DNA from: Sphaerochaetaceae bacterium
GTDB taxonomy: Bacteria > Spirochaetota > Spirochaetia > Sphaerochaetales > Sphaerochaetaceae
Assembly: GCA_028532765.1 (NCBI GenBank)
Contig: JAQQAR010000093.1
Coordinates: 1-64,000 of the forward strand
Length of the DNA stretch: 64,000 bases
Direction of reading: 5' to 3'
The translations under genes were made by a program, and so were the position numbers. This document shows, piece after piece, positions 1 to 64,000 of this stretch. The notes under the pieces are model-generated. The model did not search any database and was not told the DNA's origin. It saw only the letters and a list, made by a program, of their open reading frames with translations. Each line of letters opens with the position of its first letter. Positions within the stretch are counted from its first letter, which is position 1.

Positions 1-156
1 CTCCTCTGCCGCTTGGGTGCGGAAGGTGACCTCTGCACAGGGCAGGCCGCCTGCGATCAGGGCTCCTGCAAGGCCCTCGGCCTTGCTGGCATCATCGATC
101 TTCACCACCGGTACCAGGCCGATCGTATGGATTTGTTCAAACAGTGCTTCATGCAT
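1..156 (-). CDS. eda: KDPG/KHG aldolase, N-terminal part (cut by window edge)
   Basis: Only the first 52 residues are in the window. The family cleaves 2-keto-3-deoxy-6-phosphogluconate to pyruvate and glyceraldehyde 3-phosphate in the cytoplasm, the last step of hexuronate breakdown. GLVPVVKIDDA (13-23) and CAEVTFRT (40-47) match the first two barrel strands; E42 corresponds to the catalytic-site Glu of E. coli Eda. The Schiff-base lysine would lie outside the window. The ATG at 154-156 is preceded by AAGGAG about nine bases upstream. It is divergent from kdgK, the enzyme that makes its substrate, which supports the call. A close relative acting on 2-keto-4-hydroxyglutarate cannot be excluded from this fragment. 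Confidence 0.85.
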   Translation of the reverse strand, partial: MHEALFEQIHTIGLVPVVKIDDASKAEGLAGALIAGGLPCAEVTFRTQAAEE

Positions 157-187
157 ATGCGTTGCTCCTTCTTGGATATTCCAAATA

Positions 188-202
188 TGAAACGATGTTT
201 CA
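188..202. promoter_or_regulatory. KdgR-like palindromic operator between eda and kdgK
   Basis: TGAAACGATGTTTCA is a perfect inverted repeat (TGAAAC, 3-bp centre, GTTTCA). It strongly resembles the enterobacterial KdgR (IclR family) box. It lies 8 bp upstream of the kdgK -35 and in the likely eda promoter. A near-copy lies at 12210-12224 in front of the hexuronate operon that ends in an IclR-type regulator gene, which is the obvious candidate to bind it. Binding is inferred. Confidence 0.65.
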
Positions 203-210
203 AAATATCA

Positions 211-239
211 TTGACAGACTCAAGCATACCTTCTATGAT
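211..239 (+). promoter_or_regulatory. Sigma-70-type promoter of kdgK
   Basis: TTGACA at 211-216 and TATGAT at 234-239 are separated by 17 bp, a near-consensus promoter reading toward kdgK. The expected start is near 246, giving a leader of about 50 bases. Confidence 0.6.
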
Positions 240-294
240 TTGAAATATCAAGAGGATATTACTGTTCCTGTATAAAAATATGGAGGAGACTTCT

Positions 295-1332
295 ATGGGA
301 AATGCATTTGTAACATTTGGCGAGATCATGTTGAGACTCAAGTCCCCAGGGCATGAGCGGTTCTTCCAATCACCTGCTTTGGAAGCCACCTTTGGTGGAG
401 GAGAGGCCAATGTTGCCGTCTCTCTCTCATTGCTTGGAAAGGAATCACGGTTTGTGACCGCACTTCCTGCCAATGCCATTGGAGAGGCTGCAGTACGTGA
501 GGTTCGTAAGTATGGTGTTGATACATCAGGAATTACCATGACCAAGAATGGCCGTGTCGGTATCTACTTCCTGGAAACTGGAGCAAACCAGAGACCCAGT
601 AGCGTCGTATATGATCGTGCAGAGAGTTCCATTGCGCTTAGTAAACCTTCTGATTTTGATTTCAAATCAGTACTTGCTGATGCACAATGGTTCCATATTA
701 CCGGCATCACACCAGCTATCAGCCAGGATGCAGCAGACAGTAGTCTTGCAGCAATGAAGGCCGCCAAGGAAGCTGGGGCTACCGTATCCATCGATTTGAA
801 CTATCGCAAGAAACTCTGGAACTATGGGAAGAAAGCACCTGAGGTAATGAGGGAATTGGTCAAATTTGCTGATGTAATCATTGCAAATGAGGAAGATATC
901 CAGAAGTGTCTGGGTATTGAGGCCAAGGTTGATGTTACCAGTGGTGAGTTGGACACTGATGTCTACAAGGATCTTACCGAAGAGGTGAAGCGTCAGTTCC
1001 CCAATGTCACGGTGGTTGCTGTTACCCTCAGGGAGAGCAAGAGTGCCGACCACAATGGGTGGAGTGCAGCACTCAGCGGCAAGAGTGGTTTCTACCTCTC
1101 CAAGCACTATGAGATCACGGATATCATTGACCGTGTCGGTGGTGGAGACTCCTTCTCTGCTGGTCTGATCTTCGCACTCAGTGAGTATGGGGATGATGAA
1201 CAGTATGTCATCAACTTTGCAGTGGCAGCGTCAGCCTTGAAACACTCCATAGGCGGAGACTTCAATCTAAGCACCAAAGCAGAGGTTGAGGCACTGTGCA
1301 AGGGAGATGGAAGCGGTCGCGTTCAGCGATAA
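295..1332 (+). CDS. kdgK: 2-keto-3-deoxygluconate kinase (PfkB family)
   Basis: A 345-residue PfkB-family sugar kinase that would phosphorylate 2-keto-3-deoxygluconate to KDPG, feeding the divergent eda product. The N-terminal GGGEANVAVSL and the C-terminal signature DRVGGGDSFSAG (279-290), with catalytic D285, are clear. An in-frame ATG at 280 exists, but GGAGGAG at 282-288 overlaps it and is well placed for the ATG at 295, so 295 is chosen. Fructokinase or another sugar kinase is possible on sequence alone; the neighbour eda and the hexuronate genes nearby favour KdgK. A hairpin terminator follows. Confidence 0.85.
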   Translation: MGNAFVTFGEIMLRLKSPGHERFFQSPALEATFGGGEANVAVSLSLLGKESRFVTALPANAIGEAAVREVRKYGVDTSGITMTKNGRVGIYFLETGANQRPSSVVYDRAESSIALSKPSDFDFKSVLADAQWFHITGITPAISQDAADSSLAAMKAAKEAGATVSIDLNYRKKLWNYGKKAPEVMRELVKFADVIIANEEDIQKCLGIEAKVDVTSGELDTDVYKDLTEEVKRQFPNVTVVAVTLRESKSADHNGWSAALSGKSGFYLSKHYEITDIIDRVGGGDSFSAGLIFALSEYGDDEQYVINFAVAASALKHSIGGDFNLSTKAEVEALCKGDGSGRVQR

Positions 1333-1358
1333 CCACTTTCGGACCAAAAGAATCAGGG

Positions 1359-1392
1359 GGAGCAAGCTTTTCGAAGTTTGCTCCTCTCTCTT
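1359..1392 (+). terminator. Intrinsic terminator after kdgK
   Basis: GGAGCAAGCTT and AAGTTTGCTCC form an 11-bp stem (one G-T wobble) closed by a TTCG tetraloop at 1359-1384, followed by a pyrimidine-rich tract (TCTCTCTTT). Confidence 0.7.
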
Positions 1393-1475
1393 TACCAAAC
1401 CTTTACCTTGTTTCCTTATGGAGTAGATAGTACATCCCTATACTTGGCTCAACGACAAACAAAGGAGTCAATAAA

Positions 1476-2087
1476 ATGCGTAAAACAACGATACTTTCCG
1501 TAATCTTCGTGGTAGCAATGAGTGCTACCCTCTCTGCACAACCCATAAGCGAACAGCAGGCTGAACTTTCCCAGACTGAGGAAATGGTAGAAACTACCGG
1601 GTCTGAAGGATTGCTCTATATGGCAGAAGAAGAGAAGCTTGCCAGGGATGTCTACCTTGCTCTCTATGATATGTGGGGAAGTCGTGTATTTCTCAACATT
1701 GCAAATGCAGAACAACAGCACATGGATGCAGTTTCTGCGATCATGAATGATAAGGAGATAGCCAATCCTGCCAGTACCTTAGTGATCGGGGTCTTTCACA
1801 ACACCGAAATTGCCGAACTCTATGAGAGTCTGGTCGCGCAAGGGAGCACATCCATCGAAGAAGCTTTCCTGGTTGGAGCCATCATAGAGGATCTTGATAT
1901 CTATGACTTGCAACGATTCATTGAGGCAAGTGAGGATGAAGTGGAAATCTGGGTATACAACAATCTACTCAGAGGTTCAGAGAGCCACATGCGTGCATTT
2001 GTAAGGCAGCTGGATAGATATGGTCTGGAATATACAGCCCGCTATATCAGCGACGCTGAACTTTCCAGAATCCTTTCACGACGCTGA
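1476..2087 (+). CDS. Secreted DUF2202 ferritin-like protein
   Basis: A 203-residue protein with a signal peptide (residues 1-21, cleavage after LSA). The rest matches the DUF2202 ferritin-like helical domain: EEEKLARDVY (51-60) and an ExxH pair (E79, H82) resemble di-metal carboxylate-bridge ligands, and an acidic helical C-terminus follows. The family's function is not established; an exported metal-binding or oxidoreductase role is a guess. AAAGGAG precedes the ATG. Its last 46 bases overlap the 3' end of the convergent acyltransferase gene, so the two transcripts are antisense there. It is monocistronic after the kdgK terminator. Confidence 0.75.
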   Translation: MRKTTILSVIFVVAMSATLSAQPISEQQAELSQTEEMVETTGSEGLLYMAEEEKLARDVYLALYDMWGSRVFLNIANAEQQHMDAVSAIMNDKEIANPASTLVIGVFHNTEIAELYESLVAQGSTSIEEAFLVGAIIEDLDIYDLQRFIEASEDEVEIWVYNNLLRGSESHMRAFVRQLDRYGLEYTARYISDAELSRILSRR

Positions 2088-3361
2088 TCAGCTTCTGCAC
2101 TCCTGTGATGGATGAACAATTCCTCGGTTGCCAAGGAGAGCTTGGTAACCGAGAATTCTGTTCCCTCTGGGTAGATGTAGTAGGTATCTTCCAGGGTGGA
2201 TAGGTCCACACAGTCCCCTTTGTCGAAATATTCATACTCAATATGGCAGGCATACATGCTCAGCGAAGGTTTTGACAAGAAGAATGCGTTGTGGTCAAAT
2301 TCTCCTTCCAGGGTAAATCCATCCATGGAGTGAGTCAGTTTTGCTTTCCCTAAGGGAATGTATCCTTTTGCATTGGGAAGAGCCTCCACCCGTGCCATGG
2401 TTTCAAAATGGTAAGTACCATGCTCTATTTCTTGACGAACCTGTTCCCGTTCCCATTCATACCAATCGGGAATATGGGAGAACTCTGTGGTAAGTGTATG
2501 TTCGTCATCAGCTTTCCTTACAGCTTTCAACTCACCATACTCGCTCATTTCCCACTGTTTGTGGCAGGCCTCACATCCTAGGATTGTGCCTTTGCTATAC
2601 ATCTTGTACTCACGAAGGCAGTGAGGACATTGATACAAGGGTTTATGTAAACCCTCTGCCCGCTTGGGATACGCTATTCTTATCTTGTTCTCTTTCTGCC
2701 ACGCATACTCATCATATTCGAAGGCCTTTCGTATAACCTTGTTTACTTCACTGGTCTTGGCTTGTTTTAACTCTTCAGCTGTAAAAAGCAGTGAAAGATC
2801 GGCTTCAATTCGGTTCCCTCGACTTTTCAGGTTCCAAAGAGGGCTATTCAGGTAGTGTCCATGCATATTCAGCATCACCACAGGAACCCCCAACAGCTTG
2901 GCCATCTTGCCGAGGGAGTCAGGGAGTATGGCAGTCGTACCCACCAGTGAATATCGAGCTTCCGGGTAGAGAGCCAGGATATCCTTGTTGACGGTCAATA
3001 CCTCTCTGATATGTCTGACCAGCTGTAGGTCATTGGTAAACTTGCGTTTGCAAATTCCCCCTGCATTTCTCAGCAACCACTCTCGTTTAAGAAACCCATC
3101 GATTGCCACGACATAGTTTGCTCTGTGAGGGAAGAGGGCAGCGGTGGTCACCTTGAAATCAATGAATGCCATATGTGTGCAGAGCAAGAGAAAGGGAGGT
3201 TTGACGCCTTCCATTCTGGTACGATTGATTTTCAGCTTATGTTTCCATACTGCAGGGTAGCTGAGTAGCCACGTTACAGGTCTTAGATAGTGGCGTTGTC
3301 TGATGGGCTTTTTCTGCATATCAAAACGCTTTGCTTGTTGTAGTTTCTCAAATCCCGTCAT
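2042..3361 (-). CDS. PlsC-like lysophospholipid acyltransferase with zinc ribbon
   Basis: A 439-residue protein. The N-terminal half carries the glycerolipid acyltransferase HxxxxD motif (H63-D68 in CTHMAFID) and the downstream YPEARYS (132-138) that replaces the usual EGTR-type block. C245/C248 and C263/C266 form a CxxC...CxxC zinc ribbon after the catalytic domain, and the last 150 residues are an uncharacterised beta-rich region. It probably acylates a lysolipid at the inner membrane; the acyl acceptor is unknown. AAAGGAAG precedes the ATG. The zinc ribbon and C-terminal extension are beyond the usual roughly 240-residue PlsC length. Confidence 0.75.
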   Translation of the reverse strand: MTGFEKLQQAKRFDMQKKPIRQRHYLRPVTWLLSYPAVWKHKLKINRTRMEGVKPPFLLLCTHMAFIDFKVTTAALFPHRANYVVAIDGFLKREWLLRNAGGICKRKFTNDLQLVRHIREVLTVNKDILALYPEARYSLVGTTAILPDSLGKMAKLLGVPVVMLNMHGHYLNSPLWNLKSRGNRIEADLSLLFTAEELKQAKTSEVNKVIRKAFEYDEYAWQKENKIRIAYPKRAEGLHKPLYQCPHCLREYKMYSKGTILGCEACHKQWEMSEYGELKAVRKADDEHTLTTEFSHIPDWYEWEREQVRQEIEHGTYHFETMARVEALPNAKGYIPLGKAKLTHSMDGFTLEGEFDHNAFFLSKPSLSMYACHIEYEYFDKGDCVDLSTLEDTYYIYPEGTEFSVTKLSLATEELFIHHRSAEADQRRERILESSASLI

Positions 3362-3426
3362 TACCGTCTTCCTTTGTCACAATGTAGCGTGTAGGAATCA
3401 AGAGAACAAGAGCGGCGCTGTAGTCA

Positions 3427-3461
3427 TTGGATAACTACCACGAATTTTGTATAGTGCAACC
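3427..3461 (+). promoter_or_regulatory. Promoter giving a possible leaderless transcript
   Basis: TTGGAT (3427-3432) and TATAGT (3450-3455) are 17 bp apart. A start six to seven bases beyond the -10 falls on the ATG at 3462, and no ribosome binding site is visible, so the mRNA may be leaderless. Confidence 0.5.
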
Positions 3462-4571
3462 ATGAAACACAAAACCCTGTATGAACTGGCCAAGGCCTAT
3501 CAAGATGCTTCAATTGATTCAGTTTTTTCTGAAAACGACCTAATCTGTATCCTTTCTGAAGAACAGATACCGTATTATGTATCGGTTGTAGATTCAGCGT
3601 TTGCAGCCTATCGGGGGGAAAAGGGGCTCACTGGCTACCTTGCTCTCTCCCTGCAGGATGAGGGTGTCTCAGAGATGGAAAACGTGGATCTCCAAGAGGC
3701 CCAGGAGTGTTTGCTTGGCATCATGCGAACAGCGAAAGAGAATCTGGAAGAGAGCGACCTCAAGGCAGTTAAAGAGAGTGGTGTACCTTTCAGCGAAGAT
3801 GCCTATCCACAGTTCAGGATCAAGGAGCAATACAAGGTCCCCTGGTACATCAGCGATAAGGAAGAAGCGGATTTGATCCTTATCCTTCGTGGCTTGCTGT
3901 TTGCCAAGGAGTATTTTGCATCCTATAAGAAAACCAGGAAGACCAACACGTTTTCTTTCTGGCTTGACTATCTTCAGTTGGAAGAGACAGACAAGAAGGA
4001 GTACATTCCCACGCTTGAGAAGAAAGGTGATAGCTTTTCAGTCAGTGTACGTGTATTGCAGGATGAAGCCTATGGATTCTACTATCCCCAGGCTTTTTTC
4101 ACCAATGAGGACCGTCAACTGCAATACAAGAGGATGAAGGCAAAACCAGGCAAGATCATGGCACTGGCAATCGGCATGATGGTCGAGCCAATGCTCCCCG
4201 GTAAAGGTGAGAGACCTGTGTATCCCTTCTATAGCCTTGCCTATGACCCGCAATCTCATCAAGTGCTTGATGTCTTCCTGGTTGAGGATTATGAACAGGA
4301 ACATGGGAAAATCATCAGTCGTTTGCTCGAACTGTTTGAGAAGGAAGGAAAGCCGCAGGCAATCCACTGTTACGGCAAGAGAACCCTTCCGCTGCTTTCA
4401 GAATTAGGCAAGCAGATTGGTATCATGGTTGTCAGTGGGAACCAAAAGGAAGAGATGGATAGCCTGATTCAGGATATGTTCAGGGAACTCTATGAGATTC
4501 CTCATGACCATGATCATGATCATCATGGTTGCAATCATGAACATCATCATCACCATCATCATGAGGAGTAG
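3462..4571 (+). CDS. Hypothetical protein with histidine-rich C-terminus
   Basis: A 369-residue cytoplasmic protein without signal peptide or membrane segment. I do not recognise the family with certainty; the C-terminal region around IHCYGKRTLPLLSEL resembles the uncharacterised DUF6930/DUF7309-type proteins, low confidence. The last 25 residues hold about 16 histidines with Asp and Glu, encoded by a CAT/CAC repeat (4500-4566), which suggests metal binding or storage. A TTG at 3447 in the same frame is rejected because it lies inside the -10 element; the ATG at 3462 is used. It ends four bases before the convergent cupin gene. Confidence 0.6.
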   Translation: MKHKTLYELAKAYQDASIDSVFSENDLICILSEEQIPYYVSVVDSAFAAYRGEKGLTGYLALSLQDEGVSEMENVDLQEAQECLLGIMRTAKENLEESDLKAVKESGVPFSEDAYPQFRIKEQYKVPWYISDKEEADLILILRGLLFAKEYFASYKKTRKTNTFSFWLDYLQLEETDKKEYIPTLEKKGDSFSVSVRVLQDEAYGFYYPQAFFTNEDRQLQYKRMKAKPGKIMALAIGMMVEPMLPGKGERPVYPFYSLAYDPQSHQVLDVFLVEDYEQEHGKIISRLLELFEKEGKPQAIHCYGKRTLPLLSELGKQIGIMVVSGNQKEEMDSLIQDMFRELYEIPHDHDHDHHGCNHEHHHHHHHEE

Positions 4572-4575
4572 GTAA

Positions 4576-4911
4576 TCAGGCGTCTCCTCGCTTGGGGACG
4601 ATACAGATGAACACGAATTGCTCCTCTCCTGCATTGGAAATCTGATGGTCGATTCCATCCGGCACATAGGCAACCGATCCACGTTCCAGTGGATAGTCCT
4701 TTCCATCCATGAAGAGATTCCCTCTCCCTTCCACTGCATAAATGACATGTTGCCAGGGATGGGAGTGGTGAGGAGCCTTTCCTTCCTTCTCCAAGGTGAA
4801 CATGCGCATTACATAGTCTTCCCACCCTTGTTCAGGGCCAATGAGGACCTGCTTGATGACTTTATCTGCTATATGCTTTTTTTCAATTTCATCGTGATGT
4901 GATACGAACAT
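4576..4911 (-). CDS. Small single-domain cupin protein
   Basis: A 111-residue cupin. Motif 1 is visible as HHSHPWQHVIYAVEG (H48, H49, H51, H55 as potential metal ligands) and motif 2 as GSVAYVPDGIDHQ (H89). Such proteins bind a metal and act as small isomerases, dioxygenases or sensors. It sits 8 bp downstream of the Gfo/Idh/MocA dehydrogenase and is likely co-transcribed, so a sugar or sugar-acid substrate is plausible. The in-cluster position next to hexuronate genes hints at pectin-derived sugars; the reaction is unknown. Confidence 0.75.
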   Translation of the reverse strand: MFVSHHDEIEKKHIADKVIKQVLIGPEQGWEDYVMRMFTLEKEGKAPHHSHPWQHVIYAVEGRGNLFMDGKDYPLERGSVAYVPDGIDHQISNAGEEQFVFICIVPKRGDA

Positions 4912-4919
4912 ACGCTCTC

Positions 4920-5894
4920 CTATTTCCCTTGCAACCGTTCCATTACCCAGTCAGTACGCATACCACTCTCTCCTGTACTAGGGCAGTGACCTTTGCCCAA
5001 CAATTCATCGGTAACTGTTTGGATAAGGGGCTGTGCTACATGTTCTGGAGGTTCGGGAACGTCAATGATCTCTCTCCCATTCTCTGTCTCAAGCGTTATC
5101 GGTTTTCCGATATCCAGTACAGAGTAGGAGAGTATGCCCTTACTACCGAAGATAGTGGTGGTATCCTCATCCTTGCAGGTGTTGAAACACCAAAGTCCCG
5201 TACCACAGACACCACTCTCTGTTCTGAAACTACCATGGACAATATCATCAGCTCCATACGTTTGGCTCTGGTTTCGACCTTCCCCTGTTGCCTCGACAAT
5301 GGGGCCAAAATAGAAGTCAATTAGATCAAGGGAGTGTGAGCCAACATCGAGCAACAATCCGCCCCCGCTCTTCTCTGGTTGTACTCTCCATCTCCCCTTG
5401 TCCACGGTATCTTCTGGTTTGATGGATTGCAGCAACTCCACATGGACTGCCCTGATCTCTCCAAGTTTTCCACTATCGATCATCTCTTTGATCATAAGGT
5501 ATTTTGGGAGTGCTCTACGATAGTAAGCACTAAAAAAGGGAATGGAGTGTTGCTTGCAATACTCCACCATCTCCTTGCTTTGCGCATAGGAAACCCCCAG
5601 TGGTTTTTCACAGTAGACTGGTTTTCCCTTTGCGGCAGCGAGGAGCGTGTAGTAGTGGTGGGAGTCTGGATGGGTTGCAATGTAGATTGCATCCACCTGT
5701 GGATCTTCAATGAGCTTGAGTGCGTCATCGTACCAGGTCTCCACTCCATGGCGCCTTGCATAATCTGCTGCCTTCTCTGCATTTCGCCTCATGACAGCTA
5801 CAAGTGAAGCTCCCTCTGCTTTCTGGAATCCAGGGCCGCTTTTCACTTCAGTTACATTGCCGCAACCGATAATACCCCATCTAATGTATTGCAT
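4920..5894 (-). CDS. Gfo/Idh/MocA-family NAD(P)-dependent dehydrogenase
   Basis: A 324-residue oxidoreductase. The N-terminal Rossmann fold shows GIIGCGNVTEVKSGPGF (8-23), and EKP (96-98) holds the family catalytic Lys; the C-terminal half begins near DVGSHSLDLIDFYFG. The family oxidises or reduces sugars, inositols or sugar acids. It is first in a two-gene unit with the cupin, separated from the upstream regulator gene by a strong terminator. No promoter fits easily in the remaining 35 bases, so transcription may come from terminator read-through or from inside the regulator gene. AAAGGAG precedes the ATG. Substrate not inferable. Confidence 0.8.
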   Translation of the reverse strand: MQYIRWGIIGCGNVTEVKSGPGFQKAEGASLVAVMRRNAEKAADYARRHGVETWYDDALKLIEDPQVDAIYIATHPDSHHYYTLLAAAKGKPVYCEKPLGVSYAQSKEMVEYCKQHSIPFFSAYYRRALPKYLMIKEMIDSGKLGEIRAVHVELLQSIKPEDTVDKGRWRVQPEKSGGGLLLDVGSHSLDLIDFYFGPIVEATGEGRNQSQTYGADDIVHGSFRTESGVCGTGLWCFNTCKDEDTTTIFGSKGILSYSVLDIGKPITLETENGREIIDVPEPPEHVAQPLIQTVTDELLGKGHCPSTGESGMRTDWVMERLQGK

Positions 5895-5933
5895 GAGTTG
5901 ACTCCTTTTTCACATGATAGCTCATAGGAGGGG

Positions 5934-5965
5934 AAAAAACATCCCCGGATTGCATTCCCGGGGAT
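5934..5965 (-). terminator. Terminator of the hexuronate operon
   Basis: On the minus strand ATCCCCGG and CCGGGGAT form an 8-bp perfect GC-rich stem (5941-5948 with 5958-5965) followed by G and six Ts (5934-5939). It follows the IclR gene and closes the operon. Confidence 0.85.
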
Positions 5966-5976
5966 TTCTTCCTGCT

Positions 5977-6765
5977 TTACTTGGCCTCTTCCCAGCCTAG
6001 AAGGTGAGAGAGGTTTGTACATGCAGCCAGTATTGACTTGGTGATGTGTTCTTGTTCTTCCGGATTGAAGCGAAAAAGAGGCCAGGAGACACTCATCGCG
6101 GCAACGACCTTTCCTGTGTAGTCCTTGATTGGGGAGCCAATGCAGAGCGTGCCCATTTCATGTTCTTCATTATCGCTTGCCCAGCCTCGATCGCGGATTT
6201 GTTGCAATTCCTGTTTCAATAACCCAACATCGGTAATGGTGTTTGGGGTGAATGGTTTCATCTTCACAGAGGAGAGGTATTCATCAAGGGTGTCTTGAGG
6301 CATATCGCTGAGCAGAACCTTCCCAATAGCTGTACAGTACAGGGGAATTGCTTTTCCCACCCTTGAGTACATTCTGATGGTGAAGGAGGACTCCTTCTTC
6401 AGGACATAGACAGCTTTGTCCTCCTCCAGTACTCCCATATGCACCGTCTCACCCAGTTCATCACAGAGCTCTTGTGCGACAGGATTGGCTACATGAATCA
6501 GATCGATATGCTCAAGTCCACGGGATCCCACAGAGAACATCTTCAGTGTTAGGCTGTAGAGGTCTGTGTTATCCCGATAGACATAACCAAGGTTGACCAA
6601 GGTGGAAAGAAACCTAAGCAGGGTTGCTTTTGGCAAACCCGTCTCCTTGGAGAGTTGTTCCAGATTGATGCTCTGATGCTTGGACAATGTCTCCAGGATG
6701 ACAATGGTTCTAATAACTCCGCTGGTTTGTTGTTTTTCTCCTGCTGGATTGGTCTTCTTTCCCAT
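5977..6765 (-). CDS. IclR-family regulator, probable KdgR-like repressor of hexuronate genes
   Basis: A 262-residue regulator with an N-terminal winged HTH (about 15-75, with LSKETGLPKATLLRFLSTL) and a C-terminal IclR effector domain (CTAIGKVLL, VVAAMSVSWP). The longer frame to 6975 runs into uxaC; GAGGG before the ATG at 6763-6765 supports this start. It is the last gene of the uxaBAC operon, four bases after the uxaC stop. KdgR-like boxes at the operon promoter and at kdgK/eda make it the natural candidate regulator, with autoregulation, and 2-keto-3-deoxygluconate a plausible ligand; this is inferred. Confidence 0.85.
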   Translation of the reverse strand: MGKKTNPAGEKQQTSGVIRTIVILETLSKHQSINLEQLSKETGLPKATLLRFLSTLVNLGYVYRDNTDLYSLTLKMFSVGSRGLEHIDLIHVANPVAQELCDELGETVHMGVLEEDKAVYVLKKESSFTIRMYSRVGKAIPLYCTAIGKVLLSDMPQDTLDEYLSSVKMKPFTPNTITDVGLLKQELQQIRDRGWASDNEEHEMGTLCIGSPIKDYTGKVVAAMSVSWPLFRFNPEEQEHITKSILAACTNLSHLLGWEEAK

Positions 6766-6769
6766 GGTA

Positions 6770-8173
6770 TCAACCCTCGAAATAAGCTTTTGCATTACCA
6801 AAGGAGATATTCTCAACCACCTTTCCCAGCATCTCCATGTCGTGTGGAACTTCTCCCTCTTCTGCCCAAGTGCCCAGGATATTACACAGGATACGCCTGA
6901 AATACTCATGCCTGGAGTAGGAAAGGAAGGATCGGCTGTCGGTAAGCATCCCGATGAAACGGGGGAGCAGGCCAACGTTGCCCAAAAGCTTCATCTGTTC
7001 TTCCATACCATCCTTGTGGTCAGCGAACCACCAGGCAGAACCAAGCTGCATTTTTCCTGGAATCCCATCCTGATAACAGCCCATCAAGGTAGCTAAGGTA
7101 TAGTAATCCTTTGGGTTGAGTGTATAGAGAATCGTCTTGGGTACCTCACCGGTGGCAGAGAGATTGTTCAGGAAAGCGGACAGTCCTTCAGCAAGATCCT
7201 TGTCGTGGGAGGCATCGAAACCGGTATCAGGTCCGAGTTTCTTGTACATCAAGCCATTGTTGTCCCTGATGGCTGCAAAATGTAACTGCATGGCAATGTC
7301 ACGCTTTGCATATACCTTTGCAAGATGGGTCAGAACAAAGGTCTTGTAGGCCTCCACCTCTTCATGGTTCAGGCACTTGCCATTCATCTTCTTCGCGAAG
7401 ATTTCATTGACTTCCCTTTCACTCTTGAAAACAGCTGGAGCGGTCACCAGCGCATGGTCGCTTGCCTTGCAACCCATGCTTACAAAGAAATCCAGTCGAT
7501 CGATCAAGATCTCAACAACATCATTGACCAAGGTGATGGACTTCCCGGAAACAGTTTCCAAGGATTCCATATAGGCGCAGAATGTCTCTTTCTCAATGTT
7601 CAATGCCTTGTCAGGACGGAAGGAGGGTATTACTTTGGCGGGGACTTCCTTTTGTGAGGCAATTTGCTTATGGTATGCCAAATCATCAGCAGGATCATCG
7701 GTGGTTCCCACTGCGTAGACCTTGAACTGCTTCATGATTCCTGTAACCGAGAGGTTCTCGTTTTCCTTGAACTGTCGGTTTGCCTCTTCATAGATTGCCT
7801 TTGCATTCTTGGTATTGAGCACCTCATGGATGCCGAAATACCGCTGTAGCTCAAGATGGGTCCAGTGGTAAAGAGGGTTCCCCAAAGCGTTTTCCATCGT
7901 ACCTGCCCATGCCAGGAATTTCTCATACGGGTCTGCATCCTTCCCGGTAACCAGTTCCTCTGGGACCCCATTGGAGCGCATAGCGCGCCACTTGTAGTGA
8001 TCTCCTGCGAGCCAAGCATCAGTGATAGTCGAGAACTTCTTGTTCTCAGCTATTTCCTTCGGGTTGAGATGGCAGTGATAATCAAAGATATTTTGGTCTT
8101 TTGCATACTCATGATACAGCTTCTGGGCTGTTTTTGTTTGTAATAGAAAGTGTTCGTCCATGAATTGTTTCAT
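6770..8173 (-). CDS. uxaC: Glucuronate/galacturonate isomerase
   Basis: A 467-residue uronate isomerase, the usual family length, interconverting D-glucuronate/D-fructuronate and D-galacturonate/D-tagaturonate. The amidohydrolase-type metal site begins with DYHCHLNPKEI (H33, H35), and the C-terminus has the conserved LTDSRSFLSYSRHEYFRRI. It lies between uxaA and the IclR gene in one operon. GGAGAA precedes the ATG. With UxaB and UxaA it converts galacturonate, the main pectin sugar, to 2-keto-3-deoxygluconate. Confidence 0.95.
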   Translation of the reverse strand: MKQFMDEHFLLQTKTAQKLYHEYAKDQNIFDYHCHLNPKEIAENKKFSTITDAWLAGDHYKWRAMRSNGVPEELVTGKDADPYEKFLAWAGTMENALGNPLYHWTHLELQRYFGIHEVLNTKNAKAIYEEANRQFKENENLSVTGIMKQFKVYAVGTTDDPADDLAYHKQIASQKEVPAKVIPSFRPDKALNIEKETFCAYMESLETVSGKSITLVNDVVEILIDRLDFFVSMGCKASDHALVTAPAVFKSEREVNEIFAKKMNGKCLNHEEVEAYKTFVLTHLAKVYAKRDIAMQLHFAAIRDNNGLMYKKLGPDTGFDASHDKDLAEGLSAFLNNLSATGEVPKTILYTLNPKDYYTLATLMGCYQDGIPGKMQLGSAWWFADHKDGMEEQMKLLGNVGLLPRFIGMLTDSRSFLSYSRHEYFRRILCNILGTWAEEGEVPHDMEMLGKVVENISFGNAKAYFEG

Positions 8174-8197
8174 AATCGTTCTCCTTTTTTTCGCGTT

Positions 8198-9724
8198 CTA
8201 GAGGATGACTCCATCCTTGAACAGCGATATCTCTGCATACCCATTCACTTCGTTCCTTGTCCTCTGTTCACCACTGGCAACTGCCTGGATGAGGGAGAGG
8301 AAATCGGAGAGTACCTCTTCATTGTCTTCAGCTAAGAGCCTTCCTGCGTCAAAATCAATCCAATTGGGTTTTTTTGCTGCCAAGGCGCTATTGCTGGAAA
8401 TCTTTACCGTGGGAACAGGGGCTCCCAGTGGGGTTCCTCTTCCTGTGGTAAAGAGAATGATATGGGCTCCTGTGGCTGTGAGTGCTGTAGTGGAGACAAT
8501 GTCATTACCTGGGCCTGAGAGGAGGTTCAGTCCCCTTCTCGTTACCTGCTGTCCATAGGCAAGGACATCGGTGATGATTGCCTCCCCACCTTTTTGGATG
8601 CATCCAAGGCTCTTGTCTTCCAAGGTTGAGATTCCTCCAGCCTTGTTCCCTGGGGATGGATTCTCATACACTACCTGCTCATGCTTGACGAAGTACTGCT
8701 TGAAGTCATCGATCAAGCGTACAGTCTGCTTGTAGACGTCTTCATCCTGGCTGCGATTCATCAACAGTTGTTCAGCCCCGAACATCTCGGGAACCTCGGT
8801 AAGAATTCCTGTTCCTCCCATGGCAGTCAATGCATCGCAGAATCGACCAACCAAAGGATTGGCTGTAATGCCGCTGAGGCCATCAGAGCCACCACATTTG
8901 AAGCCAACGATGAGGTTGTCCATGCCCACTGGCTCCCTTCTGTCGTTCTGCATGGCATCATGGAGTGCAGCTATGAGTTTCTTGCTCTCCTCAATTTCAT
9001 CACCCACTTCCTGTGAGGTAAGGAATTTCACCCTGTTTGGATCGACATCCCCCACCAGCTCCTTGAAGGACTCGGGGGTGTTGTTCTCGCAACCGAGAGC
9101 AAGTACCAATACCCCTCCAGCATTGGGATGGTGAACCAAGTCAGCAAGAATGGTCCTTGTTGCCTCATGGTCATCGCCAAGCTGGCTGCATCCGTATGGG
9201 TGGTTCCATACATGGATTCCATCATACTTTTCATTGACAGGGAACCTCTGGTTTGCCCAAGAGACCAGTGTTTCTGCTATCTTGTTTACACAACCGACCG
9301 TGGGTACAATCCAAAGCTCATTTCTGATGCCGATCTTTCCATTTGCTCGCCGATAGGCTTGGATTGTCGGGGTCTTGTCCGCCCAGAAGGCTTTACGTTT
9401 CTCTGCTTTTTCCTGAAATTGCAAGGCAAGTTCTTTATTGTAGTGATAGGCAGCTGATTCTGAGAGCAGTGTCTTGATATTGCTTGCATGGACATGCTCG
9501 CCCTGACAAATATGTTGTTTTGCCTGTCCGATGGGAGCTCCGTACTTGATAATGGGTTCTCCCTCTGCAATATCCTTGATGGCAAACTTATGGCCGGAGG
9601 GAATATCCATCACCAATGTGATATCATTCCCCTGTACACGGACCACCTCCCCCTTGCCAAGGGGGGCTATTGCAACTGCCACCACATCCTCTGGGTGGAT
9701 GGTAACGAATTTGTACTGTTCCAT
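8198..9724 (-). CDS. uxaA: Altronate dehydratase
   Basis: A 508-residue UxaA. The N-terminal SAF domain (about 8-85) precedes the dehydratase core with GCSQLGDDHEATRTIL, KCGGSDGLSGITANP and TGRGTPLGAPVP, all typical of the iron-dependent altronate dehydratases. It converts D-altronate to 2-keto-3-deoxygluconate, the substrate of KdgK. It starts 8 bp after uxaB stops and ends 24 bp before uxaC, consistent with one transcript. Single-chain, full-length form; no sign of damage. Confidence 0.95.
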   Translation of the reverse strand: MEQYKFVTIHPEDVVAVAIAPLGKGEVVRVQGNDITLVMDIPSGHKFAIKDIAEGEPIIKYGAPIGQAKQHICQGEHVHASNIKTLLSESAAYHYNKELALQFQEKAEKRKAFWADKTPTIQAYRRANGKIGIRNELWIVPTVGCVNKIAETLVSWANQRFPVNEKYDGIHVWNHPYGCSQLGDDHEATRTILADLVHHPNAGGVLVLALGCENNTPESFKELVGDVDPNRVKFLTSQEVGDEIEESKKLIAALHDAMQNDRREPVGMDNLIVGFKCGGSDGLSGITANPLVGRFCDALTAMGGTGILTEVPEMFGAEQLLMNRSQDEDVYKQTVRLIDDFKQYFVKHEQVVYENPSPGNKAGGISTLEDKSLGCIQKGGEAIITDVLAYGQQVTRRGLNLLSGPGNDIVSTTALTATGAHIILFTTGRGTPLGAPVPTVKISSNSALAAKKPNWIDFDAGRLLAEDNEEVLSDFLSLIQAVASGEQRTRNEVNGYAEISLFKDGVIL

Positions 9725-9732
9725 ACGTACTC

Positions 9733-11217
9733 CTACAGTGCCTGCATGGCTTTCTGCATACCGACAGACCAGATGGCCTCTAGGTTCTTCTCAACTGCAT
9801 GCTGTAAGCCTTCGATCTGGGTAAGATCCTGGGACCACCAAGCGGAATTGGAAAGCACAGCAGTGCTGATACGTTTCGCTCTTGCCACTCCTTCATCACG
9901 CTCTTTGTAGAGGGCTGCAAAGGTCTCCAGAATGTCCTGATTGTCTTGGATGAGATAGGTCTCGTTATCTCTTTTCCCCTTCAGAGCACTACCTTCATAA
10001 TCGGTTCCCTCATAAAAGCTGATCAAGGCTGAAAGTGCGAAGACCAGTCTTTTAGGGAGAGAGCCTTGCTTTGTAATGTATCCAAGCAGGCTGGGAAGGT
10101 TGCGGGTCTTGAACTTTGAGACAGAGTTGAGAGAAATGGAAAGCAACTGATGTGGGTTGTACGGGTTTTCAAACCGTTCCAGCACATCGTTTGCGTACGC
10201 TTCCAACTCCTCTTTCGAGCCATCCATGGAAGGGATGATCTCCTCAAAAATGCCTCCATGCATGAATGGGTACAACAGGTTTTTATCTGCGATACAATCC
10301 TGGACAGTGTTGTGCCCTGCCTGATATGCGGCAAGTACACTCATGGTATGTGCTCCGTTGAGAATCCGAACCTTCCGGGTTCTATAGAAGCTCATATCGT
10401 CGGTCCAAATGACATTCAAACCAGCCTTGTTGAAGGGAAGCTCGTCTTCATGGAACTCCTTGTGGCATTCAATAACCCAGAGATGGAAAATCTCTGCGGC
10501 ATCAAGGAGATTGTCCTGATACCCAATTTTTTCACACAGCTGTTCTGCTTCAGCGCGAGGATATCCAGGAACAATTCGGTCAACAAGTGAGTTGCAGAAA
10601 TCACATGCTTCATCAAGCCAGGTAGTAAAACCTGCTTCCAGATTCCACTCCTTTGCATATTGCAACACGATTCGCTTCAGGTTGTCACCGTTCTTGTCGA
10701 TAAGCTCAACCGGGATGACAATAATCCCCTTGTCTTGTGCACCATTAAAAGCTTTGTAACGCTTGTAGAGAAACGCACAGACTTTTGCGGGGAAGGCAGC
10801 TTGGGGAGTATCCTCGAGGCTGTTTCCTTCGCTGTAGGCAATGCCTGCCTCGGTGGTGTTGGAGACAATGAACCGAAGGTCCTCGCTTTCTGCAAGCTTC
10901 AGGTATGCTTCATAGTCATCTTTCTTATATGGATTCAGACAGCGGCTGACACTGTTAATGGTACGGAACTCCTCAACGTTCTTTCCTCCCTGAACACCCC
11001 TAAGGATAGTGGTGTAGAGACCTTTCTGGTCATTGATCATATCGCTCAACCCTCTCTCAAGTGGTTGGACGATGACCACATTGCCGTTAAAGTCAGTCTT
11101 CTCATTGAGGATATCGATCATCCAGTCAACAAAAGCACGGAGAAAATTCCCTTCACCGAACTGAAGGATTTTCTCTTTTCGAGCAACTGTCTTATGGGTT
11201 TCAGTAATTGATTGCAT
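9733..11217 (-). CDS. uxaB: Tagaturonate reductase (altronate oxidoreductase)
   Basis: A 494-residue member of the mannitol/altronate dehydrogenase family that reduces tagaturonate to altronate with NADH. The N-terminus shows QFGEGNFLRAFVDWMID (nucleotide-fold region) and LNGAHTMSVLAAYQAG in the catalytic domain. UxaB rather than UxuB is chosen because the partner dehydratase in the operon is UxaA and because of the N-terminal FGEGNFLRAF signature. It follows the transporter gene by 28 bp; AAGGAGATACATCT precedes the ATG. Confidence 0.9.
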   Translation of the reverse strand: MQSITETHKTVARKEKILQFGEGNFLRAFVDWMIDILNEKTDFNGNVVIVQPLERGLSDMINDQKGLYTTILRGVQGGKNVEEFRTINSVSRCLNPYKKDDYEAYLKLAESEDLRFIVSNTTEAGIAYSEGNSLEDTPQAAFPAKVCAFLYKRYKAFNGAQDKGIIVIPVELIDKNGDNLKRIVLQYAKEWNLEAGFTTWLDEACDFCNSLVDRIVPGYPRAEAEQLCEKIGYQDNLLDAAEIFHLWVIECHKEFHEDELPFNKAGLNVIWTDDMSFYRTRKVRILNGAHTMSVLAAYQAGHNTVQDCIADKNLLYPFMHGGIFEEIIPSMDGSKEELEAYANDVLERFENPYNPHQLLSISLNSVSKFKTRNLPSLLGYITKQGSLPKRLVFALSALISFYEGTDYEGSALKGKRDNETYLIQDNQDILETFAALYKERDEGVARAKRISTAVLSNSAWWSQDLTQIEGLQHAVEKNLEAIWSVGMQKAMQAL

Positions 11218-11245
11218 AGATGTATCTCCTTGTCTATTATGTATG

Positions 11246-12217
11246 TTACGTTATTTTTTTTCTTCCATAAAGGGTATGTGCCATGAAGGCACAGATGGTT
11301 TGCTGGAAGACGATTCCAAAAATGACAGGTAGTGCAGTCTCTGGGGGGAAGTAAGCGATGGCAAGAACCAAGGCTGAGCTGATATTCCTCATGGAGACGG
11401 CGAAGGTTACGCTCTTGCGATCTTCCAATGCAATACCGGCAATTTTTCCTAAATAGTGAGCAAGTGGATATCCGATGACTGCAAGCAATGCACAGACAAG
11501 TGCGATAGGAAGGTAGATCCAGGAAGCATCAGCGATAAGACGTTCAGCTACGTTGCTGGTGTTGATGACAATGATGAAGAAGAGCCCGATCTTGGAGAAT
11601 GGCTTCAGGTTTGGCCCCACGTGGTCGTTTACCTTCCCCTGTGTTGCATTGTTGATAAGAATACCGACAATGGAGGGGATAACGACCATGACAAGCAGTG
11701 ATATCATCATTCCCTTGGTATCGATCTGTACGTTGGTTTGGGCAAGGAGTGCAACTGTGTAGGGGGTAAGGAAAGGAGCAAGGAGAGTGGAGACAATGAT
11801 CAAGGTCAGGGAGAGTGCCCCATTCCCACTATAGATATTTGCCCAGATATATCCGGTGATTGCAGTGGGGATGGCCATCAGGAGAATAAATCCCGTGATA
11901 ATTGCAGGATGACCGGGAAACAACAGGTTCGCCAATGCCCATGCCACCAAGGGCATGATGATATTCGCCCCAAGAATGAAGAAGAGAATGGCTTTTGGTT
12001 TTTTAATGACTCCAAAGAAGGCATTTGAACTGATGCCCAATCCACCGATAAAGGTAATTAGACCAAACAGGTATGGTACCGATGGGGTCATCCAGGAGAC
12101 AAGTGAACCAAGGAGGAGTCCCATGATAACACCGCTGGGAGTGAGGATCGGCATGAACCGCTCCAGATGATAGTTCAGGCTCTTGAGCCTTGCCTCGACT
12201 TTTTGAAAATGAAACAT
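11246..12217 (-). CDS. BASS/SBF-type sodium-coupled transporter, probable hexuronate uptake
   Basis: A 323-residue integral membrane protein with about nine or ten hydrophobic segments, matching the bile acid:sodium symporter family. It heads the uxaBAC operon, so uptake of a hexuronate or related acid is inferred; the family also carries other organic anions. The first ATG (12215-12217) has no ribosome binding site and lies 2-3 bases after the predicted transcription start, suggesting leaderless translation. An alternative ATG at 12152-12154 has GGAG six bases upstream, but residues 1-21 resemble the conserved cytoplasmic N-terminus of relatives, so the longer form is kept. Confidence 0.8.
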   Translation of the reverse strand: MFHFQKVEARLKSLNYHLERFMPILTPSGVIMGLLLGSLVSWMTPSVPYLFGLITFIGGLGISSNAFFGVIKKPKAILFFILGANIIMPLVAWALANLLFPGHPAIITGFILLMAIPTAITGYIWANIYSGNGALSLTLIIVSTLLAPFLTPYTVALLAQTNVQIDTKGMMISLLVMVVIPSIVGILINNATQGKVNDHVGPNLKPFSKIGLFFIIVINTSNVAERLIADASWIYLPIALVCALLAVIGYPLAHYLGKIAGIALEDRKSVTFAVSMRNISSALVLAIAYFPPETALPVIFGIVFQQTICAFMAHTLYGRKKIT

Positions 12218-12224
12218 TGTTCCA
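12210..12224. promoter_or_regulatory. KdgR-like operator at the hexuronate operon start
   Basis: TGAAACATTGTTCCA matches the eda/kdgK box at 188-202 at 12 of 15 positions and keeps the TGAAAC arm exactly. It overlaps the predicted transcription start and the first codons of the transporter gene, the expected position for a repressor. Confidence 0.6.
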
Positions 12225-12225
12225 A

Positions 12226-12255
12226 ATGATAGCCTTCTCCTTGCTGGACTGTCAA
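12226..12255 (-). promoter_or_regulatory. Promoter of the hexuronate operon
   Basis: On the minus strand TTGACA (12255-12250) and TATCAT (12231-12226) are 18 bp apart. The start would fall at about 12218-12220, immediately before the ATG. Confidence 0.6.
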
Positions 12256-12302
12256 GGTGAAAAAACCTGTGGTATAGTGATATCGTTTATAAGGAGGTTG
12301 CT

Positions 12303-15300
12303 GTGGGTGCTCACGTGACAAGGCGAGTGGGATTGGTTTTAGCCTCTATTCATACCGGAGCTTCCAACGGGCTCTGGTCCCAGATTGCAAGCCACTGCCA
12401 ACGTTCCGGTATTTCCCTGTTTGTGTTCCCTGGAGGAAGACTTGAGTATCAGGAGAACCAGGAGTACCTACGTAATGCCATCTATTCTCTGGTAAATACA
12501 GATAATCTCGACGGTGTGATCACCTGGGCCTCAGCCTTGGGTGGGGCTGTCAGTGTCCCAGAGGTTCATGCTTTCCTAGATAACCTTGAAGGTCTGGACT
12601 GTGTCTGCATCGGTATGAAGAAGGAAGGCTGTCCAGGAATCTCTTTTGATGCCTATTCTGGGGTTCAGAGTGTCATGTTGCACTGTATCCGTGAGCATCG
12701 TGCAAGGAAGATTGCCTTTCTCCGGGGACCGGAGAATCACTACTCTGCCGAGGACCGCTACCGGGCCTATTGCGATACCCTTGATCAAACCAGTCTGCTC
12801 TTTGATCCTCGCTTGGTCAGTGATCCTTTCTCCTGGTCAGAAGGAAGGAAGGCAATTGTTCAGTTATTGGAGGAGAGAAAACTCGTTCCTGGGCGAGATT
12901 TCGATACGTTGGTTTGTGCCAGCGATCTGATGATGTTTGATGCAGGAAAATACTTGGAGAACCTCGGATTCTCAATTCCTGAGGACCTGCGTATCGTGGG
13001 ATATAATGACAGCAGGGAAAGCCACCTCTTGAAGGTTCCTTGTACCACTGCGAGGATGCCGGTTAATGAGTTGGCAAGGATGTCTTGGAACCTGCTCAGC
13101 GATATGCTTTCAGAGGAGGATCCTTCCTGCTTTGACTTGCTTCTTCCCTCACAGCCGATCATTCGTCAGAGTTGTGGGTGTACCTACTCCTTGGGAAGTG
13201 AACAACAGGCTCGTCGTGTTATTGGGAGTCAGGAACTTTTCAAGGCTTGGTTGATCCAGGTGTTTGATGCAAATGAGGAGGAGCAAGAGAGGATTGGCCT
13301 ACTGCTTAAGGAAGCTTCCTTGCAACATGAGAAGGAAGTGCTCTCCTTGCTCGGACATCTATCCTACCGTTTCCTTGACAGGGGAGGGGATCCCAGTCTC
13401 CTGAGTGAAGCCCTGCATTGGTACTGTACTTTTTTTGCGACCCTTTCCTTCAAGACGCTCTGTGCAGGTCCAATCAGGGACCTCTTTCTCCGTCAACGGG
13501 ATTTGGTTGCACATGAACATGCCTACCAACATGCTTTGCAGGCAAGCATCCTCAATATGCTCAAGTGTGATCTCTTGGGGGTGAAAACTCTTTCAACCAT
13601 ACCATCTCTCCTGGCAAAACACCTTGGAGCCCTTGGTCTTGATGCGGGATATCTGGTTTTGTACGGTGATGAGACGACCAATTCCTTCATTGGAGGGTAT
13701 GCCGATTCCCTAGTCATGGAAAGGAGGCAATCTTTTCCCAAGCACCTCTTATTGCCACAAGGACTCCTGGATCATCTTGGGCAGGGTGTACATGTGGTTG
13801 AACCTCTGTTCATGGACAACCAGCCACTGGGGTATCTCATCCTGAGAACCTCGTTGTTCAGCGGAAGTGTCATGGAAGAGCTACGAACCGCTTTGAGTTC
13901 AGCTATCAAGGGAGCATTTCTCCTCGATGCCGCCAACCGTGCAAGGGAAGATGCAGAGAGGGCACAGCGTTCGAGAAGTGAGTTCTTTGCCAATGTTGGG
14001 GAGGGACTCAAGACTCCTCTTGAGACAATTCTCTCTATTGCAAAGCAGGTTGAAGGAGAGATGGGGAAGCAGATTGAGGCACAGATCCGTTCTGCCACGC
14101 ATCTTCTGGATCTTTCCCTCTCTCACTCCGGCAATCTTGAGTTGGAGAACAAGGTCTGCAATCCAATGACGTTGATAACACCATTGCTCACCTCCTTTCC
14201 TCTTGCCTATGAAGGACCAGAGGAGATGCCCTCCCTCTGTGTCGATGCCAAGCGCTTGATCCAAAGCTTTACGATCATCTGTGAGTATATTGTAAGGGAA
14301 GGAGGGGAGATGAGGTTGCAATCCACTTTGTCGAAGGATGGCCTCCGTTTCCGTTTTGCTTCCTCTTCAGTTTCTTGGAAGGCCTCAATGGGGAGTCAGG
14401 AGCCAAGTCTCTCCTTGGCTCAAAGAATTATCCTGATGAGCCATGGCTCATTCTCCCTGCATGATAATGCAGTAGTTGTACAGCTACCCCTGCCAAGCTT
14501 GATGGGTGAGAGCAACCCCCCTTCCCATGATACCTTGTTTTATATTGTTGCTGATGGTGATGAGCCAATACCTGAGGTGTTGCTTGCTTCTTTTGCTTCC
14601 AGTGAAGTAATCCCTGTGGGTAACCTGCAGAAGCATGAGCTCTCCAAGATTGCAGGAGGTGTTATTGGTTGGGATGCAAATAATCAAGGAAGGGAGTTCC
14701 GTCTCCTGCGTACAGCGATTGCAGGACATAATACCCTCTCCCTAGCTCCCATGGTCTGTCTCCACGCTCCTGAAGGCCAGCAAAATCTCTATTCATCCTT
14801 GATGAGAACTTCCCATCATCTCTCAGATGGTGTTCTGGTTGCGATCAAGGGGCTGCCTGAAGATTGTTGCAAGGCTCTTGCCTTGGATGAGGAGTTCATT
14901 GTTCACAGTGAACCAGATGAGGTATTGGATGTGGTAGCCAACCAGCCGGTAAAAATGATACTTGCCTCACTCTTTGATCCTGCTCTCTATAGGAATATTC
15001 GAAAATCCTCGGATGCTCCGATTGTGGTGATACGTGAACATTGGGAGAAGGAGGAGGCAGAGCAGCTTTCCCTTGTTCCTCGTCTCCTTATCGCTCACCA
15101 GTGTGTGCTTGAAAGTAGTGAGTTTGGACAGCGGTTGCTTGAGCTGTTGGAAACCAATGAGATGCTTCCTCCTCTCACCGGCGCCTTGGTCAAGCGAGCT
15201 GTGGTCTATTTAGGTAGGCATGCTACCCAGCAGATATCACGTTGGCAACTTGCTGAATCAGTGAATGTCAGTGAAGACTACCTGACGAGAATTTTCCGCA

Positions 15301-15494
15301 AGGAGTTGGGTATCAGCCCATGGGATTACCTAAACAGGCAGCGGGTATTCCTTGCCACCCAATTGCTCCGTGAGAGTTCTCTCTCAATAAACGAGGTTGC
15401 GAGTCAGAGTGGATTCCAGGACCAAGCGTATTTCTGCAGGGTGTTCAAGAAGATCAAGGGATGTGCTCCAGGAAAGATTCGTTCACAACATTGA
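12303..15494 (+). CDS. Giant one-component regulator: LacI-type sensor, degenerate kinase core, AraC output
   Basis: A 1063-residue cytoplasmic protein. Residues 1-290 resemble the periplasmic-binding-protein fold of LacI regulators but lack their HTH; 420-540 look GAF-like; 545-700 align with a histidine kinase DHp/ATPase core; 720-940 include receiver-like segments; 960-1063 are an AraC HTH pair (SVSEDYLTRIFRKELG, QSGFQDQAYFCRVFKK). The phosphoacceptor site reads FFANVGEGLKTPLE, so E567 stands where the His of the S-H-E box belongs, and phosphorylation there is impossible. GTG start with AAGGAGG five bases upstream. Divergent from the hexuronate operon and upstream of the uronide importer, so it probably senses a pectin sugar. 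Confidence 0.8.
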   Translation: MGAHVTRRVGLVLASIHTGASNGLWSQIASHCQRSGISLFVFPGGRLEYQENQEYLRNAIYSLVNTDNLDGVITWASALGGAVSVPEVHAFLDNLEGLDCVCIGMKKEGCPGISFDAYSGVQSVMLHCIREHRARKIAFLRGPENHYSAEDRYRAYCDTLDQTSLLFDPRLVSDPFSWSEGRKAIVQLLEERKLVPGRDFDTLVCASDLMMFDAGKYLENLGFSIPEDLRIVGYNDSRESHLLKVPCTTARMPVNELARMSWNLLSDMLSEEDPSCFDLLLPSQPIIRQSCGCTYSLGSEQQARRVIGSQELFKAWLIQVFDANEEEQERIGLLLKEASLQHEKEVLSLLGHLSYRFLDRGGDPSLLSEALHWYCTFFATLSFKTLCAGPIRDLFLRQRDLVAHEHAYQHALQASILNMLKCDLLGVKTLSTIPSLLAKHLGALGLDAGYLVLYGDETTNSFIGGYADSLVMERRQSFPKHLLLPQGLLDHLGQGVHVVEPLFMDNQPLGYLILRTSLFSGSVMEELRTALSSAIKGAFLLDAANRAREDAERAQRSRSEFFANVGEGLKTPLETILSIAKQVEGEMGKQIEAQIRSATHLLDLSLSHSGNLELENKVCNPMTLITPLLTSFPLAYEGPEEMPSLCVDAKRLIQSFTIICEYIVREGGEMRLQSTLSKDGLRFRFASSSVSWKASMGSQEPSLSLAQRIILMSHGSFSLHDNAVVVQLPLPSLMGESNPPSHDTLFYIVADGDEPIPEVLLASFASSEVIPVGNLQKHELSKIAGGVIGWDANNQGREFRLLRTAIAGHNTLSLAPMVCLHAPEGQQNLYSSLMRTSHHLSDGVLVAIKGLPEDCCKALALDEEFIVHSEPDEVLDVVANQPVKMILASLFDPALYRNIRKSSDAPIVVIREHWEKEEAEQLSLVPRLLIAHQCVLESSEFGQRLLELLETNEMLPPLTGALVKRAVVYLGRHATQQISRWQLAESVNVSEDYLTRIFRKELGISPWDYLNRQRVFLATQLLRESSLSINEVASQSGFQDQAYFCRVFKKIKGCAPGKIRSQH

Positions 15495-15506
15495 GGTAGA
15501 TTATTC

Positions 15507-15551
15507 TTGACAGAAGGGGAGTTTTTTCGCTATTATACATCGCAGTGCGAT
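15507..15551 (+). promoter_or_regulatory. Promoter and palindromic operator of the PadR-DUF2812 unit
   Basis: TTGACA (15507-15512) and TATTAT (15531-15536) are 18 bp apart. A perfect inverted repeat ATCGCA-G-TGCGAT (15539-15551) covers the expected start, a position suited to autorepression by the PadR product. Confidence 0.6.
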
Positions 15552-15580
15552 ACATTGCACCACGATATAAGGAGCTTCAC

Positions 15581-15898
15581 ATGGATTCCCATATCAGAAA
15601 AGTCTATGTACCCATGACAGAGACTGGATTCTACATATTGCTCTGCTTGCAGAAGCCCATGCACGGGTATGCAATAGTCCAGAAAGTCGATTCATTGACC
15701 GACGGGGTGGTGAGAATCGGGGCAGGGACGCTCTATGGAAGTTTGTCGAAGATGGAGAAGGATGGGCTTATCCGATTTGTGGATGAACAGGATAAACGAA
15801 AAATCTATCAGATTACCGAACTTGGATCTGATGTTCTTGCTTTGGAAAAAATACGAATTGAACGGATGTGCCGAAACTTGGAGGAGGTTGGACTATGA
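15581..15898 (+). CDS. PadR-family transcriptional repressor
   Basis: A 105-residue PadR winged-helix protein. MTETGFYILLCLQKPMHGYAI begins the HTH and GAGTLYGSLSKMEKDGLI is the recognition-helix/wing region typical of the family, followed by a short dimerisation helix. The frame extends upstream to 15545, but AAGGAG just before the ATG at 15581 fixes the start. Its stop overlaps the DUF2812 start as ATGA. PadR-DUF2812 pairs are common and the PadR protein usually controls its partner; the ligand is unknown. Confidence 0.9.
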   Translation: MDSHIRKVYVPMTETGFYILLCLQKPMHGYAIVQKVDSLTDGVVRIGAGTLYGSLSKMEKDGLIRFVDEQDKRKIYQITELGSDVLALEKIRIERMCRNLEEVGL

Positions 15899-16440
15899 AA
15901 GATACGAAGGTTATGTTCAGATTCTATACTATCCCTGAATATGTGAAGGAGCAGGACTTCTTGTGTAACCAACATAAGAAGGGTTGGGCTTTTAGACGGG
16001 TATATTTCCCAGGGTTGTATGTATTCTCCAGGTGTGAGGGGGAAGATGTGGTTTACCAATTGGATTACAACCAAGAGGGAAGGGCTGAGAAGCAGAGTTA
16101 CCTGCGATTGTTTGAGGACTGTGGGTGGGAGTATATCCAGGATTTCTTTGGATACAGCTATTTCAGGAAGCCTGCTGCGCAGACGCAGGGAAATGAGGAG
16201 CTCTACTGTGATGATGAATCGCGTCTTGCCATGATAGAGCGCGTGTTCAAGGGAAGGATGGTTCCCTTGTTGGTTCTTTTTTTCTTGGTGATCATTCCCC
16301 AACTGGTACTGCATGGAAGTGGGGTGAGAAGTGCAAGCCAATTCTTTTTTGGACTTTATTGCGGACTCTTCTTTGTATATATCGTAATTTTCATACAGTT
16401 TGGCCTGCAGTATTGGAATATGAGGAAACGACTTCGCTGA
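15895..16440 (+). CDS. DUF2812 membrane protein
   Basis: A 181-residue protein. The N-terminal DUF2812 domain (MFRFYTIPEYVKEQDFL and the VVYQLDYN region) is followed by two hydrophobic helices (about 122-140 and 148-170) that anchor it in the inner membrane, and a basic tail. Function is unknown in the family; it is typically encoded with PadR regulators, sometimes as an anti-sigma-like or stress-response membrane partner. Translationally coupled to padR. Confidence 0.8.
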   Translation: MKDTKVMFRFYTIPEYVKEQDFLCNQHKKGWAFRRVYFPGLYVFSRCEGEDVVYQLDYNQEGRAEKQSYLRLFEDCGWEYIQDFFGYSYFRKPAAQTQGNEELYCDDESRLAMIERVFKGRMVPLLVLFFLVIIPQLVLHGSGVRSASQFFFGLYCGLFFVYIVIFIQFGLQYWNMRKRLR

Positions 16441-16470
16441 CCATGTTTTATGCAGTAACCCTATGTACAG

Positions 16471-16498
16471 TTGAGCTAAGATTATAAAAACCTATATA
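16471..16498 (+). promoter_or_regulatory. Probable promoter of the uronide ABC importer operon
   Basis: TTGAGC (16471-16476) and TATATA (16493-16498) are 16 bp apart in the gap before the first permease gene. Confidence 0.45.
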
Positions 16499-16575
16499 AA
16501 AAAGTCGGTAAAGTACAAGAGACGACCTGCATAATCTTGCCATCTTGCCCCTATGCTGAGAGTGTGAGGTTGAAA

Positions 16576-17499
16576 ATGGCAGAAAGAACGGCAAAACAGC
16601 AGTTGCTACGTGATATCAAGCGGCATAAATCAGTCTATGCTTTGCTTGCAATACCTTTGATCTACTATATCATCTTTAAATATGTCCCGATATTCAACGG
16701 GCAGATTGCATTCAAGGATTATATGGCCTTGGACGGGGTGCTGGGTAGTCAATGGATTGGTTTTGAGCATTTTAGGACGTTCATCAACTCCTATTATTTT
16801 GTTGAGTTGCTCAGAAACACCCTGATGTACAGTTTCGGGAAGTTGGTGTTCAGTCTTCCCCTTGCAATCATCCTGGCAATTGCCATTTATGAGAGCAACC
16901 GCCCACTTCTTCGAAAAACAGTACAAACACTTGCCTATCTCCCACACTTTCTCTCGTGGGTAATCATGTACGGTATCTTGCTTGCCCTATTGGCGCCAGG
17001 AGACGGAATTGTCAATGATACCATCAAGCTCTTTGGTGGCAAGCCCATTGATTTCCTGACCAATACGGATGCCTTTCCCTGGATTGTCATTCTCAGTGAT
17101 GCATGGAAGGAGATGGGGTGGAGCGCCATCATTTTCATTGCGGCTCTGATGGGCATCGACCCTTCGCTCTTTGAGGCAGCCTTGGTTGAGGGTGCAAATT
17201 CTTGGCAAAGGGTACGATATATTACCCTCCCCTCAATTCGCCCTGTTATCGTTATTGTGGTCCTGCTTCGCTTGGGAACCATCCTGGATGCAGGTTTCAA
17301 CCAGATCTTCATGTTGTACTCAACGCCGGTCTATTCGGTTGCCGATATCATCGATACCTGGGTCTATCGTCAAGGCTTACTGGAGTTCCAGTTTGGCCTT
17401 GCCACCGCAGTCGGTCTTTTCAAGGGAGTCATTGGTATGTTCCTGATCCTTGGTTCCAACCGTCTGGTCAGACGCTTCGGCGGAAACTCATTGTACTAG
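16576..17499 (+). CDS. Carbohydrate ABC importer permease, LplB type
   Basis: A 307-residue permease with six hydrophobic segments and the cytoplasmic EAA loop (EAALVEGANSWQ...LPSIRP) that contacts the ATPase. It belongs to the LplB/YtePQ group that takes up oligosaccharides with a large solute-binding protein. GAGG precedes the ATG at 16576; the upstream in-frame start lacks one. It is the first gene of a four-gene unit with a second permease, the binding protein and a GH105 enzyme, so unsaturated pectin oligosaccharides are the likely cargo. No ATPase is encoded here; a shared MsmK-like ATPase elsewhere is expected. Confidence 0.88.
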   Translation: MAERTAKQQLLRDIKRHKSVYALLAIPLIYYIIFKYVPIFNGQIAFKDYMALDGVLGSQWIGFEHFRTFINSYYFVELLRNTLMYSFGKLVFSLPLAIILAIAIYESNRPLLRKTVQTLAYLPHFLSWVIMYGILLALLAPGDGIVNDTIKLFGGKPIDFLTNTDAFPWIVILSDAWKEMGWSAIIFIAALMGIDPSLFEAALVEGANSWQRVRYITLPSIRPVIVIVVLLRLGTILDAGFNQIFMLYSTPVYSVADIIDTWVYRQGLLEFQFGLATAVGLFKGVIGMFLILGSNRLVRRFGGNSLY

Positions 17500-17509
17500 G
17501 GGGTCGGGA

Positions 17510-18430
17510 ATGAAGATGAAAGGAACCGGAAAAAAAGGACGATTCACCTCTGTAGCGATTAAACCCACTGCGGCAGATCATAGTTTCAATTTCTTGGTGG
17601 ATTTCTTTTTGGCTTTACTTTTACTGATCATCGCAATTCCGCTTTGGAGTACTATTACGCTTTCTTTCAGGCCAAATGACTATATTGGCAATAACTTGGA
17701 AGGGATGTTCCTGATGCCCTGGAATTGGTCGACCTCAGCATATGAGGCTCTGTTGGGAAATGCAGGATTCCTGCTTGCTTTCGGCAATAGTGTAAAGATT
17801 TTGATTGGAGGGGTGGCGAGTGCATTGCTGCTTACCATACCCCTTGCATATGTACTGTCCATTCCAACCCTGCCGGGGAGACGCTATCTAAACTTGCTTG
17901 TCATAGTCCCTTATGTGTTCAACGTCGGAATGATACCAACCTATCTGTTGGTTACGAATATCGGTTTGATCGACAAGCTTCCAGCAGTCTATATCCCGGT
18001 GGCGATCAGCACCTATAACTGTCTGATCATGCGTTCCTTCTTCGAAGGAATTCCCAACGAACTGAAGGAGTCTGCAAGAATTGATGGGGCATCAGAGATT
18101 CAAGTTCTCCTGAGAATTATCCTGCCCCTCTCGAAAGCGATCATCATGACCATCGGGTTATTCTACGGGGTATCCTTCTGGAATAATTTCTTCCATGCAA
18201 TGCTCTACCTCAATAGTAATGCGTTGCAGCCCCTTCCTATCCTGCTCAGAAACATACTGATGGCCAGTGGGATGAATGAATATGTGGAGGTAAATGCCTT
18301 CGGGGATGCTCCAATTGCCGCCATCAAGGCCGCATCGGTCTTCATGAGTGCAATACCAATGGTTATTGCCTACCCATTCATCCAGAAGTATTTCACCAAG
18401 GGAACATTGCTGGGAAGTGTGAAAGGATAA
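17510..18430 (+). CDS. Carbohydrate ABC importer permease, YtcP type
   Basis: A 306-residue permease with six membrane segments and the EAA loop ESARIDGASEIQ...LPLSKA, partner of the preceding LplB-type permease; the C-terminus KYFTKGTLLGSVKG is typical of this subfamily. The ORF extends upstream into the first permease gene, but GGGGTCGGGA before the ATG at 17510 marks the start. Ten bases separate the two genes. Together they form the heterodimeric channel for the oligosaccharide bound by the next gene's product. Confidence 0.88.
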   Translation: MKMKGTGKKGRFTSVAIKPTAADHSFNFLVDFFLALLLLIIAIPLWSTITLSFRPNDYIGNNLEGMFLMPWNWSTSAYEALLGNAGFLLAFGNSVKILIGGVASALLLTIPLAYVLSIPTLPGRRYLNLLVIVPYVFNVGMIPTYLLVTNIGLIDKLPAVYIPVAISTYNCLIMRSFFEGIPNELKESARIDGASEIQVLLRIILPLSKAIIMTIGLFYGVSFWNNFFHAMLYLNSNALQPLPILLRNILMASGMNEYVEVNAFGDAPIAAIKAASVFMSAIPMVIAYPFIQKYFTKGTLLGSVKG

Positions 18431-18490
18431 GATGCTTCTCTGCTCTGCATGATTTTATTTGGATTTGGTAATTCATAAGGAGGATTAGCC

Positions 18491-20068
18491 ATGAAAAAAC
18501 AGTATTTCGTATGCATCGCGCTCATTGCGTTGCTCACTTTCGTTTCCCTGCCGGTATTCAGTCAGGGAACCAAGGATGCTGCAGTAGATGGTCCGGTGAC
18601 CATTGATCTGTGGTATGGCGCTGCGGTTACCGAAGCTGGGCCGCCCCCAGCTGATTGGGTAGGGTTTGACATTATCAAAGAGAAGTTGAACATCGATCTG
18701 AAGCTGACAACGCTTCCCTCCAATGAGAGTGACCAGGATGTTAAGATCCAGGCTGCCGCTGCGGCAAACAATCTTCCCGACCTGTTCATGGTTCGTCGAG
18801 ATGTCTTGACCCGTCTGGTTCCACAGGGATTGGTTGCGCCTGTTGATGATCTCTATGAGAAGATGCCTACCCGCACGGCAACCCATTACAACGATGTAAG
18901 TCGTAACCATGCAAAGTTTGGCGGAAAGAGCTATGGACTGGCTGACCCCGGCTCTATTGTCAAGAATGAAGGTTTGTTGATTCGCAAGGATTGGTTGGAT
19001 AACCTCGGCTTGAGTGTACCAACCACCACTGATGAATTGCTTGAGGTCATGCGAGCCTTCACCTTCGATGACCCTGATGGCAATGGAAAGAATGACACCT
19101 ATGGCTATGGAGCCTTCCAGGAAGTCAACAACTATGAAGCATGGCCCGGCCGCCGCTTGCAGCCGATCCTTGGAGCATTTGGTGTTGAAGGTACCTGGGA
19201 CATGACTGCTGACAGTGCTGGTCTGAATATTCTCAAGCCTGATTTCTATGACGCCATGGCATATCTCAAGAAGATGGCTGATGAGGGTATCATTGATCCA
19301 AACTGGCTTGCCTACAAGAAGGATGATTTCCGTGCTGCTTGGAAGCAGGGTCGTTTTGGGATCATGAGAGAGCAGAATGCTGCCTTTGCAGCTCAGTCCA
19401 ACTACGCTCCATTCGATAAGAACTTCCCTGACGGTGAGTGGATGATTCTTGATCCAATCGAAGGGCCGAAGGGACATGCCTCGATCGGACCTTACACTGC
19501 AGGATTCCGTATTTACGCAATCAGTGCAAAAGCGGCTGAAGAGGGAAAGAAGGACAAGATTGCCGAACTGCTCGAGTGGATGGCTTCTGATGAAGGCTAT
19601 TTCCTGCTCGGCTGGGGCGTCGAGGGTGTGAACTATACCAAGGATGCAAACGGCGTTCCTGTTGCTGATGGCCTCTCTGATCCTGATCTGGCTTTCAGTG
19701 GTCCTGTCGGACAAACTGTGACCCAGCTCCGAAACATGGTCTTCTACAATGGTGATATCGAGTTGTATGCTCGCTATCCTAAGTACATCACTGATACCAG
19801 CAAGAAAGAAATGTCTGCACTTGAGGTACTCCGTGAGATGCAGACCAAGCAGTGGACTCCCGCTGTTGGTTCTGACATGCTTCCGATTCCGAATGCTGAC
19901 CTGAAGCGTTTCTACGAACAGGGCTTGAGTGAGTTCATCACTGGAAAGCGTACGCTGAACAGGTCTAACTGGAATACTTGGATTGCTGAATTCAAGAAAC
20001 TCGGTGGACAGGATTGGAATGACAAGGGCGTTGCCTTTGCCAAGGAGAACAACCTGCTGAACGAGTAG
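18491..20068 (+). CDS. Extracellular solute-binding protein for the uronide importer
   Basis: A 525-residue type I binding protein of the LplA/YtcQ group. A signal peptide (1-25, cleavage after VFS) lacks a lipobox Cys; the mature end begins QGTKDAA, like other binding proteins in the window. The large size, GFDIIKEKLNIDL and LPDLFMVRRD are typical of this family. AAGGAGG precedes the ATG. A GC-rich hairpin follows the stop codon, which may protect this highly needed segment of the operon mRNA. The long open frame on the opposite strand is a codon-bias shadow. Confidence 0.88.
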   Translation: MKKQYFVCIALIALLTFVSLPVFSQGTKDAAVDGPVTIDLWYGAAVTEAGPPPADWVGFDIIKEKLNIDLKLTTLPSNESDQDVKIQAAAAANNLPDLFMVRRDVLTRLVPQGLVAPVDDLYEKMPTRTATHYNDVSRNHAKFGGKSYGLADPGSIVKNEGLLIRKDWLDNLGLSVPTTTDELLEVMRAFTFDDPDGNGKNDTYGYGAFQEVNNYEAWPGRRLQPILGAFGVEGTWDMTADSAGLNILKPDFYDAMAYLKKMADEGIIDPNWLAYKKDDFRAAWKQGRFGIMREQNAAFAAQSNYAPFDKNFPDGEWMILDPIEGPKGHASIGPYTAGFRIYAISAKAAEEGKKDKIAELLEWMASDEGYFLLGWGVEGVNYTKDANGVPVADGLSDPDLAFSGPVGQTVTQLRNMVFYNGDIELYARYPKYITDTSKKEMSALEVLREMQTKQWTPAVGSDMLPIPNADLKRFYEQGLSEFITGKRTLNRSNWNTWIAEFKKLGGQDWNDKGVAFAKENNLLNE

Positions 20069-20084
20069 GTGTGATGAGACCTGG

Positions 20085-20114
20085 TTCCGGCTGCCGATCA
20101 TCAGGCAGCCGGAA
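20085..20114 (+). other. Intercistronic stem-loop after the binding-protein gene
   Basis: TTCCGGCTGCC and GGCAGCCGGAA form a perfect 11-bp stem around an 8-base loop. No T-run follows, so it is more likely an mRNA-stabilising element or partial attenuator than a full terminator before the GH105 gene. Confidence 0.6.
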
Positions 20115-20142
20115 GATTTGGCACGAACATGAGGAATGAAGC

Positions 20143-21243
20143 ATGATGGACAGGGGTGAGCGCCTTTCGTTGAAACTGGCTGAAAGTGTGGTTTCACGCT
20201 ACAAACCTTCACAAATGCGATGGCATTATGAGCATGGGCTGGTGATACACAGTTGTCTGCTGGTTGGAGAGGCCTACGACCGAGAAGAGATGTTCCAGTG
20301 GGCATATACCATGTATGACCCAATGGTGGAAAAGGATGGCCAGGTTGTCTCCTATCGATTAGGAGAGTACAACCTAGACCAGATTAACGCTGGAAGAAAT
20401 CTTTTCGCTCTGTATGAGAAGACAAGGGAGAGACGTTTTCTCCTAGCAGCCCAGCTGCTGAAAAGCCAGCTCAACTCCCATCCAAGGACTCTTTCAGGAG
20501 TGTTCTGGCATAAGGAGATCTACCCTTGGCAGATATGGCTGGATGGAGTCTACATGCAGGGTCCTTTCAATGCTCAGTTCTGCAAGGTAAGTGGTGATAG
20601 TGCAGGGTTCAACGATACGGTGGAGCAGGTGATCAAGGTGTATCGGACACTTAGGGATCCGAAGACGGGCTTGCTGTATCATGCCTATGATGAGTCTCGG
20701 GGCCAGAGATGGTCTGATGCAGAAACCGGTCTTTCTCCCCATTTCTGGGGTAGGGCGATTGGGTGGTACTGCATGGCTATTCTTGATATCCTTGACTTCC
20801 TTCCTGAGTCACATCCCAAACGGGGGGAACTGGGACGGATTCTTGTCCAGGTTCTTGATTCACTGCTCCCTTATCAGAGTAAGAGCGGCATGTGGTACCA
20901 GGTGGTGGACAAACAAGATGAAAAAGATAACTATCTTGAGACCTCATGCTCAAGTATGTTTGCCTATAGCCTTCTGAAAGCATTGCGAGTTGGTATCACC
21001 CATAATGAGATGTATCGAAAGCAGGCAATACTTGCCATTGAGGACATCAGCGAACGATACCTGAGAGAGGATGAGAAAGGATGTCTCCATCTAGGGGGAA
21101 TCTGCTCTGTTGCCGGATTAGGCGGAAATCCCTATCGCGATGGTTCATTGCACTACTATGTATGTGAGCCAGTGGTGGAGGATGATTTCAAAGGGATGGG
21201 TTCCTTTATCCTTGCTTGCTTGGAAGCTGAGCAATCTACCTAG
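20143..21243 (+). CDS. GH105 unsaturated rhamnogalacturonyl/uronyl hydrolase
   Basis: A 366-residue cytoplasmic (alpha/alpha)6-barrel hydrolase of family GH105 (YteR/YesR-like), with no signal peptide. WLDGVYMQGPF (132-142) carries the family catalytic Asp, D134, and FWGRAIGWYCMAI lines the barrel. These enzymes release the 4,5-unsaturated uronic acid from lyase-generated disaccharides by hydration. It is co-encoded with the oligosaccharide importer, so imported unsaturated rhamnogalacturonan fragments are the probable substrate; its product feeds toward KDG, then KdgK and Eda. AGGAATGAAGC precedes the ATG pair. GH88 is the main alternative. Confidence 0.85.
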   Translation: MMDRGERLSLKLAESVVSRYKPSQMRWHYEHGLVIHSCLLVGEAYDREEMFQWAYTMYDPMVEKDGQVVSYRLGEYNLDQINAGRNLFALYEKTRERRFLLAAQLLKSQLNSHPRTLSGVFWHKEIYPWQIWLDGVYMQGPFNAQFCKVSGDSAGFNDTVEQVIKVYRTLRDPKTGLLYHAYDESRGQRWSDAETGLSPHFWGRAIGWYCMAILDILDFLPESHPKRGELGRILVQVLDSLLPYQSKSGMWYQVVDKQDEKDNYLETSCSSMFAYSLLKALRVGITHNEMYRKQAILAIEDISERYLREDEKGCLHLGGICSVAGLGGNPYRDGSLHYYVCEPVVEDDFKGMGSFILACLEAEQST

Positions 21244-21268
21244 TCAAGATAGTGTGATTGTCTCCAGT

Positions 21269-21295
21269 TCCCCGGTGATTGAACCGGGGTTTTTT
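21269..21295 (+). terminator. Terminator of the uronide import operon
   Basis: CCCCGGT and ACCGGGG form a 7-bp GC-rich stem (21270-21276 with 21283-21289) followed by six Ts. Confidence 0.88.
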
Positions 21296-21318
21296 GCATC
21301 CAGCCAAGAATTTCTATG

Positions 21319-21356
21319 AGTATTGAGGTATAGACAACTGGTTCTTGCTCAATACT
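21319..21356. promoter_or_regulatory. Widely spaced inverted repeat upstream of the nucleoside importer
   Basis: AGTATTGAG (21319-21327) and CTCAATACT (21348-21356) are perfect 9-bp inverted copies with 20 bp between; a partial third copy (TTAATACTTC) follows. They end 40 bp upstream of the -35 box. Possible regulator site or looping element; regulator unknown. Confidence 0.4.
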
Positions 21357-21395
21357 TTGTCTTGATTTAATACTTCTTTGAGGCAGTTTCTTTGT

Positions 21396-21424
21396 TTGAC
21401 AACGGTACAAGGTGAATGTAGAAT
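21396..21424 (+). promoter_or_regulatory. Promoter of the nucleoside importer operon
   Basis: TTGACA (21396-21401) and TAGAAT (21419-21424) are 17 bp apart; the ATG follows at 21474 with AGGAG upstream. Confidence 0.65.
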
Positions 21425-21473
21425 GAATTTACACAGTTTTTTGTGCATGATCACAAAAATAGGAGAAAACAGT

Positions 21474-22556
21474 ATGAAAAAATTGACTGTAGTGCTTTGT
21501 ATCTTCCTGATGCTCGGCTCGTTTGCATTCGCTCAAGGTAGCGATGAAGGTGGGGCAAAGAAGAGTAATCTTCGTGTTGGAATGGTCACTGATGCTGGTA
21601 CGATTGATGATAAATCCTTCAACCAGGGAACTTGGGAAGGTATCTTGAAGGCAAGCAAGGACTACGCGCTTGATGTCAAATATCTTAAACCCGCAGGTAC
21701 CACTGAGGCTGATTACTTGAAGGAAATCGGAAACTTGGTAGATGCTGGTTATAACTTTATTGTATGCCCAGGATTCAAGTTTGAGACTGCACTGTTTGAG
21801 GCTCAGGACAAGTACCCCAATGTGAAGTTCGTCATCCTCGATGGTGAACCCCATAGTGCTGATTACTCAGAGTACCGCATTGAGCCAAATGTAGTTGCAG
21901 TTTATTATGCTGAGCACGAATCTGGCTTCCTCGCTGGACTTGCTGCTGCTTTGCAACTTAAGGAAGGCGATTTTGGGTTTGTCGGCGGTATGGAAATTCC
22001 AGCTGTACAGAAGTTCAATTGGGGCTTCCAGCAGGGCGTTGCTTTTGCCAATGAAAACTATGGCACCAAGATTGTGATGAAGCAAGAGAATAACCTTTAT
22101 CAGGGTACTTTTGACAACATCAGCGCTGGACAGCAGATTGCAGCATCCATGTACGACCGTGGTGTAGATGTCATCTTCGCAGCAGCCGGTGGTGTTGGTG
22201 TTGGTGTTATCAACGAAGCAAAGAACCGTGCTTCCAGTGGACAGAATGTGTGGGTAATCGGAGTTGACGTAGACCAGTACCCAGAGGGCGTACTTCCTAG
22301 CGGCAAGTCCATCATCCTCACCAGTGCCATGAAGTACCTAGACCGTGCTTCCTATGACATGATTGTTGCTGAGCTTAATGGAACCTTCCCCGCTGGTGAG
22401 GTGCTGACCTTTACCGCAGCAAATGAGGGAGTAGGTATTCCAGCTGAGAACCCGAATCTCGACAAGGCTGTCACCGATGAGGTTTCCAAGGTCTCTGCAA
22501 TGATGACCAGTGGTGAGCTGAAGGTGCAGGCTTCTGGCGATGGATTGTTCAAGTAA
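21474..22556 (+). CDS. BMP-family nucleoside-binding protein of ABC importer
   Basis: A 360-residue substrate-binding protein of the BMP/PnrA family, which binds purine nucleosides. A signal peptide (1-20, cleavage after AFA) leaves a mature start QGSDEGG without lipobox. RVGMVTDAGTIDDKSFNQGTW is the family hallmark, with the ligand-binding Asp/Asn residues in it, and DVIFAAAGGVGVGVI is the second-lobe motif. The frame runs back to 21378, but AGGAG before the ATG at 21474 sets the start. It is first in an operon with ATPase, two permeases and purine nucleoside phosphorylase. Confidence 0.92.
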   Translation: MKKLTVVLCIFLMLGSFAFAQGSDEGGAKKSNLRVGMVTDAGTIDDKSFNQGTWEGILKASKDYALDVKYLKPAGTTEADYLKEIGNLVDAGYNFIVCPGFKFETALFEAQDKYPNVKFVILDGEPHSADYSEYRIEPNVVAVYYAEHESGFLAGLAAALQLKEGDFGFVGGMEIPAVQKFNWGFQQGVAFANENYGTKIVMKQENNLYQGTFDNISAGQQIAASMYDRGVDVIFAAAGGVGVGVINEAKNRASSGQNVWVIGVDVDQYPEGVLPSGKSIILTSAMKYLDRASYDMIVAELNGTFPAGEVLTFTAANEGVGIPAENPNLDKAVTDEVSKVSAMMTSGELKVQASGDGLFK

Positions 22557-22578
22557 ACCTTCCGATTAATTCGCGCGC

Positions 22579-22603
22579 AAGGGCCACCCCATAGGTGGCC
22601 CTT
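22579..22603 (+). other. Stem-loop between binding-protein and ATPase genes
   Basis: AAGGGCCACC and GGTGGCCCTT form a perfect 10-bp stem with a 5-base loop. No long T-run follows; likely an attenuator or mRNA-stabilising hairpin that lets the binding protein be made in excess of the ATPase and permeases. Confidence 0.6.
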
Positions 22604-22648
22604 CTGTGCAACTCATAGCTATGATTTGTTCACACAGGGAGCCCACTG

Positions 22649-24169
22649 ATGAGCCATGTTATTGAGATGTTGAACATACGCAAGGAGTTTCCAGGAATCG
22701 TTGCAAACGATGACATCACCTTGCAAGTGGAACAGGGAGAAATTCATGCCATTCTCGGTGAGAATGGAGCAGGTAAGTCTACCCTTATGAGTATCCTTTT
22801 CGGTTTATACCATGCCGATAAGGGGCAGATAAAAGTCAAAGGGAAAGAAGTCAGGATCAATGATCCCAACGATGCCAATGAGCTTGGTATCGGAATGGTG
22901 CATCAGCACTTCCAACTAGTACAGAATTTCACGGTTACCGAAAATATCATTTTAGGCAAAGAGGGAGGTTTTATCCTTGATCGTAGGACTGCATCCAAGA
23001 AGATCAAGGCCCTCTCTGAAAAATATGGATTGAATATTGATCCAAACATGGTTATCGAGGATATTACCGTTGGAATGCAACAACGCGTAGAAATCCTGAA
23101 AATGCTCTACAGGAATGCAGAGATACTGATATTTGATGAACCGACGGCAGTACTTACCCCCCAGGAAATAGAAGACCTGATGGAGATCATGCGAAGTCTG
23201 GTTGCAGAGGGAAAATCTGTTATCCTGATCACCCATAAGCTGAATGAGATCAAGGCCGTTGCCGACCGATGTACAGTTATCCGCCGAGGAAAACTTATCG
23301 GGGTGGTGAATGTAAAGGAAACCACAACAGCCAAAATGGCATCAATGATGGTAGGGAGGCCTGTTAGTTTCAAAGTTGATAAGAAACCTGCCCAAGTGGG
23401 TCGTGTAATATTGGATATTCATGATTTGAAGGTCATGAGCAGCAAGAAAATACTTGGGGTCAAGGACTTTTCACTTTCAGTAAAAGCTGGTGAGATTGTC
23501 GGAATTGCCGGCGTTGACGGCAATGGACAGACCGAGCTTATTGAGGCTATAACCGGATTGAGAGCGGTTGAAAGTGGTTCGATCATCCTTGACGGAAATG
23601 ACATCACCAATGCTGATATTCGTAGGCGCAATGAGATTGGCCTTGGACATATTCCTGAGGATAGGCAGAAACGAGGGCTGGTGATGAGCTCTTCGGTGTT
23701 CAATAATGTTGCCATCAAGGAGTACTACCACAGTCCTTTCAGCAAGAAAGGTATCCTTGAAGCTGACTACTTACGGGAGTATGCCCAAAAAGTGGTTGGG
23801 CAGTTTGATGTCCGCAGTGGTGAAGGTATTTTCTCCCTTGCAGGGAAGCTCTCTGGAGGCAATCAGCAGAAATTGATTGTTGGTCGTGAGGTCGTTGCTG
23901 ATCCTGAGCTACTGATAGCAGTCCAACCAACCAGGGGACTGGATGTAGGGGCAATTGAATATATACACTCCCAACTGGTAGCACACCGAGATAAGGGCCA
24001 TGCAGTACTGCTGGTTTCCTTTGAGTTGGATGAAATCTTCAACCTCTCCGATAGGATTGCTGTCATGAATAGTGGGGAGTTGATTGATATTGTGAAAACC
24101 TCAGAGACAAATGAGGATGAGGTCGGCTTGATGATGGCCGGCATAAAGCGAAAGGAAGGTGAACAATGA
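22649..24169 (+). CDS. Nucleoside ABC importer ATP-binding protein (tandem domains)
   Basis: A 506-residue protein with two ABC domains. Domain 1 has Walker A GENGAGKST and Walker B LIFDEPTAVLTPQE; domain 2 has GVDGNGQTE, LSGGNQQK and a divergent Walker B ending AVQPTRGLDVGA in which the catalytic Glu is replaced by Gln. This asymmetric arrangement is normal for the sugar/nucleoside group (YufO, RbsA-like). It overlaps the next permease gene by ATGA. Confidence 0.92.
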   Translation: MSHVIEMLNIRKEFPGIVANDDITLQVEQGEIHAILGENGAGKSTLMSILFGLYHADKGQIKVKGKEVRINDPNDANELGIGMVHQHFQLVQNFTVTENIILGKEGGFILDRRTASKKIKALSEKYGLNIDPNMVIEDITVGMQQRVEILKMLYRNAEILIFDEPTAVLTPQEIEDLMEIMRSLVAEGKSVILITHKLNEIKAVADRCTVIRRGKLIGVVNVKETTTAKMASMMVGRPVSFKVDKKPAQVGRVILDIHDLKVMSSKKILGVKDFSLSVKAGEIVGIAGVDGNGQTELIEAITGLRAVESGSIILDGNDITNADIRRRNEIGLGHIPEDRQKRGLVMSSSVFNNVAIKEYYHSPFSKKGILEADYLREYAQKVVGQFDVRSGEGIFSLAGKLSGGNQQKLIVGREVVADPELLIAVQPTRGLDVGAIEYIHSQLVAHRDKGHAVLLVSFELDEIFNLSDRIAVMNSGELIDIVKTSETNEDEVGLMMAGIKRKEGEQ

Positions 24170-25287
24170 AATCATTGAAAAAACGAGAACTGCAAAGCAA
24201 CGCCTTCCTCGTCGCAGTCAGTGCAGTGGTCCTTGGGCTCATTGCCGGTGCCATTCTCATGGCTTCAATCGGTAGTAATCCCTTTGCAGGGTTTTGGTAC
24301 TTGTTCCGTGGAAGTCTGATGAATATTGAGAGAATTGGAAACACCTTGGCAACAGCAACTACCTTGATGTTGGTAGGCCTTTCTGTTGCTTTTGCTTTCA
24401 GGACAGGACTATTCAACATTGGTGCAAGTGGACAGATGTTGGTCGGTGGCCTCTGTGCAACGATTGTTGCCCATAAGGTATTTCTTCCCCGTCCACTCTT
24501 CTTGGCTGTCTTGATCGGAGCGGCCTTGGCTGGGGGAGCAATCTGGGGAGTTATTCCTGGATTCCTCAAAGCCAAGTTCAACGTCCATGAAGTTGTTGCA
24601 ACCATTATGATGAACTGGATTGCCTACTGGTCGGTCTATTACTTTGTTCCCGCTTATCTCAAGGGACCCTCCCTGGAGACTGAGAGTGCCAGTATTGCAG
24701 TTTCCCAATCCCTCAGAACAGAGTGGTTGACCAACCTATTCAACGGATCGTACATGAACCTTGGTTTCTTCATAGCGATTTTCTCGGTGATTCTGATCAA
24801 GTTCATACTGGACAAGACAACGCTGGGATTCAGTCTCAAAGCGGTTGGTGCCAACCGTTTCTGCGCTGAGTATGCTGGGATCAAGGTGAACCGAAATGTG
24901 GTAATCTCCATGATGATCGCAGGTGGACTGGCAGGTCTGGCTGGGCTTTCCTTCTATACAGGGTATTCAAGGAATATGCAGATTGGAGTCATGCCTTCCC
25001 AAGGTTTTGATGGGATTGCCGTAGCGCTTTTGGGTGCAAGCAATCCACTGGGAGTATTCTTCAGCGCACTGTTCTTTGGAATCTTGCAATCTGGAAAAGG
25101 GTTCATGAATGCCATGACCAGCGTTCCCCCAGAGATCGCCGATACCATCATTGCTGTAATCATCTACTTTACGGCAACCAGTGTCTTGTTCAAGCGTTTC
25201 TGGGATGCTGTTTTTAAACGACGAAATAACAGGATCAATTCCCAAGAGGAATCTGTGGTAACGACACCAGAGAAGGAGGACAAGTAA
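24166..25287 (+). CDS. Nucleoside ABC importer permease 1
   Basis: A 373-residue branched-chain/ribose-type permease (YufP-like) with about eight to ten hydrophobic segments and the motifs FRTGLFNIGASGQMLVGG and HEVVATIMMNWIAYW. A basic, charged C-terminal tail of about 25 residues follows the last helix. It starts inside the ATPase stop codon (ATGA) and is followed one base later by permease 2, so the three are translated together. Confidence 0.92.
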   Translation: MKSLKKRELQSNAFLVAVSAVVLGLIAGAILMASIGSNPFAGFWYLFRGSLMNIERIGNTLATATTLMLVGLSVAFAFRTGLFNIGASGQMLVGGLCATIVAHKVFLPRPLFLAVLIGAALAGGAIWGVIPGFLKAKFNVHEVVATIMMNWIAYWSVYYFVPAYLKGPSLETESASIAVSQSLRTEWLTNLFNGSYMNLGFFIAIFSVILIKFILDKTTLGFSLKAVGANRFCAEYAGIKVNRNVVISMMIAGGLAGLAGLSFYTGYSRNMQIGVMPSQGFDGIAVALLGASNPLGVFFSALFFGILQSGKGFMNAMTSVPPEIADTIIAVIIYFTATSVLFKRFWDAVFKRRNNRINSQEESVVTTPEKEDK

Positions 25288-25288
25288 T

Positions 25289-26221
25289 ATGTGGGATACC
25301 TTGGTAAGTATTTTTCCCTATGCAATCGCCTATACGATTCCCATGTTGATGACCTCCCTTGGGGGTTTGTACAGTGAACGAAGCGGTGTCACCAACCTTG
25401 GGCTGGAAGGCTTGATGTTGGTTGGATACTTTGCGAGTGCCATTACGATCAAGATGAGTGAGGCAACCTTGGGTATCAACGCGCTACCCATAGGGCTGCT
25501 TGTAGGTGTTGCCGCTGGTGCAATCTTCAGCCTTCTCCACGCGTTTGCCTCGATCAACCTGAAGGCTGACCAGGTAATCAGTGGAACAGCAATCAATATG
25601 TTGGCAGCTGCCCTCACGGTATATCTTGCCAGAACCATCAGTGGAAGCGGAAACGTCCGTATTATGATGGGTATCGTTCGTGAGAATATCCCGTTCCTTT
25701 CAAAGATACCGATCATCGGACCTCTCTTCTTCAGCCAGTCCTACTGGACTACCTGGGTCTGTCTGATTATTTGGGGTCTCTCATGGATCCTGTTGTACAA
25801 GACCAGCTTTGGTCTTCGTCTCCGTGCTTGTGGTGAACACCCCTCTGCAGTTGCCTCAGCTGGAATCAATGTGCATAAGATGCGCTACTTCGGTGTTGCA
25901 ATGAGTGGTGCTCTTGCAGGTCTTGGTGGATCGGTGATTCTGATTACCTACTCAGGAGAGTTCAATGGTACGGTTGCCGGTCTCGGCTTTCTCTCCATTG
26001 CTGCCTTGATCTTTGGACAGTGGAAACCGTTGGGTATTCTTGGTGCAACATTCTTTTTTGGAATTGCAACAACAATTGCCAATGTCAGCCAGGTCATTCC
26101 TTCCTTGCAGGTGATTCCTCCTGTCTTCTTCAAGATTTTCCCGTATGTAGCCACCTTGTTGGCTTTGGTGCTATTCTCGAAAAATTCCGCTGCTCCGAAG
26201 GCAAGTGGAGAACCGTTCTAA
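25289..26221 (+). CDS. Nucleoside ABC importer permease 2
   Basis: A 310-residue YufQ-like permease with about eight hydrophobic segments. ERSGVTNLGLEGLMLVG is the family signature near the N-terminus and AGINVHKMRYFGVAMSGALAG the cytoplasmic coupling region. It pairs with permease 1 to form the channel for nucleosides captured by the BMP protein. AAGGAGGACAAGT precedes the ATG. Confidence 0.92.
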   Translation: MWDTLVSIFPYAIAYTIPMLMTSLGGLYSERSGVTNLGLEGLMLVGYFASAITIKMSEATLGINALPIGLLVGVAAGAIFSLLHAFASINLKADQVISGTAINMLAAALTVYLARTISGSGNVRIMMGIVRENIPFLSKIPIIGPLFFSQSYWTTWVCLIIWGLSWILLYKTSFGLRLRACGEHPSAVASAGINVHKMRYFGVAMSGALAGLGGSVILITYSGEFNGTVAGLGFLSIAALIFGQWKPLGILGATFFFGIATTIANVSQVIPSLQVIPPVFFKIFPYVATLLALVLFSKNSAAPKASGEPF

Positions 26222-26239
26222 TAGTCTCAGGAGGATTGT

Positions 26240-27070
26240 ATGGATACTTTAATGGATAAAATGCAGGAAGCTGCAATGTATATCACCTCTCGTATCGGAG
26301 AGGAGCCTGTTTCAATTGGTATGGTATTGGGTAGTGGACTTGGGGGGTTGGCTGATGAGCTGGAGGATGCTGTTGCCATATCCTATAAGGATATACCCCA
26401 TTTTCCTGTCTCCACAGTGTATGGCCATAAAGGTCGCTTAGTAGCTGGTATGCTGGAAGGTAAACGTGTGTTATGCATGCAGGGCCGCTTTCACTACTAT
26501 GAAGGGTATGGTATGGACCAGGTGGTCTTTCCCATCCAGGTGATGCATGCCCTCAGTATTGAACAGCTCTTGGTAACCAATGCTGCCGGTGGAGTGAATG
26601 AATCCTACAAGCCGGGCGATTTGATGCTGATCAGTGACCACATCAAATTGATTGCCGACAGCCCTATGCGTGGGCCCAATTATGAGAGTCTTGGGGAACG
26701 ATTCTTTGATATGACCAATGCCTATGACAAGCAGTTGTGTGCCTTGGCAAGGGAGGAAGCGAAAAAACAAGCTATTTCCTTGCAGGAAGGGGTCTATATG
26801 TTCTTTGCAGGGCCATCGTATGAGACTCCAGCTGAAATTCGTGCAGCAAGGACGCTCGGAGCAGATGCAGTGGGAATGTCCACGGTACCTGAAGCAATTG
26901 CTGCAAGCCATATGCGTATGAAAGTGCTGGGGATCAGTTGCATCACCAATATGGCATCAGGAATCCTGGACCAGCCGCTGAGTCATACCGAGGTCATGGA
27001 GACAGGCGACCAGGTGAAGGAAGCCTTTACTTCCCTGGTTCGCAGTGTGACAAAGGTCTGGCCTGTATGA
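26240..27070 (+). CDS. punA: Purine nucleoside phosphorylase (PNP-II, trimeric type)
   Basis: A 276-residue enzyme that splits inosine or guanosine with phosphate into base and ribose 1-phosphate. GSGLGG (31-36), H63, RFHYYEG (83-89), NAAGG (114-118), YETPAEIRA and CITNMASG are the phosphate- and purine-site motifs of the trimeric family; the Glu and Asn of the latter two read the 6-oxopurine. AGGAGG precedes the ATG. Its position directly after a nucleoside importer gives a full uptake-and-salvage unit. The stop overlaps the next start as ATGA. Confidence 0.93.
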   Translation: MDTLMDKMQEAAMYITSRIGEEPVSIGMVLGSGLGGLADELEDAVAISYKDIPHFPVSTVYGHKGRLVAGMLEGKRVLCMQGRFHYYEGYGMDQVVFPIQVMHALSIEQLLVTNAAGGVNESYKPGDLMLISDHIKLIADSPMRGPNYESLGERFFDMTNAYDKQLCALAREEAKKQAISLQEGVYMFFAGPSYETPAEIRAARTLGADAVGMSTVPEAIAASHMRMKVLGISCITNMASGILDQPLSHTEVMETGDQVKEAFTSLVRSVTKVWPV

Positions 27071-27531
27071 ACATCCAGACACTGATAGAGCAATTGGGTC
27101 TGGAACCTCTTCCAGGGGAAGGTGGATTCTTTAAACGGGTTCACTCTTTCATGGAGCAGGACCGCTTGCTTGGCAGTGTCATCTACTATCTGGTCACCGA
27201 AGAGAGTTACTCCTCTCTCCACTATCTCTCTACTGATGAGGTATGGTTTCTTCTTGAGGGTGATTCCTTGGAGCAGCTGGTACTCAATAGTGATGGTAGT
27301 CATGAAATACGTCTGTTGGGACCGGCTAGTGAGGGGAGCCAGCCTCTCTCCATAGTGCGGGGAGGGTGTTGGCAGGGAACCAAACTCCGAGGAAGCCAAG
27401 GTTGGGCTTTATGTGCAACTACCATGTGCCCTTCCTTCGAGCAGAGTGTTTACAGGCAAGGTACTGCAGAACTGGAGGGTGAGTATCCACAGTGTCCTGA
27501 TATAAGAAGATTCTTAGCGAAGGAGGAGTGA
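27067..27531 (+). CDS. DUF985 cupin protein
   Basis: A 154-residue cupin_5 (DUF985) protein: LEPLPGEGGFFKRVH at the N-terminus, SVIYYLVTEESYSSLHYL, and GGCWQGTKL in the second half are typical. The family is predicted to be a small sugar- or nucleotide-binding cupin without established reaction. An upstream in-frame start lies in punA and is rejected because the ATG at 27067 overlaps the punA stop. Placed in the nucleoside operon, it may act on ribose phosphates; this is a guess. Confidence 0.82.
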   Translation: MNIQTLIEQLGLEPLPGEGGFFKRVHSFMEQDRLLGSVIYYLVTEESYSSLHYLSTDEVWFLLEGDSLEQLVLNSDGSHEIRLLGPASEGSQPLSIVRGGCWQGTKLRGSQGWALCATTMCPSFEQSVYRQGTAELEGEYPQCPDIRRFLAKEE

Positions 27532-28232
27532 TGCGCTGTATTCTAGTGAGCGGAGGAACCAGTACCTTGGGCAGGGCAATCTGTGAACGATTTGTCAAGG
27601 CAGGGGAGCGGGTGTACTGCGGTTATGCATCAAACAGGGAAACCGCTGATGAATTGGCAGCTTCCTATGGCACCTCCTTGGTCCCTCTCCATCTCGATAT
27701 CCAGGATGCAGGAAGTATTGCTTCATCACTCCAGGAACTGGAAGGGCTTGATGTCTTGGTGAACAACAGCGGGGTGTTTTCTGTTTTCACCCCAACTGAG
27801 TTGTTGGAATCTGAGTGGAGACGTATCTTTGACATCAATGTAACAGGTCTATTCAGGCTGACCCAGCAGTGTATCCCGTTACTCAGGGAAAGAAAGGGAA
27901 GTATTGTCAATATTGCAAGTATCAATGCGCTTCATCCTGGATTTGGTGGTACGAGCCATTATGATGCATCAAAAGGGGCAGTAGTTGCATACACGAAAAG
28001 TCTGGCAAAGGAACTGGGTCCTTCAATCCGTGTAAATGCGGTAGCTCCAGGGTTGTTGAAGGCTCCTTATCTTGATGATGCGAATCCATTGAAACAACAC
28101 TATGAAGAGCGCTCCTTGCTCCACTCACTGGTAGATCCAGGAGAGGTGGCGAAGGTGGTGCAATTATTGTCTGACTGCAGTGCGATGACTGGTGAGCTGG
28201 TCGGCGTTGACTGCGGATATCTCATGGGGTGA
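27531..28232 (+). CDS. Short-chain dehydrogenase/reductase
   Basis: A 233-residue SDR. The nucleotide loop reads VSGGTSTLGRAI (a variant of TGxxxGxG), NNSG is present, and the catalytic Ser and Tyr/Lys lie in NIASINALHPG and YDASKGA. The C-terminus ends in DCGYLMG as in FabG-like enzymes. It starts at the ATG within the DUF985 stop (TGATG) with AGGAGG four bases upstream; a GTG three bases earlier is too close to the site. Substrate unknown; in-operon placement suggests a sugar derivative. Confidence 0.88.
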   Translation: MRCILVSGGTSTLGRAICERFVKAGERVYCGYASNRETADELAASYGTSLVPLHLDIQDAGSIASSLQELEGLDVLVNNSGVFSVFTPTELLESEWRRIFDINVTGLFRLTQQCIPLLRERKGSIVNIASINALHPGFGGTSHYDASKGAVVAYTKSLAKELGPSIRVNAVAPGLLKAPYLDDANPLKQHYEERSLLHSLVDPGEVAKVVQLLSDCSAMTGELVGVDCGYLMG

Positions 28233-28234
28233 GT

Positions 28235-28954
28235 ATGAAAATACTGTGTATTTCAGATGAGACAGACCCATTGGTATACTCCAAGAATATTTCCAGCCGA
28301 TATGCGGATGTCGATGTTGTGATCTCAGCAGGCGATCTCCCTCTCAAATATTATGAGTTCATTATCTCGAGCCTGAACAAGCCCCTGTTCTTTGTGTTTG
28401 GGAACCATAATCTCGAGTATCTGCATCAATTCGTTGAACAGTCACCCCTTCTCTCCCAGTATGGCTACAACAAGGATGGAAAGGTACAAACCTTGCCTCC
28501 TTTTGGTGGTGGGGACTTTGCAGATGGTAAGGTATTATATGACAAGAAGCATGGCCTGATCATTGCCGGCCTTGGTGGTTCCATGCGCTACAACAAGGGA
28601 GCACACCAATACTCTGAGCGGGAGATGTTTTTCAGGATGCTGAAAATGGTCCCGAAACTATTGTTCAACCGTTTATTCAGGGGGAGGTGGGTCGATATCC
28701 TGCTCACCCATGCAGCCCCTCTTGGCCTTGGCGATGATACCGATCGTTGTCACCAAGGGTTTTCCACTTTTTTGACTTTCATGCAATGGTTCAAGCCTAG
28801 GTACTTGCTTCATGGCCATATTCATCTGCATGATATGAATGCCAACCGACATCATGTGTACAAACAGACCAAGGTCATCAATATTTTTCAGAACTACATA
28901 CTGGATGACCCTGCACTAGGAAAGGGGAGAGAAGATGGTAAAAATGGGCGTTGA
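28235..28954 (+). CDS. Calcineurin-like metallophosphoesterase with altered first motif
   Basis: A 239-residue phosphoesterase. Motifs AGDLP, GNHN, THAAP and HGHIH are all present, but the first block is CISDETDP, lacking the usual His of DxH. Related bacterial proteins with this variant are predicted phosphodiesterases or nucleotidases. GGGGTGAG precedes the ATG at 28235; a GTG six bases upstream overlaps the SDR stop. The gene's last 20 bases overlap the next gene. In this operon a nucleotide-type substrate would make sense but is not shown. Confidence 0.8.
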   Translation: MKILCISDETDPLVYSKNISSRYADVDVVISAGDLPLKYYEFIISSLNKPLFFVFGNHNLEYLHQFVEQSPLLSQYGYNKDGKVQTLPPFGGGDFADGKVLYDKKHGLIIAGLGGSMRYNKGAHQYSEREMFFRMLKMVPKLLFNRLFRGRWVDILLTHAAPLGLGDDTDRCHQGFSTFLTFMQWFKPRYLLHGHIHLHDMNANRHHVYKQTKVINIFQNYILDDPALGKGREDGKNGR

Positions 28955-29852
28955 TCTGAGTTCCCAGACAAATGAGGACTTTGAAAAAGCTCGTTCCAGA
29001 GGAAGAATGCAATCTTTGCTCAGCAGCTTGGCATGGAAAAACTCAGATCTCTTGAGTTTTTATGCGGTAACCGAGTTGTTGAAACCCAAGAATGAGACAT
29101 ATAGGGGAATGAGAACCATTCCTGTAAACCAGATAATTGGAAGCGAAGGAAGGTACCAGGACTTTTCCATGGCTTTCTATCCGAAGAAGGAACTGCTCAG
29201 AGCCCGATGGAGAAGCATTGACCGGGCAACAAAGGAGTATGTAATTCTTCCTCCCATCTCTGTCTATAAACTTGGACAGTGGTACTTTGTGCGGGACGGG
29301 AACCATCGTGTCTCGGTTGCAAAGACCCAAGGTGTCGAATTCATCGATGCAGAGGTTGTTGAACTGGATAGCCAGATTCCCTTGGAAGCTGGACTGACCA
29401 TGAAGGGCTTACGTAAGCGGGTGGTTGACTATGAGAGAGAGCGGTTCATCTCCCAGTACAATACAACCTATCTACCGATGGATGAGATTCTCTTCACCTC
29501 ACCGGGTTCCTACCCGGAGATGGTTAATCATATCTTGGTCCATAAATACTATCTCAATGAAGGAAAGGAAGAGGAAATCAGCTTTGAAGAAGGAGCTAAA
29601 TCCTGGTACGAGAATGTCTACCGTCCTATTGTTGAGGAAGTACAACGGGCACGATTGCTTGCATCATTTCCCGGGAATACCGAGGCTGACCTGTATATGT
29701 GGATTGTGCGTCACTGGGATAACCTCAAGCATATGAGTGGTAGCCAAGAGGTGAGCATAGAGAGTGCCACCCACGACTATAAGACCCGTTATGGACGGGG
29801 TCGGTTAGTACGCTGGGTTAATTGGATTCGATACTTCTTCTCCAAGGATTAA
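28935..29852 (+). CDS. ParB/Srx-fold-like protein of unknown function
   Basis: A 305-residue cytoplasmic protein. VRDGNHRVSVAKTQG (119-133), preceded by the strand PISVYKLGQWYF, is the core of ParB-like nucleotide-binding folds (compare the GxxR(R/S) box), and the region LPMDEIL plus a helical C-terminus follow. Related proteins are annotated as transcriptional regulators or DUF4032-like, without tested function. GGGGAGAG precedes the ATG, which lies inside the phosphoesterase gene, indicating coupling. It ends the run and is followed by a hairpin. Confidence 0.65.
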   Translation: MVKMGVDLSSQTNEDFEKARSRGRMQSLLSSLAWKNSDLLSFYAVTELLKPKNETYRGMRTIPVNQIIGSEGRYQDFSMAFYPKKELLRARWRSIDRATKEYVILPPISVYKLGQWYFVRDGNHRVSVAKTQGVEFIDAEVVELDSQIPLEAGLTMKGLRKRVVDYERERFISQYNTTYLPMDEILFTSPGSYPEMVNHILVHKYYLNEGKEEEISFEEGAKSWYENVYRPIVEEVQRARLLASFPGNTEADLYMWIVRHWDNLKHMSGSQEVSIESATHDYKTRYGRGRLVRWVNWIRYFFSKD

Positions 29853-29858
29853 AGAAGA

Positions 29859-29882
29859 GAGGGAAGCATTTCTGCTTCCCTC
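29859..29882. terminator. Bidirectional terminator
   Basis: GAGGGAAGCA and TGCTTCCCTC form a perfect 10-bp stem with loop TTTC between the convergent ends of the nucleoside operon and the flavodoxin gene. An AAAGAAGA tract on the left gives a T-rich tail for the minus strand. Confidence 0.75.
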
Positions 29883-29893
29883 AACTCGACTTC

Positions 29894-30484
29894 TTACTCT
29901 TGTATGTAGGCACTGAGCGTGTCAGCGTACACTTCCATCTCCTTGCCAAGACGATCGCTTGGTCGAATGGCTCCTTCCTTTCCTGCAAGGTGGACAATTC
30001 CTGAAACTGGCTGGTCACAGAAATCCAGTTCGTCATGCACCCCAAACGGGATATGGAGCATTCCCATTGACTGTGCCCAATAGATCATGGCTGTAAGGGT
30101 ATGTGCACCTTCACAGGTTGAGTTCGAGCAACTGGTGAAGCAGGCGAAGAACTTTGTTTCCAGGCTCTTGTCCTTGCTTAGGGAGAGCGTAGTATCCAGG
30201 AAGGTCTTCATCTCTGCTGAAATATTTCCAAATCTTGTCGGACTGCCTAGAATGATCATATCACTCTTGAGCAGAGTCGAAGTGCTGACAATAGGAAGAG
30301 CAAGAATATCTTCGTAATAGTCGTTGGTAGTCTCTTGCGTATTTGCCCAGATGTGCAGATCAGGGTCATCAACTCGGTAGAGGCGTGCATCGACATTTCG
30401 TTCAGCCATGAGTTCCTTCAGATAGGACCCGATAATATAACAATTGCCACTTACGCTATGAATTATGATGGAACAACGCTTCAT
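29894..30484 (-). CDS. Flavodoxin-family NAD(P)H reductase
   Basis: A 196-residue flavodoxin-fold protein. IIIHSVSGNCYIIGSYL is the FMN-phosphate loop region, and GSPTRFGNISAEMKTFLD (about 80-97) is the WrbA/FMN-reductase signature. It should bind FMN and reduce quinones, iron complexes or act as electron carrier. Usual family length. On the minus strand a TATAGT -10 box lies about 35 bases upstream of the ATG, and GTGAGG is the ribosome binding site. No partner genes. Confidence 0.82.
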   Translation of the reverse strand: MKRCSIIIHSVSGNCYIIGSYLKELMAERNVDARLYRVDDPDLHIWANTQETTNDYYEDILALPIVSTSTLLKSDMIILGSPTRFGNISAEMKTFLDTTLSLSKDKSLETKFFACFTSCSNSTCEGAHTLTAMIYWAQSMGMLHIPFGVHDELDFCDQPVSGIVHLAGKEGAIRPSDRLGKEMEVYADTLSAYIQE

Positions 30485-30554
30485 GTGTAGACCTCACTTG
30501 TTTTGTTCTTACCTTAACTATACTACACAAAGCCCTGTTCGTGGGAAAAATGGT

Positions 30555-31334
30555 TCAACACCAGGCAGTGTAGAGGCCGTTACGCTCATCAACAAAGACA
30601 TTTGCTCCATATACATCTGAGAGCAAGTCCTCTCTCAGAATATCTTTCTTTTCTCCATCTGCAACGATCTTTCCCTCTTTCATGACCACAATTCTTCTGA
30701 TCGCTGGGATGATCTCGCTCAACTCATGAGTTGCCAGGATGATGGTCTTGCCTGCCTGATCGAGGGCTTCAAGGGTCTTCCTGTATTGATGACGGCTGGG
30801 AAAGTCCAGGTTTGAGACGGCTTCATCGAGGAGCATCACCTGAGGGTCATGTACGCTTGCACGACAGAGAAGAATCCTTCTTGCCTCTCCGCTGGAGAGC
30901 CGATTCATCTGTTTGTCCTTCAGATGCCATACACCGTAGCGGCGCATCACAGTTTCAACGATATCAATCTGTTCTTGGGTAATCTGGTGGTGAAAATCAA
31001 GTCCGATGGAGCTGAAAAAGCCAGATATGGCTATTTCCCAAGCCCGATAGGTGGAGTTGCACAAATACTGGATTGTTTGGCTTACAATGCCCATATGCTG
31101 ACGTAGTTGCAGGACCTGCCATCGCTCTTTACCAAAGAGGATTCGCCTTGTCTGCTCACTGTACAGCGGATGGATCTCTTCACTGATAACCTGCACCAAG
31201 GTACTTTTCCCTGCACCGTTTGGTCCTATGATGGCCACGTGTTCGTTGTTGAACACAGAGAATGAGACATCATTCAGAATCGGGGTTCCCTGCCGTCGTA
31301 CTGTGGCATGTTCGAGGCGTATGATCTCTTCCAT
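30555..31334 (-). CDS. Orphan ABC ATPase (ModF/YlmA-like)
   Basis: A 259-residue single ABC domain: Walker A GPNGAGKST, Q-loop GIVSQTIQ, signature LSSGEARR, Walker B VMLLDEAVSNLD (Ala where Pro usually stands) and H-loop THELSE. No permease or binding protein adjoins, and the C-terminus GANVFVDERNGLYTAWC resembles the ModF/YlmA group, whose role is unclear. GGAGG seven bases before the ATG lies within the upstream gene's terminator stem. A strong promoter precedes it. Confidence 0.8.
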   Translation of the reverse strand: MEEIIRLEHATVRRQGTPILNDVSFSVFNNEHVAIIGPNGAGKSTLVQVISEEIHPLYSEQTRRILFGKERWQVLQLRQHMGIVSQTIQYLCNSTYRAWEIAISGFFSSIGLDFHHQITQEQIDIVETVMRRYGVWHLKDKQMNRLSSGEARRILLCRASVHDPQVMLLDEAVSNLDFPSRHQYRKTLEALDQAGKTIILATHELSEIIPAIRRIVVMKEGKIVADGEKKDILREDLLSDVYGANVFVDERNGLYTAWC

Positions 31335-31341
31335 AAAAAAT

Positions 31342-31381
31342 CCTCCACGGCGACTATAGCACAGTGGAGGTGTTTTGCCAA
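31342..31381 (-). promoter_or_regulatory. Promoter interleaved with a terminator-like hairpin
   Basis: On the minus strand TTGGCA (31381-31376) and TATAGT (31358-31353) are 17 bp apart. The same stretch holds CCTCCAC and GTGGAGG (7-bp stem, 15-base loop) followed by ATTTTTT, a terminator for the upstream GntR gene whose right arm supplies the ribosome binding site of the ABC gene. Confidence 0.6.
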
Positions 31382-31393
31382 AGACAAGGATAC

Positions 31394-32146
31394 TTATGCA
31401 TAGGACGCAATTGCATCCTCATCAGGATAGTGGTCCATGACCTTCTTCTCCAGGGTGGTCAGTGTTACCAGTACCAAAGCCACAGCCAGATCTGTCTGCC
31501 CATTCTGGAGAGCTTCACAAAGGTACGTATAGTCCTTTGAGCGCTTCTCCATCTGTGATGGGGTGAATTTGATTGAGGTCATGGCAGTGTCGAGCATGGG
31601 TGAGAGATTGCTGTAGATGGTGGAGAGAATCTGGTTCCCGTTTGCGTAGACAAGGGTACGATGAAACTCTGCTTCAGCATTGTTGAAGCTCTTCAACGCC
31701 TGTGCATCCCTATGGAGTATTGAGGGTACTGCTGCTTCCATCTTATGGCTTGCACTCCACAGCTGCGCTAGATACTCCTCTCTATTTTCCAGACGTGTAA
31801 ACTCTCTTGCTGCACTGGTGGCAACGGTAATCCTTACCTGCATCAGGTTGCGCATCAGCTTTGCATGACTGATCTTGCTGTTGACGATTGATGTGGATAT
31901 TGACTCCACATATTGGTTGAGACTGTTGCTTCTTACCTGGGCTCTCCGCCCCTGCATGATAACCACCAAGCCCTTTGCTTCAAGAAGTTTTAGAGCCTCC
32001 CTGATCGGTCGGCTTGAAGTGTTGAACTTCTGGGCAAGCATCTGTTGGGAAGGGAGGAACGAGCCACTTTTGATTCGTTTATCAAGAATCATCTCTTCCA
32101 AGGCGGCAGCAACTCTTGCTGTCTTTGTCTGGGCTATATATTCCAT
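31394..32146 (-). CDS. GntR-family (FadR/FCD) regulator 1
   Basis: A 250-residue regulator. The N-terminal winged HTH contains PSQQMLAQKFNTSSRPIREA and the conserved stop-wing MQGRRAQV; the C-terminal helical FCD-like domain ends LQNGQTDLAVALVLVTLT. It is a clear paralog of the regulator at 34693-35433, and the two flank a sucrose-phosphate-synthase-like gene. M7 (ATG ending at 32146) has AAGGAAG seven bases upstream and is preferred to M1 at 32164. A palindrome overlaps its -10 box. Ligand unknown, probably a carboxylate or sugar acid. Confidence 0.85.
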   Translation of the reverse strand: MEYIAQTKTARVAAALEEMILDKRIKSGSFLPSQQMLAQKFNTSSRPIREALKLLEAKGLVVIMQGRRAQVRSNSLNQYVESISTSIVNSKISHAKLMRNLMQVRITVATSAAREFTRLENREEYLAQLWSASHKMEAAVPSILHRDAQALKSFNNAEAEFHRTLVYANGNQILSTIYSNLSPMLDTAMTSIKFTPSQMEKRSKDYTYLCEALQNGQTDLAVALVLVTLTTLEKKVMDHYPDEDAIASYA

Positions 32147-32210
32147 TTCAACTTCCTTATCCATGTTGTAAGTTTGAAAGATGTCATACGTACTAAGTTT
32201 TTACTTGGGT

Positions 32211-32224
32211 TTACTATACAGTAA
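32211..32224. promoter_or_regulatory. Palindrome over the GntR 1 promoter
   Basis: TTACTATACAGTAA has perfect 5-bp arms (TTACT/AGTAA). It overlaps the -10 TATAGT of a minus-strand promoter whose -35 TTGCAA lies 17 bp upstream. Position fits autoregulation by the adjacent GntR protein. Confidence 0.5.
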
Positions 32225-32366
32225 TATGTAATTGTTTGCAATACCTATATATCAAAAATTTTATAGATGACATTAGTTGTATTTACTTATTTATATTTCC
32301 TGTTAAAACATAAACATAAGACACAAGATAGAAAAGGTTCTTACGTACCTTTAACATACAAATGTA

Positions 32367-32394
32367 AGAAGGTCCTTCCAAAGAAGGACCTTCT
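32367..32394 (-). terminator. Hairpin after the sucrose-phosphate-synthase gene
   Basis: AGAAGGTCCTTC and GAAGGACCTTCT form a perfect 12-bp stem with loop CAAA. On the minus strand it is followed by TTACATTTG, a modest T-rich tail. Confidence 0.7.
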
Positions 32395-32415
32395 GAGAAG
32401 AGAAAATGCGTGGAA

Positions 32416-34560
32416 TTACTCTTCAATTACCTTGAAATGGTACAATCCTTCCAACACTCCTGCTGCCGAATTCTTTGTAGCGAAAAACACACGTTTTGAC
32501 TTTCTGACTGTGTTCAATGATTCCTCGTGGTTTGCCACAATGATCGATCTGAGAGGATTGGAGAACATGTCACGATCGTTCCCAGAGTCTCCGGCTGTAA
32601 GAACTCGATTGGCTTCAATTCCCCACTTCCAAGCCAAGTAGTGGATGGCATCCCCTTTACTTGCTCGATAGGGAAGGATATCGAGATAGGTATCATGGCT
32701 GAGCACAAGATGTTGCATGCTCCTTGCCTCTGTTAGAGCCGCTCTGATTCTCTCCATCAAGCTGGGGATCTCACTGCCTTTCTTGATATTGTAACTGATC
32801 TTGTACCTTCGCTGCGTCCCTTCTTCATTCTGGATCTCAAGCTCAGGGAATGTGGAGAGAACTTCCCTGATTACCTCAGGCTTCCATCTTCTGCGGATGT
32901 AGTGTGACCAACCTTTGTCCGGTATATCCTTCGAGCCGTAGTGAATCTCGCTGCCGACTGCGGTGATCAAGATATCTGGTGTAGGGAATGAGTAGCTTTT
33001 GAGGATCTCTTGTGCTGACTCAAAACTCCTACCGGTGGCGATGGCAAATCCAATACGGTCATGATGTGCGTTGAGGACTTTTGCCAGTTCATCGGCTGCA
33101 GCCTTGTCTCCGGTCAATGTATTGTCGATATCGCAGACCAGAAGGTGTTCGATCGATCCCATCCTGGTTGCAAGGGCAGGTTCTTTCTTCTTGTTCTTGA
33201 GAACTGACTTGAGATGGCCCAGGTAGGTGTCGGCATGTGCTGTCCAGTTGTATACCTGCCGGATGCGCTGTACGCCGTTCTCTGAGAGCTTCTGCCACTG
33301 CTCCGTGTCAGTCAGCAGGTTATAGAGAATCTCCTCAATTGCCTTCCTGTTTGAGATATCGACCAGAATGCCACTTTCGCAGTTCTCGTATATGTCTCTC
33401 ACTCCACCCTTGTCTGTCCCGACATAGGGAAGTCCTACCGCCGAGGCTTCAATGAAGGTAAGCCCAAAATTCTCAAGGGCAGCGGTGCTGACAAAAATTC
33501 CCCGTTTCATTGCAGCCAAGCGATAGATTTCCGGTACATCCCGCTGGGGATTATGGTGTTTGGGAATCGCCATCTTTCCATAGAGGTCATAACGGTCCAT
33601 GAGCAACAGCATATCTGTGAGGACCTGTTTCTCTCCTTCCTCCATCTTGGTAATGTCATCTCTGATACCGGCAACAATGACCAGGTTTGCAATTGCCTGT
33701 AGCTCCTTGCTCTTGCCATAGACATCAATCAGCAGGTCAATGTTCTTTCTAGCCTCAGGCCTGCAAAGAGCAAGGATGAAGGGTTTGTCCATATTGGTGA
33801 GGAAGCGTTGTAGTTCCTTTACCATCGAGTATTGGGCAAGCTTCATCTCCTCTGTGATGGATGGGTCCTGGATCTCATAATGGTAATATGGAAAGAATGT
33901 ATCCAGATCGAGACCTGGGGGGATGACCTCCATCTTGGAGAGATCTTGTGATTCATAAGGCTTATAGAGCACATTCTTCTCGTAATTAGTGCTCGTAATG
34001 ACCAAGGATGCATGACGCATTGTCCTCTCTTCCTGCTCAATACGGGTGTGGATGTGATAGTACTGGTTGAGCTTATCCTCACTCACTCCTTGGCTCTGGA
34101 GATACTCAAGTTTATTGCGTCCCATTGAGTGGCCGGTAAAGACCAGTGGAATCTGGAAGTAGGCAGCCAATTCCGTTGCTACGTAACCAGCATCAGCATA
34201 GTGGGCGTGGATGATGTCAGGGGTTCTCTTCTGAGTACGGAAAAAGGAAATCAGGTTGTCTACATACTCATCCAGATATGGCCATAGGAGCTCTTTTCGG
34301 AGGTATTTTGTCCCTCCGCATGTCAGTCTCACAATGCGCGCATGTTCACCTATCTGCTCAATGCTCTTGCGGTAATCCTCACTGGTCCTGGAGTCCTTGA
34401 TCAGACGGGTGAACAGGTCCACCTCTACATCCTCTCTTGAAGAGAGTTCCTTAACGAGGTCGACGACATACCGGGTTTGTCCACCAGTGTCGGCATCTCT
34501 TCCCATTTCAATATTGTCGCTGCGAACAAGTCCATGTACGTTAATTAATGCTATATACAT
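32416..34560 (-). CDS. Sucrose-phosphate synthase-like glycosyltransferase fused to HAD phosphatase
   Basis: A 714-residue bifunctional protein. The N-terminal GT4 part starts with HGLVRSDNIEMGRDADTGGQ, typical of sucrose-phosphate synthases, and continues with GHSMGRNK, ALCRPEARKN and EASAVGLPYVGTDKGG (donor site). The C-terminal HAD domain begins LLVCDIDNTLTGD (nucleophile D477) and has TAGDSGNDRDMF; it resembles sucrose-6-phosphate phosphatase. The product may be sucrose or a related compatible solute. The start at 34558-34560 is taken because AGAGG is five bases upstream; a GTG two codons earlier is possible. Flanked by paralogous GntR genes on the same strand. Confidence 0.85.
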   Translation of the reverse strand: MYIALINVHGLVRSDNIEMGRDADTGGQTRYVVDLVKELSSREDVEVDLFTRLIKDSRTSEDYRKSIEQIGEHARIVRLTCGGTKYLRKELLWPYLDEYVDNLISFFRTQKRTPDIIHAHYADAGYVATELAAYFQIPLVFTGHSMGRNKLEYLQSQGVSEDKLNQYYHIHTRIEQEERTMRHASLVITSTNYEKNVLYKPYESQDLSKMEVIPPGLDLDTFFPYYHYEIQDPSITEEMKLAQYSMVKELQRFLTNMDKPFILALCRPEARKNIDLLIDVYGKSKELQAIANLVIVAGIRDDITKMEEGEKQVLTDMLLLMDRYDLYGKMAIPKHHNPQRDVPEIYRLAAMKRGIFVSTAALENFGLTFIEASAVGLPYVGTDKGGVRDIYENCESGILVDISNRKAIEEILYNLLTDTEQWQKLSENGVQRIRQVYNWTAHADTYLGHLKSVLKNKKKEPALATRMGSIEHLLVCDIDNTLTGDKAAADELAKVLNAHHDRIGFAIATGRSFESAQEILKSYSFPTPDILITAVGSEIHYGSKDIPDKGWSHYIRRRWKPEVIREVLSTFPELEIQNEEGTQRRYKISYNIKKGSEIPSLMERIRAALTEARSMQHLVLSHDTYLDILPYRASKGDAIHYLAWKWGIEANRVLTAGDSGNDRDMFSNPLRSIIVANHEESLNTVRKSKRVFFATKNSAAGVLEGLYHFKVIEE

Positions 34561-34632
34561 ATGCACCTCTGAGTAATTTTTTCATATATAATGATATGTG
34601 TCAAATTACAATTCAAACATGGTTTTAGCTAC

Positions 34633-34674
34633 AAAAAAACTGCCGTTCTGCAGGGTTGCAAGCACGACAGTTTT
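34633..34674 (-). terminator. Terminator after GntR regulator 2
   Basis: On the minus strand AAACTGTCGT and ACGGCAGTTT pair over 10 bp (one G-T) around a loop containing a small TTGCA/TGCAG stem, followed by a run of Ts (34633-34639 on the complementary strand). Confidence 0.75.
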
Positions 34675-34692
34675 CCATACGTTCCAAGACCT

Positions 34693-35433
34693 CTATAGGT
34701 CCAACGTCTCAAACTTATCCTTGATGTTGGTGAGGTTCACCAAGGTCAAGGCAACAGCAAGGTCAGTCTGACCATTCTCAAGAGCATCCACCAGATAGCG
34801 GTACTCATTCACTTTTTTACGTTGTTCGCTATAGGTCTCCGGAAGTCTATCCAGGGCTGAGTAGAGTTGTGGAGCCAGATTCTCATAAATGCTGCTAAGG
34901 ATGATGTTGTCGTTCGACTTGATCAGGGCAGCATGAAAATCGAATTCAGTAGACTTGAACTGTTTCAGCAGCTCTGGGTCCTTGCCTCCCTCCAGACTCG
35001 GTAAGAGATGCTCCATACGAGTGCATGCTCTATCGAGTGAACGTACGATGAGCATACGGTTTGGGTCTCGGCTGAGCTCCCTGGTTGCTGAAACCTCAAT
35101 GGTGGTTCTGACCTGCATCAGGTCGGTGAGGAGTTTCTTGTCAGGGGTATGCTTGTTCATCATGGAGGCGGATAGTGACTCCACAAATTGGTCGAGGCTG
35201 TTGCTCTGCACTACTGCTTTCTTGCCTTGGCGTACTTTGATCAAGCCTTTTGCTTCAAGATTCTTGAAGGCTTCTCGTACGCTTCTGCTTGAAGCATTGA
35301 ATTGGTCGGCCAGCTCATGCTGGCTTGGCAGGTTTTCTCCTGCTTGGTACTTCTTCGAGAGAATCTCTTCCTCAAGCTTGTTGGCGATTGTTGTAGATTT
35401 CGTCTCTTGTCCTGACATTGGATTGCCGTTCAT
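34693..35433 (-). CDS. GntR-family (FadR/FCD) regulator 2
   Basis: A 246-residue paralog of regulator 1: PSQHELADQFNASSRSVREA in the HTH, then QGKKAVVQSNSLDQFVESLSAS, and a helical effector domain ending LENGQTDLAVALTLVNLT. The two share most positions in these blocks. AAGGAAG lies six to seven bases before the ATG ending at 35433, preferred to an upstream TTG at 35454. A 19-bp perfect palindrome lies 50 bases upstream. It probably regulates the downstream sucrose-phosphate-synthase gene or itself; direct evidence is lacking. Confidence 0.85.
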   Translation of the reverse strand: MNGNPMSGQETKSTTIANKLEEEILSKKYQAGENLPSQHELADQFNASSRSVREAFKNLEAKGLIKVRQGKKAVVQSNSLDQFVESLSASMMNKHTPDKKLLTDLMQVRTTIEVSATRELSRDPNRMLIVRSLDRACTRMEHLLPSLEGGKDPELLKQFKSTEFDFHAALIKSNDNIILSSIYENLAPQLYSALDRLPETYSEQRKKVNEYRYLVDALENGQTDLAVALTLVNLTNIKDKFETLDL

Positions 35434-35483
35434 ACTCTTGCTTCCTTGTTGCAAACATTATGTGATGTACATTTTTAAGGATA

Positions 35484-35502
35484 CTTCGTGCAATGCACGA
35501 AG
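35484..35502. promoter_or_regulatory. 19-bp perfect palindrome upstream of GntR 2
   Basis: CTTCGTGCAATGCACGAAG has perfect 9-bp arms around a single central A. It lies 51 bases upstream of the regulator's start codon and is a good candidate operator. Confidence 0.6.
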
Positions 35503-35856
35503 GCTTCTATCAATATATACGCTATTATTGTGCGAAAAGCAATGGTATATGTTATAAGTTTGTTAAAGGAATGAAAGTAATTAATTCCATCATAAACCGT
35601 TGCATTCTCGTAATATAGTAATAAATTATGATAATTGTGTACAAAAACCATATAAGTATTTCTTTGTGAACTTCTACCATTCTGACATAGGAAATGCGAT
35701 GAGAGAAGTTGGAAAAAATATCGGCAATAGTCTGAATTCAGAGAGAATAGCATACCATGTCATAAGTTGATTACGTTATATTTAATTATGATAAAGTAAA
35801 ATATATGAAATCATATTCCAATACTCTGTACAAATTGCAATGAATTGCTATATCCA

Positions 35857-35886
35857 TTGACATACGTTTTTTTCTCGCTGTATAGT
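35857..35886 (+). promoter_or_regulatory. Promoter of secreted-protein gene 1
   Basis: TTGACA (35857-35862) and TATAGT (35881-35886) are 18 bp apart; the gene starts 39 bases further on. Confidence 0.65.
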
Positions 35887-35924
35887 TTAGGCGTGGATAT
35901 AGACTATATGGGAGATTTGATTTT

Positions 35925-36437
35925 ATGAGAAGGATATGCGTGCTGTTGGTGTTGCTGTCACTTCCTTTGGCCCTCTTTGCAGAGGAGCCTAGTCAGCCTG
36001 CGCGCGTTACCATCTCCCTTACTACTACAGTCCCGGAGCTGTTGACTCACGGTTTTCTCACAAGTGGCGAAAGCACTGATATTATTCCCGCCCTTACCGT
36101 GTCCGATGCATTCAATGAGGATGGTGCTACCTTCTATTATGCAATCCAGACCAATATAGCCAGACCATTTGAAGTATATGCAACAGTGACTCCCTTTGAG
36201 CTGAAGAATGCCAGCACCTCTGCCCAGGTTGCTATCCAGAAGATATTGGTTGGTGAACAGGAAATCACCCCTGTCGGTGGAGGAGAATATGAACTCATTC
36301 AATTCACCCCAGGATCGCAAGGGATGGGTTTAACTTCCTATATCCTGACCATCATTGCAGACCAGAGTCAGATTGAAAGCGCTCCATCAGGCCAGTACGA
36401 AGCAACAGTCGCAATCGACATCAGGTCAGATACATAA
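35925..36437 (+). CDS. Small secreted beta-rich protein 1, unknown function
   Basis: A 170-residue protein with a signal peptide (1-19, cleavage after LFA). The mature part has no Cys and alternates hydrophobic and polar residues as in a beta-sandwich. HGFLTSG, SDAF, the Y-N-F-Y pattern in YYAIQTNIARPFEVYATV and the C-terminal SGQYEATVAIDI recur in the next gene, so the two are homologous. The C-terminal GxYxxxVxI strand is reminiscent of exported Ig-like or pilin-like domains. No chaperone, usher or sortase gene is nearby. Function unknown; surface or periplasmic location inferred. Confidence 0.7.
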   Translation: MRRICVLLVLLSLPLALFAEEPSQPARVTISLTTTVPELLTHGFLTSGESTDIIPALTVSDAFNEDGATFYYAIQTNIARPFEVYATVTPFELKNASTSAQVAIQKILVGEQEITPVGGGEYELIQFTPGSQGMGLTSYILTIIADQSQIESAPSGQYEATVAIDIRSDT

Positions 36438-36785
36438 ATATTAATCTTTTTTTGAGCAGGGCTGCCCAATTGGGCAGTTTTTGTATTCTTTGTAGAAGTT
36501 ACATAAAACAAAGATATGACAGATGAATAATATAAATCTATTATACACATTGGTTCTGGTCACCTGTTTGCTTTTGTATAGCTACAAAGGGAAAAAAAGT
36601 ATACAACTTACGTTATAAGTTAAAAATCATATAAAACAATATATAAAAAGAAAATAAATACCTTAATAAAAATAATTACTAAATTATTATAAATAATTAT
36701 ATTCTAATATTGACATAAGTCTCACTCAGTAGTAGGCTATTTGTACAAAGGATAGAGGAATAATCATCCGGAGGAGATTTTGAAT
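36438..36785. other. AT-rich intergenic region before secreted-protein gene 2
   Basis: About 350 very AT-rich bases with a terminator at its left end, AACTTACG/GTTATAAGTT repeats shared with the region before gene 1, and TTGACA (36710-36715) with a weak TAGGCT (36733-36738) 17 bp downstream as the likely promoter. GGAGGAG at 36770-36776 is the ribosome binding site. I see no gene in it. Confidence 0.55.
36462..36482 (+). terminator. Terminator after secreted-protein gene 1
   Basis: CTGCCC, loop AATT, GGGCAG, then five Ts. The hairpin is short but GC-rich and perfectly placed. Confidence 0.8.
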
Positions 36786-37343
36786 ATGAATAAAAAAGTT
36801 ATTGCACTTGCATTGGTGTTGGTTATTGCAATGAGTGGGGCTTTTGCTGCTCCTCTTGTGGTTGCTACGGGGGCAGTCTCAGATGTTACTGCAACCTTGA
36901 CAGCTGTGATTGGTGGCTTTTTCAATCATGGTTTTGTTAATCCTGATACTGGAACAGAGTTTAATACAACTCTCGCGATAGAAGATGCGTTCGAAACTGA
37001 TCCTGTATTTACCTATGGGTATGAGACCAATACGTCAATTGCTTTTGGTATTTACATGGAAGTATCAGACTTCGAACATGACACCGAAACAGGCGTGGCC
37101 ATCAAAATTGCGGATGTTGAAATTGCTGGGAGCACTCCTGAACCGGTCTCCGAAGTTTATACACTTGCAACTTCAGCAGTACACGGTAAGTCTGAAAATG
37201 TTCAAATAAAAATTATTCCATTGAAAGCTACAGGGAATGATCATTTAGGTAATACGATCAGCAGTGATTTGGAATATGTGAATGCTAATGCAACTCCTGG
37301 TGGATATACGTCAACCGTTACTGTTTCAGTGGCTACGGTCTAA
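36786..37343 (+). CDS. Small secreted beta-rich protein 2, unknown function
   Basis: A 185-residue homolog of the preceding secreted protein: signal peptide (1-21, cleavage after AFA), NHGFVNPDTG, IEDAF, YGYETNTSIAFGIYMEV and a C-terminal GGYTSTVTVSV. It is acidic, Cys-free and predicted all-beta. Start chosen at ATG 36786 with GGAGGAG about nine bases upstream; a TTG two codons earlier is less likely. Own promoter and strong terminator, so separately transcribed. The repeated gene arrangement suggests a structural surface or appendage component. Confidence 0.7.
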   Translation: MNKKVIALALVLVIAMSGAFAAPLVVATGAVSDVTATLTAVIGGFFNHGFVNPDTGTEFNTTLAIEDAFETDPVFTYGYETNTSIAFGIYMEVSDFEHDTETGVAIKIADVEIAGSTPEPVSEVYTLATSAVHGKSENVQIKIIPLKATGNDHLGNTISSDLEYVNANATPGGYTSTVTVSVATV

Positions 37344-37370
37344 TTCCCTCAACTGGTTAACATGAACAAG

Positions 37371-37397
37371 GCTGTGCAGTAACCTGCACAGCTTTTT
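37371..37397 (+). terminator. Terminator after secreted-protein gene 2
   Basis: GCTGTGCAG, loop TAAC, CTGCACAGC (perfect 9-bp stem), followed by TTTTTCTTT. Confidence 0.9.
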
Positions 37398-37467
37398 CTT
37401 TCCCCTCTTTTCAGCGGGAATGGTAGCTGGTACTATATGTATAGTTCGATGGTATTGGGAGATGGAT

Positions 37468-37992
37468 ATGAAGAAAGTTCTCTTAGCATGTATACTCCTC
37501 TTCTTTGTTTTGCCTCTGGCAGCTGAGGAGCCTCCACGGTTTCCTCGTGCCACCGTGTATATGCAGGGTGTCATCGAACCAAGGGGTCTGCGGATCTCCA
37601 TCTACAATGAGGCAGGCGAGGAACTCTCAGGTGAGGATGCCATGCTCAGTTTCGAGTTCCCGAATCTTGAGGAGTGGGAACTGACGCAGTCCCTCTATTT
37701 CAAATTCTCCTCCCACCTTACAGAAGCAACCGTCGGAAAGTTGATTTTTTCGATTACAGATCTTGAAATGGATGCATTGAATAGGCTCAGGACAACACTC
37801 GAGCTTGAAAGCGAGAGTTTCTTTACCAGTGTGGAGAACGGAAATACCTTTAATACCCGATTCCCTGCAGGTGCTCAAGATGATGTGCCTATCGGAAAAC
37901 TTACCATCAGAATCAGGAAACGAGCAGCTGATGTGTTTAGCGCAGGCAACTATTCCGGTTCTTTCTCCATTAATTATACCGAAGGAAGCTGA
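37468..37992 (+). CDS. Small secreted protein 3, divergent relative
   Basis: A 174-residue exported protein: signal peptide MKKVLLACILLFFVLPLAA (cleavage before EEPP). The mature sequence is beta-rich, Cys-free, and ends AGNYSGSFSINY, the same G-x-Y-x(3)-hydrophobic-x-hydrophobic pattern as proteins 1 and 2; the central part is not clearly alignable. The start at 37468 is supported by GGGAG seven bases upstream; earlier in-frame starts are not. TATAGT at 37440-37445 may be its -10 box. Probably acts with the two neighbours; role unknown. Confidence 0.6.
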   Translation: MKKVLLACILLFFVLPLAAEEPPRFPRATVYMQGVIEPRGLRISIYNEAGEELSGEDAMLSFEFPNLEEWELTQSLYFKFSSHLTEATVGKLIFSITDLEMDALNRLRTTLELESESFFTSVENGNTFNTRFPAGAQDDVPIGKLTIRIRKRAADVFSAGNYSGSFSINYTEGS

Positions 37993-38077
37993 GCTCCTTG
38001 TAACTCTCGATTGTTGTGAAGTTTGGCTGGTTAATCAACCAATTGGTAAAATAGTTACAAAATTGCAAAATTAATGT

Positions 38078-38106
38078 TTTACAGTGCGAGAAAACCATGC
38101 AATAAT
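38078..38106 (+). promoter_or_regulatory. Promoter of the candidate small RNA
   Basis: TTTACA (38078-38083) and AATAAT (38101-38106) are 17 bp apart. The predicted start is about 38112-38113. Confidence 0.55.
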
Positions 38107-38111
38107 CATGA

Positions 38112-38224
38112 GTGTCGTTGCTCGAGTCTAGACCGATGTTTCCAGCGGATAGACGCGTACCCTTAGGAGAGGAGTCCTAGGGTTCTCAAGGAGGTTGCCG
38201 CTACCCAAATGGGTAGCGGTTTTT
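38112..38224 (+). ncRNA. Candidate structured small RNA, about 113 nt
   Basis: No protein gene fits here, yet there is a promoter and three consecutive hairpins ending in a terminator. Hairpin 1: GTCTA-CCG with CGG-TAGAC (38126-38154, small bulges). Hairpin 2: ACCCTTAGGA with TCCTAGGGT (38159-38183, one bulged T) and a purine loop GAGGAG. Hairpin 3: CCGCTACCC/GGGTAGCGG with loop AAAT and five Ts (38198-38224). An unpaired AAGGAGG (38188-38194) lies between hairpins 2 and 3. It does not match the conserved cores of SRP RNA, tmRNA, RNase P or 6S RNA. The downstream gene is convergent, so it is not a leader. Several AGGA motifs could suit CsrA binding. Confidence 0.55.
38198..38224 (+). terminator. 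Terminator of the candidate small RNA
   Basis: CCGCTACCC, loop AAAT, GGGTAGCGG, then TTTTT; perfect 9-bp stem. Confidence 0.85.
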
Positions 38225-38230
38225 ACTTGC

Positions 38231-39361
38231 TTAAAGCCCTTGCATCGTCTGTAACATTCTTCTCTGGAAAATCCATCGGTCCAATCCAACAGCCACGCTT
38301 CCAAGTACAGCGCTACGGTCCTTGAGCTGGGAGCGTACCACAGGAATGCCTGCAAGGGTGTGGTGAGCATGCTGCTGGTAGTACTTCTGGAGAAATGAAA
38401 GGTAGTGATCCGGAAGATTGGAGATTCCTCCTCCCAGAATAATCTTATTACAGCCGGTCATAGCACTGGCAGCTGTGAGTGCCATGCCCATGGCTTCTGC
38501 AGCTTCTTGCAGAGCTTGAACTACTTCAGGATCTTCCCTTTGTGCCAGTTCCTTGACTGTCTTGCCAGCAAATCGTTCACTGAGTGCCCACCCTGCAGCT
38601 ACGGTCTCGAGGCATCCAATCCCTCCACACCGGCACAAACCTGTCTGCCGAACTGGAAGGTGTCCAAATCTGCTCTTCTCGCCTACTATGGTATTGTCTT
38701 GTACCAAAGCTCCACTGATATGCTCTCCCCAATTAACATAGAGGAACGACTTTTCATCTTCATCGGCGAACCACTGTTCAGCCTCTACCATTGCCCTCAT
38801 TGAATGTACCAGGATTGCAGGGGTCTGGGTGTATTCACTGATGGCTTTAGCAAGAGGGACATTCTCCCAAGGCCAGTGGTCATGGCGGAGTATGGAAAGC
38901 CCATCTTCACTGATTTGTGCGCTGGTAGCCACCGTGATACCTGCAATAGGGGCCTTGGTGATTCGCCGCATTTTCAGACACGCCTTGATGACGGTAAGGC
39001 CATGTTCCTTCGCATCCGGTTTGATCGGGGTTGGAATTCGCTCAAATCTCAGCACATTACCAGAGAGGTCTGTAAGGGTGAAACAGGTATTCTTACTACC
39101 CAGTTCCACTCCCAGGACCAGTCTGGAACCATGTAGCAAGGCAAGCTTGGTGGGTCTTCTGCCATTGGCAGTCTTGGCCTTTCCTTTTTCCTCGACAAGT
39201 CCTTCCTGGAGCAACTGCTCCACAATCTCACTGGTGGATGGCTTGTTCAGGGTTAGGCGTCGTGCGATATCAGAGCGACTGAGCTCACCCTCACGGGCAA
39301 GCAGATTGAGAACTCTCAAGCGATTGATCGTCCTGGCTGAGCTTGGGGTGGAAAACTGCAT
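38231..39361 (-). CDS. ROK-family transcriptional regulator
   Basis: A 376-residue regulator with an N-terminal winged HTH (RSDIARRLTLNKPSTSEIVEQL, split here as RSDIARRLTL and NKPSTSEIVEQL) and a C-terminal ROK sugar-kinase-like domain. GVELGSKNT is the phosphate-binding region, GHLPV and CRCGGIGCLE carry the zinc-binding His and Cys residues. XylR/NagC-type repressor of a sugar operon; the sugar is not evident. ATG at 39361 is used; a TTG two codons earlier has a better placed AGGTGGG. Divergent from htpG. Confidence 0.87.
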   Translation of the reverse strand: MQFSTPSSARTINRLRVLNLLAREGELSRSDIARRLTLNKPSTSEIVEQLLQEGLVEEKGKAKTANGRRPTKLALLHGSRLVLGVELGSKNTCFTLTDLSGNVLRFERIPTPIKPDAKEHGLTVIKACLKMRRITKAPIAGITVATSAQISEDGLSILRHDHWPWENVPLAKAISEYTQTPAILVHSMRAMVEAEQWFADEDEKSFLYVNWGEHISGALVQDNTIVGEKSRFGHLPVRQTGLCRCGGIGCLETVAAGWALSERFAGKTVKELAQREDPEVVQALQEAAEAMGMALTAASAMTGCNKIILGGGISNLPDHYLSFLQKYYQQHAHHTLAGIPVVRSQLKDRSAVLGSVAVGLDRWIFQRRMLQTMQGL

Positions 39362-39413
39362 GACCAAGCATAGCCCACCTATGCGTTTTTGTTAAGGAAC
39401 AATTGCCGTTGGT

Positions 39414-39441
39414 TTGAAAAATCAGTATGTTTGCCTATATC
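39414..39441 (+). promoter_or_regulatory. Possible htpG promoter
   Basis: TTGAAA (39414-39419) and TATATC (39436-39441) are 16 bp apart; the sequence TTTGAAA...CCTATAT also loosely resembles a heat-shock sigma site. No CIRCE element is seen. Confidence 0.35.
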
Positions 39442-39463
39442 CCTTTGGAGGTATCATACGAAG

Positions 39464-41353
39464 ATGGAACAAAAGAAGTTCAAAACTGAAGTATCAGAGC
39501 TATTGCATCTGATTATCCACTCGCTCTATTCCCACAAGGAAATCTTTCTCCGCGAGCTGGTATCCAACTCATCCGATGCACTGGACAAACTTAAGTATCT
39601 CACCCTTACCGATGACAAGCTCAAGGATTTAGCCTTTGAGCCACGCATCGACATCTCCTTTACTGAGGAAGGTGAAGACCGTACACTCACCATCAGTGAC
39701 AACGGTCTTGGCATGGGTCATGACGACTTGGCAGACAACCTGGGTACCATTGCATCCAGTGGAACCAAGAAGTTCCTCGCATCCCTTACCGAGGAGCAGA
39801 AGAAGGACAGCAATCTCATCGGCCAGTTTGGTGTAGGTTTCTACAGTGCCTTCATGGTTGCAAAAAAGGTAGAGGTAGTCAGCCGGAAAGCTGGTGAGGA
39901 GCAGGCTTGGAAGTGGAGCAGCACCGGCAAGGGAAGTTATACCCTTGAGGAAGCAGAGCGCGAGAGCCAAGGTACGACCATCATTCTCTACCTGAACGAG
40001 GAAGGCAGTGAATATGCCAACCGTTGGCAGATTGAGCAGCTGGTGAAGAAATACAGTGACCATATTGCCTATCCCATTTTCCTCTCTTACGACCAGACAT
40101 CCTACGACGACAAGAAGAAGGATGATGAAGGCAATCCACTGAAGAAGGTCGAACACAAGGTTGAGCAGATCAACAGTTCATCAGCCCTGTGGAGGCGCAG
40201 CAAGAGCGAGCTGACCGATGAGGAGTACAAGGAGTTCTACAAGCAGAGCAGCTATGACAGCGAAGACCCCTTGTTCTACCTGCATACACGAGCCGAAGGT
40301 GCAACAGAGTACATCACGCTCTTCTTCATTCCCAGCAAGGCTCCGTTCGATATGTACTATGCAGATTATAAGCCGGGCGTGAAGCTCTATGTGAAGCGGG
40401 TCTACATCACCGATGATGACAAAGAGTTGCTTCCATCCTATCTTCGCTTTGTGCGTGGCGTGATTGACAGTGAGGATCTTCCTCTCAACGTCAGCCGCGA
40501 GATTTTGCAACAGAATCGTGTAATGAATGCAATCCGCACCGCATCTGTGAAGAAGTTGCTTGGTGAGTTCCAGAAGATCAGCGAACAGAACCCTGACCTC
40601 TACACTCAGTTCATTGAGCAGTACAACCGACCCCTTAAGGAAGGTTTGTATTCTGATTATGCCAACCGGGATGCATTGCTTGAACTGGTTCGTTTCAAGT
40701 CCTCCACGGAGGATGGCTATGTAAGCCTCGCCTCCTACAAGGAGAGGATGAAGAGCGACCAGAAATCAATCTACTACATCGCTGGAGGAAAGGAAGAGAC
40801 CCTCAAGGCAAGCCCCTTGCTGGAAGCGTATAGAAAGAAGGGGTATGAAGTTCTCATCATGAGCGACGATATTGACGATATCGTGGTCGGCTCGATCGGT
40901 ACCTACAAGGAACTGCCTCTGAAGGCAATCAACAAGAGTGGTGCCGTTGATGACCTGAAGGAAGAAGGGGAGGACAAGAAAAAAGACACCAAGGAAGCGA
41001 AAGCTCTTATCAAGAAGGTCAAGAAAGCCCTTGGAGACAAGGTGAAAGATGTTGTTGCCTCTTCCCGTCTTGCAGATTCTCCTGCTGTAGTGGTGGTAGA
41101 TGAGAATGACCCATCAGTACAGATGCAGCAAATTCTCAAGAGTATGGGACAGACAGACTTTGAGGAAGCAAAGCCGATTCTTGAGATCAATGTGGAAGAT
41201 CCGATGGTCAAGAAGATCGAAAACAGCAATGATGAACAGTACATCGAGCAACTGAGTTCAGTGTTGCTGGATCAGGCTCTGCTTGCTGAAGGTGTTATGC
41301 CCAAGGATCCGGTAGGGTTCGCAAAACGTCTGCATGCTCTTTTGTCTACATAA
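39464..41353 (+). CDS. htpG: Hsp90-family chaperone HtpG
   Basis: A 629-residue Hsp90, full bacterial length. KFKTEVSELLHLIIHSLYSHKEIFLRELVSN (in pieces KFKTEVSELL, SHKEIFLRELVSN) opens the GHKL ATPase domain; SDNGLGM, GTIASSGTK and GQFGVGFYSAFM are its ATP-lid motifs. The middle domain includes LPLNVSREILQQNR, and the C-terminal dimerisation domain follows a Lys/Asp/Glu-rich linker around residues 500-530. The frame runs back to 39389, but the family start and GGAGG upstream place it at 39464. Strong terminator after the gene. Confidence 0.97.
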   Translation: MEQKKFKTEVSELLHLIIHSLYSHKEIFLRELVSNSSDALDKLKYLTLTDDKLKDLAFEPRIDISFTEEGEDRTLTISDNGLGMGHDDLADNLGTIASSGTKKFLASLTEEQKKDSNLIGQFGVGFYSAFMVAKKVEVVSRKAGEEQAWKWSSTGKGSYTLEEAERESQGTTIILYLNEEGSEYANRWQIEQLVKKYSDHIAYPIFLSYDQTSYDDKKKDDEGNPLKKVEHKVEQINSSSALWRRSKSELTDEEYKEFYKQSSYDSEDPLFYLHTRAEGATEYITLFFIPSKAPFDMYYADYKPGVKLYVKRVYITDDDKELLPSYLRFVRGVIDSEDLPLNVSREILQQNRVMNAIRTASVKKLLGEFQKISEQNPDLYTQFIEQYNRPLKEGLYSDYANRDALLELVRFKSSTEDGYVSLASYKERMKSDQKSIYYIAGGKEETLKASPLLEAYRKKGYEVLIMSDDIDDIVVGSIGTYKELPLKAINKSGAVDDLKEEGEDKKKDTKEAKALIKKVKKALGDKVKDVVASSRLADSPAVVVVDENDPSVQMQQILKSMGQTDFEEAKPILEINVEDPMVKKIENSNDEQYIEQLSSVLLDQALLAEGVMPKDPVGFAKRLHALLST

Positions 41354-41380
41354 TAGCGAGTAATTAATTACTTATCATGC

Positions 41381-41418
41381 AAGGTGAAGAGATATTTTTC
41401 TTCACCTTGTTTTTTTTC
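41381..41418 (+). terminator. Terminator after htpG
   Basis: AAGGTGAAGA and TCTTCACCTT form a 10-bp stem (41381-41390 with 41399-41408), followed by G and eight Ts. Confidence 0.93.
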
Positions 41419-41467
41419 TCTACCGATGGTAGTGTTTTATATAATACTTGTATAAGGAAGTAGAATT

Positions 41468-42352
41468 ATGATTGCAAATTTCATGGCACTTAGCAGTGAA
41501 GCCGTTGCTGAAAGTTCCGCCTTTGTCCGCTTTGTTGAGAAGATTGATAGCTGGATTCAAATTGGTCCGGTCGAATTCTTGGTGAACGTCGCGATTGGAT
41601 TGCTCATTGTGCTCATCGGAAAGCTGGTGATCATAGGCATTTCTCGAATGCTCAAACGCGTACTTGATCGTTCCAAGAAGATTAATGACCTGATGGCCCG
41701 CTTCATTTTGAAGCTGGTGAATGTGATAGGATGGATATTCCTCATCATAGCATTCCTTGGTCGCCTTGGTCTTGACATGGGGCCCGTGCTTGCCGGACTT
41801 GGCATCACTGGAGTTGTCCTTGGGTTTGCATTCCAGGATACCATTGGAAACTTGCTCAGTGGTATGATGATTGTCATCAATGCCCCCTTTAGGATTGGTG
41901 ACTATATTGAGACCGGATCGTTCAGTGGTTCTGTCAGTGATATGGATATGATCTGTGTCATTCTCTCTACCCCTGACAATCGTAAGATAACCATTTCAAA
42001 CAAGCTTGTTTGGGGAAGTCCCATTGTGAACTACTCCAATGTTGACCGAAGGAGACTTGGCCTTACCGTCAGTGTTGCCTATGGGACCAACATACAGTTG
42101 GCGAAGGATACCATCTGGAAAATTCTCAATTCATACAGTGAAATCCTTCCCGAGCCCGCTCCCATGGTAGAGGTGAATACCCTTGCTGCTTCCTCCATAG
42201 ACTTTGCGGTTCGGCCTTGGACTAAACCAGAAGACTTCTGGAAGGTTCATTGGAGATTCCAGGGAGAGATTGTTGACCGCCTCGCTGAGGTTGGAATCTC
42301 AGTTCCATTCAACCAGCTAGATGTACATATCGTAGACCAGAGCGCAACATAG
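41468..42352 (+). CDS. MscS-family mechanosensitive channel
   Basis: A 294-residue small-conductance mechanosensitive channel. Three N-terminal hydrophobic helices end in the glycine-rich pore helix (GPVLAGLGITGVVLGFAF), followed by the beta domain FRIGDYIETGSFSGSVSDM and the C-terminal alpha/beta domain. Protects against hypo-osmotic shock at the inner membrane. A perfect TATAAT at 41440-41445 is its probable -10, and AAGGAAG precedes the ATG. It ends one base before the convergent hypothetical gene. Confidence 0.92.
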   Translation: MIANFMALSSEAVAESSAFVRFVEKIDSWIQIGPVEFLVNVAIGLLIVLIGKLVIIGISRMLKRVLDRSKKINDLMARFILKLVNVIGWIFLIIAFLGRLGLDMGPVLAGLGITGVVLGFAFQDTIGNLLSGMMIVINAPFRIGDYIETGSFSGSVSDMDMICVILSTPDNRKITISNKLVWGSPIVNYSNVDRRRLGLTVSVAYGTNIQLAKDTIWKILNSYSEILPEPAPMVEVNTLAASSIDFAVRPWTKPEDFWKVHWRFQGEIVDRLAEVGISVPFNQLDVHIVDQSAT

Positions 42353-42353
42353 G

Positions 42354-42860
42354 CTATTGCTGTTCGCTCACAGTGCAGTGGCTTTCAAGGATGGTGCAGA
42401 ACTCCTTGGAATCCTGGAGGAGAAACTTTCCTAGATAGGATTTTCTCCTCCATGCTTTGGAGCCGAATACCAGGGTGATGATTGCATCATTTGTTTCAAT
42501 TACAACCGAGATGTTGGAGAGTTTGTTCTCGAGCGTCTCGTAGTTCTGTTTGCAGGAAACAAAGTCTGCATACGGGAAATGGTAGAACTCATCAGCCAAG
42601 GTGATTCCCACCACCTGCTTCTTGGTGTCGAAACAGAGCAGGATCCCATCCCCGATATCATTGATGTATCCATGTCTGTCATCAAAATCGTACCCGTGCT
42701 CTTTCATCAGCTCATTGGTTCTCACTCCCAGCTTCTGTAGGGTAAGACGGTAGTTGGCTGCTGCTCGGTTACGATTTTTCTTGCCGATGGTCAGTGCGTA
42801 GAGGTTTGCTGCAGTAACGAGGACTAATAGGGCTAATAATAGGTATTGGAGTATGTTCAT
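42354..42860 (-). CDS. Membrane-anchored hypothetical protein
   Basis: A 168-residue protein with one N-terminal hydrophobic helix (about 4-26) followed by a basic stretch (KKNRNR), so a cytoplasmic domain anchored by an uncleaved N-terminus is likely. The soluble part has GDGILLCFDTKKQVVGITLADEFYHFPYADFVSCKQ (shortened: GILLCFDTKKQVVGI, FYHFPYADFVSC), which looks like a small PH-like beta domain. I do not recognise the family. Divergent from the sigma-54 activator gene and convergent with mscS. Confidence 0.6.
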   Translation of the reverse strand: MNILQYLLLALLVLVTAANLYALTIGKKNRNRAAANYRLTLQKLGVRTNELMKEHGYDFDDRHGYINDIGDGILLCFDTKKQVVGITLADEFYHFPYADFVSCKQNYETLENKLSNISVVIETNDAIITLVFGSKAWRRKSYLGKFLLQDSKEFCTILESHCTVSEQQ

Positions 42861-42934
42861 AGCCGGACAATACCAAGGGCGGGCCGGCTTTGTAAAGAGA
42901 ACCGCTTATGATACACTTTCTTTGAGGTGTCACA

Positions 42935-44815
42935 TTGATAAAAATTTTGATTGTTGTTCCCTACCAAGAGTTGCAAGAAGCATTCGATCAAGTCATCCAG
43001 AGTTATGACCTGGATACGATTGAAGTGCGTACCACACATATCTATGGAAGCGATCCCCAAAAGATCGTACCTCTTGCTGCTGATATCATTGTAGCCCGTG
43101 GAATAACTGCTCAGGCAATCGCTCACCAAAAACCATCGGTGCATGTTGTGCCCATCGCACTCAGTAGCGCGGATTTACTCAGTGCGCTAGCCAAAGCCAA
43201 AAAAATGAACAGTACAGCCCATATCGGGGTAGTCACGAATGAACAGCTTTGTGACCAGGAGTTGATCAGCACCTTGGTCGGGCAACCTGTATCAATCTTT
43301 CAGGTAACCGATGAGAAAGACGTGAAAATCGGACTGGAGCACCTTGCAAGAAAGGGTTGCACCATATTTGTGGGTGGACTCACGATGTGTCGCCTATGTG
43401 AGGAGCAACAGTTTGCTCATGTGCATGTAAAGAGTGGTTATCAGGCAGTTGTCCATGCCGTGGCGGAAGCCGTTGCAGCCGCTCGCTCTCTCGAGCGTGC
43501 TCAAACAAGGGGAAACCTGCTTGGGACGTTGCTCAACAATGCCACTTATGCCCTGCTTGCAATTAACAGCAGTGCAACCATCATTGCAGCCAACCGGCAA
43601 GCTGAGCAACTCTTTGGTACTACGTCCCTGTTGGGAAAGCAGTTGATGGAAGTATATCAAGGAGGGAAGTGGGATCTTACCTTGAAGGCAGGGAAGAAAG
43701 AGATACTCGTACCGATTGCAGGCAAGCAGTTCCTGGTGACCCAGCAACCGATCAGCATGGATGAAGAGACATCAGGCTTCCTCTTCACGTTCCAGAATAC
43801 AGAGGCTATTCAGCAGACAGAGCATATGATCAGGACGGAGTTGAGCAGAAAGGGCTTGGTCGCCAAGTACACATTCTCCAACATTGTGACACAGAATGCC
43901 CAGATGATCGCTCTGGTGGAGAAAGCCAGAAGGTTTAGCCAGGTCCCAGGTGCCGTACTGCTGCTTGGTGAGACGGGAACGGGAAAAGAGTTGTTTGCCC
44001 AGAGCATACACAATGCATCGCCCCGTGCATCGCAACCCTTTGTTGCAGTGAACTGTGCAGCACTTCCCGAACAACTGCTGGAGAGTGAGTTGTTTGGATA
44101 CACCGAAGGAGCCTTCACCGGTGCAAGCAAGGGAGGGAAGCCTGGGTTGTTTGAATTGGCTCATAAGGGCACCATTTTCCTCGATGAAATTGCCGAGATG
44201 CCGATAGTCGTGCAGGCGAAACTGCTTCGTGTTCTTCAGGAGCGTGAGGTTCGCCGGGTAGGGGCTGACATGGTTGTCCCTGTAGATGTGAGAGTCATCA
44301 GTGCTGCAAACAGCAATATCCTGCAGAAAGTACAAGATGGGTCGTTCCGTCTTGATCTCTTCTATCGTATTAGTCTGTTGAGCCTGATGCTGATCCCTTT
44401 ACGTGATCGTCCTGAGGATATCGGGTTGTTGTTCTCCCATTTTGTCACGCAATACTGCGAGCGGCATGGACTGACCGGGATCAACATCAATGCAGATGCA
44501 TTAGAGATGCTTGGACAGTTCTACTGGCCCGGAAACATTCGTGAGCTTAGGAATGCAGCTGAACGGCTTGCAATTCTTCATACCTCCGACAGGGTTGGCA
44601 TCCGAGAGATAGAGCAACTCGATATCGGATCCACTGGCTTGTATCTTGATACCAAGGAAACAGAAAAACCAAAACCAAAAAAGAAGAAACGCTCCGATCA
44701 TGAGCTGTATGAACAGTTCCTCTCCAGTGGTCTGACTCGTGAGGAATTCGCCAAGGAGGTCGGCATAAGCAGGACAACGCTCTGGAGGAAGTTTTCCCGA
44801 TTTGGATCAGAGTAA
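42935..44815 (+). CDS. Sigma-54-dependent activator with PrpR_N sensor
   Basis: A 626-residue enhancer-binding protein. Residues about 5-180 match the PrpR_N sensor domain, about 195-290 a PAS domain, 315-560 the AAA+ domain with GETGTGKE (345-352), GAFTGA (392-397, sigma-54 contact loop) and FLDEIAEMP, and the C-terminus a Fis-type HTH ([17 protein letters not shown]). PrpR_N regulators often control organic-acid catabolism, including PdxA2-type loci. TTG start with GAGGTG upstream; no ATG is near. The half-site array and -24/-12 promoter immediately downstream indicate that it activates pdxA2-tctBAC. Confidence 0.9.
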
Positions 44816-44817
44816 AC

Positions 44818-44875
44818 ATGTTTCAATTATGTTTCAAATGAAACATGAAACAATAAGCATGTAACATTGAAACAT
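44818..44875. promoter_or_regulatory. Enhancer array of TGAAACA half-sites
   Basis: Five copies of TGAAACA(T) occur in 58 bp: inverted at 44818-44825 and 44829-44836, direct at 44839-44846, 44846-44852 and 44868-44875. The second and third form ATGTTTCA-AA-TGAAACAT. They lie 124-181 bp upstream of the -24 element, the usual place for a sigma-54 enhancer. Confidence 0.7.
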
Positions 44876-44946
44876 GTTAAAAAAGTCTTAAAAATTTTTA
44901 GGAAATTGTTTGAATTTTTCATATTTGGTTACTTCAATAGAAAATA

Positions 44947-44987
44947 TGTGTATACAAACATCAATTGAATAAAAGATTGTATACAAT
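44947..44987. promoter_or_regulatory. Two TGTATACA boxes upstream of the sigma-54 promoter
   Basis: TGTATACA occurs at 44949-44956 and again inside the perfect palindrome ATTGTATACAAT (44976-44987), 29 bp apart. The same octamer occurs at the GntR and transketolase promoters near 53.6-53.9 kb, suggesting control by that GntR protein. Confidence 0.5.
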
Positions 44988-44998
44988 AGATTGTAAAC

Positions 44999-45015
44999 TT
45001 GGCACGTTAGTTGCT
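44999..45015 (+). promoter_or_regulatory. Sigma-54 (-24/-12) promoter of pdxA2-tctBAC
   Basis: TTGGCACGTTAGTTGCT matches the consensus TGGCACG-N4-TTGC(A/T), with GG and GC at the required spacing. The transcript start would be about 12 bases downstream, followed by a small GAGCA/TGCTC hairpin (45036-45049) before the ribosome binding site. Confidence 0.85.
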
Positions 45016-45075
45016 ACCTCTATTGCCGGAGTGACGAGCATCGTTGCTCACTGCAAGTATGAAGAGGAGTAATCC

Positions 45076-46083
45076 ATGAACGATAAACCTGTATTGGGAC
45101 TTTTAATCGGAGACGGAGCCGGAGTCGGACCTGAGATCATAGCCAAGCTGGCTGTTGGTAAATTTTTTGAACAGTATTGTAAACCAGTGGTTATTGGTGA
45201 TGTACGTATACTCGAGCGTGCCTTCTCGGTAATTGGTTCCTCTGTCCCCTTGCAGGTGATTGACAGTGTGGATGAAGCTGACTGGAGCAAGGGCCTTCCA
45301 ATCCTTGACCAGAAAGATCAGGACCCTGAAGTTGTGAAGTTTGGTACCCTGACCACTGAGGCAGGCAAGGCGAATCTTAATGCTCTGGAGCTTGGTGTTT
45401 CCTTGTATAAAGAGAAAATGATTGAAGGTTTCTGTTTCGCTCCATTCCATAAAGCAGGACTCAAGCAGGCAGGAAGCAAGGTGGAGAGTGAACACCACTT
45501 ACTCGCCCAGTTGTTCAACCATACTGAGCCCTTTGGGGAGATCAATGTGTTGGGTGACCTCTGGACCACCAGAACCACCAGTCATATTCCCATCAGCGAG
45601 GTAAGCAAGAACTTGACTGTAGAGAGCATCCTGCGTGCAGTACGCCTTGCCAACGCATCCTTGAAGAACAGCGGCATCACAAAGCCCCGTCTTGCTCTTG
45701 CTGCACTGAATCCCCACGCTGGAGAAAATGGCCTCTGTGGACGTGAAGAGATTGATGTAATCATCCCAGCTATTGAGAAAGCAAGAGAGATGGGAATTGA
45801 TGCAACAGGGCCCTATCCAAGTGACATCACCTTTATCAAGGCTTTCCGCGGTGATTTTGACGGGGTAGTGACCATGTACCATGACCAGGGACAGATTGCC
45901 CTGAAACTCAGGGGATTTGATGAAGGTATCACCATTGCCGGTGGCCTTCCCGCTCCTATTGTTACCTGTGCACATGGTACGGCTTATGATATCGCCGGAA
46001 CCGGTGTTGTGAAAACCAGCGCTTTTGAGAATGCAGTGAAGATGGCCTCCCGTATGGCCAACCACCTGCGTCAGCAAGCGTAA
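45076..46083 (+). CDS. pdxA2: PdxA-family dehydrogenase, catabolic (PdxA2) type
   Basis: A 335-residue member of the 4-hydroxythreonine-4-phosphate dehydrogenase family. LLIGDGAGVGPEI opens the fold; HHLLAQ, ALNPHAGENGLCGREE and MYHDQGQIALK carry the family metal-binding His residues. Catabolic PdxA2 enzymes oxidise 4-phospho-threonate/erythronate with decarboxylation, usually next to a DUF1537 kinase; none is present here, so the substrate is open. GAGGAG precedes the ATG. It heads the sigma-54 unit with a tripartite tricarboxylate-type transporter, which argues for catabolism rather than B6 synthesis. Confidence 0.85.
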   Translation: MNDKPVLGLLIGDGAGVGPEIIAKLAVGKFFEQYCKPVVIGDVRILERAFSVIGSSVPLQVIDSVDEADWSKGLPILDQKDQDPEVVKFGTLTTEAGKANLNALELGVSLYKEKMIEGFCFAPFHKAGLKQAGSKVESEHHLLAQLFNHTEPFGEINVLGDLWTTRTTSHIPISEVSKNLTVESILRAVRLANASLKNSGITKPRLALAALNPHAGENGLCGREEIDVIIPAIEKAREMGIDATGPYPSDITFIKAFRGDFDGVVTMYHDQGQIALKLRGFDEGITIAGGLPAPIVTCAHGTAYDIAGTGVVKTSAFENAVKMASRMANHLRQQA

Positions 46084-46097
46084 GGAGAGAGGAATAT

Positions 46098-46556
46098 ATG
46101 CAATTGAAAAAGGTTACGAGTCAGATGGTGATTCCTGTAATCACAGCAGTGATAGCTGCTCTTTTCATCTATCTCGGGATCACCAAGTACGGCTTTTGGC
46201 ATGAGCTCAGGGGACCGCTTCCAGGTTTTTTCCCCACTCTCATTGGATTTGCTTTGCTAGCTTTGAGCTTCATTGCATTCCTGGGCTCTTTCAAGGAAGA
46301 GAAGACCACCTATCCGATTGAGAGCTGGTTTCCTGCTCTTGGCGTGATCGCCATCATGCTTGCCACTCTGGTTATTGGAATGATTCCCAGCCTTGCCCTC
46401 TTCGTCATTCTTTGGCTCAAGTGGTACGAAAAGTATAGTTGGAAGACAACCCTCATCGGGTTGGCTGTCATTATGGCCATTGTAATCGGAGCCTTCGTCA
46501 TGTGGCTCGGAGTTCCCTTCCCGAAGGGAATCATCTACAACTGGATCGCGTACTGA
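46098..46556 (+). CDS. tctB: Tripartite tricarboxylate transporter small subunit TctB
   Basis: A 152-residue membrane protein with four hydrophobic helices, the expected size and layout for TctB: GPLPGFFPTLIGFALL in the second region and a C-terminal FVMWLGVPFPKGIIY. It forms the membrane complex with TctA. GGAGAGAGG precedes the ATG, 14 bp after pdxA2. Confidence 0.88.
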   Translation: MQLKKVTSQMVIPVITAVIAALFIYLGITKYGFWHELRGPLPGFFPTLIGFALLALSFIAFLGSFKEEKTTYPIESWFPALGVIAIMLATLVIGMIPSLALFVILWLKWYEKYSWKTTLIGLAVIMAIVIGAFVMWLGVPFPKGIIYNWIAY

Positions 46557-46566
46557 GGAGCATGCA

Positions 46567-48075
46567 ATGGAAAATCTAGAAATGCTATTCATGGGCTTTT
46601 CAGTAGTCCTTACCTTTCAGAATGTTATGGTTACCATGCTTGGTGCTGTACTCGGCCTTGTGGTCGGTGCAATGCCTGGTATCGGTTCCCTCGCAGGGGT
46701 TGCCCTGTTGCTTCCCCTTACCTATAAGTTCAATCCAACCACCGCAATCATCATGCTTGGAGCACTCTATTATTCCAACATGTATGGTGGATCGTTCAGC
46801 GCAATCCTCCTGAACATCCCTGGAGACTCTCCTGCTGTCATGACCGCCCTTGATGGGTATCCGATGGCAACCAAGCGTAATAGGCCTGGTCAGGCACTGT
46901 TCACTTCCAATCTTTCCTCCTTTATCGGTGGTTTCATTGGTATGATCATCCTTACCTTTATGGGACCTGCGCTTGCAGAGCTCGGGCTCAAGTTTGGTCC
47001 TGCTGAGATGACTTCTCTCTTGTTGGTTGCGATGACTTCCATCGGCTGGCTGGTAGGGGAAAGTCCGACTAAGGGCGTTGTTTTGACCTTGGTTGGAATC
47101 CTGCTGGCAACAATGGGTATGGATACGCTTACAGGAAGCCCCCGTTACGACTTCGGCAACATGTATCTGCTAGGGGGCATTCCTTTTACCCCGTTCGTCA
47201 TTGGAGCAGTCGGTTTCAGCCAGGTGCTTAAATTGATGGCAGAGCGAAACAAGAAGGTTGATGTCAATCTGACACAGAAGCTGACGATCAAGGGATCAAT
47301 GTTGACCCTCCATGATGTACGTCGCCTTGTTCCTCCTGCTATCCGTAGCGGTTTCATGGGAACCTTTGTTGGTGTGCTTCCAGGAGCTGGTGCGACAACT
47401 GGAGCATTCCTTGGCTATGCAGCACAGAAAGCTTTCAAGAGCGAAGAGCCGCTTGGCAGTGGTGCAATTGAGGGAATCGCTAGCTGTGAGGCAGCAAACA
47501 ACGCAGCCGCCGCTGGGTCCTTTGCTCCCTTGCTTGCCTTGGGTATCCCAGGTAGTGGTACCGGTGCAGTCTTGCTTGGTGGGTTGATGATGTGGGGTCT
47601 GAATCCTGGACCACTGCTTTTTTCCAGCAATCCTGACTTTGCATGGGGCTTGATCGCAAGCTTGTTCCTCGCAAACCTGCTTACCCTGTTCATTTCCCTT
47701 GGGGTTATCCCCTTCCTGATCAAGATCCTCACCGTTCCGGTACGGATTCTGATCCCGATCATCACCGTTGTCTGTGTGGTTGGTGGCTACAGTACCAGTA
47801 ACTCCATGTATGGTGTGATTATCATGTTCCTCTCTGGGTTGTTCGGGTACATCCTTGACCGCAATGGCTATGGAGTTGCTCCTATGCTGCTGTCATTCGT
47901 CCTGGCCCCACTGCTTGAATCGAACATGCGTAAGGCCTTCATCATCAGTAATGGTGGTTTGGGAATCTTCGTTGACAAGCCGATTTCTGCCTTCCTGTTG
48001 TTGGCGCTCTTGGCAATCGTAATGACTCCTGTGGTGAAGTTCATCCTTCGCAAGGCTGGCATTCGAAAGAAATAA
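46567..48075 (+). CDS. tctA: Tripartite tricarboxylate transporter large subunit TctA
   Basis: A 502-residue membrane protein with about twelve helices. The two conserved repeats GAMPGIGSLAGVALLLPLT and GVLPGAGATTGAFLGY, and YSNMYGGSFSAILLNIPG, are TctA hallmarks. It is the ion-coupled channel that moves an organic acid delivered by the TctC binding protein. Located between tctB and tctC in the sigma-54 unit. Cargo inferred to be a sugar acid or hydroxy-acid used by PdxA2. Confidence 0.95.
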   Translation: MENLEMLFMGFSVVLTFQNVMVTMLGAVLGLVVGAMPGIGSLAGVALLLPLTYKFNPTTAIIMLGALYYSNMYGGSFSAILLNIPGDSPAVMTALDGYPMATKRNRPGQALFTSNLSSFIGGFIGMIILTFMGPALAELGLKFGPAEMTSLLLVAMTSIGWLVGESPTKGVVLTLVGILLATMGMDTLTGSPRYDFGNMYLLGGIPFTPFVIGAVGFSQVLKLMAERNKKVDVNLTQKLTIKGSMLTLHDVRRLVPPAIRSGFMGTFVGVLPGAGATTGAFLGYAAQKAFKSEEPLGSGAIEGIASCEAANNAAAAGSFAPLLALGIPGSGTGAVLLGGLMMWGLNPGPLLFSSNPDFAWGLIASLFLANLLTLFISLGVIPFLIKILTVPVRILIPIITVVCVVGGYSTSNSMYGVIIMFLSGLFGYILDRNGYGVAPMLLSFVLAPLLESNMRKAFIISNGGLGIFVDKPISAFLLLALLAIVMTPVVKFILRKAGIRKK

Positions 48076-48083
48076 GGTGTTAT

Positions 48084-48131
48084 TTCCTCGTAAGAGGAAT
48101 TGGATATTGGAAAATGTGGGAGTAATCCCAC
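48084..48131 (+). other. Two GTAA-loop hairpins before tctC
   Basis: TTCCTC-GTAA-GAGGAA (48084-48099) and GTGGGA-GTAA-TCCCAC (48116-48131) are perfect 6-bp stems closed by GNRA-type GUAA loops in the 80-base gap between tctA and tctC. They may set mRNA stability so that the binding protein is made in excess. Confidence 0.5.
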
Positions 48132-48155
48132 GAGAAACAAAGAGGAGATAGAGAG

Positions 48156-49154
48156 ATGAGAAAAATTGCTCTAGTATTGGCCCTGGTTTTATTGGTAAGC
48201 ATTTCCGTTTTCGCAAACGGTACTGCTGAAGCTGCAGATGGTGCAGAGAAGTCCTTCGTTCCTACCCGTAATGTTGACTGGTATGTGACCAGTTCCCCCG
48301 GTGGTGGTTCAGACATCTTCACCCGCACGATTACTGATATTGCTACTGAAGAGGATTTGATCAACGGACAGAATTTTGTTATTCAGTACAAGACCGATGG
48401 TGCTGGTGAAGTTGGTAGACTGCTTGTTTCCAACATCAAGGCTGGCGTCCAGGCTGATCACACCTTGTTGACCTTCAACAGCGGTGACTTGATGCCGATG
48501 GTTAAGAACACCAACAATCGTTTCCAGAACTTTCAGCCTGTTGCCCACATGGCTGTAGACAAGCACCTGATCTTCATTGGTGAGTCCTCCAAGTACACCA
48601 GTGCTGAAGAGATCATTGAAGCTTTGAACAATGGAGAGAGATTGGTTCTTGGTGGTTCCAAGGGTGATGACATCGCTTGTCACGCTGCTCTTATCAAGGA
48701 ACTTGGTGTAACCCAGGATCAGCTTTCCTACATTGCTCACGATGCAACCAGTGGTGCTATCACTGCAATTCTTGGTGGTCACTTCGACCTGTTGATCTCC
48801 AAGCCTGCAGCAGCTTCCCAGTATGTTGAAGCTGGTAAGCTTACCCCGGTTCTGGCTCTTTCCACCAGCCGTTTCCCTGGAAACCTCAGTGGTGCTCCGA
48901 CCCTCAGCGAGCTCGGTTACGAGAACGTAGAGGTTCCCAACTGGAGATCTGTTGTTGCTCCCAAGAACATGAGCGCTGCTGCAGTTACCTACTGGAGCAA
49001 TGTCATGAAGCAGGTCAACGACACCGAAGCTTGGCAGAAAGGCTACATCGAGAAGCAGAAGCTGGTTCCCGATTTCATGGACACCGATACCTACAGAGCG
49101 TATGGTATGAAGTTCCAGGCTGACTACCTTGAGTCAATCGGTAAGTCTGAGTAA
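48156..49154 (+). CDS. tctC: TctC-family substrate-binding protein
   Basis: A 332-residue periplasmic protein. Signal peptide 1-20 (cleavage after VFA), mature start NGTAEAADGAEK without lipobox. NVDWYVTSSPGGGSDIFTR (split: NVDWYVTSSPGGGSD) and the FDLLISKPAAASQYVEAGKL region are family features for carboxylate binding via two water-bridged loops. GAGGAGATAGAG precedes the ATG. It should capture the acid transported by TctAB. A long hairpin follows the stop. Confidence 0.92.
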   Translation: MRKIALVLALVLLVSISVFANGTAEAADGAEKSFVPTRNVDWYVTSSPGGGSDIFTRTITDIATEEDLINGQNFVIQYKTDGAGEVGRLLVSNIKAGVQADHTLLTFNSGDLMPMVKNTNNRFQNFQPVAHMAVDKHLIFIGESSKYTSAEEIIEALNNGERLVLGGSKGDDIACHAALIKELGVTQDQLSYIAHDATSGAITAILGGHFDLLISKPAAASQYVEAGKLTPVLALSTSRFPGNLSGAPTLSELGYENVEVPNWRSVVAPKNMSAAAVTYWSNVMKQVNDTEAWQKGYIEKQKLVPDFMDTDTYRAYGMKFQADYLESIGKSE

Positions 49155-49181
49155 GGACTTGCGAGTCATGTGACTTTGATC

Positions 49182-49216
49182 TTGAGGGGTGGAAGAGGTT
49201 CTCTTTCATCCCTCAA
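49182..49216 (+). terminator. Strong hairpin after tctC
   Basis: TTGAGGGGTGGAAGAG pairs with CTCTTTCATCCCTCAA over 16 bp (two G-T wobbles) around loop GTT. The tail is not T-rich, so it may be a partial terminator before the racemase-fold gene. Confidence 0.6.
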
Positions 49217-49271
49217 CTTCGTGTTACACTAATTACAACTGAATGAAATGAAAGAAAGAGGGGATACTACG

Positions 49272-49934
49272 ATGAAACGTGTTGCACTTATCCATACGGT
49301 ACGACCGGTATTGGGCAGTTTTCCAGAATTATTGGAAAATGTAGTAGGACAGAAGCTGAAGATTCATAATATACTTGATGATTTTCTTGCTTCCGATCCT
49401 GCCGAGATTGGCTATTTCTCATTGGAGAACCGAAAGCGGTTGTTCAATGATTTGCAATCCTGTGAACTGACCAAACCCGATGTTATTGTCGTTACTTGTT
49501 CAACACTCACCCCCGCAGTACAGCTCATTAGGCCCTTTATCAATGTCCCTGTCGTTGCCATTGATGATGCAATGACAGAGAAAGCAGTCCGCATTGGCAA
49601 GAAAATCAAGGTTGTTGCCACCGCCATGAGCACCCTTGAGCCCACCATCAACAAACTCAAACAAGAAGCAGCAATCGCAGGAACCGAGATAGAGGTGGAC
49701 GCTGAAGACAATGAACCAGCCTATACCGCAATGCGTGCTGGGGATATGGAAACTCATAACCGTCTGGTACTTGAGATGATCAAGCAGGTGAAGGGGTATG
49801 ACTGTATTGTCCTTGCCCAAGCTTCCATGGGTCATCTGCAAGAAAAGGCAGAGAAGTTAGCAGGTGTACCGGTACTCGCAAGCCCAGTTCTTTGTTGCGA
49901 GAAGGTAAAGAAAATTCTGGAAGGGGAAGTGTAA
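49272..49934 (+). CDS. Asp/Glu racemase-fold protein with one catalytic Cys
   Basis: A 220-residue member of the aspartate/glutamate racemase superfamily. The first catalytic block VTCSTLTPAVQ has C76; the second block, normally GCT-like, reads LAQASMGHL (181-189), with Ala in place of Cys. A one-base racemase or decarboxylase (as in the maleate isomerase/arylmalonate decarboxylase relatives) is therefore more likely than a true two-base racemase. GAGGGG lies eight bases before the ATG; an earlier ATG at 49248 lacks one. Its stop overlaps the next start (TAATG). Confidence 0.78.
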   Translation: MKRVALIHTVRPVLGSFPELLENVVGQKLKIHNILDDFLASDPAEIGYFSLENRKRLFNDLQSCELTKPDVIVVTCSTLTPAVQLIRPFINVPVVAIDDAMTEKAVRIGKKIKVVATAMSTLEPTINKLKQEAAIAGTEIEVDAEDNEPAYTAMRAGDMETHNRLVLEMIKQVKGYDCIVLAQASMGHLQEKAEKLAGVPVLASPVLCCEKVKKILEGEV

Positions 49935-50848
49935 TGCATACAGATATCCATGCATTTTGTCGTCTTGGTATAGTGGTCTCTATGGCCTATCCTTCTTGTT
50001 CAAATAGTGAACATGACTACCATGATTCACTCAAGAAACTCCTCGTCGATCCATATTTCCAAGTAATGGAACTTGGAAGTTTTCCGTTCGCTTCATTGTA
50101 TGAGAAGGTACCTTCCATGATACAGACAGCCCATTGCGATTACACCTATAGTGGACACTCCCTACTTTTTGCGAAGAAGCTGAATATCAATAGCTTGGAT
50201 GAAGATGAGAGAAGGCAGGCAGTTCAGACTTTGAAGAAAGGAATTGATGAGGCGTATGCCATGGGAGCAGAGGAGTTCCAATTCCTCTCCCGTGGGTATG
50301 AGAAGGGGAAAGAAGACTACTATCTCGAAGCGTTGATTGCTTCAACAAAAGACCTGTGTGCCTATGCAAAAAGCAAAGGTTCCATGCCGGTCGTTCTTGA
50401 GGTATTTGACCATACCATTGATAAGAAGTCACTGCTTGGCCCGTCTTCATTGGTCAAACAGTATGCAGAGGCAGTCTGTCCTGCTTATGATAATTTTGGG
50501 ATTATGATTGATTGTTCCCATATCCCCATGATCGGGGAGAGTATTGATGAGGCAGTTGAGCCAATAAAGCAGTACATCAAACACGTCCATGTGGGAAATA
50601 CCCTCATCAGTGATCCCAACCATCCCAGTTATGGGGACTATCATCCACGATTCGGCTATCCGGGTTCAGAGAACGACACAGAATACCTTGCTGCTTTCCT
50701 GCAGAAAATGAAAGATATTGGCTACCTCACTGAAGGTGGCAAGAATATTCTCTCCTTTGAGGTAAAACCCCAAGCAGGAGAGGATGCGGACTTGGTGGTT
50801 GCAAATGCCAAGAGGACGCTTCAGGATGCATGGAGGATGGTACAGTGA
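49934..50848 (+). CDS. Sugar phosphate isomerase/epimerase-like TIM-barrel protein 1
   Basis: A 304-residue AP-endonuclease-2-fold TIM barrel. Metal-site candidates are E-x-F in PVVLEVFDH, MIDCSHIP, HVHVGN and SFEVKPQAG (Glu, Asp/His, His, Glu). The family contains epimerases, isomerases and dehydratases on sugars and inositols. It begins at the ATG overlapping the racemase stop and its end overlaps the aldo/keto reductase start, so the three genes are translated together. The substrate is not inferable; a keto-sugar acid of this locus is likely. Confidence 0.82.
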   Translation: MHTDIHAFCRLGIVVSMAYPSCSNSEHDYHDSLKKLLVDPYFQVMELGSFPFASLYEKVPSMIQTAHCDYTYSGHSLLFAKKLNINSLDEDERRQAVQTLKKGIDEAYAMGAEEFQFLSRGYEKGKEDYYLEALIASTKDLCAYAKSKGSMPVVLEVFDHTIDKKSLLGPSSLVKQYAEAVCPAYDNFGIMIDCSHIPMIGESIDEAVEPIKQYIKHVHVGNTLISDPNHPSYGDYHPRFGYPGSENDTEYLAAFLQKMKDIGYLTEGGKNILSFEVKPQAGEDADLVVANAKRTLQDAWRMVQ

Positions 50849-51816
50849 AACTGGGAAATACAACTATGGAAGTTTCTTCCATTGCACTAGGAACATGGGC
50901 AATGGGTGGTGGAGACAGCTGGGGAGCCAGTGATGAAGCAGAGAGTATCAAGACAGTCCATCGTGCACTGGAGAGGAGCATCAACTTCATCGATACTGCA
51001 CCTGCCTATGGGAATGGCTTCAGCGAAGAGCTTCTGGGAAGGGCTCTCAAGGGAAAGCGCAATGAGTGTATCCTAGCGACCAAATGCGGATTGCTTTGGG
51101 GACCAGAGGACGAGGGGTCGGTACACAAGAGTCGTGATGGAGTGGTTATCCGCCGCAATCTCAGCCCAAGCAGCATTATAGAACAGGTTGAAAAGAGCTT
51201 GAAACGACTTGAGACCGACCATATTGATCTTCTGTTAACCCACTGGCAGTCAATTCCCCCATATTTTACTCCCATTGAGGAGACCCTCCAGGCAATGGAG
51301 CGTCTGATTGAACAAGGAAAGATACGGAGTTATGGCGCATGCAACCTTACCTTGGAACAATTGAAGGAGTACCAAGCCTATGGGAATCCTTCCTTGATCC
51401 AGGAACGGTTCAGCTTGCTTACACGTAGTAAACAGGCTCTTGCTTCCTACTGTGCTGAACAGGGCATCACCTTCCAGGCATATAGTCCTCTTGAGCGGGG
51501 TTTGCTCACCGGGAAAGTCGATCTCGATACCAAGGTGGTGGGCACGGCGAAAGCTTCTGTATCTTGGTATGATGCAGAGCATCGCCCCCAGGTTCTCCAT
51601 ATGCTTGACTCCCTAAAAGAGATGGCAGGAAGCTATGGCTGCGCTGTAGGGAATCTTGTCATTGCTTGGACAAGACAGGCAGAAAACACAATGAATGTTC
51701 TCTGTGGCGCACGCAAACCTGAGCAGATCGAGGAGAACAGCCAGGCCTTGTCAGTAGTGCTCTCAAGGGATGACTGGACAGCAATTGATGACTTGGTTAA
51801 GCCTCTTTTGACATAG
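50845..51816 (+). CDS. Aldo/keto reductase
   Basis: A 323-residue AKR. The catalytic tetrad is visible: D in FIDTAPAYGNGFSEELLG with its Tyr, K in ILATKCGL, and H in LLLTHWQS; NADPH-site residues lie in VLCGARKPEQIEEN. The GTG at 50845 overlaps the preceding stop (GTGA) and has GGAGG eight bases upstream, so it is preferred over the ATG at 50830 that overlaps that GGAGG. Likely reduces or oxidises a keto/aldehyde intermediate of the locus. A terminator hairpin follows. Confidence 0.87.
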   Translation: MKLGNTTMEVSSIALGTWAMGGGDSWGASDEAESIKTVHRALERSINFIDTAPAYGNGFSEELLGRALKGKRNECILATKCGLLWGPEDEGSVHKSRDGVVIRRNLSPSSIIEQVEKSLKRLETDHIDLLLTHWQSIPPYFTPIEETLQAMERLIEQGKIRSYGACNLTLEQLKEYQAYGNPSLIQERFSLLTRSKQALASYCAEQGITFQAYSPLERGLLTGKVDLDTKVVGTAKASVSWYDAEHRPQVLHMLDSLKEMAGSYGCAVGNLVIAWTRQAENTMNVLCGARKPEQIEENSQALSVVLSRDDWTAIDDLVKPLLT

Positions 51817-51837
51817 TTCAGGAAGATAAACCCAATA

Positions 51838-51861
51838 AAAGGCACCCAATCGGGTGCCTTT
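51838..51861. terminator. Bidirectional terminator between AKR and DUF362 genes
   Basis: AAAGGCACCC, loop AATC, GGGTGCCTTT: perfect 10-bp stem with A-rich left and T-rich right flanks, between convergent genes. Confidence 0.85.
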
Positions 51862-51885
51862 CACTGGTATGCATGAATCTGTGTC

Positions 51886-52986
51886 TTATTCAGCATTCAG
51901 TTCCTTGATGAACTTGATCATATCAATTGCCTTGGGAGGACAGCCTGGAAGGCTTTTCCCCAGACCCTTGGTACAGATGCCAACACCAATCTTGGAAGGG
52001 TCGTTTACACCCTTGTATCCTTGTCCGATACAGATGTTCTGTTTGATGTTTTTCAAACGATTCACCTCATCAAGACGCTTAAGGGCATGTATCAGATTTC
52101 CATAACAAGCAGAGCATGCACTATCTGGTTCAGTATAGCGACCAAGGTAGTTTGCTCTTCCTGTTGGGCGGGCAACCGGCTCATCGCTTGGTTCATTCAG
52201 CTGGATGATGTTGGCTTTCTCGAGATCAGTGGTTCCGACCCCCAAATGTTCTGCCATCTCAATATAGGGAACATCCTTGAGCTCAAAGCCCATAAGGGAG
52301 GCCCCGAAGCTGTCACAGAGAACACTGTCTCGGCAGGCAAACATCCGGTTGGTCTCAACAGGGTTTCCCCCTTCCTCGAAATCAAGATCGCCGTTCAGAC
52401 TATCAACAATGACCAGGTCTGCTGCTCGAACTGCGTTGAGCGCAGCGATGGGGCGGTGTAGTCCAAGAGAGTGGAACAACCTCTTGCTGCGATCGGATAG
52501 GCATCCCTTCATATTCTTCAGTGCACAAGTCATTGCTGTCTGGCAATGTCCCTTCAGGACAGGGAGGCTGATCAGGAAATCAGTATCAAGGATTGTTCGG
52601 CTGACCTCCATGGTGATCCCCTCTACGGTTTTCTTCTCATAGGTATCATCCTTCACATCAACCAAGGGAACATGATATTTCTTGCTGATCTGATGGTATC
52701 CATTGACCCTGAAACCTTCCTTGGTGGAGTCTCCCACCCAGGCACTCTCTACTATTGAAATATTGTGATACCCCTTCTCCTGGAGAAACTCGATAATGGA
52801 AATGAGGATCTCCGGGTGGGTGGTTGCTCCACTGTCAGCGGTAACAGCAACCACAAGATTGGGCTTAAGAGCGATGGATGCGTTTTTATCGGGAAGGAGC
52901 CCTTCGATATCGATGGATTGCAACAAGGCTCTTGTCATGCTGGTTGCATCCGATCCATAGGTAATGATGATGTCTTCTTTATTCAT
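51886..52986 (-). CDS. DUF362 protein with C-terminal cysteine cluster
   Basis: A 366-residue DUF362 protein: ALKPNLVVAVTADSGATTHP near the N-terminus, SLPVLKGHCQTAMTCALKNMKG in the middle (quoted in parts SLPVLKGHCQTAM, LKNMKG) and a C-terminal half with CSACYGN, CIGQG, CTKG and GCPP, suggesting an iron-sulfur or other metal site. Function of the family is not established. The start overlaps the GntR stop (ATGA), so it is regulated by and co-transcribed with that gene, and probably belongs to the same catabolic system. Confidence 0.78.
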   Translation of the reverse strand: MNKEDIIITYGSDATSMTRALLQSIDIEGLLPDKNASIALKPNLVVAVTADSGATTHPEILISIIEFLQEKGYHNISIVESAWVGDSTKEGFRVNGYHQISKKYHVPLVDVKDDTYEKKTVEGITMEVSRTILDTDFLISLPVLKGHCQTAMTCALKNMKGCLSDRSKRLFHSLGLHRPIAALNAVRAADLVIVDSLNGDLDFEEGGNPVETNRMFACRDSVLCDSFGASLMGFELKDVPYIEMAEHLGVGTTDLEKANIIQLNEPSDEPVARPTGRANYLGRYTEPDSACSACYGNLIHALKRLDEVNRLKNIKQNICIGQGYKGVNDPSKIGVGICTKGLGKSLPGCPPKAIDMIKFIKELNAE

Positions 52987-53633
52987 GCGTTGTCCTTTCC
53001 TAGATGGCTGGTTAGGTCGTGGGTGATGTGTTCATAGAGCATGTGCTTGCATGCTTCCTTCTCTCCGTTTTTCAATAAGCTCATCATCTGGGCATGCTGG
53101 CCAAGATAGTAGGAGAGTTCATCCTCAGGGAGATTCTGCGCAATCCTGAGTTGCTGGATCTTTGCATCCAGCCTCTCACAGATGCTGATCAGGGCACTGT
53201 TCCTGCTTGCTTTGATCAATGCAAGATGGAATAGGCTGTCCTGCTCAAAAACGGTAGCCCTGTCCCCGATTCCCATTGCATACTGGCAGTCGGCTGCATA
53301 ACGGGAGAGTTCCTTTACATTTTCCGCGTATGAATCCTCATCGATCGAATCGATGGCAAGTTGCTCCAGAGAGACACGAACCTTTGCAATATCATCTGCT
53401 TCCTGGGGAGAGATGATTGAAACCACAGCATGGCTCCTGGGCTTGATGGTTACAAGTCCATACTCCGCCAAGCGTCTGATAGCTTCCCTGATTGGAGTCC
53501 TGGAGACTCCAAACTGTTCTGCAAGGGACTCTTCCGGGATTTTCATCCCACCCTTGAGCTGGCCAGAGAGAATCTGGTCCTTGAGCATGGTATAGACTTG
53601 GTCAGAAAGACTGTTTTGTATACATTTAGGCAT
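52983..53633 (-). CDS. GntR-family (FCD) regulator 3
   Basis: A 216-residue regulator with winged HTH (PEESLAEQFGVSRTPIREAI) and a C-terminal FCD domain whose His/Asp residues bind metal and a carboxylate (HLALIKASRN, YYLGQHAQMM, LYEHITH). The ATG ending at 53633 has GGGGG upstream; an earlier ATG does not. A TGTATACA box overlaps its first codons and others lie at the transketolase and pdxA2 promoters, so it may regulate itself, DUF362, the transketolase unit and pdxA2. Minus-strand promoter: TTGACT (53688-53683) and TACAGT 17 bp downstream. Confidence 0.88.
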   Translation of the reverse strand: MPKCIQNSLSDQVYTMLKDQILSGQLKGGMKIPEESLAEQFGVSRTPIREAIRRLAEYGLVTIKPRSHAVVSIISPQEADDIAKVRVSLEQLAIDSIDEDSYAENVKELSRYAADCQYAMGIGDRATVFEQDSLFHLALIKASRNSALISICERLDAKIQQLRIAQNLPEDELSYYLGQHAQMMSLLKNGEKEACKHMLYEHITHDLTSHLGKDNA

Positions 53634-53704
53634 ACTTGGTACCCCCATTAACTAGTACTACTGTAAAAGGAATTTTCTGGTAAGTCAATGTTAATTGTGT
53701 ACAA
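53616..53704. promoter_or_regulatory. GntR 3 promoter region with operator-like boxes
   Basis: TTGTATACA (53616-53624) overlaps the GntR gene start, and TTGTGTACAA (53695-53704) lies 7 bp upstream of the minus-strand -35 TTGACT. Both are consistent with autoregulation. Confidence 0.5.
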
Positions 53705-53822
53705 AAAACATTTTGCAATAATCTCACGCTTTCTTTGCATATACTTACCTACGAAATACACAGTATTTATATATAGATACATCAAATTTGAAAGAATTTT
53801 CTTAAGAAGTACAAGAATCCCT

Positions 53823-53871
53823 TTGACAAGGATTGCTGTCCATGGTATCACTATTGTATACAGTACACAAT
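53823..53871 (+). promoter_or_regulatory. Transketolase-unit promoter with GntR-type operator
   Basis: TTGACA (53823-53828) and TATCAC (53846-53851) are 17 bp apart. Directly downstream, ATTGTATACAGTACACAAT (53853-53871) is a near-perfect 19-bp palindrome containing TGTATACA, covering the start site as expected for a repressor. Confidence 0.6.
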
Positions 53872-53927
53872 GCACTGCTGATTAGATGAAACCAATATCA
53901 AGAAACAGTGAATAAGGAGTTTCCTAG

Positions 53928-54818
53928 ATGAATACAACAGTCAAGGAGTTGCTCAGCCAGAAAGACAGAAAGTTCAATGCAAAAGAACTTGCACTGCTGG
54001 CAGCATATTTTAGGAGCGTGATGTTCGATACCCTCCACACAAGTGGAACCGGACACTGGGGCGGAGCCGCTTCAAGTGCCGAATTGACCACCTGCCTCTA
54101 TTTCAATCGCCTCAATATCAAGAGTGACGATCCCCAGTGGGAAGATCGCGACCGTGTAGTACTTTCGAAGGGACATGCTTCGATGAATCTCTACACCATG
54201 CTTGCCCACCGTGGGTATTTCCCGGTTGAGGAACTTCCAACCTTCCGTACCCTGAATACCCGATTGCAGGGTCACCCCTGTATGAAGACCCTCCCCGGTG
54301 TTGATATGTCCACCGGAGCTCTGGGACACGGGCTCTCCATCGGATTGGGAATGGCCTTGGCGGCAAAGCAGTCTGGAAAGCAGTTCTGGACCTATGTGAT
54401 CAGCGGGGAAGGTTGTTTGAATGAGGGGCAGAGTTGGGAAGCTCTTATGAGTGCAGCAAAGTTCAAGCCTGAGCATTTTGTCCTCATGATCGATTACAAC
54501 AAGGTTCAGCTCGATGGAACCGCTGATGAAATCATGCCGCTCGACCCGCTTGCTGACAAGCTCAAGTCATTCGGCTGGAATGTTGCTGAGAAAGCCTACG
54601 ATGGAAACAACACCTTAGAGGTGATGGAGTCCTTTGCATGGATGGATAGTGACAACCAGTGGCCAAAAGCGGTTATCTACAATACCGTTAAGGGAAAGGG
54701 TGTCTCCTTCACTGAAGGAAAGAATACCTGGCATGGGGCTGTCATCGATGATGACTCATACGCCAAGGGTATGATCGAACTGAATGCTGACATTGAGAAG
54801 AAGGAGGCCTCCCTATGA
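53928..54818 (+). CDS. Transketolase-like protein, N-terminal (ThDP pyrophosphate) subunit
   Basis: A 296-residue protein corresponding to the first half of transketolase. DRVVLSKGHASMNLYTML, TGALGHGLSIGLGMALAAK and the ThDP/metal motif GEGCLNEGQSWEALM...DYNKVQLDG are clear. It pairs with the next gene, which supplies the pyrimidine domain, as in archaeal and fermentative-bacterial split transketolases. It transfers two-carbon ketol units. The stop overlaps the partner's start (ATGA). AAGGAG precedes the ATG. Confidence 0.92.
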   Translation: MNTTVKELLSQKDRKFNAKELALLAAYFRSVMFDTLHTSGTGHWGGAASSAELTTCLYFNRLNIKSDDPQWEDRDRVVLSKGHASMNLYTMLAHRGYFPVEELPTFRTLNTRLQGHPCMKTLPGVDMSTGALGHGLSIGLGMALAAKQSGKQFWTYVISGEGCLNEGQSWEALMSAAKFKPEHFVLMIDYNKVQLDGTADEIMPLDPLADKLKSFGWNVAEKAYDGNNTLEVMESFAWMDSDNQWPKAVIYNTVKGKGVSFTEGKNTWHGAVIDDDSYAKGMIELNADIEKKEASL

Positions 54819-55732
54819 GCGATGCCATGAGAGATGCTTTCGGCAAGAAACTTGCCGAACTGGGTGCTACCCATCCTGAGTTGGTGGTGTTTGATGCTGA
54901 TGTGTCTTCATCTACCAAGAGTGTATATTTTGGAAAGGCTTTTCCCGACCGCTTCTATAATGTAGGAGTGGCTGAGGCGAACATGGTCGATATTGCTGCT
55001 GGTATGGCAACAGCTGGATACCATCCTGTGGTTAACGCATTTGCCATCTTCCTCGCCCTGAAAGCTACCGACCAGATTCGTAATACCCTTTGCTACAATA
55101 ACCTTCCTGTCATCATCGCAGGAGCTTATGGTGGCCTTTCCGACTCCTTTGATGGAGCAAGCCACCAAGCAATAACTGACATTGCCATCATGAGAGCACT
55201 ACCGAATATGCAGGTTATCGTTCCTGGTGATGCCAAACAAGCTGAGCAGGCATTGGAATATGCACTGAAGCAGAAGGGCCCTGTGTATATCAGACTTAAC
55301 CGTAATGCAATGCCTGATCTTCCTGCCTCTGATACGATCGGAACAGTCTGTACTGCAAGCGGAAGTGATGTAACCATCGCAGCGAACGGTATTACTGCAA
55401 GCTTCGCCAATGAGGCAGCCGCCCTGCTCCAGAAAGAGGGGATCAAGGCTGAGGTACTGAGTGTACCGGTAGTAAAGCCACTTGATGTCCAGACACTCAA
55501 GGAGAGCGTAGCCAAGACCGGCAAGCTGCTTTGCGTAGAAGAGCATGTGCTCGCTGGTGGATTCTCCAGTGCTGTCAGTGAGGCCTTTATGAAAGCAGGG
55601 ATTTCCTGTAGATTTGATGCTATAGGAATCGAGGATGTATTTACCGAGACTGGTCCTTATGAACCACTCTTGGCAAAATATGGAATTAGCGCAGAGAATA
55701 TTGCAGAACGCGCAAAAAAACTTTGCAAATAA
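54815..55732 (+). CDS. Transketolase-like protein, C-terminal subunit
   Basis: A 305-residue partner with the pyrimidine-binding domain (FDADVSSSTKSVYFGKAFPDRF in parts FDADVSSST, FPDRFYNVGVAEANMV; the Glu of VAEANM activates ThDP), then the C-terminal domain ending in VEEHVLAGGFSSAV. Co-translated with the N-terminal half. Dedicated split transketolases in catabolic operons handle unusual ketoses (for example apulose-4-phosphate or sulfofructose systems), so the substrate need not be a pentose-phosphate intermediate. Confidence 0.92.
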   Translation: MSDAMRDAFGKKLAELGATHPELVVFDADVSSSTKSVYFGKAFPDRFYNVGVAEANMVDIAAGMATAGYHPVVNAFAIFLALKATDQIRNTLCYNNLPVIIAGAYGGLSDSFDGASHQAITDIAIMRALPNMQVIVPGDAKQAEQALEYALKQKGPVYIRLNRNAMPDLPASDTIGTVCTASGSDVTIAANGITASFANEAAALLQKEGIKAEVLSVPVVKPLDVQTLKESVAKTGKLLCVEEHVLAGGFSSAVSEAFMKAGISCRFDAIGIEDVFTETGPYEPLLAKYGISAENIAERAKKLCK

Positions 55733-55744
55733 GGAGATACTGTT

Positions 55745-57022
55745 ATGGATCAAATGAAACGTGCCTATACACTCTTGAATGATTGGAAAGGGGACTCATA
55801 TGTCCACGGCCTGGGAGTGCTTGACCAGGTAGGGCCATTGGCTGCCAAATTTGGCAAGCGTGCCCTCGTGGTAAGCAATACCACCTATATGAAGCCGGTT
55901 GCAGACCGGGTTGTTTCCTACCTCAATGCCGCAGGTGTTGAACTTGCCGGTAATATGATCGCTCCCGATGCAAAGCCCAATGCCCCCCGTGAGGATGTAT
56001 ATCGACTCGAGTCCTATATCCTGCACACCAAGCCCGATTGCATCGTCGTTATCGGTGGTGGTTCGGCCATCGATGCAGTGAAGGCAGCCAATGCACTGGC
56101 TACCCTTGGCGCAAAGGTGACCCCAGAGATCGACCACTACTTCGGGACCAATGTGGTGAGCAAGTCCCTTGATGAGACCGGCTCTTCCCTGATTCCTGTC
56201 ATCGCAGTGCAGACCAGTGCCTCCAGTGGTGCCCACCTGACCAAGTATTCCAACGTCACCGACCCGGTGGCCGGACAGAAGAAGCTTATCGTGGACAACG
56301 CAGTCGTCCCGACTGTTGGCCTGTTCGACTATGAGACAACGGTCAGCATGCCGATCAGCGTGACCATCGACGGAGCCCTTGATGCCATTGCACACACCTT
56401 TGAGGTGTTCTGTGGTGCCAAGGAAGAGACCTATGAGAAGGCCCGTGAGATCGCCGAGTGTGCCATCAGCCTGGTGGCAGAGTATGCAAAGGTACTGGTC
56501 GAGGATCCCAAGAATGTGAAGGCACGTGAGGCTATCGGCCTTGCCACCGACCTTGGTGGGTATGCCATCATGATCGGGGGAACCAGTGGTGCTCACCTTA
56601 CCAGCTTTTCCCTGGTGGACATTGTCAGCCATGGGACAGCCTGCGGAATCATGAACCCTTACTATGCGGTGCTCTACTCCAAGGCAATCCAGAAGCAGCT
56701 GAAGGTTGTTGGTTCAATCTTCGCCGAGTTCGGTTTTGGATCTTCTGTGGAGAGCCTGGAAGGGGAAGAACTTGCAGTTGCCGTGGCTGAGGCCATGATT
56801 GCATTCAGCAAGTCCATCAAGGCTCCCAGCAAGCTCAATGACCTGAAGGGATTCAGTGAGGCTCATATCGAGCGTGCATTGAATGCTGCTAAGGACCCTC
56901 AGCTTGCAATGAAATTGCAGAACATGCCGGTTCCGATGAGCAGTAGTGATGTTGACACCTACATGGCACCCCTGCTTCGTGCAGCTGCCAGTGGGGACCT
57001 CTCCCTGATCAAGGCGATGTAA
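55745..57022 (+). CDS. Iron-containing alcohol dehydrogenase
   Basis: A 425-residue group III ADH. VIGGGSAIDAVKAANAL is the NAD(P) loop; metal ligands are expected in DGALDAIAHTFEVF (Asp, His) and in HLTSFSLVDIVSHGTACGIM (two His). Such enzymes reduce short aldehydes, lactaldehyde or succinate-semialdehyde. In line 12 bp after transketolase, it could dispose of an aldehyde left after two-carbon transfer. AAGGAG precedes the ATG; a hairpin follows. Confidence 0.88.
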   Translation: MDQMKRAYTLLNDWKGDSYVHGLGVLDQVGPLAAKFGKRALVVSNTTYMKPVADRVVSYLNAAGVELAGNMIAPDAKPNAPREDVYRLESYILHTKPDCIVVIGGGSAIDAVKAANALATLGAKVTPEIDHYFGTNVVSKSLDETGSSLIPVIAVQTSASSGAHLTKYSNVTDPVAGQKKLIVDNAVVPTVGLFDYETTVSMPISVTIDGALDAIAHTFEVFCGAKEETYEKAREIAECAISLVAEYAKVLVEDPKNVKAREAIGLATDLGGYAIMIGGTSGAHLTSFSLVDIVSHGTACGIMNPYYAVLYSKAIQKQLKVVGSIFAEFGFGSSVESLEGEELAVAVAEAMIAFSKSIKAPSKLNDLKGFSEAHIERALNAAKDPQLAMKLQNMPVPMSSSDVDTYMAPLLRAAASGDLSLIKAM

Positions 57023-57037
57023 CCAAGACGGATTGGA

Positions 57038-57065
57038 AAACAGGGCACCATAGGGTGTCCTGTTT
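57038..57065 (+). terminator. Hairpin after the alcohol dehydrogenase gene
   Basis: AAACAGGGCACC, loop ATAG, GGTGTCCTGTTT: 12-bp stem with one G-T pair, followed by a short pyrimidine stretch. May be a partial terminator, since the next gene follows in 20 bases. Confidence 0.65.
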
Positions 57066-57085
57066 CTCAACCAACGGAGTATTCT

Positions 57086-57907
57086 ATGAAATTATCTGTA
57101 GCTATTGCCGGTAAAGAGGCAATGCCCAATGCATTTGTAGTGTTTCGTGGGGTGAAAGAGTCGATCATCAAGGCCCATGAACTTGGCTATGATGGGGTTG
57201 AACTCGCCCTCAAGCGTCCTGATGAAGTGTCAAAGGACGAATTGAACCAGTGGTTGCGAGAAAACAGTCTGGAGGTGAGTGCAATCTCCAGTGGACAGGT
57301 CTTCGCGGCAAGGAATCTCTACTTCACCGATGAGAACCAGGAGAACCGAGCAGAACTGTACAAGAGTTTTTGTGGCTTCATTGATCTGGCCTCTGATTTT
57401 GGTGGATTGGTAAATATTGGAAGGACCCGTGGTCCTATCGATGGCCGTGACCCTGCCTTTGCTGAGGAACTCTTCCTCGATATGGCTTACAAGGTTGCTG
57501 ACCATGCAGAAAAGCGTGGCGTTGAGTTGATTCTTGAACCGGTGAACCGTTATGAGATCGACTTCATCAACAACCTCGATGAGTGTTCAGCCCTGCTCAA
57601 GAAGATTGACCGGAAGAACTTTGTCATGATGCCTGATGTATTCCATATGAACATCGAAGATGACCACATTGGGGACAGCTTCATCCGGAACAAGGAGTAT
57701 GTACGGTATGTGCATTTTGCAGATACCAATCGGCATGCACCTGGAGATGGTCACATGGATTGGGACGAGATATTCTCTTCCCTTACCTCCATCGGGTATG
57801 ATGGATGGACCACAGCGGAGATCCTTCCGTATCCCGATCCTGAGACGGCGGCAAAACGAACCGTCAGTTTCCTGAGGGGAAAATACGGGAAGTATTACTC
57901 CTCATAA
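57086..57907 (+). CDS. Hydroxypyruvate isomerase/sugar epimerase-like TIM-barrel protein 2
   Basis: A 273-residue AP-endonuclease-2-fold barrel. ELILEPVNRYEIDFINN (Glu ligand), MMPDVFHMNIED (Asp, His), HFADTNRHAPGDGHMDW and TTAEILP (Glu) are the metal and catalytic sites typical of 3-keto-sugar epimerases, hydroxypyruvate isomerases and the OtnI group. It follows the alcohol dehydrogenase and may deliver the ketose to the transketolase. GGAG precedes the ATG. Exact reaction unknown. Confidence 0.82.
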   Translation: MKLSVAIAGKEAMPNAFVVFRGVKESIIKAHELGYDGVELALKRPDEVSKDELNQWLRENSLEVSAISSGQVFAARNLYFTDENQENRAELYKSFCGFIDLASDFGGLVNIGRTRGPIDGRDPAFAEELFLDMAYKVADHAEKRGVELILEPVNRYEIDFINNLDECSALLKKIDRKNFVMMPDVFHMNIEDDHIGDSFIRNKEYVRYVHFADTNRHAPGDGHMDWDEIFSSLTSIGYDGWTTAEILPYPDPETAAKRTVSFLRGKYGKYYSS

Positions 57908-57914
57908 TGCAAGA

Positions 57915-57936
57915 AGAGCCACCGGTCGGTGGCTCT
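57915..57936. terminator. Bidirectional terminator
   Basis: AGAGCCACC, loop GGTC, GGTGGCTCT: perfect 9-bp stem between the convergent TIM-barrel 2 and metal-binding-protein genes, flanked by TCTTC on each strand. Confidence 0.8.
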
Positions 57937-57958
57937 CTTCACGTTATCGATCCTGCTG

Positions 57959-58735
57959 TTACTGGAGCAGAGCCTCAATATTGGCCTGCACCATCGACTC
58001 CAGACTCCCTCTTCCCCCGCTTTCTGGGAAATTTCTCCAGACAACGAGCTTGGTATCTGGGGATACTTCCATCAAGGGTCCTGCGATGGGGTTGTGGATA
58101 TTGTCGATGATAATCTGATATCCACCCTTCGCTACCTCGCTGATCTGTTGGGCAGTAACCGGCCCAGGCCCGAAGGTACCTGCAACCTGGAGTCCCAGAT
58201 CTTCTGCAAGATAGACTTGCATCGCATGACAGTAGACCTTTGCCTCTGTCAGTCCTCTCTCTTCAGCCTGTTTTGCACCCTCCTCGATGGTAGCGATATA
58301 GCTAGCAAGACGTTCCTTGCTCTTTTCTTCCGTTCCCGTGATATTTGCAATAGCCTCTGCCTGCTTCTGCACATTCTGGATATCATTGGTGGTGGTTATC
58401 TGAAGCATGGTTCCTTCTTCTTTCTTGATGGAATCTCCCATGCTCTGCATCATCCTCTCATAGCCTGCATAAATGAAATAGTCTGCATGGTTGATCTTCA
58501 CCACATCACTGACGGTAATCTCATACTCAGGTGGATGGGTGAGGTTTGCAGGGGCGATAAAGGCAACATCATCGAGCCCTCCAAGGTCTGCAAAAGCCGC
58601 AGTCCAGCTTGTGCTTGCAACGATGGAAGCGGGGTGGGAAGCACTGGATGCAGCTACTTCTTCCGGGACACCTTGGGCAGAGATACTCAGTACTGCCAAA
58701 AGCATGATGGTCAGGGAGAAAAGGTATTTTCTCAT
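57959..58735 (-). CDS. Metal ABC importer binding protein (ZnuA/TroA-like)
   Basis: A 258-residue exported protein: signal peptide 1-20 (cleavage after SIS/A), mature AQGVPEEVAAS, no lipobox. NLTHPPEYEITVSDVVKINHADYFIYAG is the TroA-type first metal loop (quoted in parts THPPEYEITVSD, ADYFIYAG) with the His ligand; AMQVYLAEDLGLQVAGTF is the second lobe region. It is shorter than usual ZnuA proteins and lacks a His-rich loop. Last gene of a three-gene importer; zinc or manganese is the likely cargo. Start overlaps the permease stop. Confidence 0.85.
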   Translation of the reverse strand: MRKYLFSLTIMLLAVLSISAQGVPEEVAASSASHPASIVASTSWTAAFADLGGLDDVAFIAPANLTHPPEYEITVSDVVKINHADYFIYAGYERMMQSMGDSIKKEEGTMLQITTTNDIQNVQKQAEAIANITGTEEKSKERLASYIATIEEGAKQAEERGLTEAKVYCHAMQVYLAEDLGLQVAGTFGPGPVTAQQISEVAKGGYQIIIDNIHNPIAGPLMEVSPDTKLVVWRNFPESGGRGSLESMVQANIEALLQ

Positions 58736-59547
58736 GAATGTAATCCTCTCTTATGTGTTGTAGGTATGATAAAAAGCAAAGCCGAGAGCAATGCAATTGT
58801 TCCACTCGGTGGTAAGTCTGTGGCAATGGCAGCCAGAAACCCAAAGGTAGAGACGAATAGTCCTGTAAGGCAGGAGTAGAGTAGCAGTTGTTTGAGACTC
58901 TCAGCACGCTTTCCTGCAACGAGGACGGGAAGGATGAGTAGTGCATCAATGAGCAATGCACCAAGTAGTTTCATGGCAAATGCGATCACCAAGGCAATGA
59001 CCAGTACCATGGCAGTGTAGTGTGCCTTTACCGGCATTCCCAGGGATTGGGCAATTTCCTGATCGAAGAAGATCGCGCTTACCGTCCTGAAGTTTGTAAG
59101 CAGGTAGATGGCCAAAATGAGGGCGATGCCGATCAGTATCACGATATCTGCCCAAGCGAGTGCAAACGGACTTCCCCAGAGCAGTTGCAGTGTATCCTTT
59201 GCAGGAACGTCCCACAGATGCATAACCAGAGAAGCAGCTGCCATGGTAAAGACCATCCCAGCAGCACTGGCAAGACCGAATCCATGGCGGGTATCCTTCG
59301 CTAAATGCATCATAGCCAAAACCAAGAGAATATTCAGGGCAATGCTGAGCGGAAGTATCGGAAGAGAGAGCGCAAGGGAGATGGCTCCCCCAAGGATAAC
59401 ACCGTGCATGAGCATATACCGCATGGGTACCAGGTCAAGGCGGAGAACCATGACACCACTGGCTGGAAAACAGAGCCCGGCAATAGCCATTGCAAGCAAT
59501 CCTTTCATTACCGGAGGTAGGGTGAGAGCGTAGAGAAAATCACTCAT
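58732..59547 (-). CDS. Metal ABC importer permease (ABC-3 family)
   Basis: A 271-residue membrane protein with about eight hydrophobic helices, matching ZnuB/TroC-type permeases (LDLVPMRYMLMHGVILGGAI and KLLGALLIDALLILPVLVAG quoted from the membrane core). It overlaps the ATPase gene by 8 bp and the binding-protein gene by 4 bp, so all three are coupled. Confidence 0.88.
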   Translation of the reverse strand: MSDFLYALTLPPVMKGLLAMAIAGLCFPASGVMVLRLDLVPMRYMLMHGVILGGAISLALSLPILPLSIALNILLVLAMMHLAKDTRHGFGLASAAGMVFTMAAASLVMHLWDVPAKDTLQLLWGSPFALAWADIVILIGIALILAIYLLTNFRTVSAIFFDQEIAQSLGMPVKAHYTAMVLVIALVIAFAMKLLGALLIDALLILPVLVAGKRAESLKQLLLYSCLTGLFVSTFGFLAAIATDLPPSGTIALLSALLFIIPTTHKRGLHS

Positions 59548-60571
59548 AGGTACCCCCTAAGTGGAGAGTCGGCCATCTTAAATCCTTTTCCAGTGCCTTG
59601 TCATGGGTGACAATGATAATGGTCGGCATCTCACCCACTGTAAGGCTTTGCAGTACTTCAACAAGCGTGGATCGACTTTTTGCATCCAGGAAGGAGGTGG
59701 GTTCATCAAGGAGGAGCAATCTTGCTTTCTGGCAGAGCGTCCTAGAGAGAGAGACTTTTTGCCTCTCTCCTCCGCTGAGTGTGAAGAAATTCCTCTCAGC
59801 AAGATGTTCTATCTTTGTTCTCCTTAGGGCAGTGTCGATCTCCCACTGTCTCTCTTCCCTTGTGAGGGTAGGATCGCATGCCATAGCTACCACTTCACGG
59901 GCTGAGACTGGGAACTGCTGCTCTTGTTGTTGTTGCCTGATATACCCGATCGTTCTTTTTTCCAGGTGGGTTACCTCGTCTTCCCCGATAAGAATCGTTC
60001 CCTTGGTGGGTTTGAGTTTTCCCATCAAGAGGGATAGCAGTGTAGTTTTTCCCATTCCGTTGTCTCCTAGGATGAGGAGTCTCTCCCCTTCCTCAAGATG
60101 GAAGGAGAGGTCTTTCAGGATAGGCGGACGCTCTGGGTAGGAGAAAGAGAGGTTTTCTATACGTACAGAGACCCCTCGTACCAGTTTTGCACGCTTTCTC
60201 AGAAGTCTGTACATCTGTTCCTGATCATGCATCTCCCCGAGCAACTCCTCGGTCTTGCATTGCAGTCGTTTTATGCGTTTTTCATAGGAGACGGTAATTC
60301 CATACTTTTGGTAATATTCAATGGCAAGGTCACTGATTAGATTGATATGGGCACGCTGTATGCCAAAGCGGACCATAAGCAAGGCAGCGGCTTTTCCAGC
60401 TGCCGTGTCATGTGCACTGAGACAATCCCTTGCTCCTGTATAGGTCTCAAGAAATCGTTCAAACGCAAAGAGTGGGGTGAGCCAGTGCCCGTTTTCTGAG
60501 AAAATGAGTTGATCATGATTATACACTTCCAGGGTATGGTTGTCTGAAAGTGGCTGTGTATATCGTTCCAA
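59540..60571 (-). CDS. Metal ABC importer ATPase with N-terminal DUF1893 domain
   Basis: A 343-residue fusion. Residues about 10-100 match DUF1893: LEVYNHDQLIFSENGHWLTPL and DTAAGKAAALLMVRFGIQRAH (shortened where long) and an Ile-Ser-x-x-Ala region. Residues 135-343 are an ABC domain: GDNGMGKTT (Walker A), LSGGERQK (signature), LLLLDEPTSFLD (Walker B) and THDKAL (H-loop). TTG start with AGGAG seven bases upstream, directly behind a T-run of an intrinsic terminator in the leader. DUF1893 is normally a free-standing small protein, so the fusion is notable; it may sense the metal or nucleotide state. Confidence 0.82.
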   Translation of the reverse strand: MERYTQPLSDNHTLEVYNHDQLIFSENGHWLTPLFAFERFLETYTGARDCLSAHDTAAGKAAALLMVRFGIQRAHINLISDLAIEYYQKYGITVSYEKRIKRLQCKTEELLGEMHDQEQMYRLLRKRAKLVRGVSVRIENLSFSYPERPPILKDLSFHLEEGERLLILGDNGMGKTTLLSLLMGKLKPTKGTILIGEDEVTHLEKRTIGYIRQQQQEQQFPVSAREVVAMACDPTLTREERQWEIDTALRRTKIEHLAERNFFTLSGGERQKVSLSRTLCQKARLLLLDEPTSFLDAKSRSTLVEVLQSLTVGEMPTIIIVTHDKALEKDLRWPTLHLGGTYE

Positions 60572-60577
60572 GGTATG

Positions 60578-60641
60578 CTCCTAAAAAAAAGAGGGCCATG
60601 CAAGCAAAAAAGTAGTACTCTTCTTTGCCTTCATGGCTCTC
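60578..60641 (-). promoter_or_regulatory. Leader terminator and leader ORF of the metal importer
   Basis: On the minus strand GAGAGCCATG (60641-60632) pairs with CATGGCCCTC (60600-60591) and the enclosed AGGCAAA with TTTGCTT, giving a long hairpin followed by eight Ts (60590-60583) and then AGGAG (60582-60578). No promoter can fit between the T-run and the ribosome binding site, so the operon must be read through this terminator. A 17-codon frame (60634 to 60581) starts in the left arm and its TAG stop abuts AGGAG; its translation would open the hairpin. Confidence 0.6.
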
Positions 60642-60701
60642 TTGTGTACATAGGTAATGAATCAGGAATATGCCCCTTCATGAGGCATGTTGAGACGTAT
60701 T

Positions 60702-61139
60702 TTACCTACTAGGCATGGTACTGTCAAGGAAACGCCTGACTTCCTCCAACGTGAAGTCAATCATCATGGACAGGGGGGCTTCCTGGATTCCTACAATTGT
60801 CACATTGCATTTACTGATGGGGACAAGGATCTTGTGAGCCTTGCTCTGGGCAATTGCCACCGCCATTGCTGGAGTGATCTCTCCATGGAGTGCATCTGAG
60901 GTAAGGATTCCTAGGGGGCCTACAATGAGGTCAGCATTTCTGCATGCCACAATGACAGGATTCTCACCGGTTGCAATTGCATCAGCACCGCTTTTTAGCA
61001 TGGCACTGGCTGCCAGGCTGTTGGTCCCAATTCCCAGTACTTCCACCTCTCTGAATGTTTTCTTGATAGCCGCAACAAGCGCTTTTCCCAAGCTTCCACC
61101 CTGACCGTCAATGACAACGAGCTGTACGTTCTGTTTCAT
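60702..61139 (-). CDS. DUF3842 protein
   Basis: A 145-residue cytoplasmic protein of DUF3842. VVIDGQGGSLGKALVAAIKK at the N-terminus looks like a nucleotide-binding beta-turn-helix, and VPISKCNVTIVGIQEAPLSMMID is the conserved C-terminal part with one Cys. Function unknown. It is 130 bases upstream of the metal importer on the same strand and transcription for the importer must pass through this interval, so the two may be linked; divergent from the GntR 4 gene. Confidence 0.82.
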   Translation of the reverse strand: MKQNVQLVVIDGQGGSLGKALVAAIKKTFREVEVLGIGTNSLAASAMLKSGADAIATGENPVIVACRNADLIVGPLGILTSDALHGEITPAMAVAIAQSKAHKILVPISKCNVTIVGIQEAPLSMMIDFTLEEVRRFLDSTMPSR

Positions 61140-61168
61140 ACACTCAGTATAGAAGATAGGAGTTTTCT

Positions 61169-61918
61169 ATGCCAGAGGTGGATTGTCTTGCAGATTTATC
61201 CGCTTCACGATACGATAGCCCCATGCAGTCCCTGAAAAAAGAACGTGTATCGATCATGGTTACCGATGCAATAAAAGAGATTATCAAAGAGGAGCACCTC
61301 AAACCTGGGGATAAGCTCTACAGTGAAAAAGAGCTTGTAAAAAAGCTTGAGGTAAGTCGGTCTTCAATTCGTGAAGCACTGAGGATGCTTGAAGTATCCG
61401 GAGTGGTGAAGGTATATCAGGGAAAAGGGGTGTTTGTCAGTGATCCTTCCGAGCAATCCCACCCAGTGAAGAACTGGGTAGTGGAGAATGCAGAAGCACT
61501 GAGGGAACACTTTGAGGTAAGGCTTTTAATTGAACCTCATGCAGCATCCCTTGCATGTCGATTTGCTGAACAAAAAGATTTGGAAGCACTCCAATCTTGT
61601 TATGATACGTTTGTTGAAAAGGTAAAAACCGGGGATGTTATTGAATCCATAAGCAGTGACAGTGCCTTCCATCTTGCTGTTGCAAAGGCAACCAAGAATC
61701 GGACATTGGCTGTCTTGATGAGGACGATGGATCAGACGCTTAATGAAGGTTGGTATGCCAGTCTTCATGCACCTGGGCGTCTGGAATCATCCATTGTAGA
61801 ACACGGGCGTTTGCTTCAGGCAATCCTCAATCATGATCAAGAAGAAGCATCCCAGGCAATGGAAGACCACCTGAGAAATGCCTTAAAGGACATCCAGCAC
61901 TATTTCGGAACTCTCTAA
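61169..61918 (+). CDS. GntR-family (FadR/FCD) regulator 4
   Basis: A 249-residue regulator. The HTH holds YSEKELVKKLEVSRSSIREALR and the wing VYQGKGVFVSDP; the FCD domain has E/H/R-rich ligand motifs (RLLIEPHAASLACR, SDSAFHLAVAKATKN, EHGRLLQAILNHD). TAGGAG seven bases before the first ATG supports the long form with an 18-residue N-terminal extension; a downstream ATG is possible. A perfect palindrome in front of the next gene is the likely operator, so it probably controls the MBL-hydrolase/GntP unit; divergent from DUF3842. Confidence 0.88.
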   Translation: MPEVDCLADLSASRYDSPMQSLKKERVSIMVTDAIKEIIKEEHLKPGDKLYSEKELVKKLEVSRSSIREALRMLEVSGVVKVYQGKGVFVSDPSEQSHPVKNWVVENAEALREHFEVRLLIEPHAASLACRFAEQKDLEALQSCYDTFVEKVKTGDVIESISSDSAFHLAVAKATKNRTLAVLMRTMDQTLNEGWYASLHAPGRLESSIVEHGRLLQAILNHDQEEASQAMEDHLRNALKDIQHYFGTL

Positions 61919-61927
61919 ATATTTTAT

Positions 61928-61983
61928 TTGACAAAACTGGAGATGTGGGTTTATGGTATAGTCAACATGTCAGACCTCTGACA
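61928..61983 (+). promoter_or_regulatory. Promoter and perfect GntR-type palindrome
   Basis: TTGACA (61928-61933) is followed after 18 bp by TATGGT (61952-61957). TGTCAGACCTCTGACA (61968-61983) is a perfect 16-bp palindrome (arms TGTCAGA/TCTGACA) just beyond the start site, a good operator for the adjacent GntR 4 protein. Confidence 0.65.
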
Positions 61984-62010
61984 GGTTAGACTATAGAATG
62001 AAGGTATCCT

Positions 62011-62841
62011 ATGTCCATTGAAATCACCACCCTTATTGAGAATACCCAAGGAGAACATACCGGCCTAATCACCGAGCATGGACTCTCTTTTTTAATTGAA
62101 ACGGAAATAACAAGCGTCCTCTTTGATACAGGACGCAGTAATGCTTTTCTCAAAAATGCCAAACTGTTAAGAAAACAATTGGATAGCGTAGATCATGTGG
62201 TACTCAGTCATGGTCATTATGACCATAGTGGTGGGTTCCAATCATTTGTCCAATCACGGGAAGATAGGGCCTTTACCCTCCATACAGGACAGGGGTTCTT
62301 TGCAGAAAAGTATGCACGTTTCAACGCTTCATACCAGTATCTTGGCAATGATTTTAGCCAGGACTACATCAAGGAACAGGGAATCACCCACAATACCATT
62401 ACCGGGAAAACAGAAATTGCTCCTGGGGTATGGGCGCTTACCCATTTCAAACGAAATCATGCAGAGGAGACCATTCATCCAAGATTTGTTCTCAGGGAGC
62501 AAGCAGGTTGGGTTGAAGACCGCTTTGATGATGAGGTGTTGTTGGTAGTTGAGACTAAAAAGGGTCTTGTCATGCTGGTGGGTTGTTCCCACCCAGGGAT
62601 CCTGAACATGCTGGACTCTGTGCAACAAACCTTCAACAAGCCAGTTTATGCACTGCTGGGAGGGACTCACTTGGTCGAGGCAGATAGTTCAAGGACTGCT
62701 CGAAGCATCCAGGTATTCCAGGAGAAGGGAATTGAGGTACTGGGTATCAACCATTGTTCTGGGGCAGAAGCCATCAATCTAGCTACCGAACATTCATCAA
62801 TTCATTTCCATAATGGTACAGGTTCTTGCCTTATCCTGTAA
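62011..62841 (+). CDS. MBL-fold metallo-hydrolase
   Basis: A 276-residue metallo-beta-lactamase-fold enzyme. The metal motif is H67-G-H69-Y-D71-H72 (LSHGHYDHSGG), with further ligands in VGCSHPGI and a C-terminal NHCSG. It belongs to the group annotated as 7,8-dihydropterin-6-methyl-type phosphate synthase-like proteins, whose substrates are mostly unknown. It is first in a unit with a GntP permease, so a lactone, ester or phosphate derivative of a sugar acid is a reasonable guess. Confidence 0.82.
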   Translation: MSIEITTLIENTQGEHTGLITEHGLSFLIETEITSVLFDTGRSNAFLKNAKLLRKQLDSVDHVVLSHGHYDHSGGFQSFVQSREDRAFTLHTGQGFFAEKYARFNASYQYLGNDFSQDYIKEQGITHNTITGKTEIAPGVWALTHFKRNHAEETIHPRFVLREQAGWVEDRFDDEVLLVVETKKGLVMLVGCSHPGILNMLDSVQQTFNKPVYALLGGTHLVEADSSRTARSIQVFQEKGIEVLGINHCSGAEAINLATEHSSIHFHNGTGSCLIL

Positions 62842-62878
62842 GGATAGGGAAAACGATAGAGAGAGTAGGAGGAACGAT

Positions 62879-64000
62879 ATGGCAGGATGGTATTTATTTC
62901 TGGTCATTATTGTCGCAGTTGTAGGAATGGTGCTTTTGATTTCACGGTTCAAGTGGCATCCATTCATTGTTCTGTTGCTTGCGGGATACTTTGTTGGAAT
63001 ACTGGGTGGAATGTCTGTTGATGATTTGATCAACACGCTCACCAGTGGTTTTGGCTCAATCCTTGGCAGCATCGGTATTGTCATCATTGCTGGTACCATC
63101 ATCGGTACAATTCTGGAAAAGACCGGTGCAGCACTGACGATGGCAAATTCAATTCTGGGACTGGTTGGAAAGAAGCGAGCTCCCCTGACCATGAGCCTAA
63201 CCGGCTACATTGTCAGTATCCCGGTTTTCTGTGACTCGGGCTTTGTAATCCTTTCCCCCATTAACCGCGCCCTTGCTGCAAAAAGTGGAGTTTCCCTGGC
63301 CGTCATGGCAACCTGCTTGAGTTCTGGCCTCTATGCAACCCACTGCCTTGTACCACCAACCCCGGGACCGATTATCATGGCAGGTACGTTGAATGCAGAT
63401 TTGGGCTTGGTAATTTTGGTAGGATTGCTGGTTTCCATTCCTGTTATGTTGGTTGGGTACCTCTATTCACTGAAGATTTCCAGCAAGTTCGATATCCCTG
63501 CAAACCCAGAGGTCTCTCTGGAAGAGTTGGTTGAAAAGTACGGAAAGCTACCCAATGCAATGCGTTCATTTGCTCCCATTCTGCTTCCCATCATCCTCAT
63601 TGCCCTTAAGTCTGTTGCAGATTTCCCCTCAGCACCGTTTGGAGAGAATGGGGCAAAGGCATTCTTTGACTTCATTGGCAACCCGGTAACCGCTCTCATT
63701 TTTGGTGTCGGCCTTGCAGTCACCTTGATACCCAAGAATGAAGGAAAGGGAACTGCTTTCTCCTGGATCAGTGATGGTATCCACAGTTCAGCCAGCATTC
63801 TGGCAATAACAGGTGCAGGTGGTGCTTTTGGTGCAGTTCTTAAGACCCTCCCGATTGCAGAAGTGCTCTCAGGTAGCTTGATGCAGTTGAATGCAGGTCT
63901 TCTCATTCCATTCATCATTGCAGCACTGCTCAAGAGCGCCATGGGTGCTTCCACGGTTGCCATGATTGTTACCAGTGCCATGCTCGCTCCCTTGATGGGA
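62879..64000 (+). CDS. GntP-family sugar-acid permease (cut by window end)
   Basis: The first 374 residues of a GntP-family transporter (usual length about 440); the C-terminus is beyond the window. Multiple hydrophobic helices, KWHPFIVLLLAGYFVGI near the start, the family motif PVFCDSGFVILSP, and a proline-rich LVPPTPGPIIMAGTL loop are visible. GntP proteins carry gluconate, glycerate or other sugar acids with protons. AGGAGGAACGAT precedes the ATG, 37 bases after the hydrolase gene. Control by GntR 4 is likely. Confidence 0.9.
   Translation, partial: MAGWYLFLVIIVAVVGMVLLISRFKWHPFIVLLLAGYFVGILGGMSVDDLINTLTSGFGSILGSIGIVIIAGTIIGTILEKTGAALTMANSILGLVGKKRAPLTMSLTGYIVSIPVFCDSGFVILSPINRALAAKSGVSLAVMATCLSSGLYATHCLVPPTPGPIIMAGTLNADLGLVILVGLLVSIPVMLVGYLYSLKISSKFDIPANPEVSLEELVEKYGKLPNAMRSFAPILLPIILIALKSVADFPSAPFGENGAKAFFDFIGNPVTALIFGVGLAVTLIPKNEGKGTAFSWISDGIHSSASILAITGAGGAFGAVLKTLPIAEVLSGSLMQLNAGLLIPFIIAALLKSAMGASTVAMIVTSAMLAPLMG

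Follow-up and report, generated by a model that had tools for sequence, protein, structure and literature searches.

The leader RNA between a DUF3842 gene and a metal-importer operon in this Sphaerochaetaceae genome contains what sequence comparison indicates is a two-hairpin RNA switch conserved in three phyla: Bacillota, Spirochaetota and Chloroflexota. The dual hairpin is conserved and covarying, its second hairpin and the terminator of the leader are mutually exclusive, and computation established its position relative to a promoter and its linkage both to DUF3842 and to nickel/cobalt genes. The best reading of these observations is an ANTAR-like antitermination switch that has non-ANTAR loops and works without ANTAR in many genomes. 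We consider it reasonably probable that a trans-acting regulator acts on the two loops, with DUF3842 the likeliest regulator and nickel/cobalt status the likeliest signal.

Within the window (the whole 64,000-nt stretch that was analyzed), the element lies on the minus strand between the DUF3842 gene (60702..61139, minus strand, 145 aa; Pfam PF12953, E 3e-49) and a DUF1893::ABC ATPase gene (59540..60571, minus strand, TTG start at 60571; Pfam PF08973 and PF00005). Downstream of the ATPase gene, also on the minus strand, are an ABC-3 family metal permease (58732..59547; PF00950) and a divergent ZnuA-family binding protein (57959..58735; PF01297, E 2e-8), for which a close solved relative was not found. 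The DUF1893 (TM1506) domain occupies the N-terminus of the window ATPase, and a DUF1893-like stretch is separate from the ATPase in other genera of the family (e.g. G042:C13 and G057:C93). A GntR/FCD regulator gene (61169-61918) is divergent from DUF3842.

The ATPase gene is preceded by a minus-strand intrinsic terminator (60583..60643) whose 22-pair stem (60643-60589; -28.1 kcal/mol, z -5.8) was equaled in stability by 0 of 200 shuffles, and whose T8 (60590-60583) runs into the AGGAG Shine-Dalgarno sequence of the gene (60582-60578). A simple terminator scan of the window did not list this terminator, probably owing to mismatches in the stem. The sequence-only reading had proposed that the hairpin, the T8 and the abutting Shine-Dalgarno sequence attenuate a metal-importer operon. 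These features are real, and attenuation is supported by retention of the terminator hairpin across the whole genus, as found by comparison with close relatives, and by the window promoter scan, which found no promoter-like site that would give a start between the T-run and the ATPase gene. The terminator is probably regulatory.

A strong sigma70-like promoter (TTGACA-17-TAAAAT, 11/12; 60699..60727, minus strand) lies at the end of DUF3842, with its -10 box ending 10 nt before the first hairpin, P1. Thus, the terminator hairpin sits in a leader of ~120 nt and not merely at the end of an operon gene. Across all element sites, a promoter scoring at least 9/12 was present within 60 nt upstream at 42 of 49 (shuffles, 9.6%), and the -10 box ended 4–15 nt before the element in 39 of those 42. 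This short, fixed spacing indicates that RNA synthesis probably begins at P1 or immediately upstream of it. An ordinary intrinsic terminator of DUF3842, allowing some read-through without regulation, would also end a gene and carry a U-run, but it does not account for the conserved promoter between DUF3842 and the terminator, which places the terminator in a leader, it gives P1 and the identity of the loops no role, and the element also precedes genes that have no DUF3842 upstream. We regard that alternative as extremely unlikely.

The P1 hairpin, ATGCCTC-ATGAA-GGGGCAT (60670..60688, minus strand, -9.6 kcal/mol), is the second small stem that the sequence-only reading had seen at about 60670-60690; it is one half of a dual-hairpin element and not incidental. 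The other half, P2 (GCC-ATGAA-GGC; 60627..60637, minus strand, -4.0 kcal/mol), had gone unnoticed. Both hairpins have a C-A[N]GAA-G loop, and in the window a linker of 32 nt separates them. P2 lies inside the left arm of the terminator, so P2 and the terminator are mutually exclusive. The calculation that gave these P1 and P2 energies put the window terminator at -27.6 kcal/mol. At 31 of 49 sites, P2 is lost to a hairpin that resembles a terminator, reaches -18 kcal/mol or lower and ends at a T run (shuffles, 1.4%). Together with the position of the promoter, this overlap marks the choice between P2 and terminator as the probable decision point. A clear U-run terminator is absent from a few sites of the family (G049, G037 and L120), where the output may instead be translational.

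The intergenic plan of promoter, P1, P2 in the terminator left arm, terminator and Shine-Dalgarno sequence is kept in 20 congeners, and P2 is present in all 21 genus members that have an intact ATPase gene. In the congeners the P1 loop is ATGAA (GTGAA in one) and P2 is GCC-ATGAA-GGC. In two species of a sister genus, G041 and G056, the P1/P2 loops are AAGAA/AAGAA and AGGAA/AGGAA, so the P1 loop still matches the P2 loop. The covariation score for 25 distinct P1s was 0.90 compared to 0.23 for shuffled sequences; P2 stems also covary, and slid controls collapse. Over all sites, the loops are either A[N]GAA pentaloops or NGAA tetraloops, with linkers from 3 to more than 100 nt. Sites outside the genus were found partly by hairpin formation, which biases the percentage paired upward there; the conservation within the genus and the loop test described below are free of this bias. 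A mobile repeat was ruled out, as the genome itself carries only one copy.

The sequence-only reading had further proposed that ribosomes on a 17-codon leader frame (MKAKKSTTFLLAWPSFF and a stop; 60581..60634, minus strand) operate the switch. That frame is indeed present in the window and ends at TAGGAG, but it is kept in only 1 of 21 genus members, the window itself, and is broken or runs on in the other 20. A one-base change in the T-run shifts it in relatives whose ATPase is 97% identical, its ATG is gone in G041 and G056 while the hairpins are retained, and its Shine-Dalgarno sequence is weak. Conservation being absent, we judge the frame incidental; no conserved translated leader ORF lies over the terminator, and we give ribosome-mediated attenuation through this peptide virtually no weight. 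In five congeners (L015, L016, L017, L019 and L020), the frame from the P2 ATG reads stop-free into the ATPase frame, so read-through RNA there could yield an N-terminally extended ATPase.

The layout resembles the targets of ANTAR-domain antiterminators (EutV, NasR, AmiR), in which two small hairpins with matching conserved loops are arranged so that P2 is embedded in the terminator stem, and a single ANTAR protein occurs in most members of the genus. However, ANTAR targets require hexaloops in which position 1 is A and position 4 is G (PMC3369931), whereas the loops here have five nucleotides (A[N]GAA) or four (NGAA). ANTAR systems also need a short linker (5–12 nt in eut): induction fell when the linker was extended to 14 nt (PMC3369931), and antitermination was lost when 20 nt were added (PMC8934654). 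The linkers of the present element range from a few nucleotides to about 100 nt or more. Additionally, an ANTAR protein is absent from 14 of 30 element genomes, several of which are 94–96% complete, while G034 and G027 have an ANTAR protein and no element. With the wrong loops, long linkers, linkage to DUF3842 and so many element genomes lacking ANTAR, the reading of the element as an ANTAR target is largely refuted and we consider it very unlikely.

CsrA/RsmA is a dimeric protein that recognizes hairpin loops, and CsrA needs GGA in the loop. The proposed recognition of hairpin loops by a protein is similar here, but the element loops AUGAA, AAGAA and ACGAA, most of them AUGAA, are without GGA.

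To analyze the linkage between the element and DUF3842, we examined loci around DUF3842 from 80 further records and from Spirochaetota. The loop test took C-G-closed hairpins of at least 5 pairs with a 5-nt loop in the 250 nt downstream of DUF3842 and assumed no loop sequence. Outside the genus, A[N]GAA accounted for 19 of 46 such pentaloops downstream of DUF3842 and 2 of 219 in DNA further away (Fisher p 1.5e-14), the loop motif having already been seen in a subset of the loci before the test was written. Upstream of DUF3842, 0 of 22 C-G-closed pentaloop hairpins carried A[N]GAA. Among 4-nt loops, AGAA made up 8 of 45 downstream of DUF3842 and 2 of 215 in the control (Fisher p 1.6e-5).

Covariance models gave a similar picture. 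In 100 relatives, model R1 (E<1e-3) found a single site in each of 25 genomes, all at a DUF3842-transporter junction; the next match (L196, E 0.004) appears to lie within coding sequence. Relatives that have the ATPase without DUF3842 are also without the element. Model R3, applied to 196 Clostridia-class genomes at a cut-off of E<=0.02, gave 20 element genomes, of which 18 encode DUF3842, compared to 74 of 196 overall (hypergeometric p 5e-7; 7e-6 when the three genomes contributing to the model are left out; kinship is ignored in both). The site is within 3.3 kb of DUF3842 in 9 of the 18 genomes and otherwise far away or on another contig, which implies action in trans. The matches L196, L207, L227-L230, L210-L213 and L247, which lie away from transporters, were read by hand as chance matches, mostly in coding sequence. 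Of the two element genomes without DUF3842, one (L247) looks like chance while the other (L241 in G503, upstream of cbiM) appears genuine. In Clostridia, most DUF3842 genes are without a detected element, the sensitivity of the model being limited, and we would see the same if DUF3842 had another role.

DUF3842 is the only protein we found linked to the element, and on this genomic association it is the leading candidate for a protein that would bind the P1-P2 RNA and cause read-through. The window protein matches the PF12953 profile at 167 bits (cut-off 28.5), and its AF2 model (pLDDT 94) is a Rossmann-like domain. A Foldseek search with the model gave no significant PDB match (best E 1.4e-3); VIA-align scored dehydrogenase and methylglyoxal-synthase folds at Z up to 9.9, which we read as Rossmann-like only. 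The fold comparison showed no likeness to known RNA-binding proteins, and the literature searched yielded no mention of DUF3842 or PF12953. The DUF3842 profile weakly matches the RNA-binding ribosomal protein uL1 (E 0.04), probably just through a shared Rossmann-like pattern. A Rossmann-like fold suits a sensor of a nucleotide or cofactor and is not itself proof of RNA binding. It would also fit a co-regulated metal- or cofactor-handling protein, with some other trans-acting RNA-binding factor reading the loops. DUF3842 indeed stands in a target-like position downstream of hairpins in one lar-cbi operon (L255), and G503 carries the element without DUF3842. Nevertheless, the co-occurrence holds in Clostridia, although many elements there lie in trans to DUF3842 (G384, G467 and G490), and a second linked protein did not emerge. 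We regard such another factor as possible but doubtful, and DUF3842 itself as the better candidate.

The genes behind the element point to metal. In Spirochaetota, the targets are ABC-3/ZnuA-type or unfused ABC ATPases; further targets are ECF S components (PF12822), CbiM, FecCD, LarB, LarE, FmdE-like proteins (LarE and FmdE being identified by eye from sequence) and a small membrane protein. In G480, A[N]GAA/AGAA hairpins precede larE, larC, cbiM, cbiQ, cbiO and DUF3842 in a row, and in G456, DUF3842 is followed by membrane proteins and larE-larB-larC (gene names by eye in both). LarB, LarC and LarE synthesize the nickel-pincer nucleotide, and Ni or Co is the cargo of CbiM-type transporters, which makes nickel/cobalt the best guess for the signal. 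If so, the ‘zinc’ importer of the window may carry another metal. LarC presence is associated only weakly with DUF3842 (p 0.056), indicating that nickel-pincer synthesis is not the sole context.

Several further genes adjoin the element. In Lutispora (L161, 3401-4507), a uridine-kinase-like gene that converges on DUF3842 comes after an element-controlled ECF S gene; a similar kinase-like stretch adjoins DUF3842 in L092 and L103, and the substrate is perhaps a nucleoside-type cofactor precursor. In Massiliimalia (L209, downstream of 1568), the small membrane protein (MACFIVPAAEAIVTT...) comes directly behind the element, and it recurs between DUF3842 and larEBC in G456 (L254, 4613-5071); it has no Pfam or NCBIfam match. 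The element also stands before an FmdE-like gene (HGHECPGLAIG...) in L252 and L243, hinting that this family is part of the same metal regulon.

Metal- or cofactor-themed targets, conserved loops and control by a terminator would also suit a riboswitch in which the two loops of the RNA bind nickel/cobalt or a cofactor with no need for a protein, as would the result that no known RNA-binding protein was found. However, just ~four loop bases and the closing pairs are conserved and the linker is highly variable, which suits two separate recognition sites over a folded pocket, and a riboswitch leaves the linkage to DUF3842 unexplained. The NiCo (czcD) riboswitch, which concerns Ni/Co-related genes, is structurally a four-way junction, whereas the element consists of two independent hairpins. 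The cobalamin riboswitch (RF00174) controls cbiM-, ECF- and FecCD-type genes in many bacteria. Neither of these nor any other Rfam family (4227 families, gathering score) matched at any tested element site, while one RF00174 match elsewhere on L092 indicates that the search can detect the cobalamin riboswitch. The earlier statement that no known riboswitch core is present is thus supported, and a protein-free riboswitch appears unlikely.

Returning to antitermination by a trans-acting regulator, we propose that the leader RNA would start a few bases before P1, so that P1 would fold first and P2 second. Unless a factor is bound, the much stronger terminator (-28 versus -4 kcal/mol) would capture the left arm of P2, and transcription would by default end immediately upstream of the ribosome binding site. 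A trans-acting RNA-binding regulator would recognize both C-A[N]GAA-G loops, hold P2 and block the terminator, giving read-through; the metal-importer operon would then be on, probably when metal or cofactor is short. DUF3842 would most likely be the regulator or sensor, and nickel/cobalt status, whether the metal or the nickel-pincer cofactor, the likeliest signal. From the patterns above we infer the protein binding, the identity of DUF3842, the ON state upon binding and the signal sensed.

A more specific proposal, plausible but tentative, is that DUF3842 represents a new family of RNA-binding transcription antiterminators. Its members may sense nickel/cobalt status, or may detect the nickel-pincer nucleotide in the Rossmann-like pocket, and would act on the dual C-A[N]GAA-G hairpins to regulate both the uptake of metal and the making of nickel cofactors in Bacillota, Spirochaetota and Chloroflexota. 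If true, dual-hairpin antitermination would exist in a second form, independent of ANTAR and common among gut Clostridia and spirochaetes. The DUF3842 family would also gain a testable function, and the regulon would indicate which metal is handled by numerous ECF S components and ABC-3 importers that are as yet unassigned.
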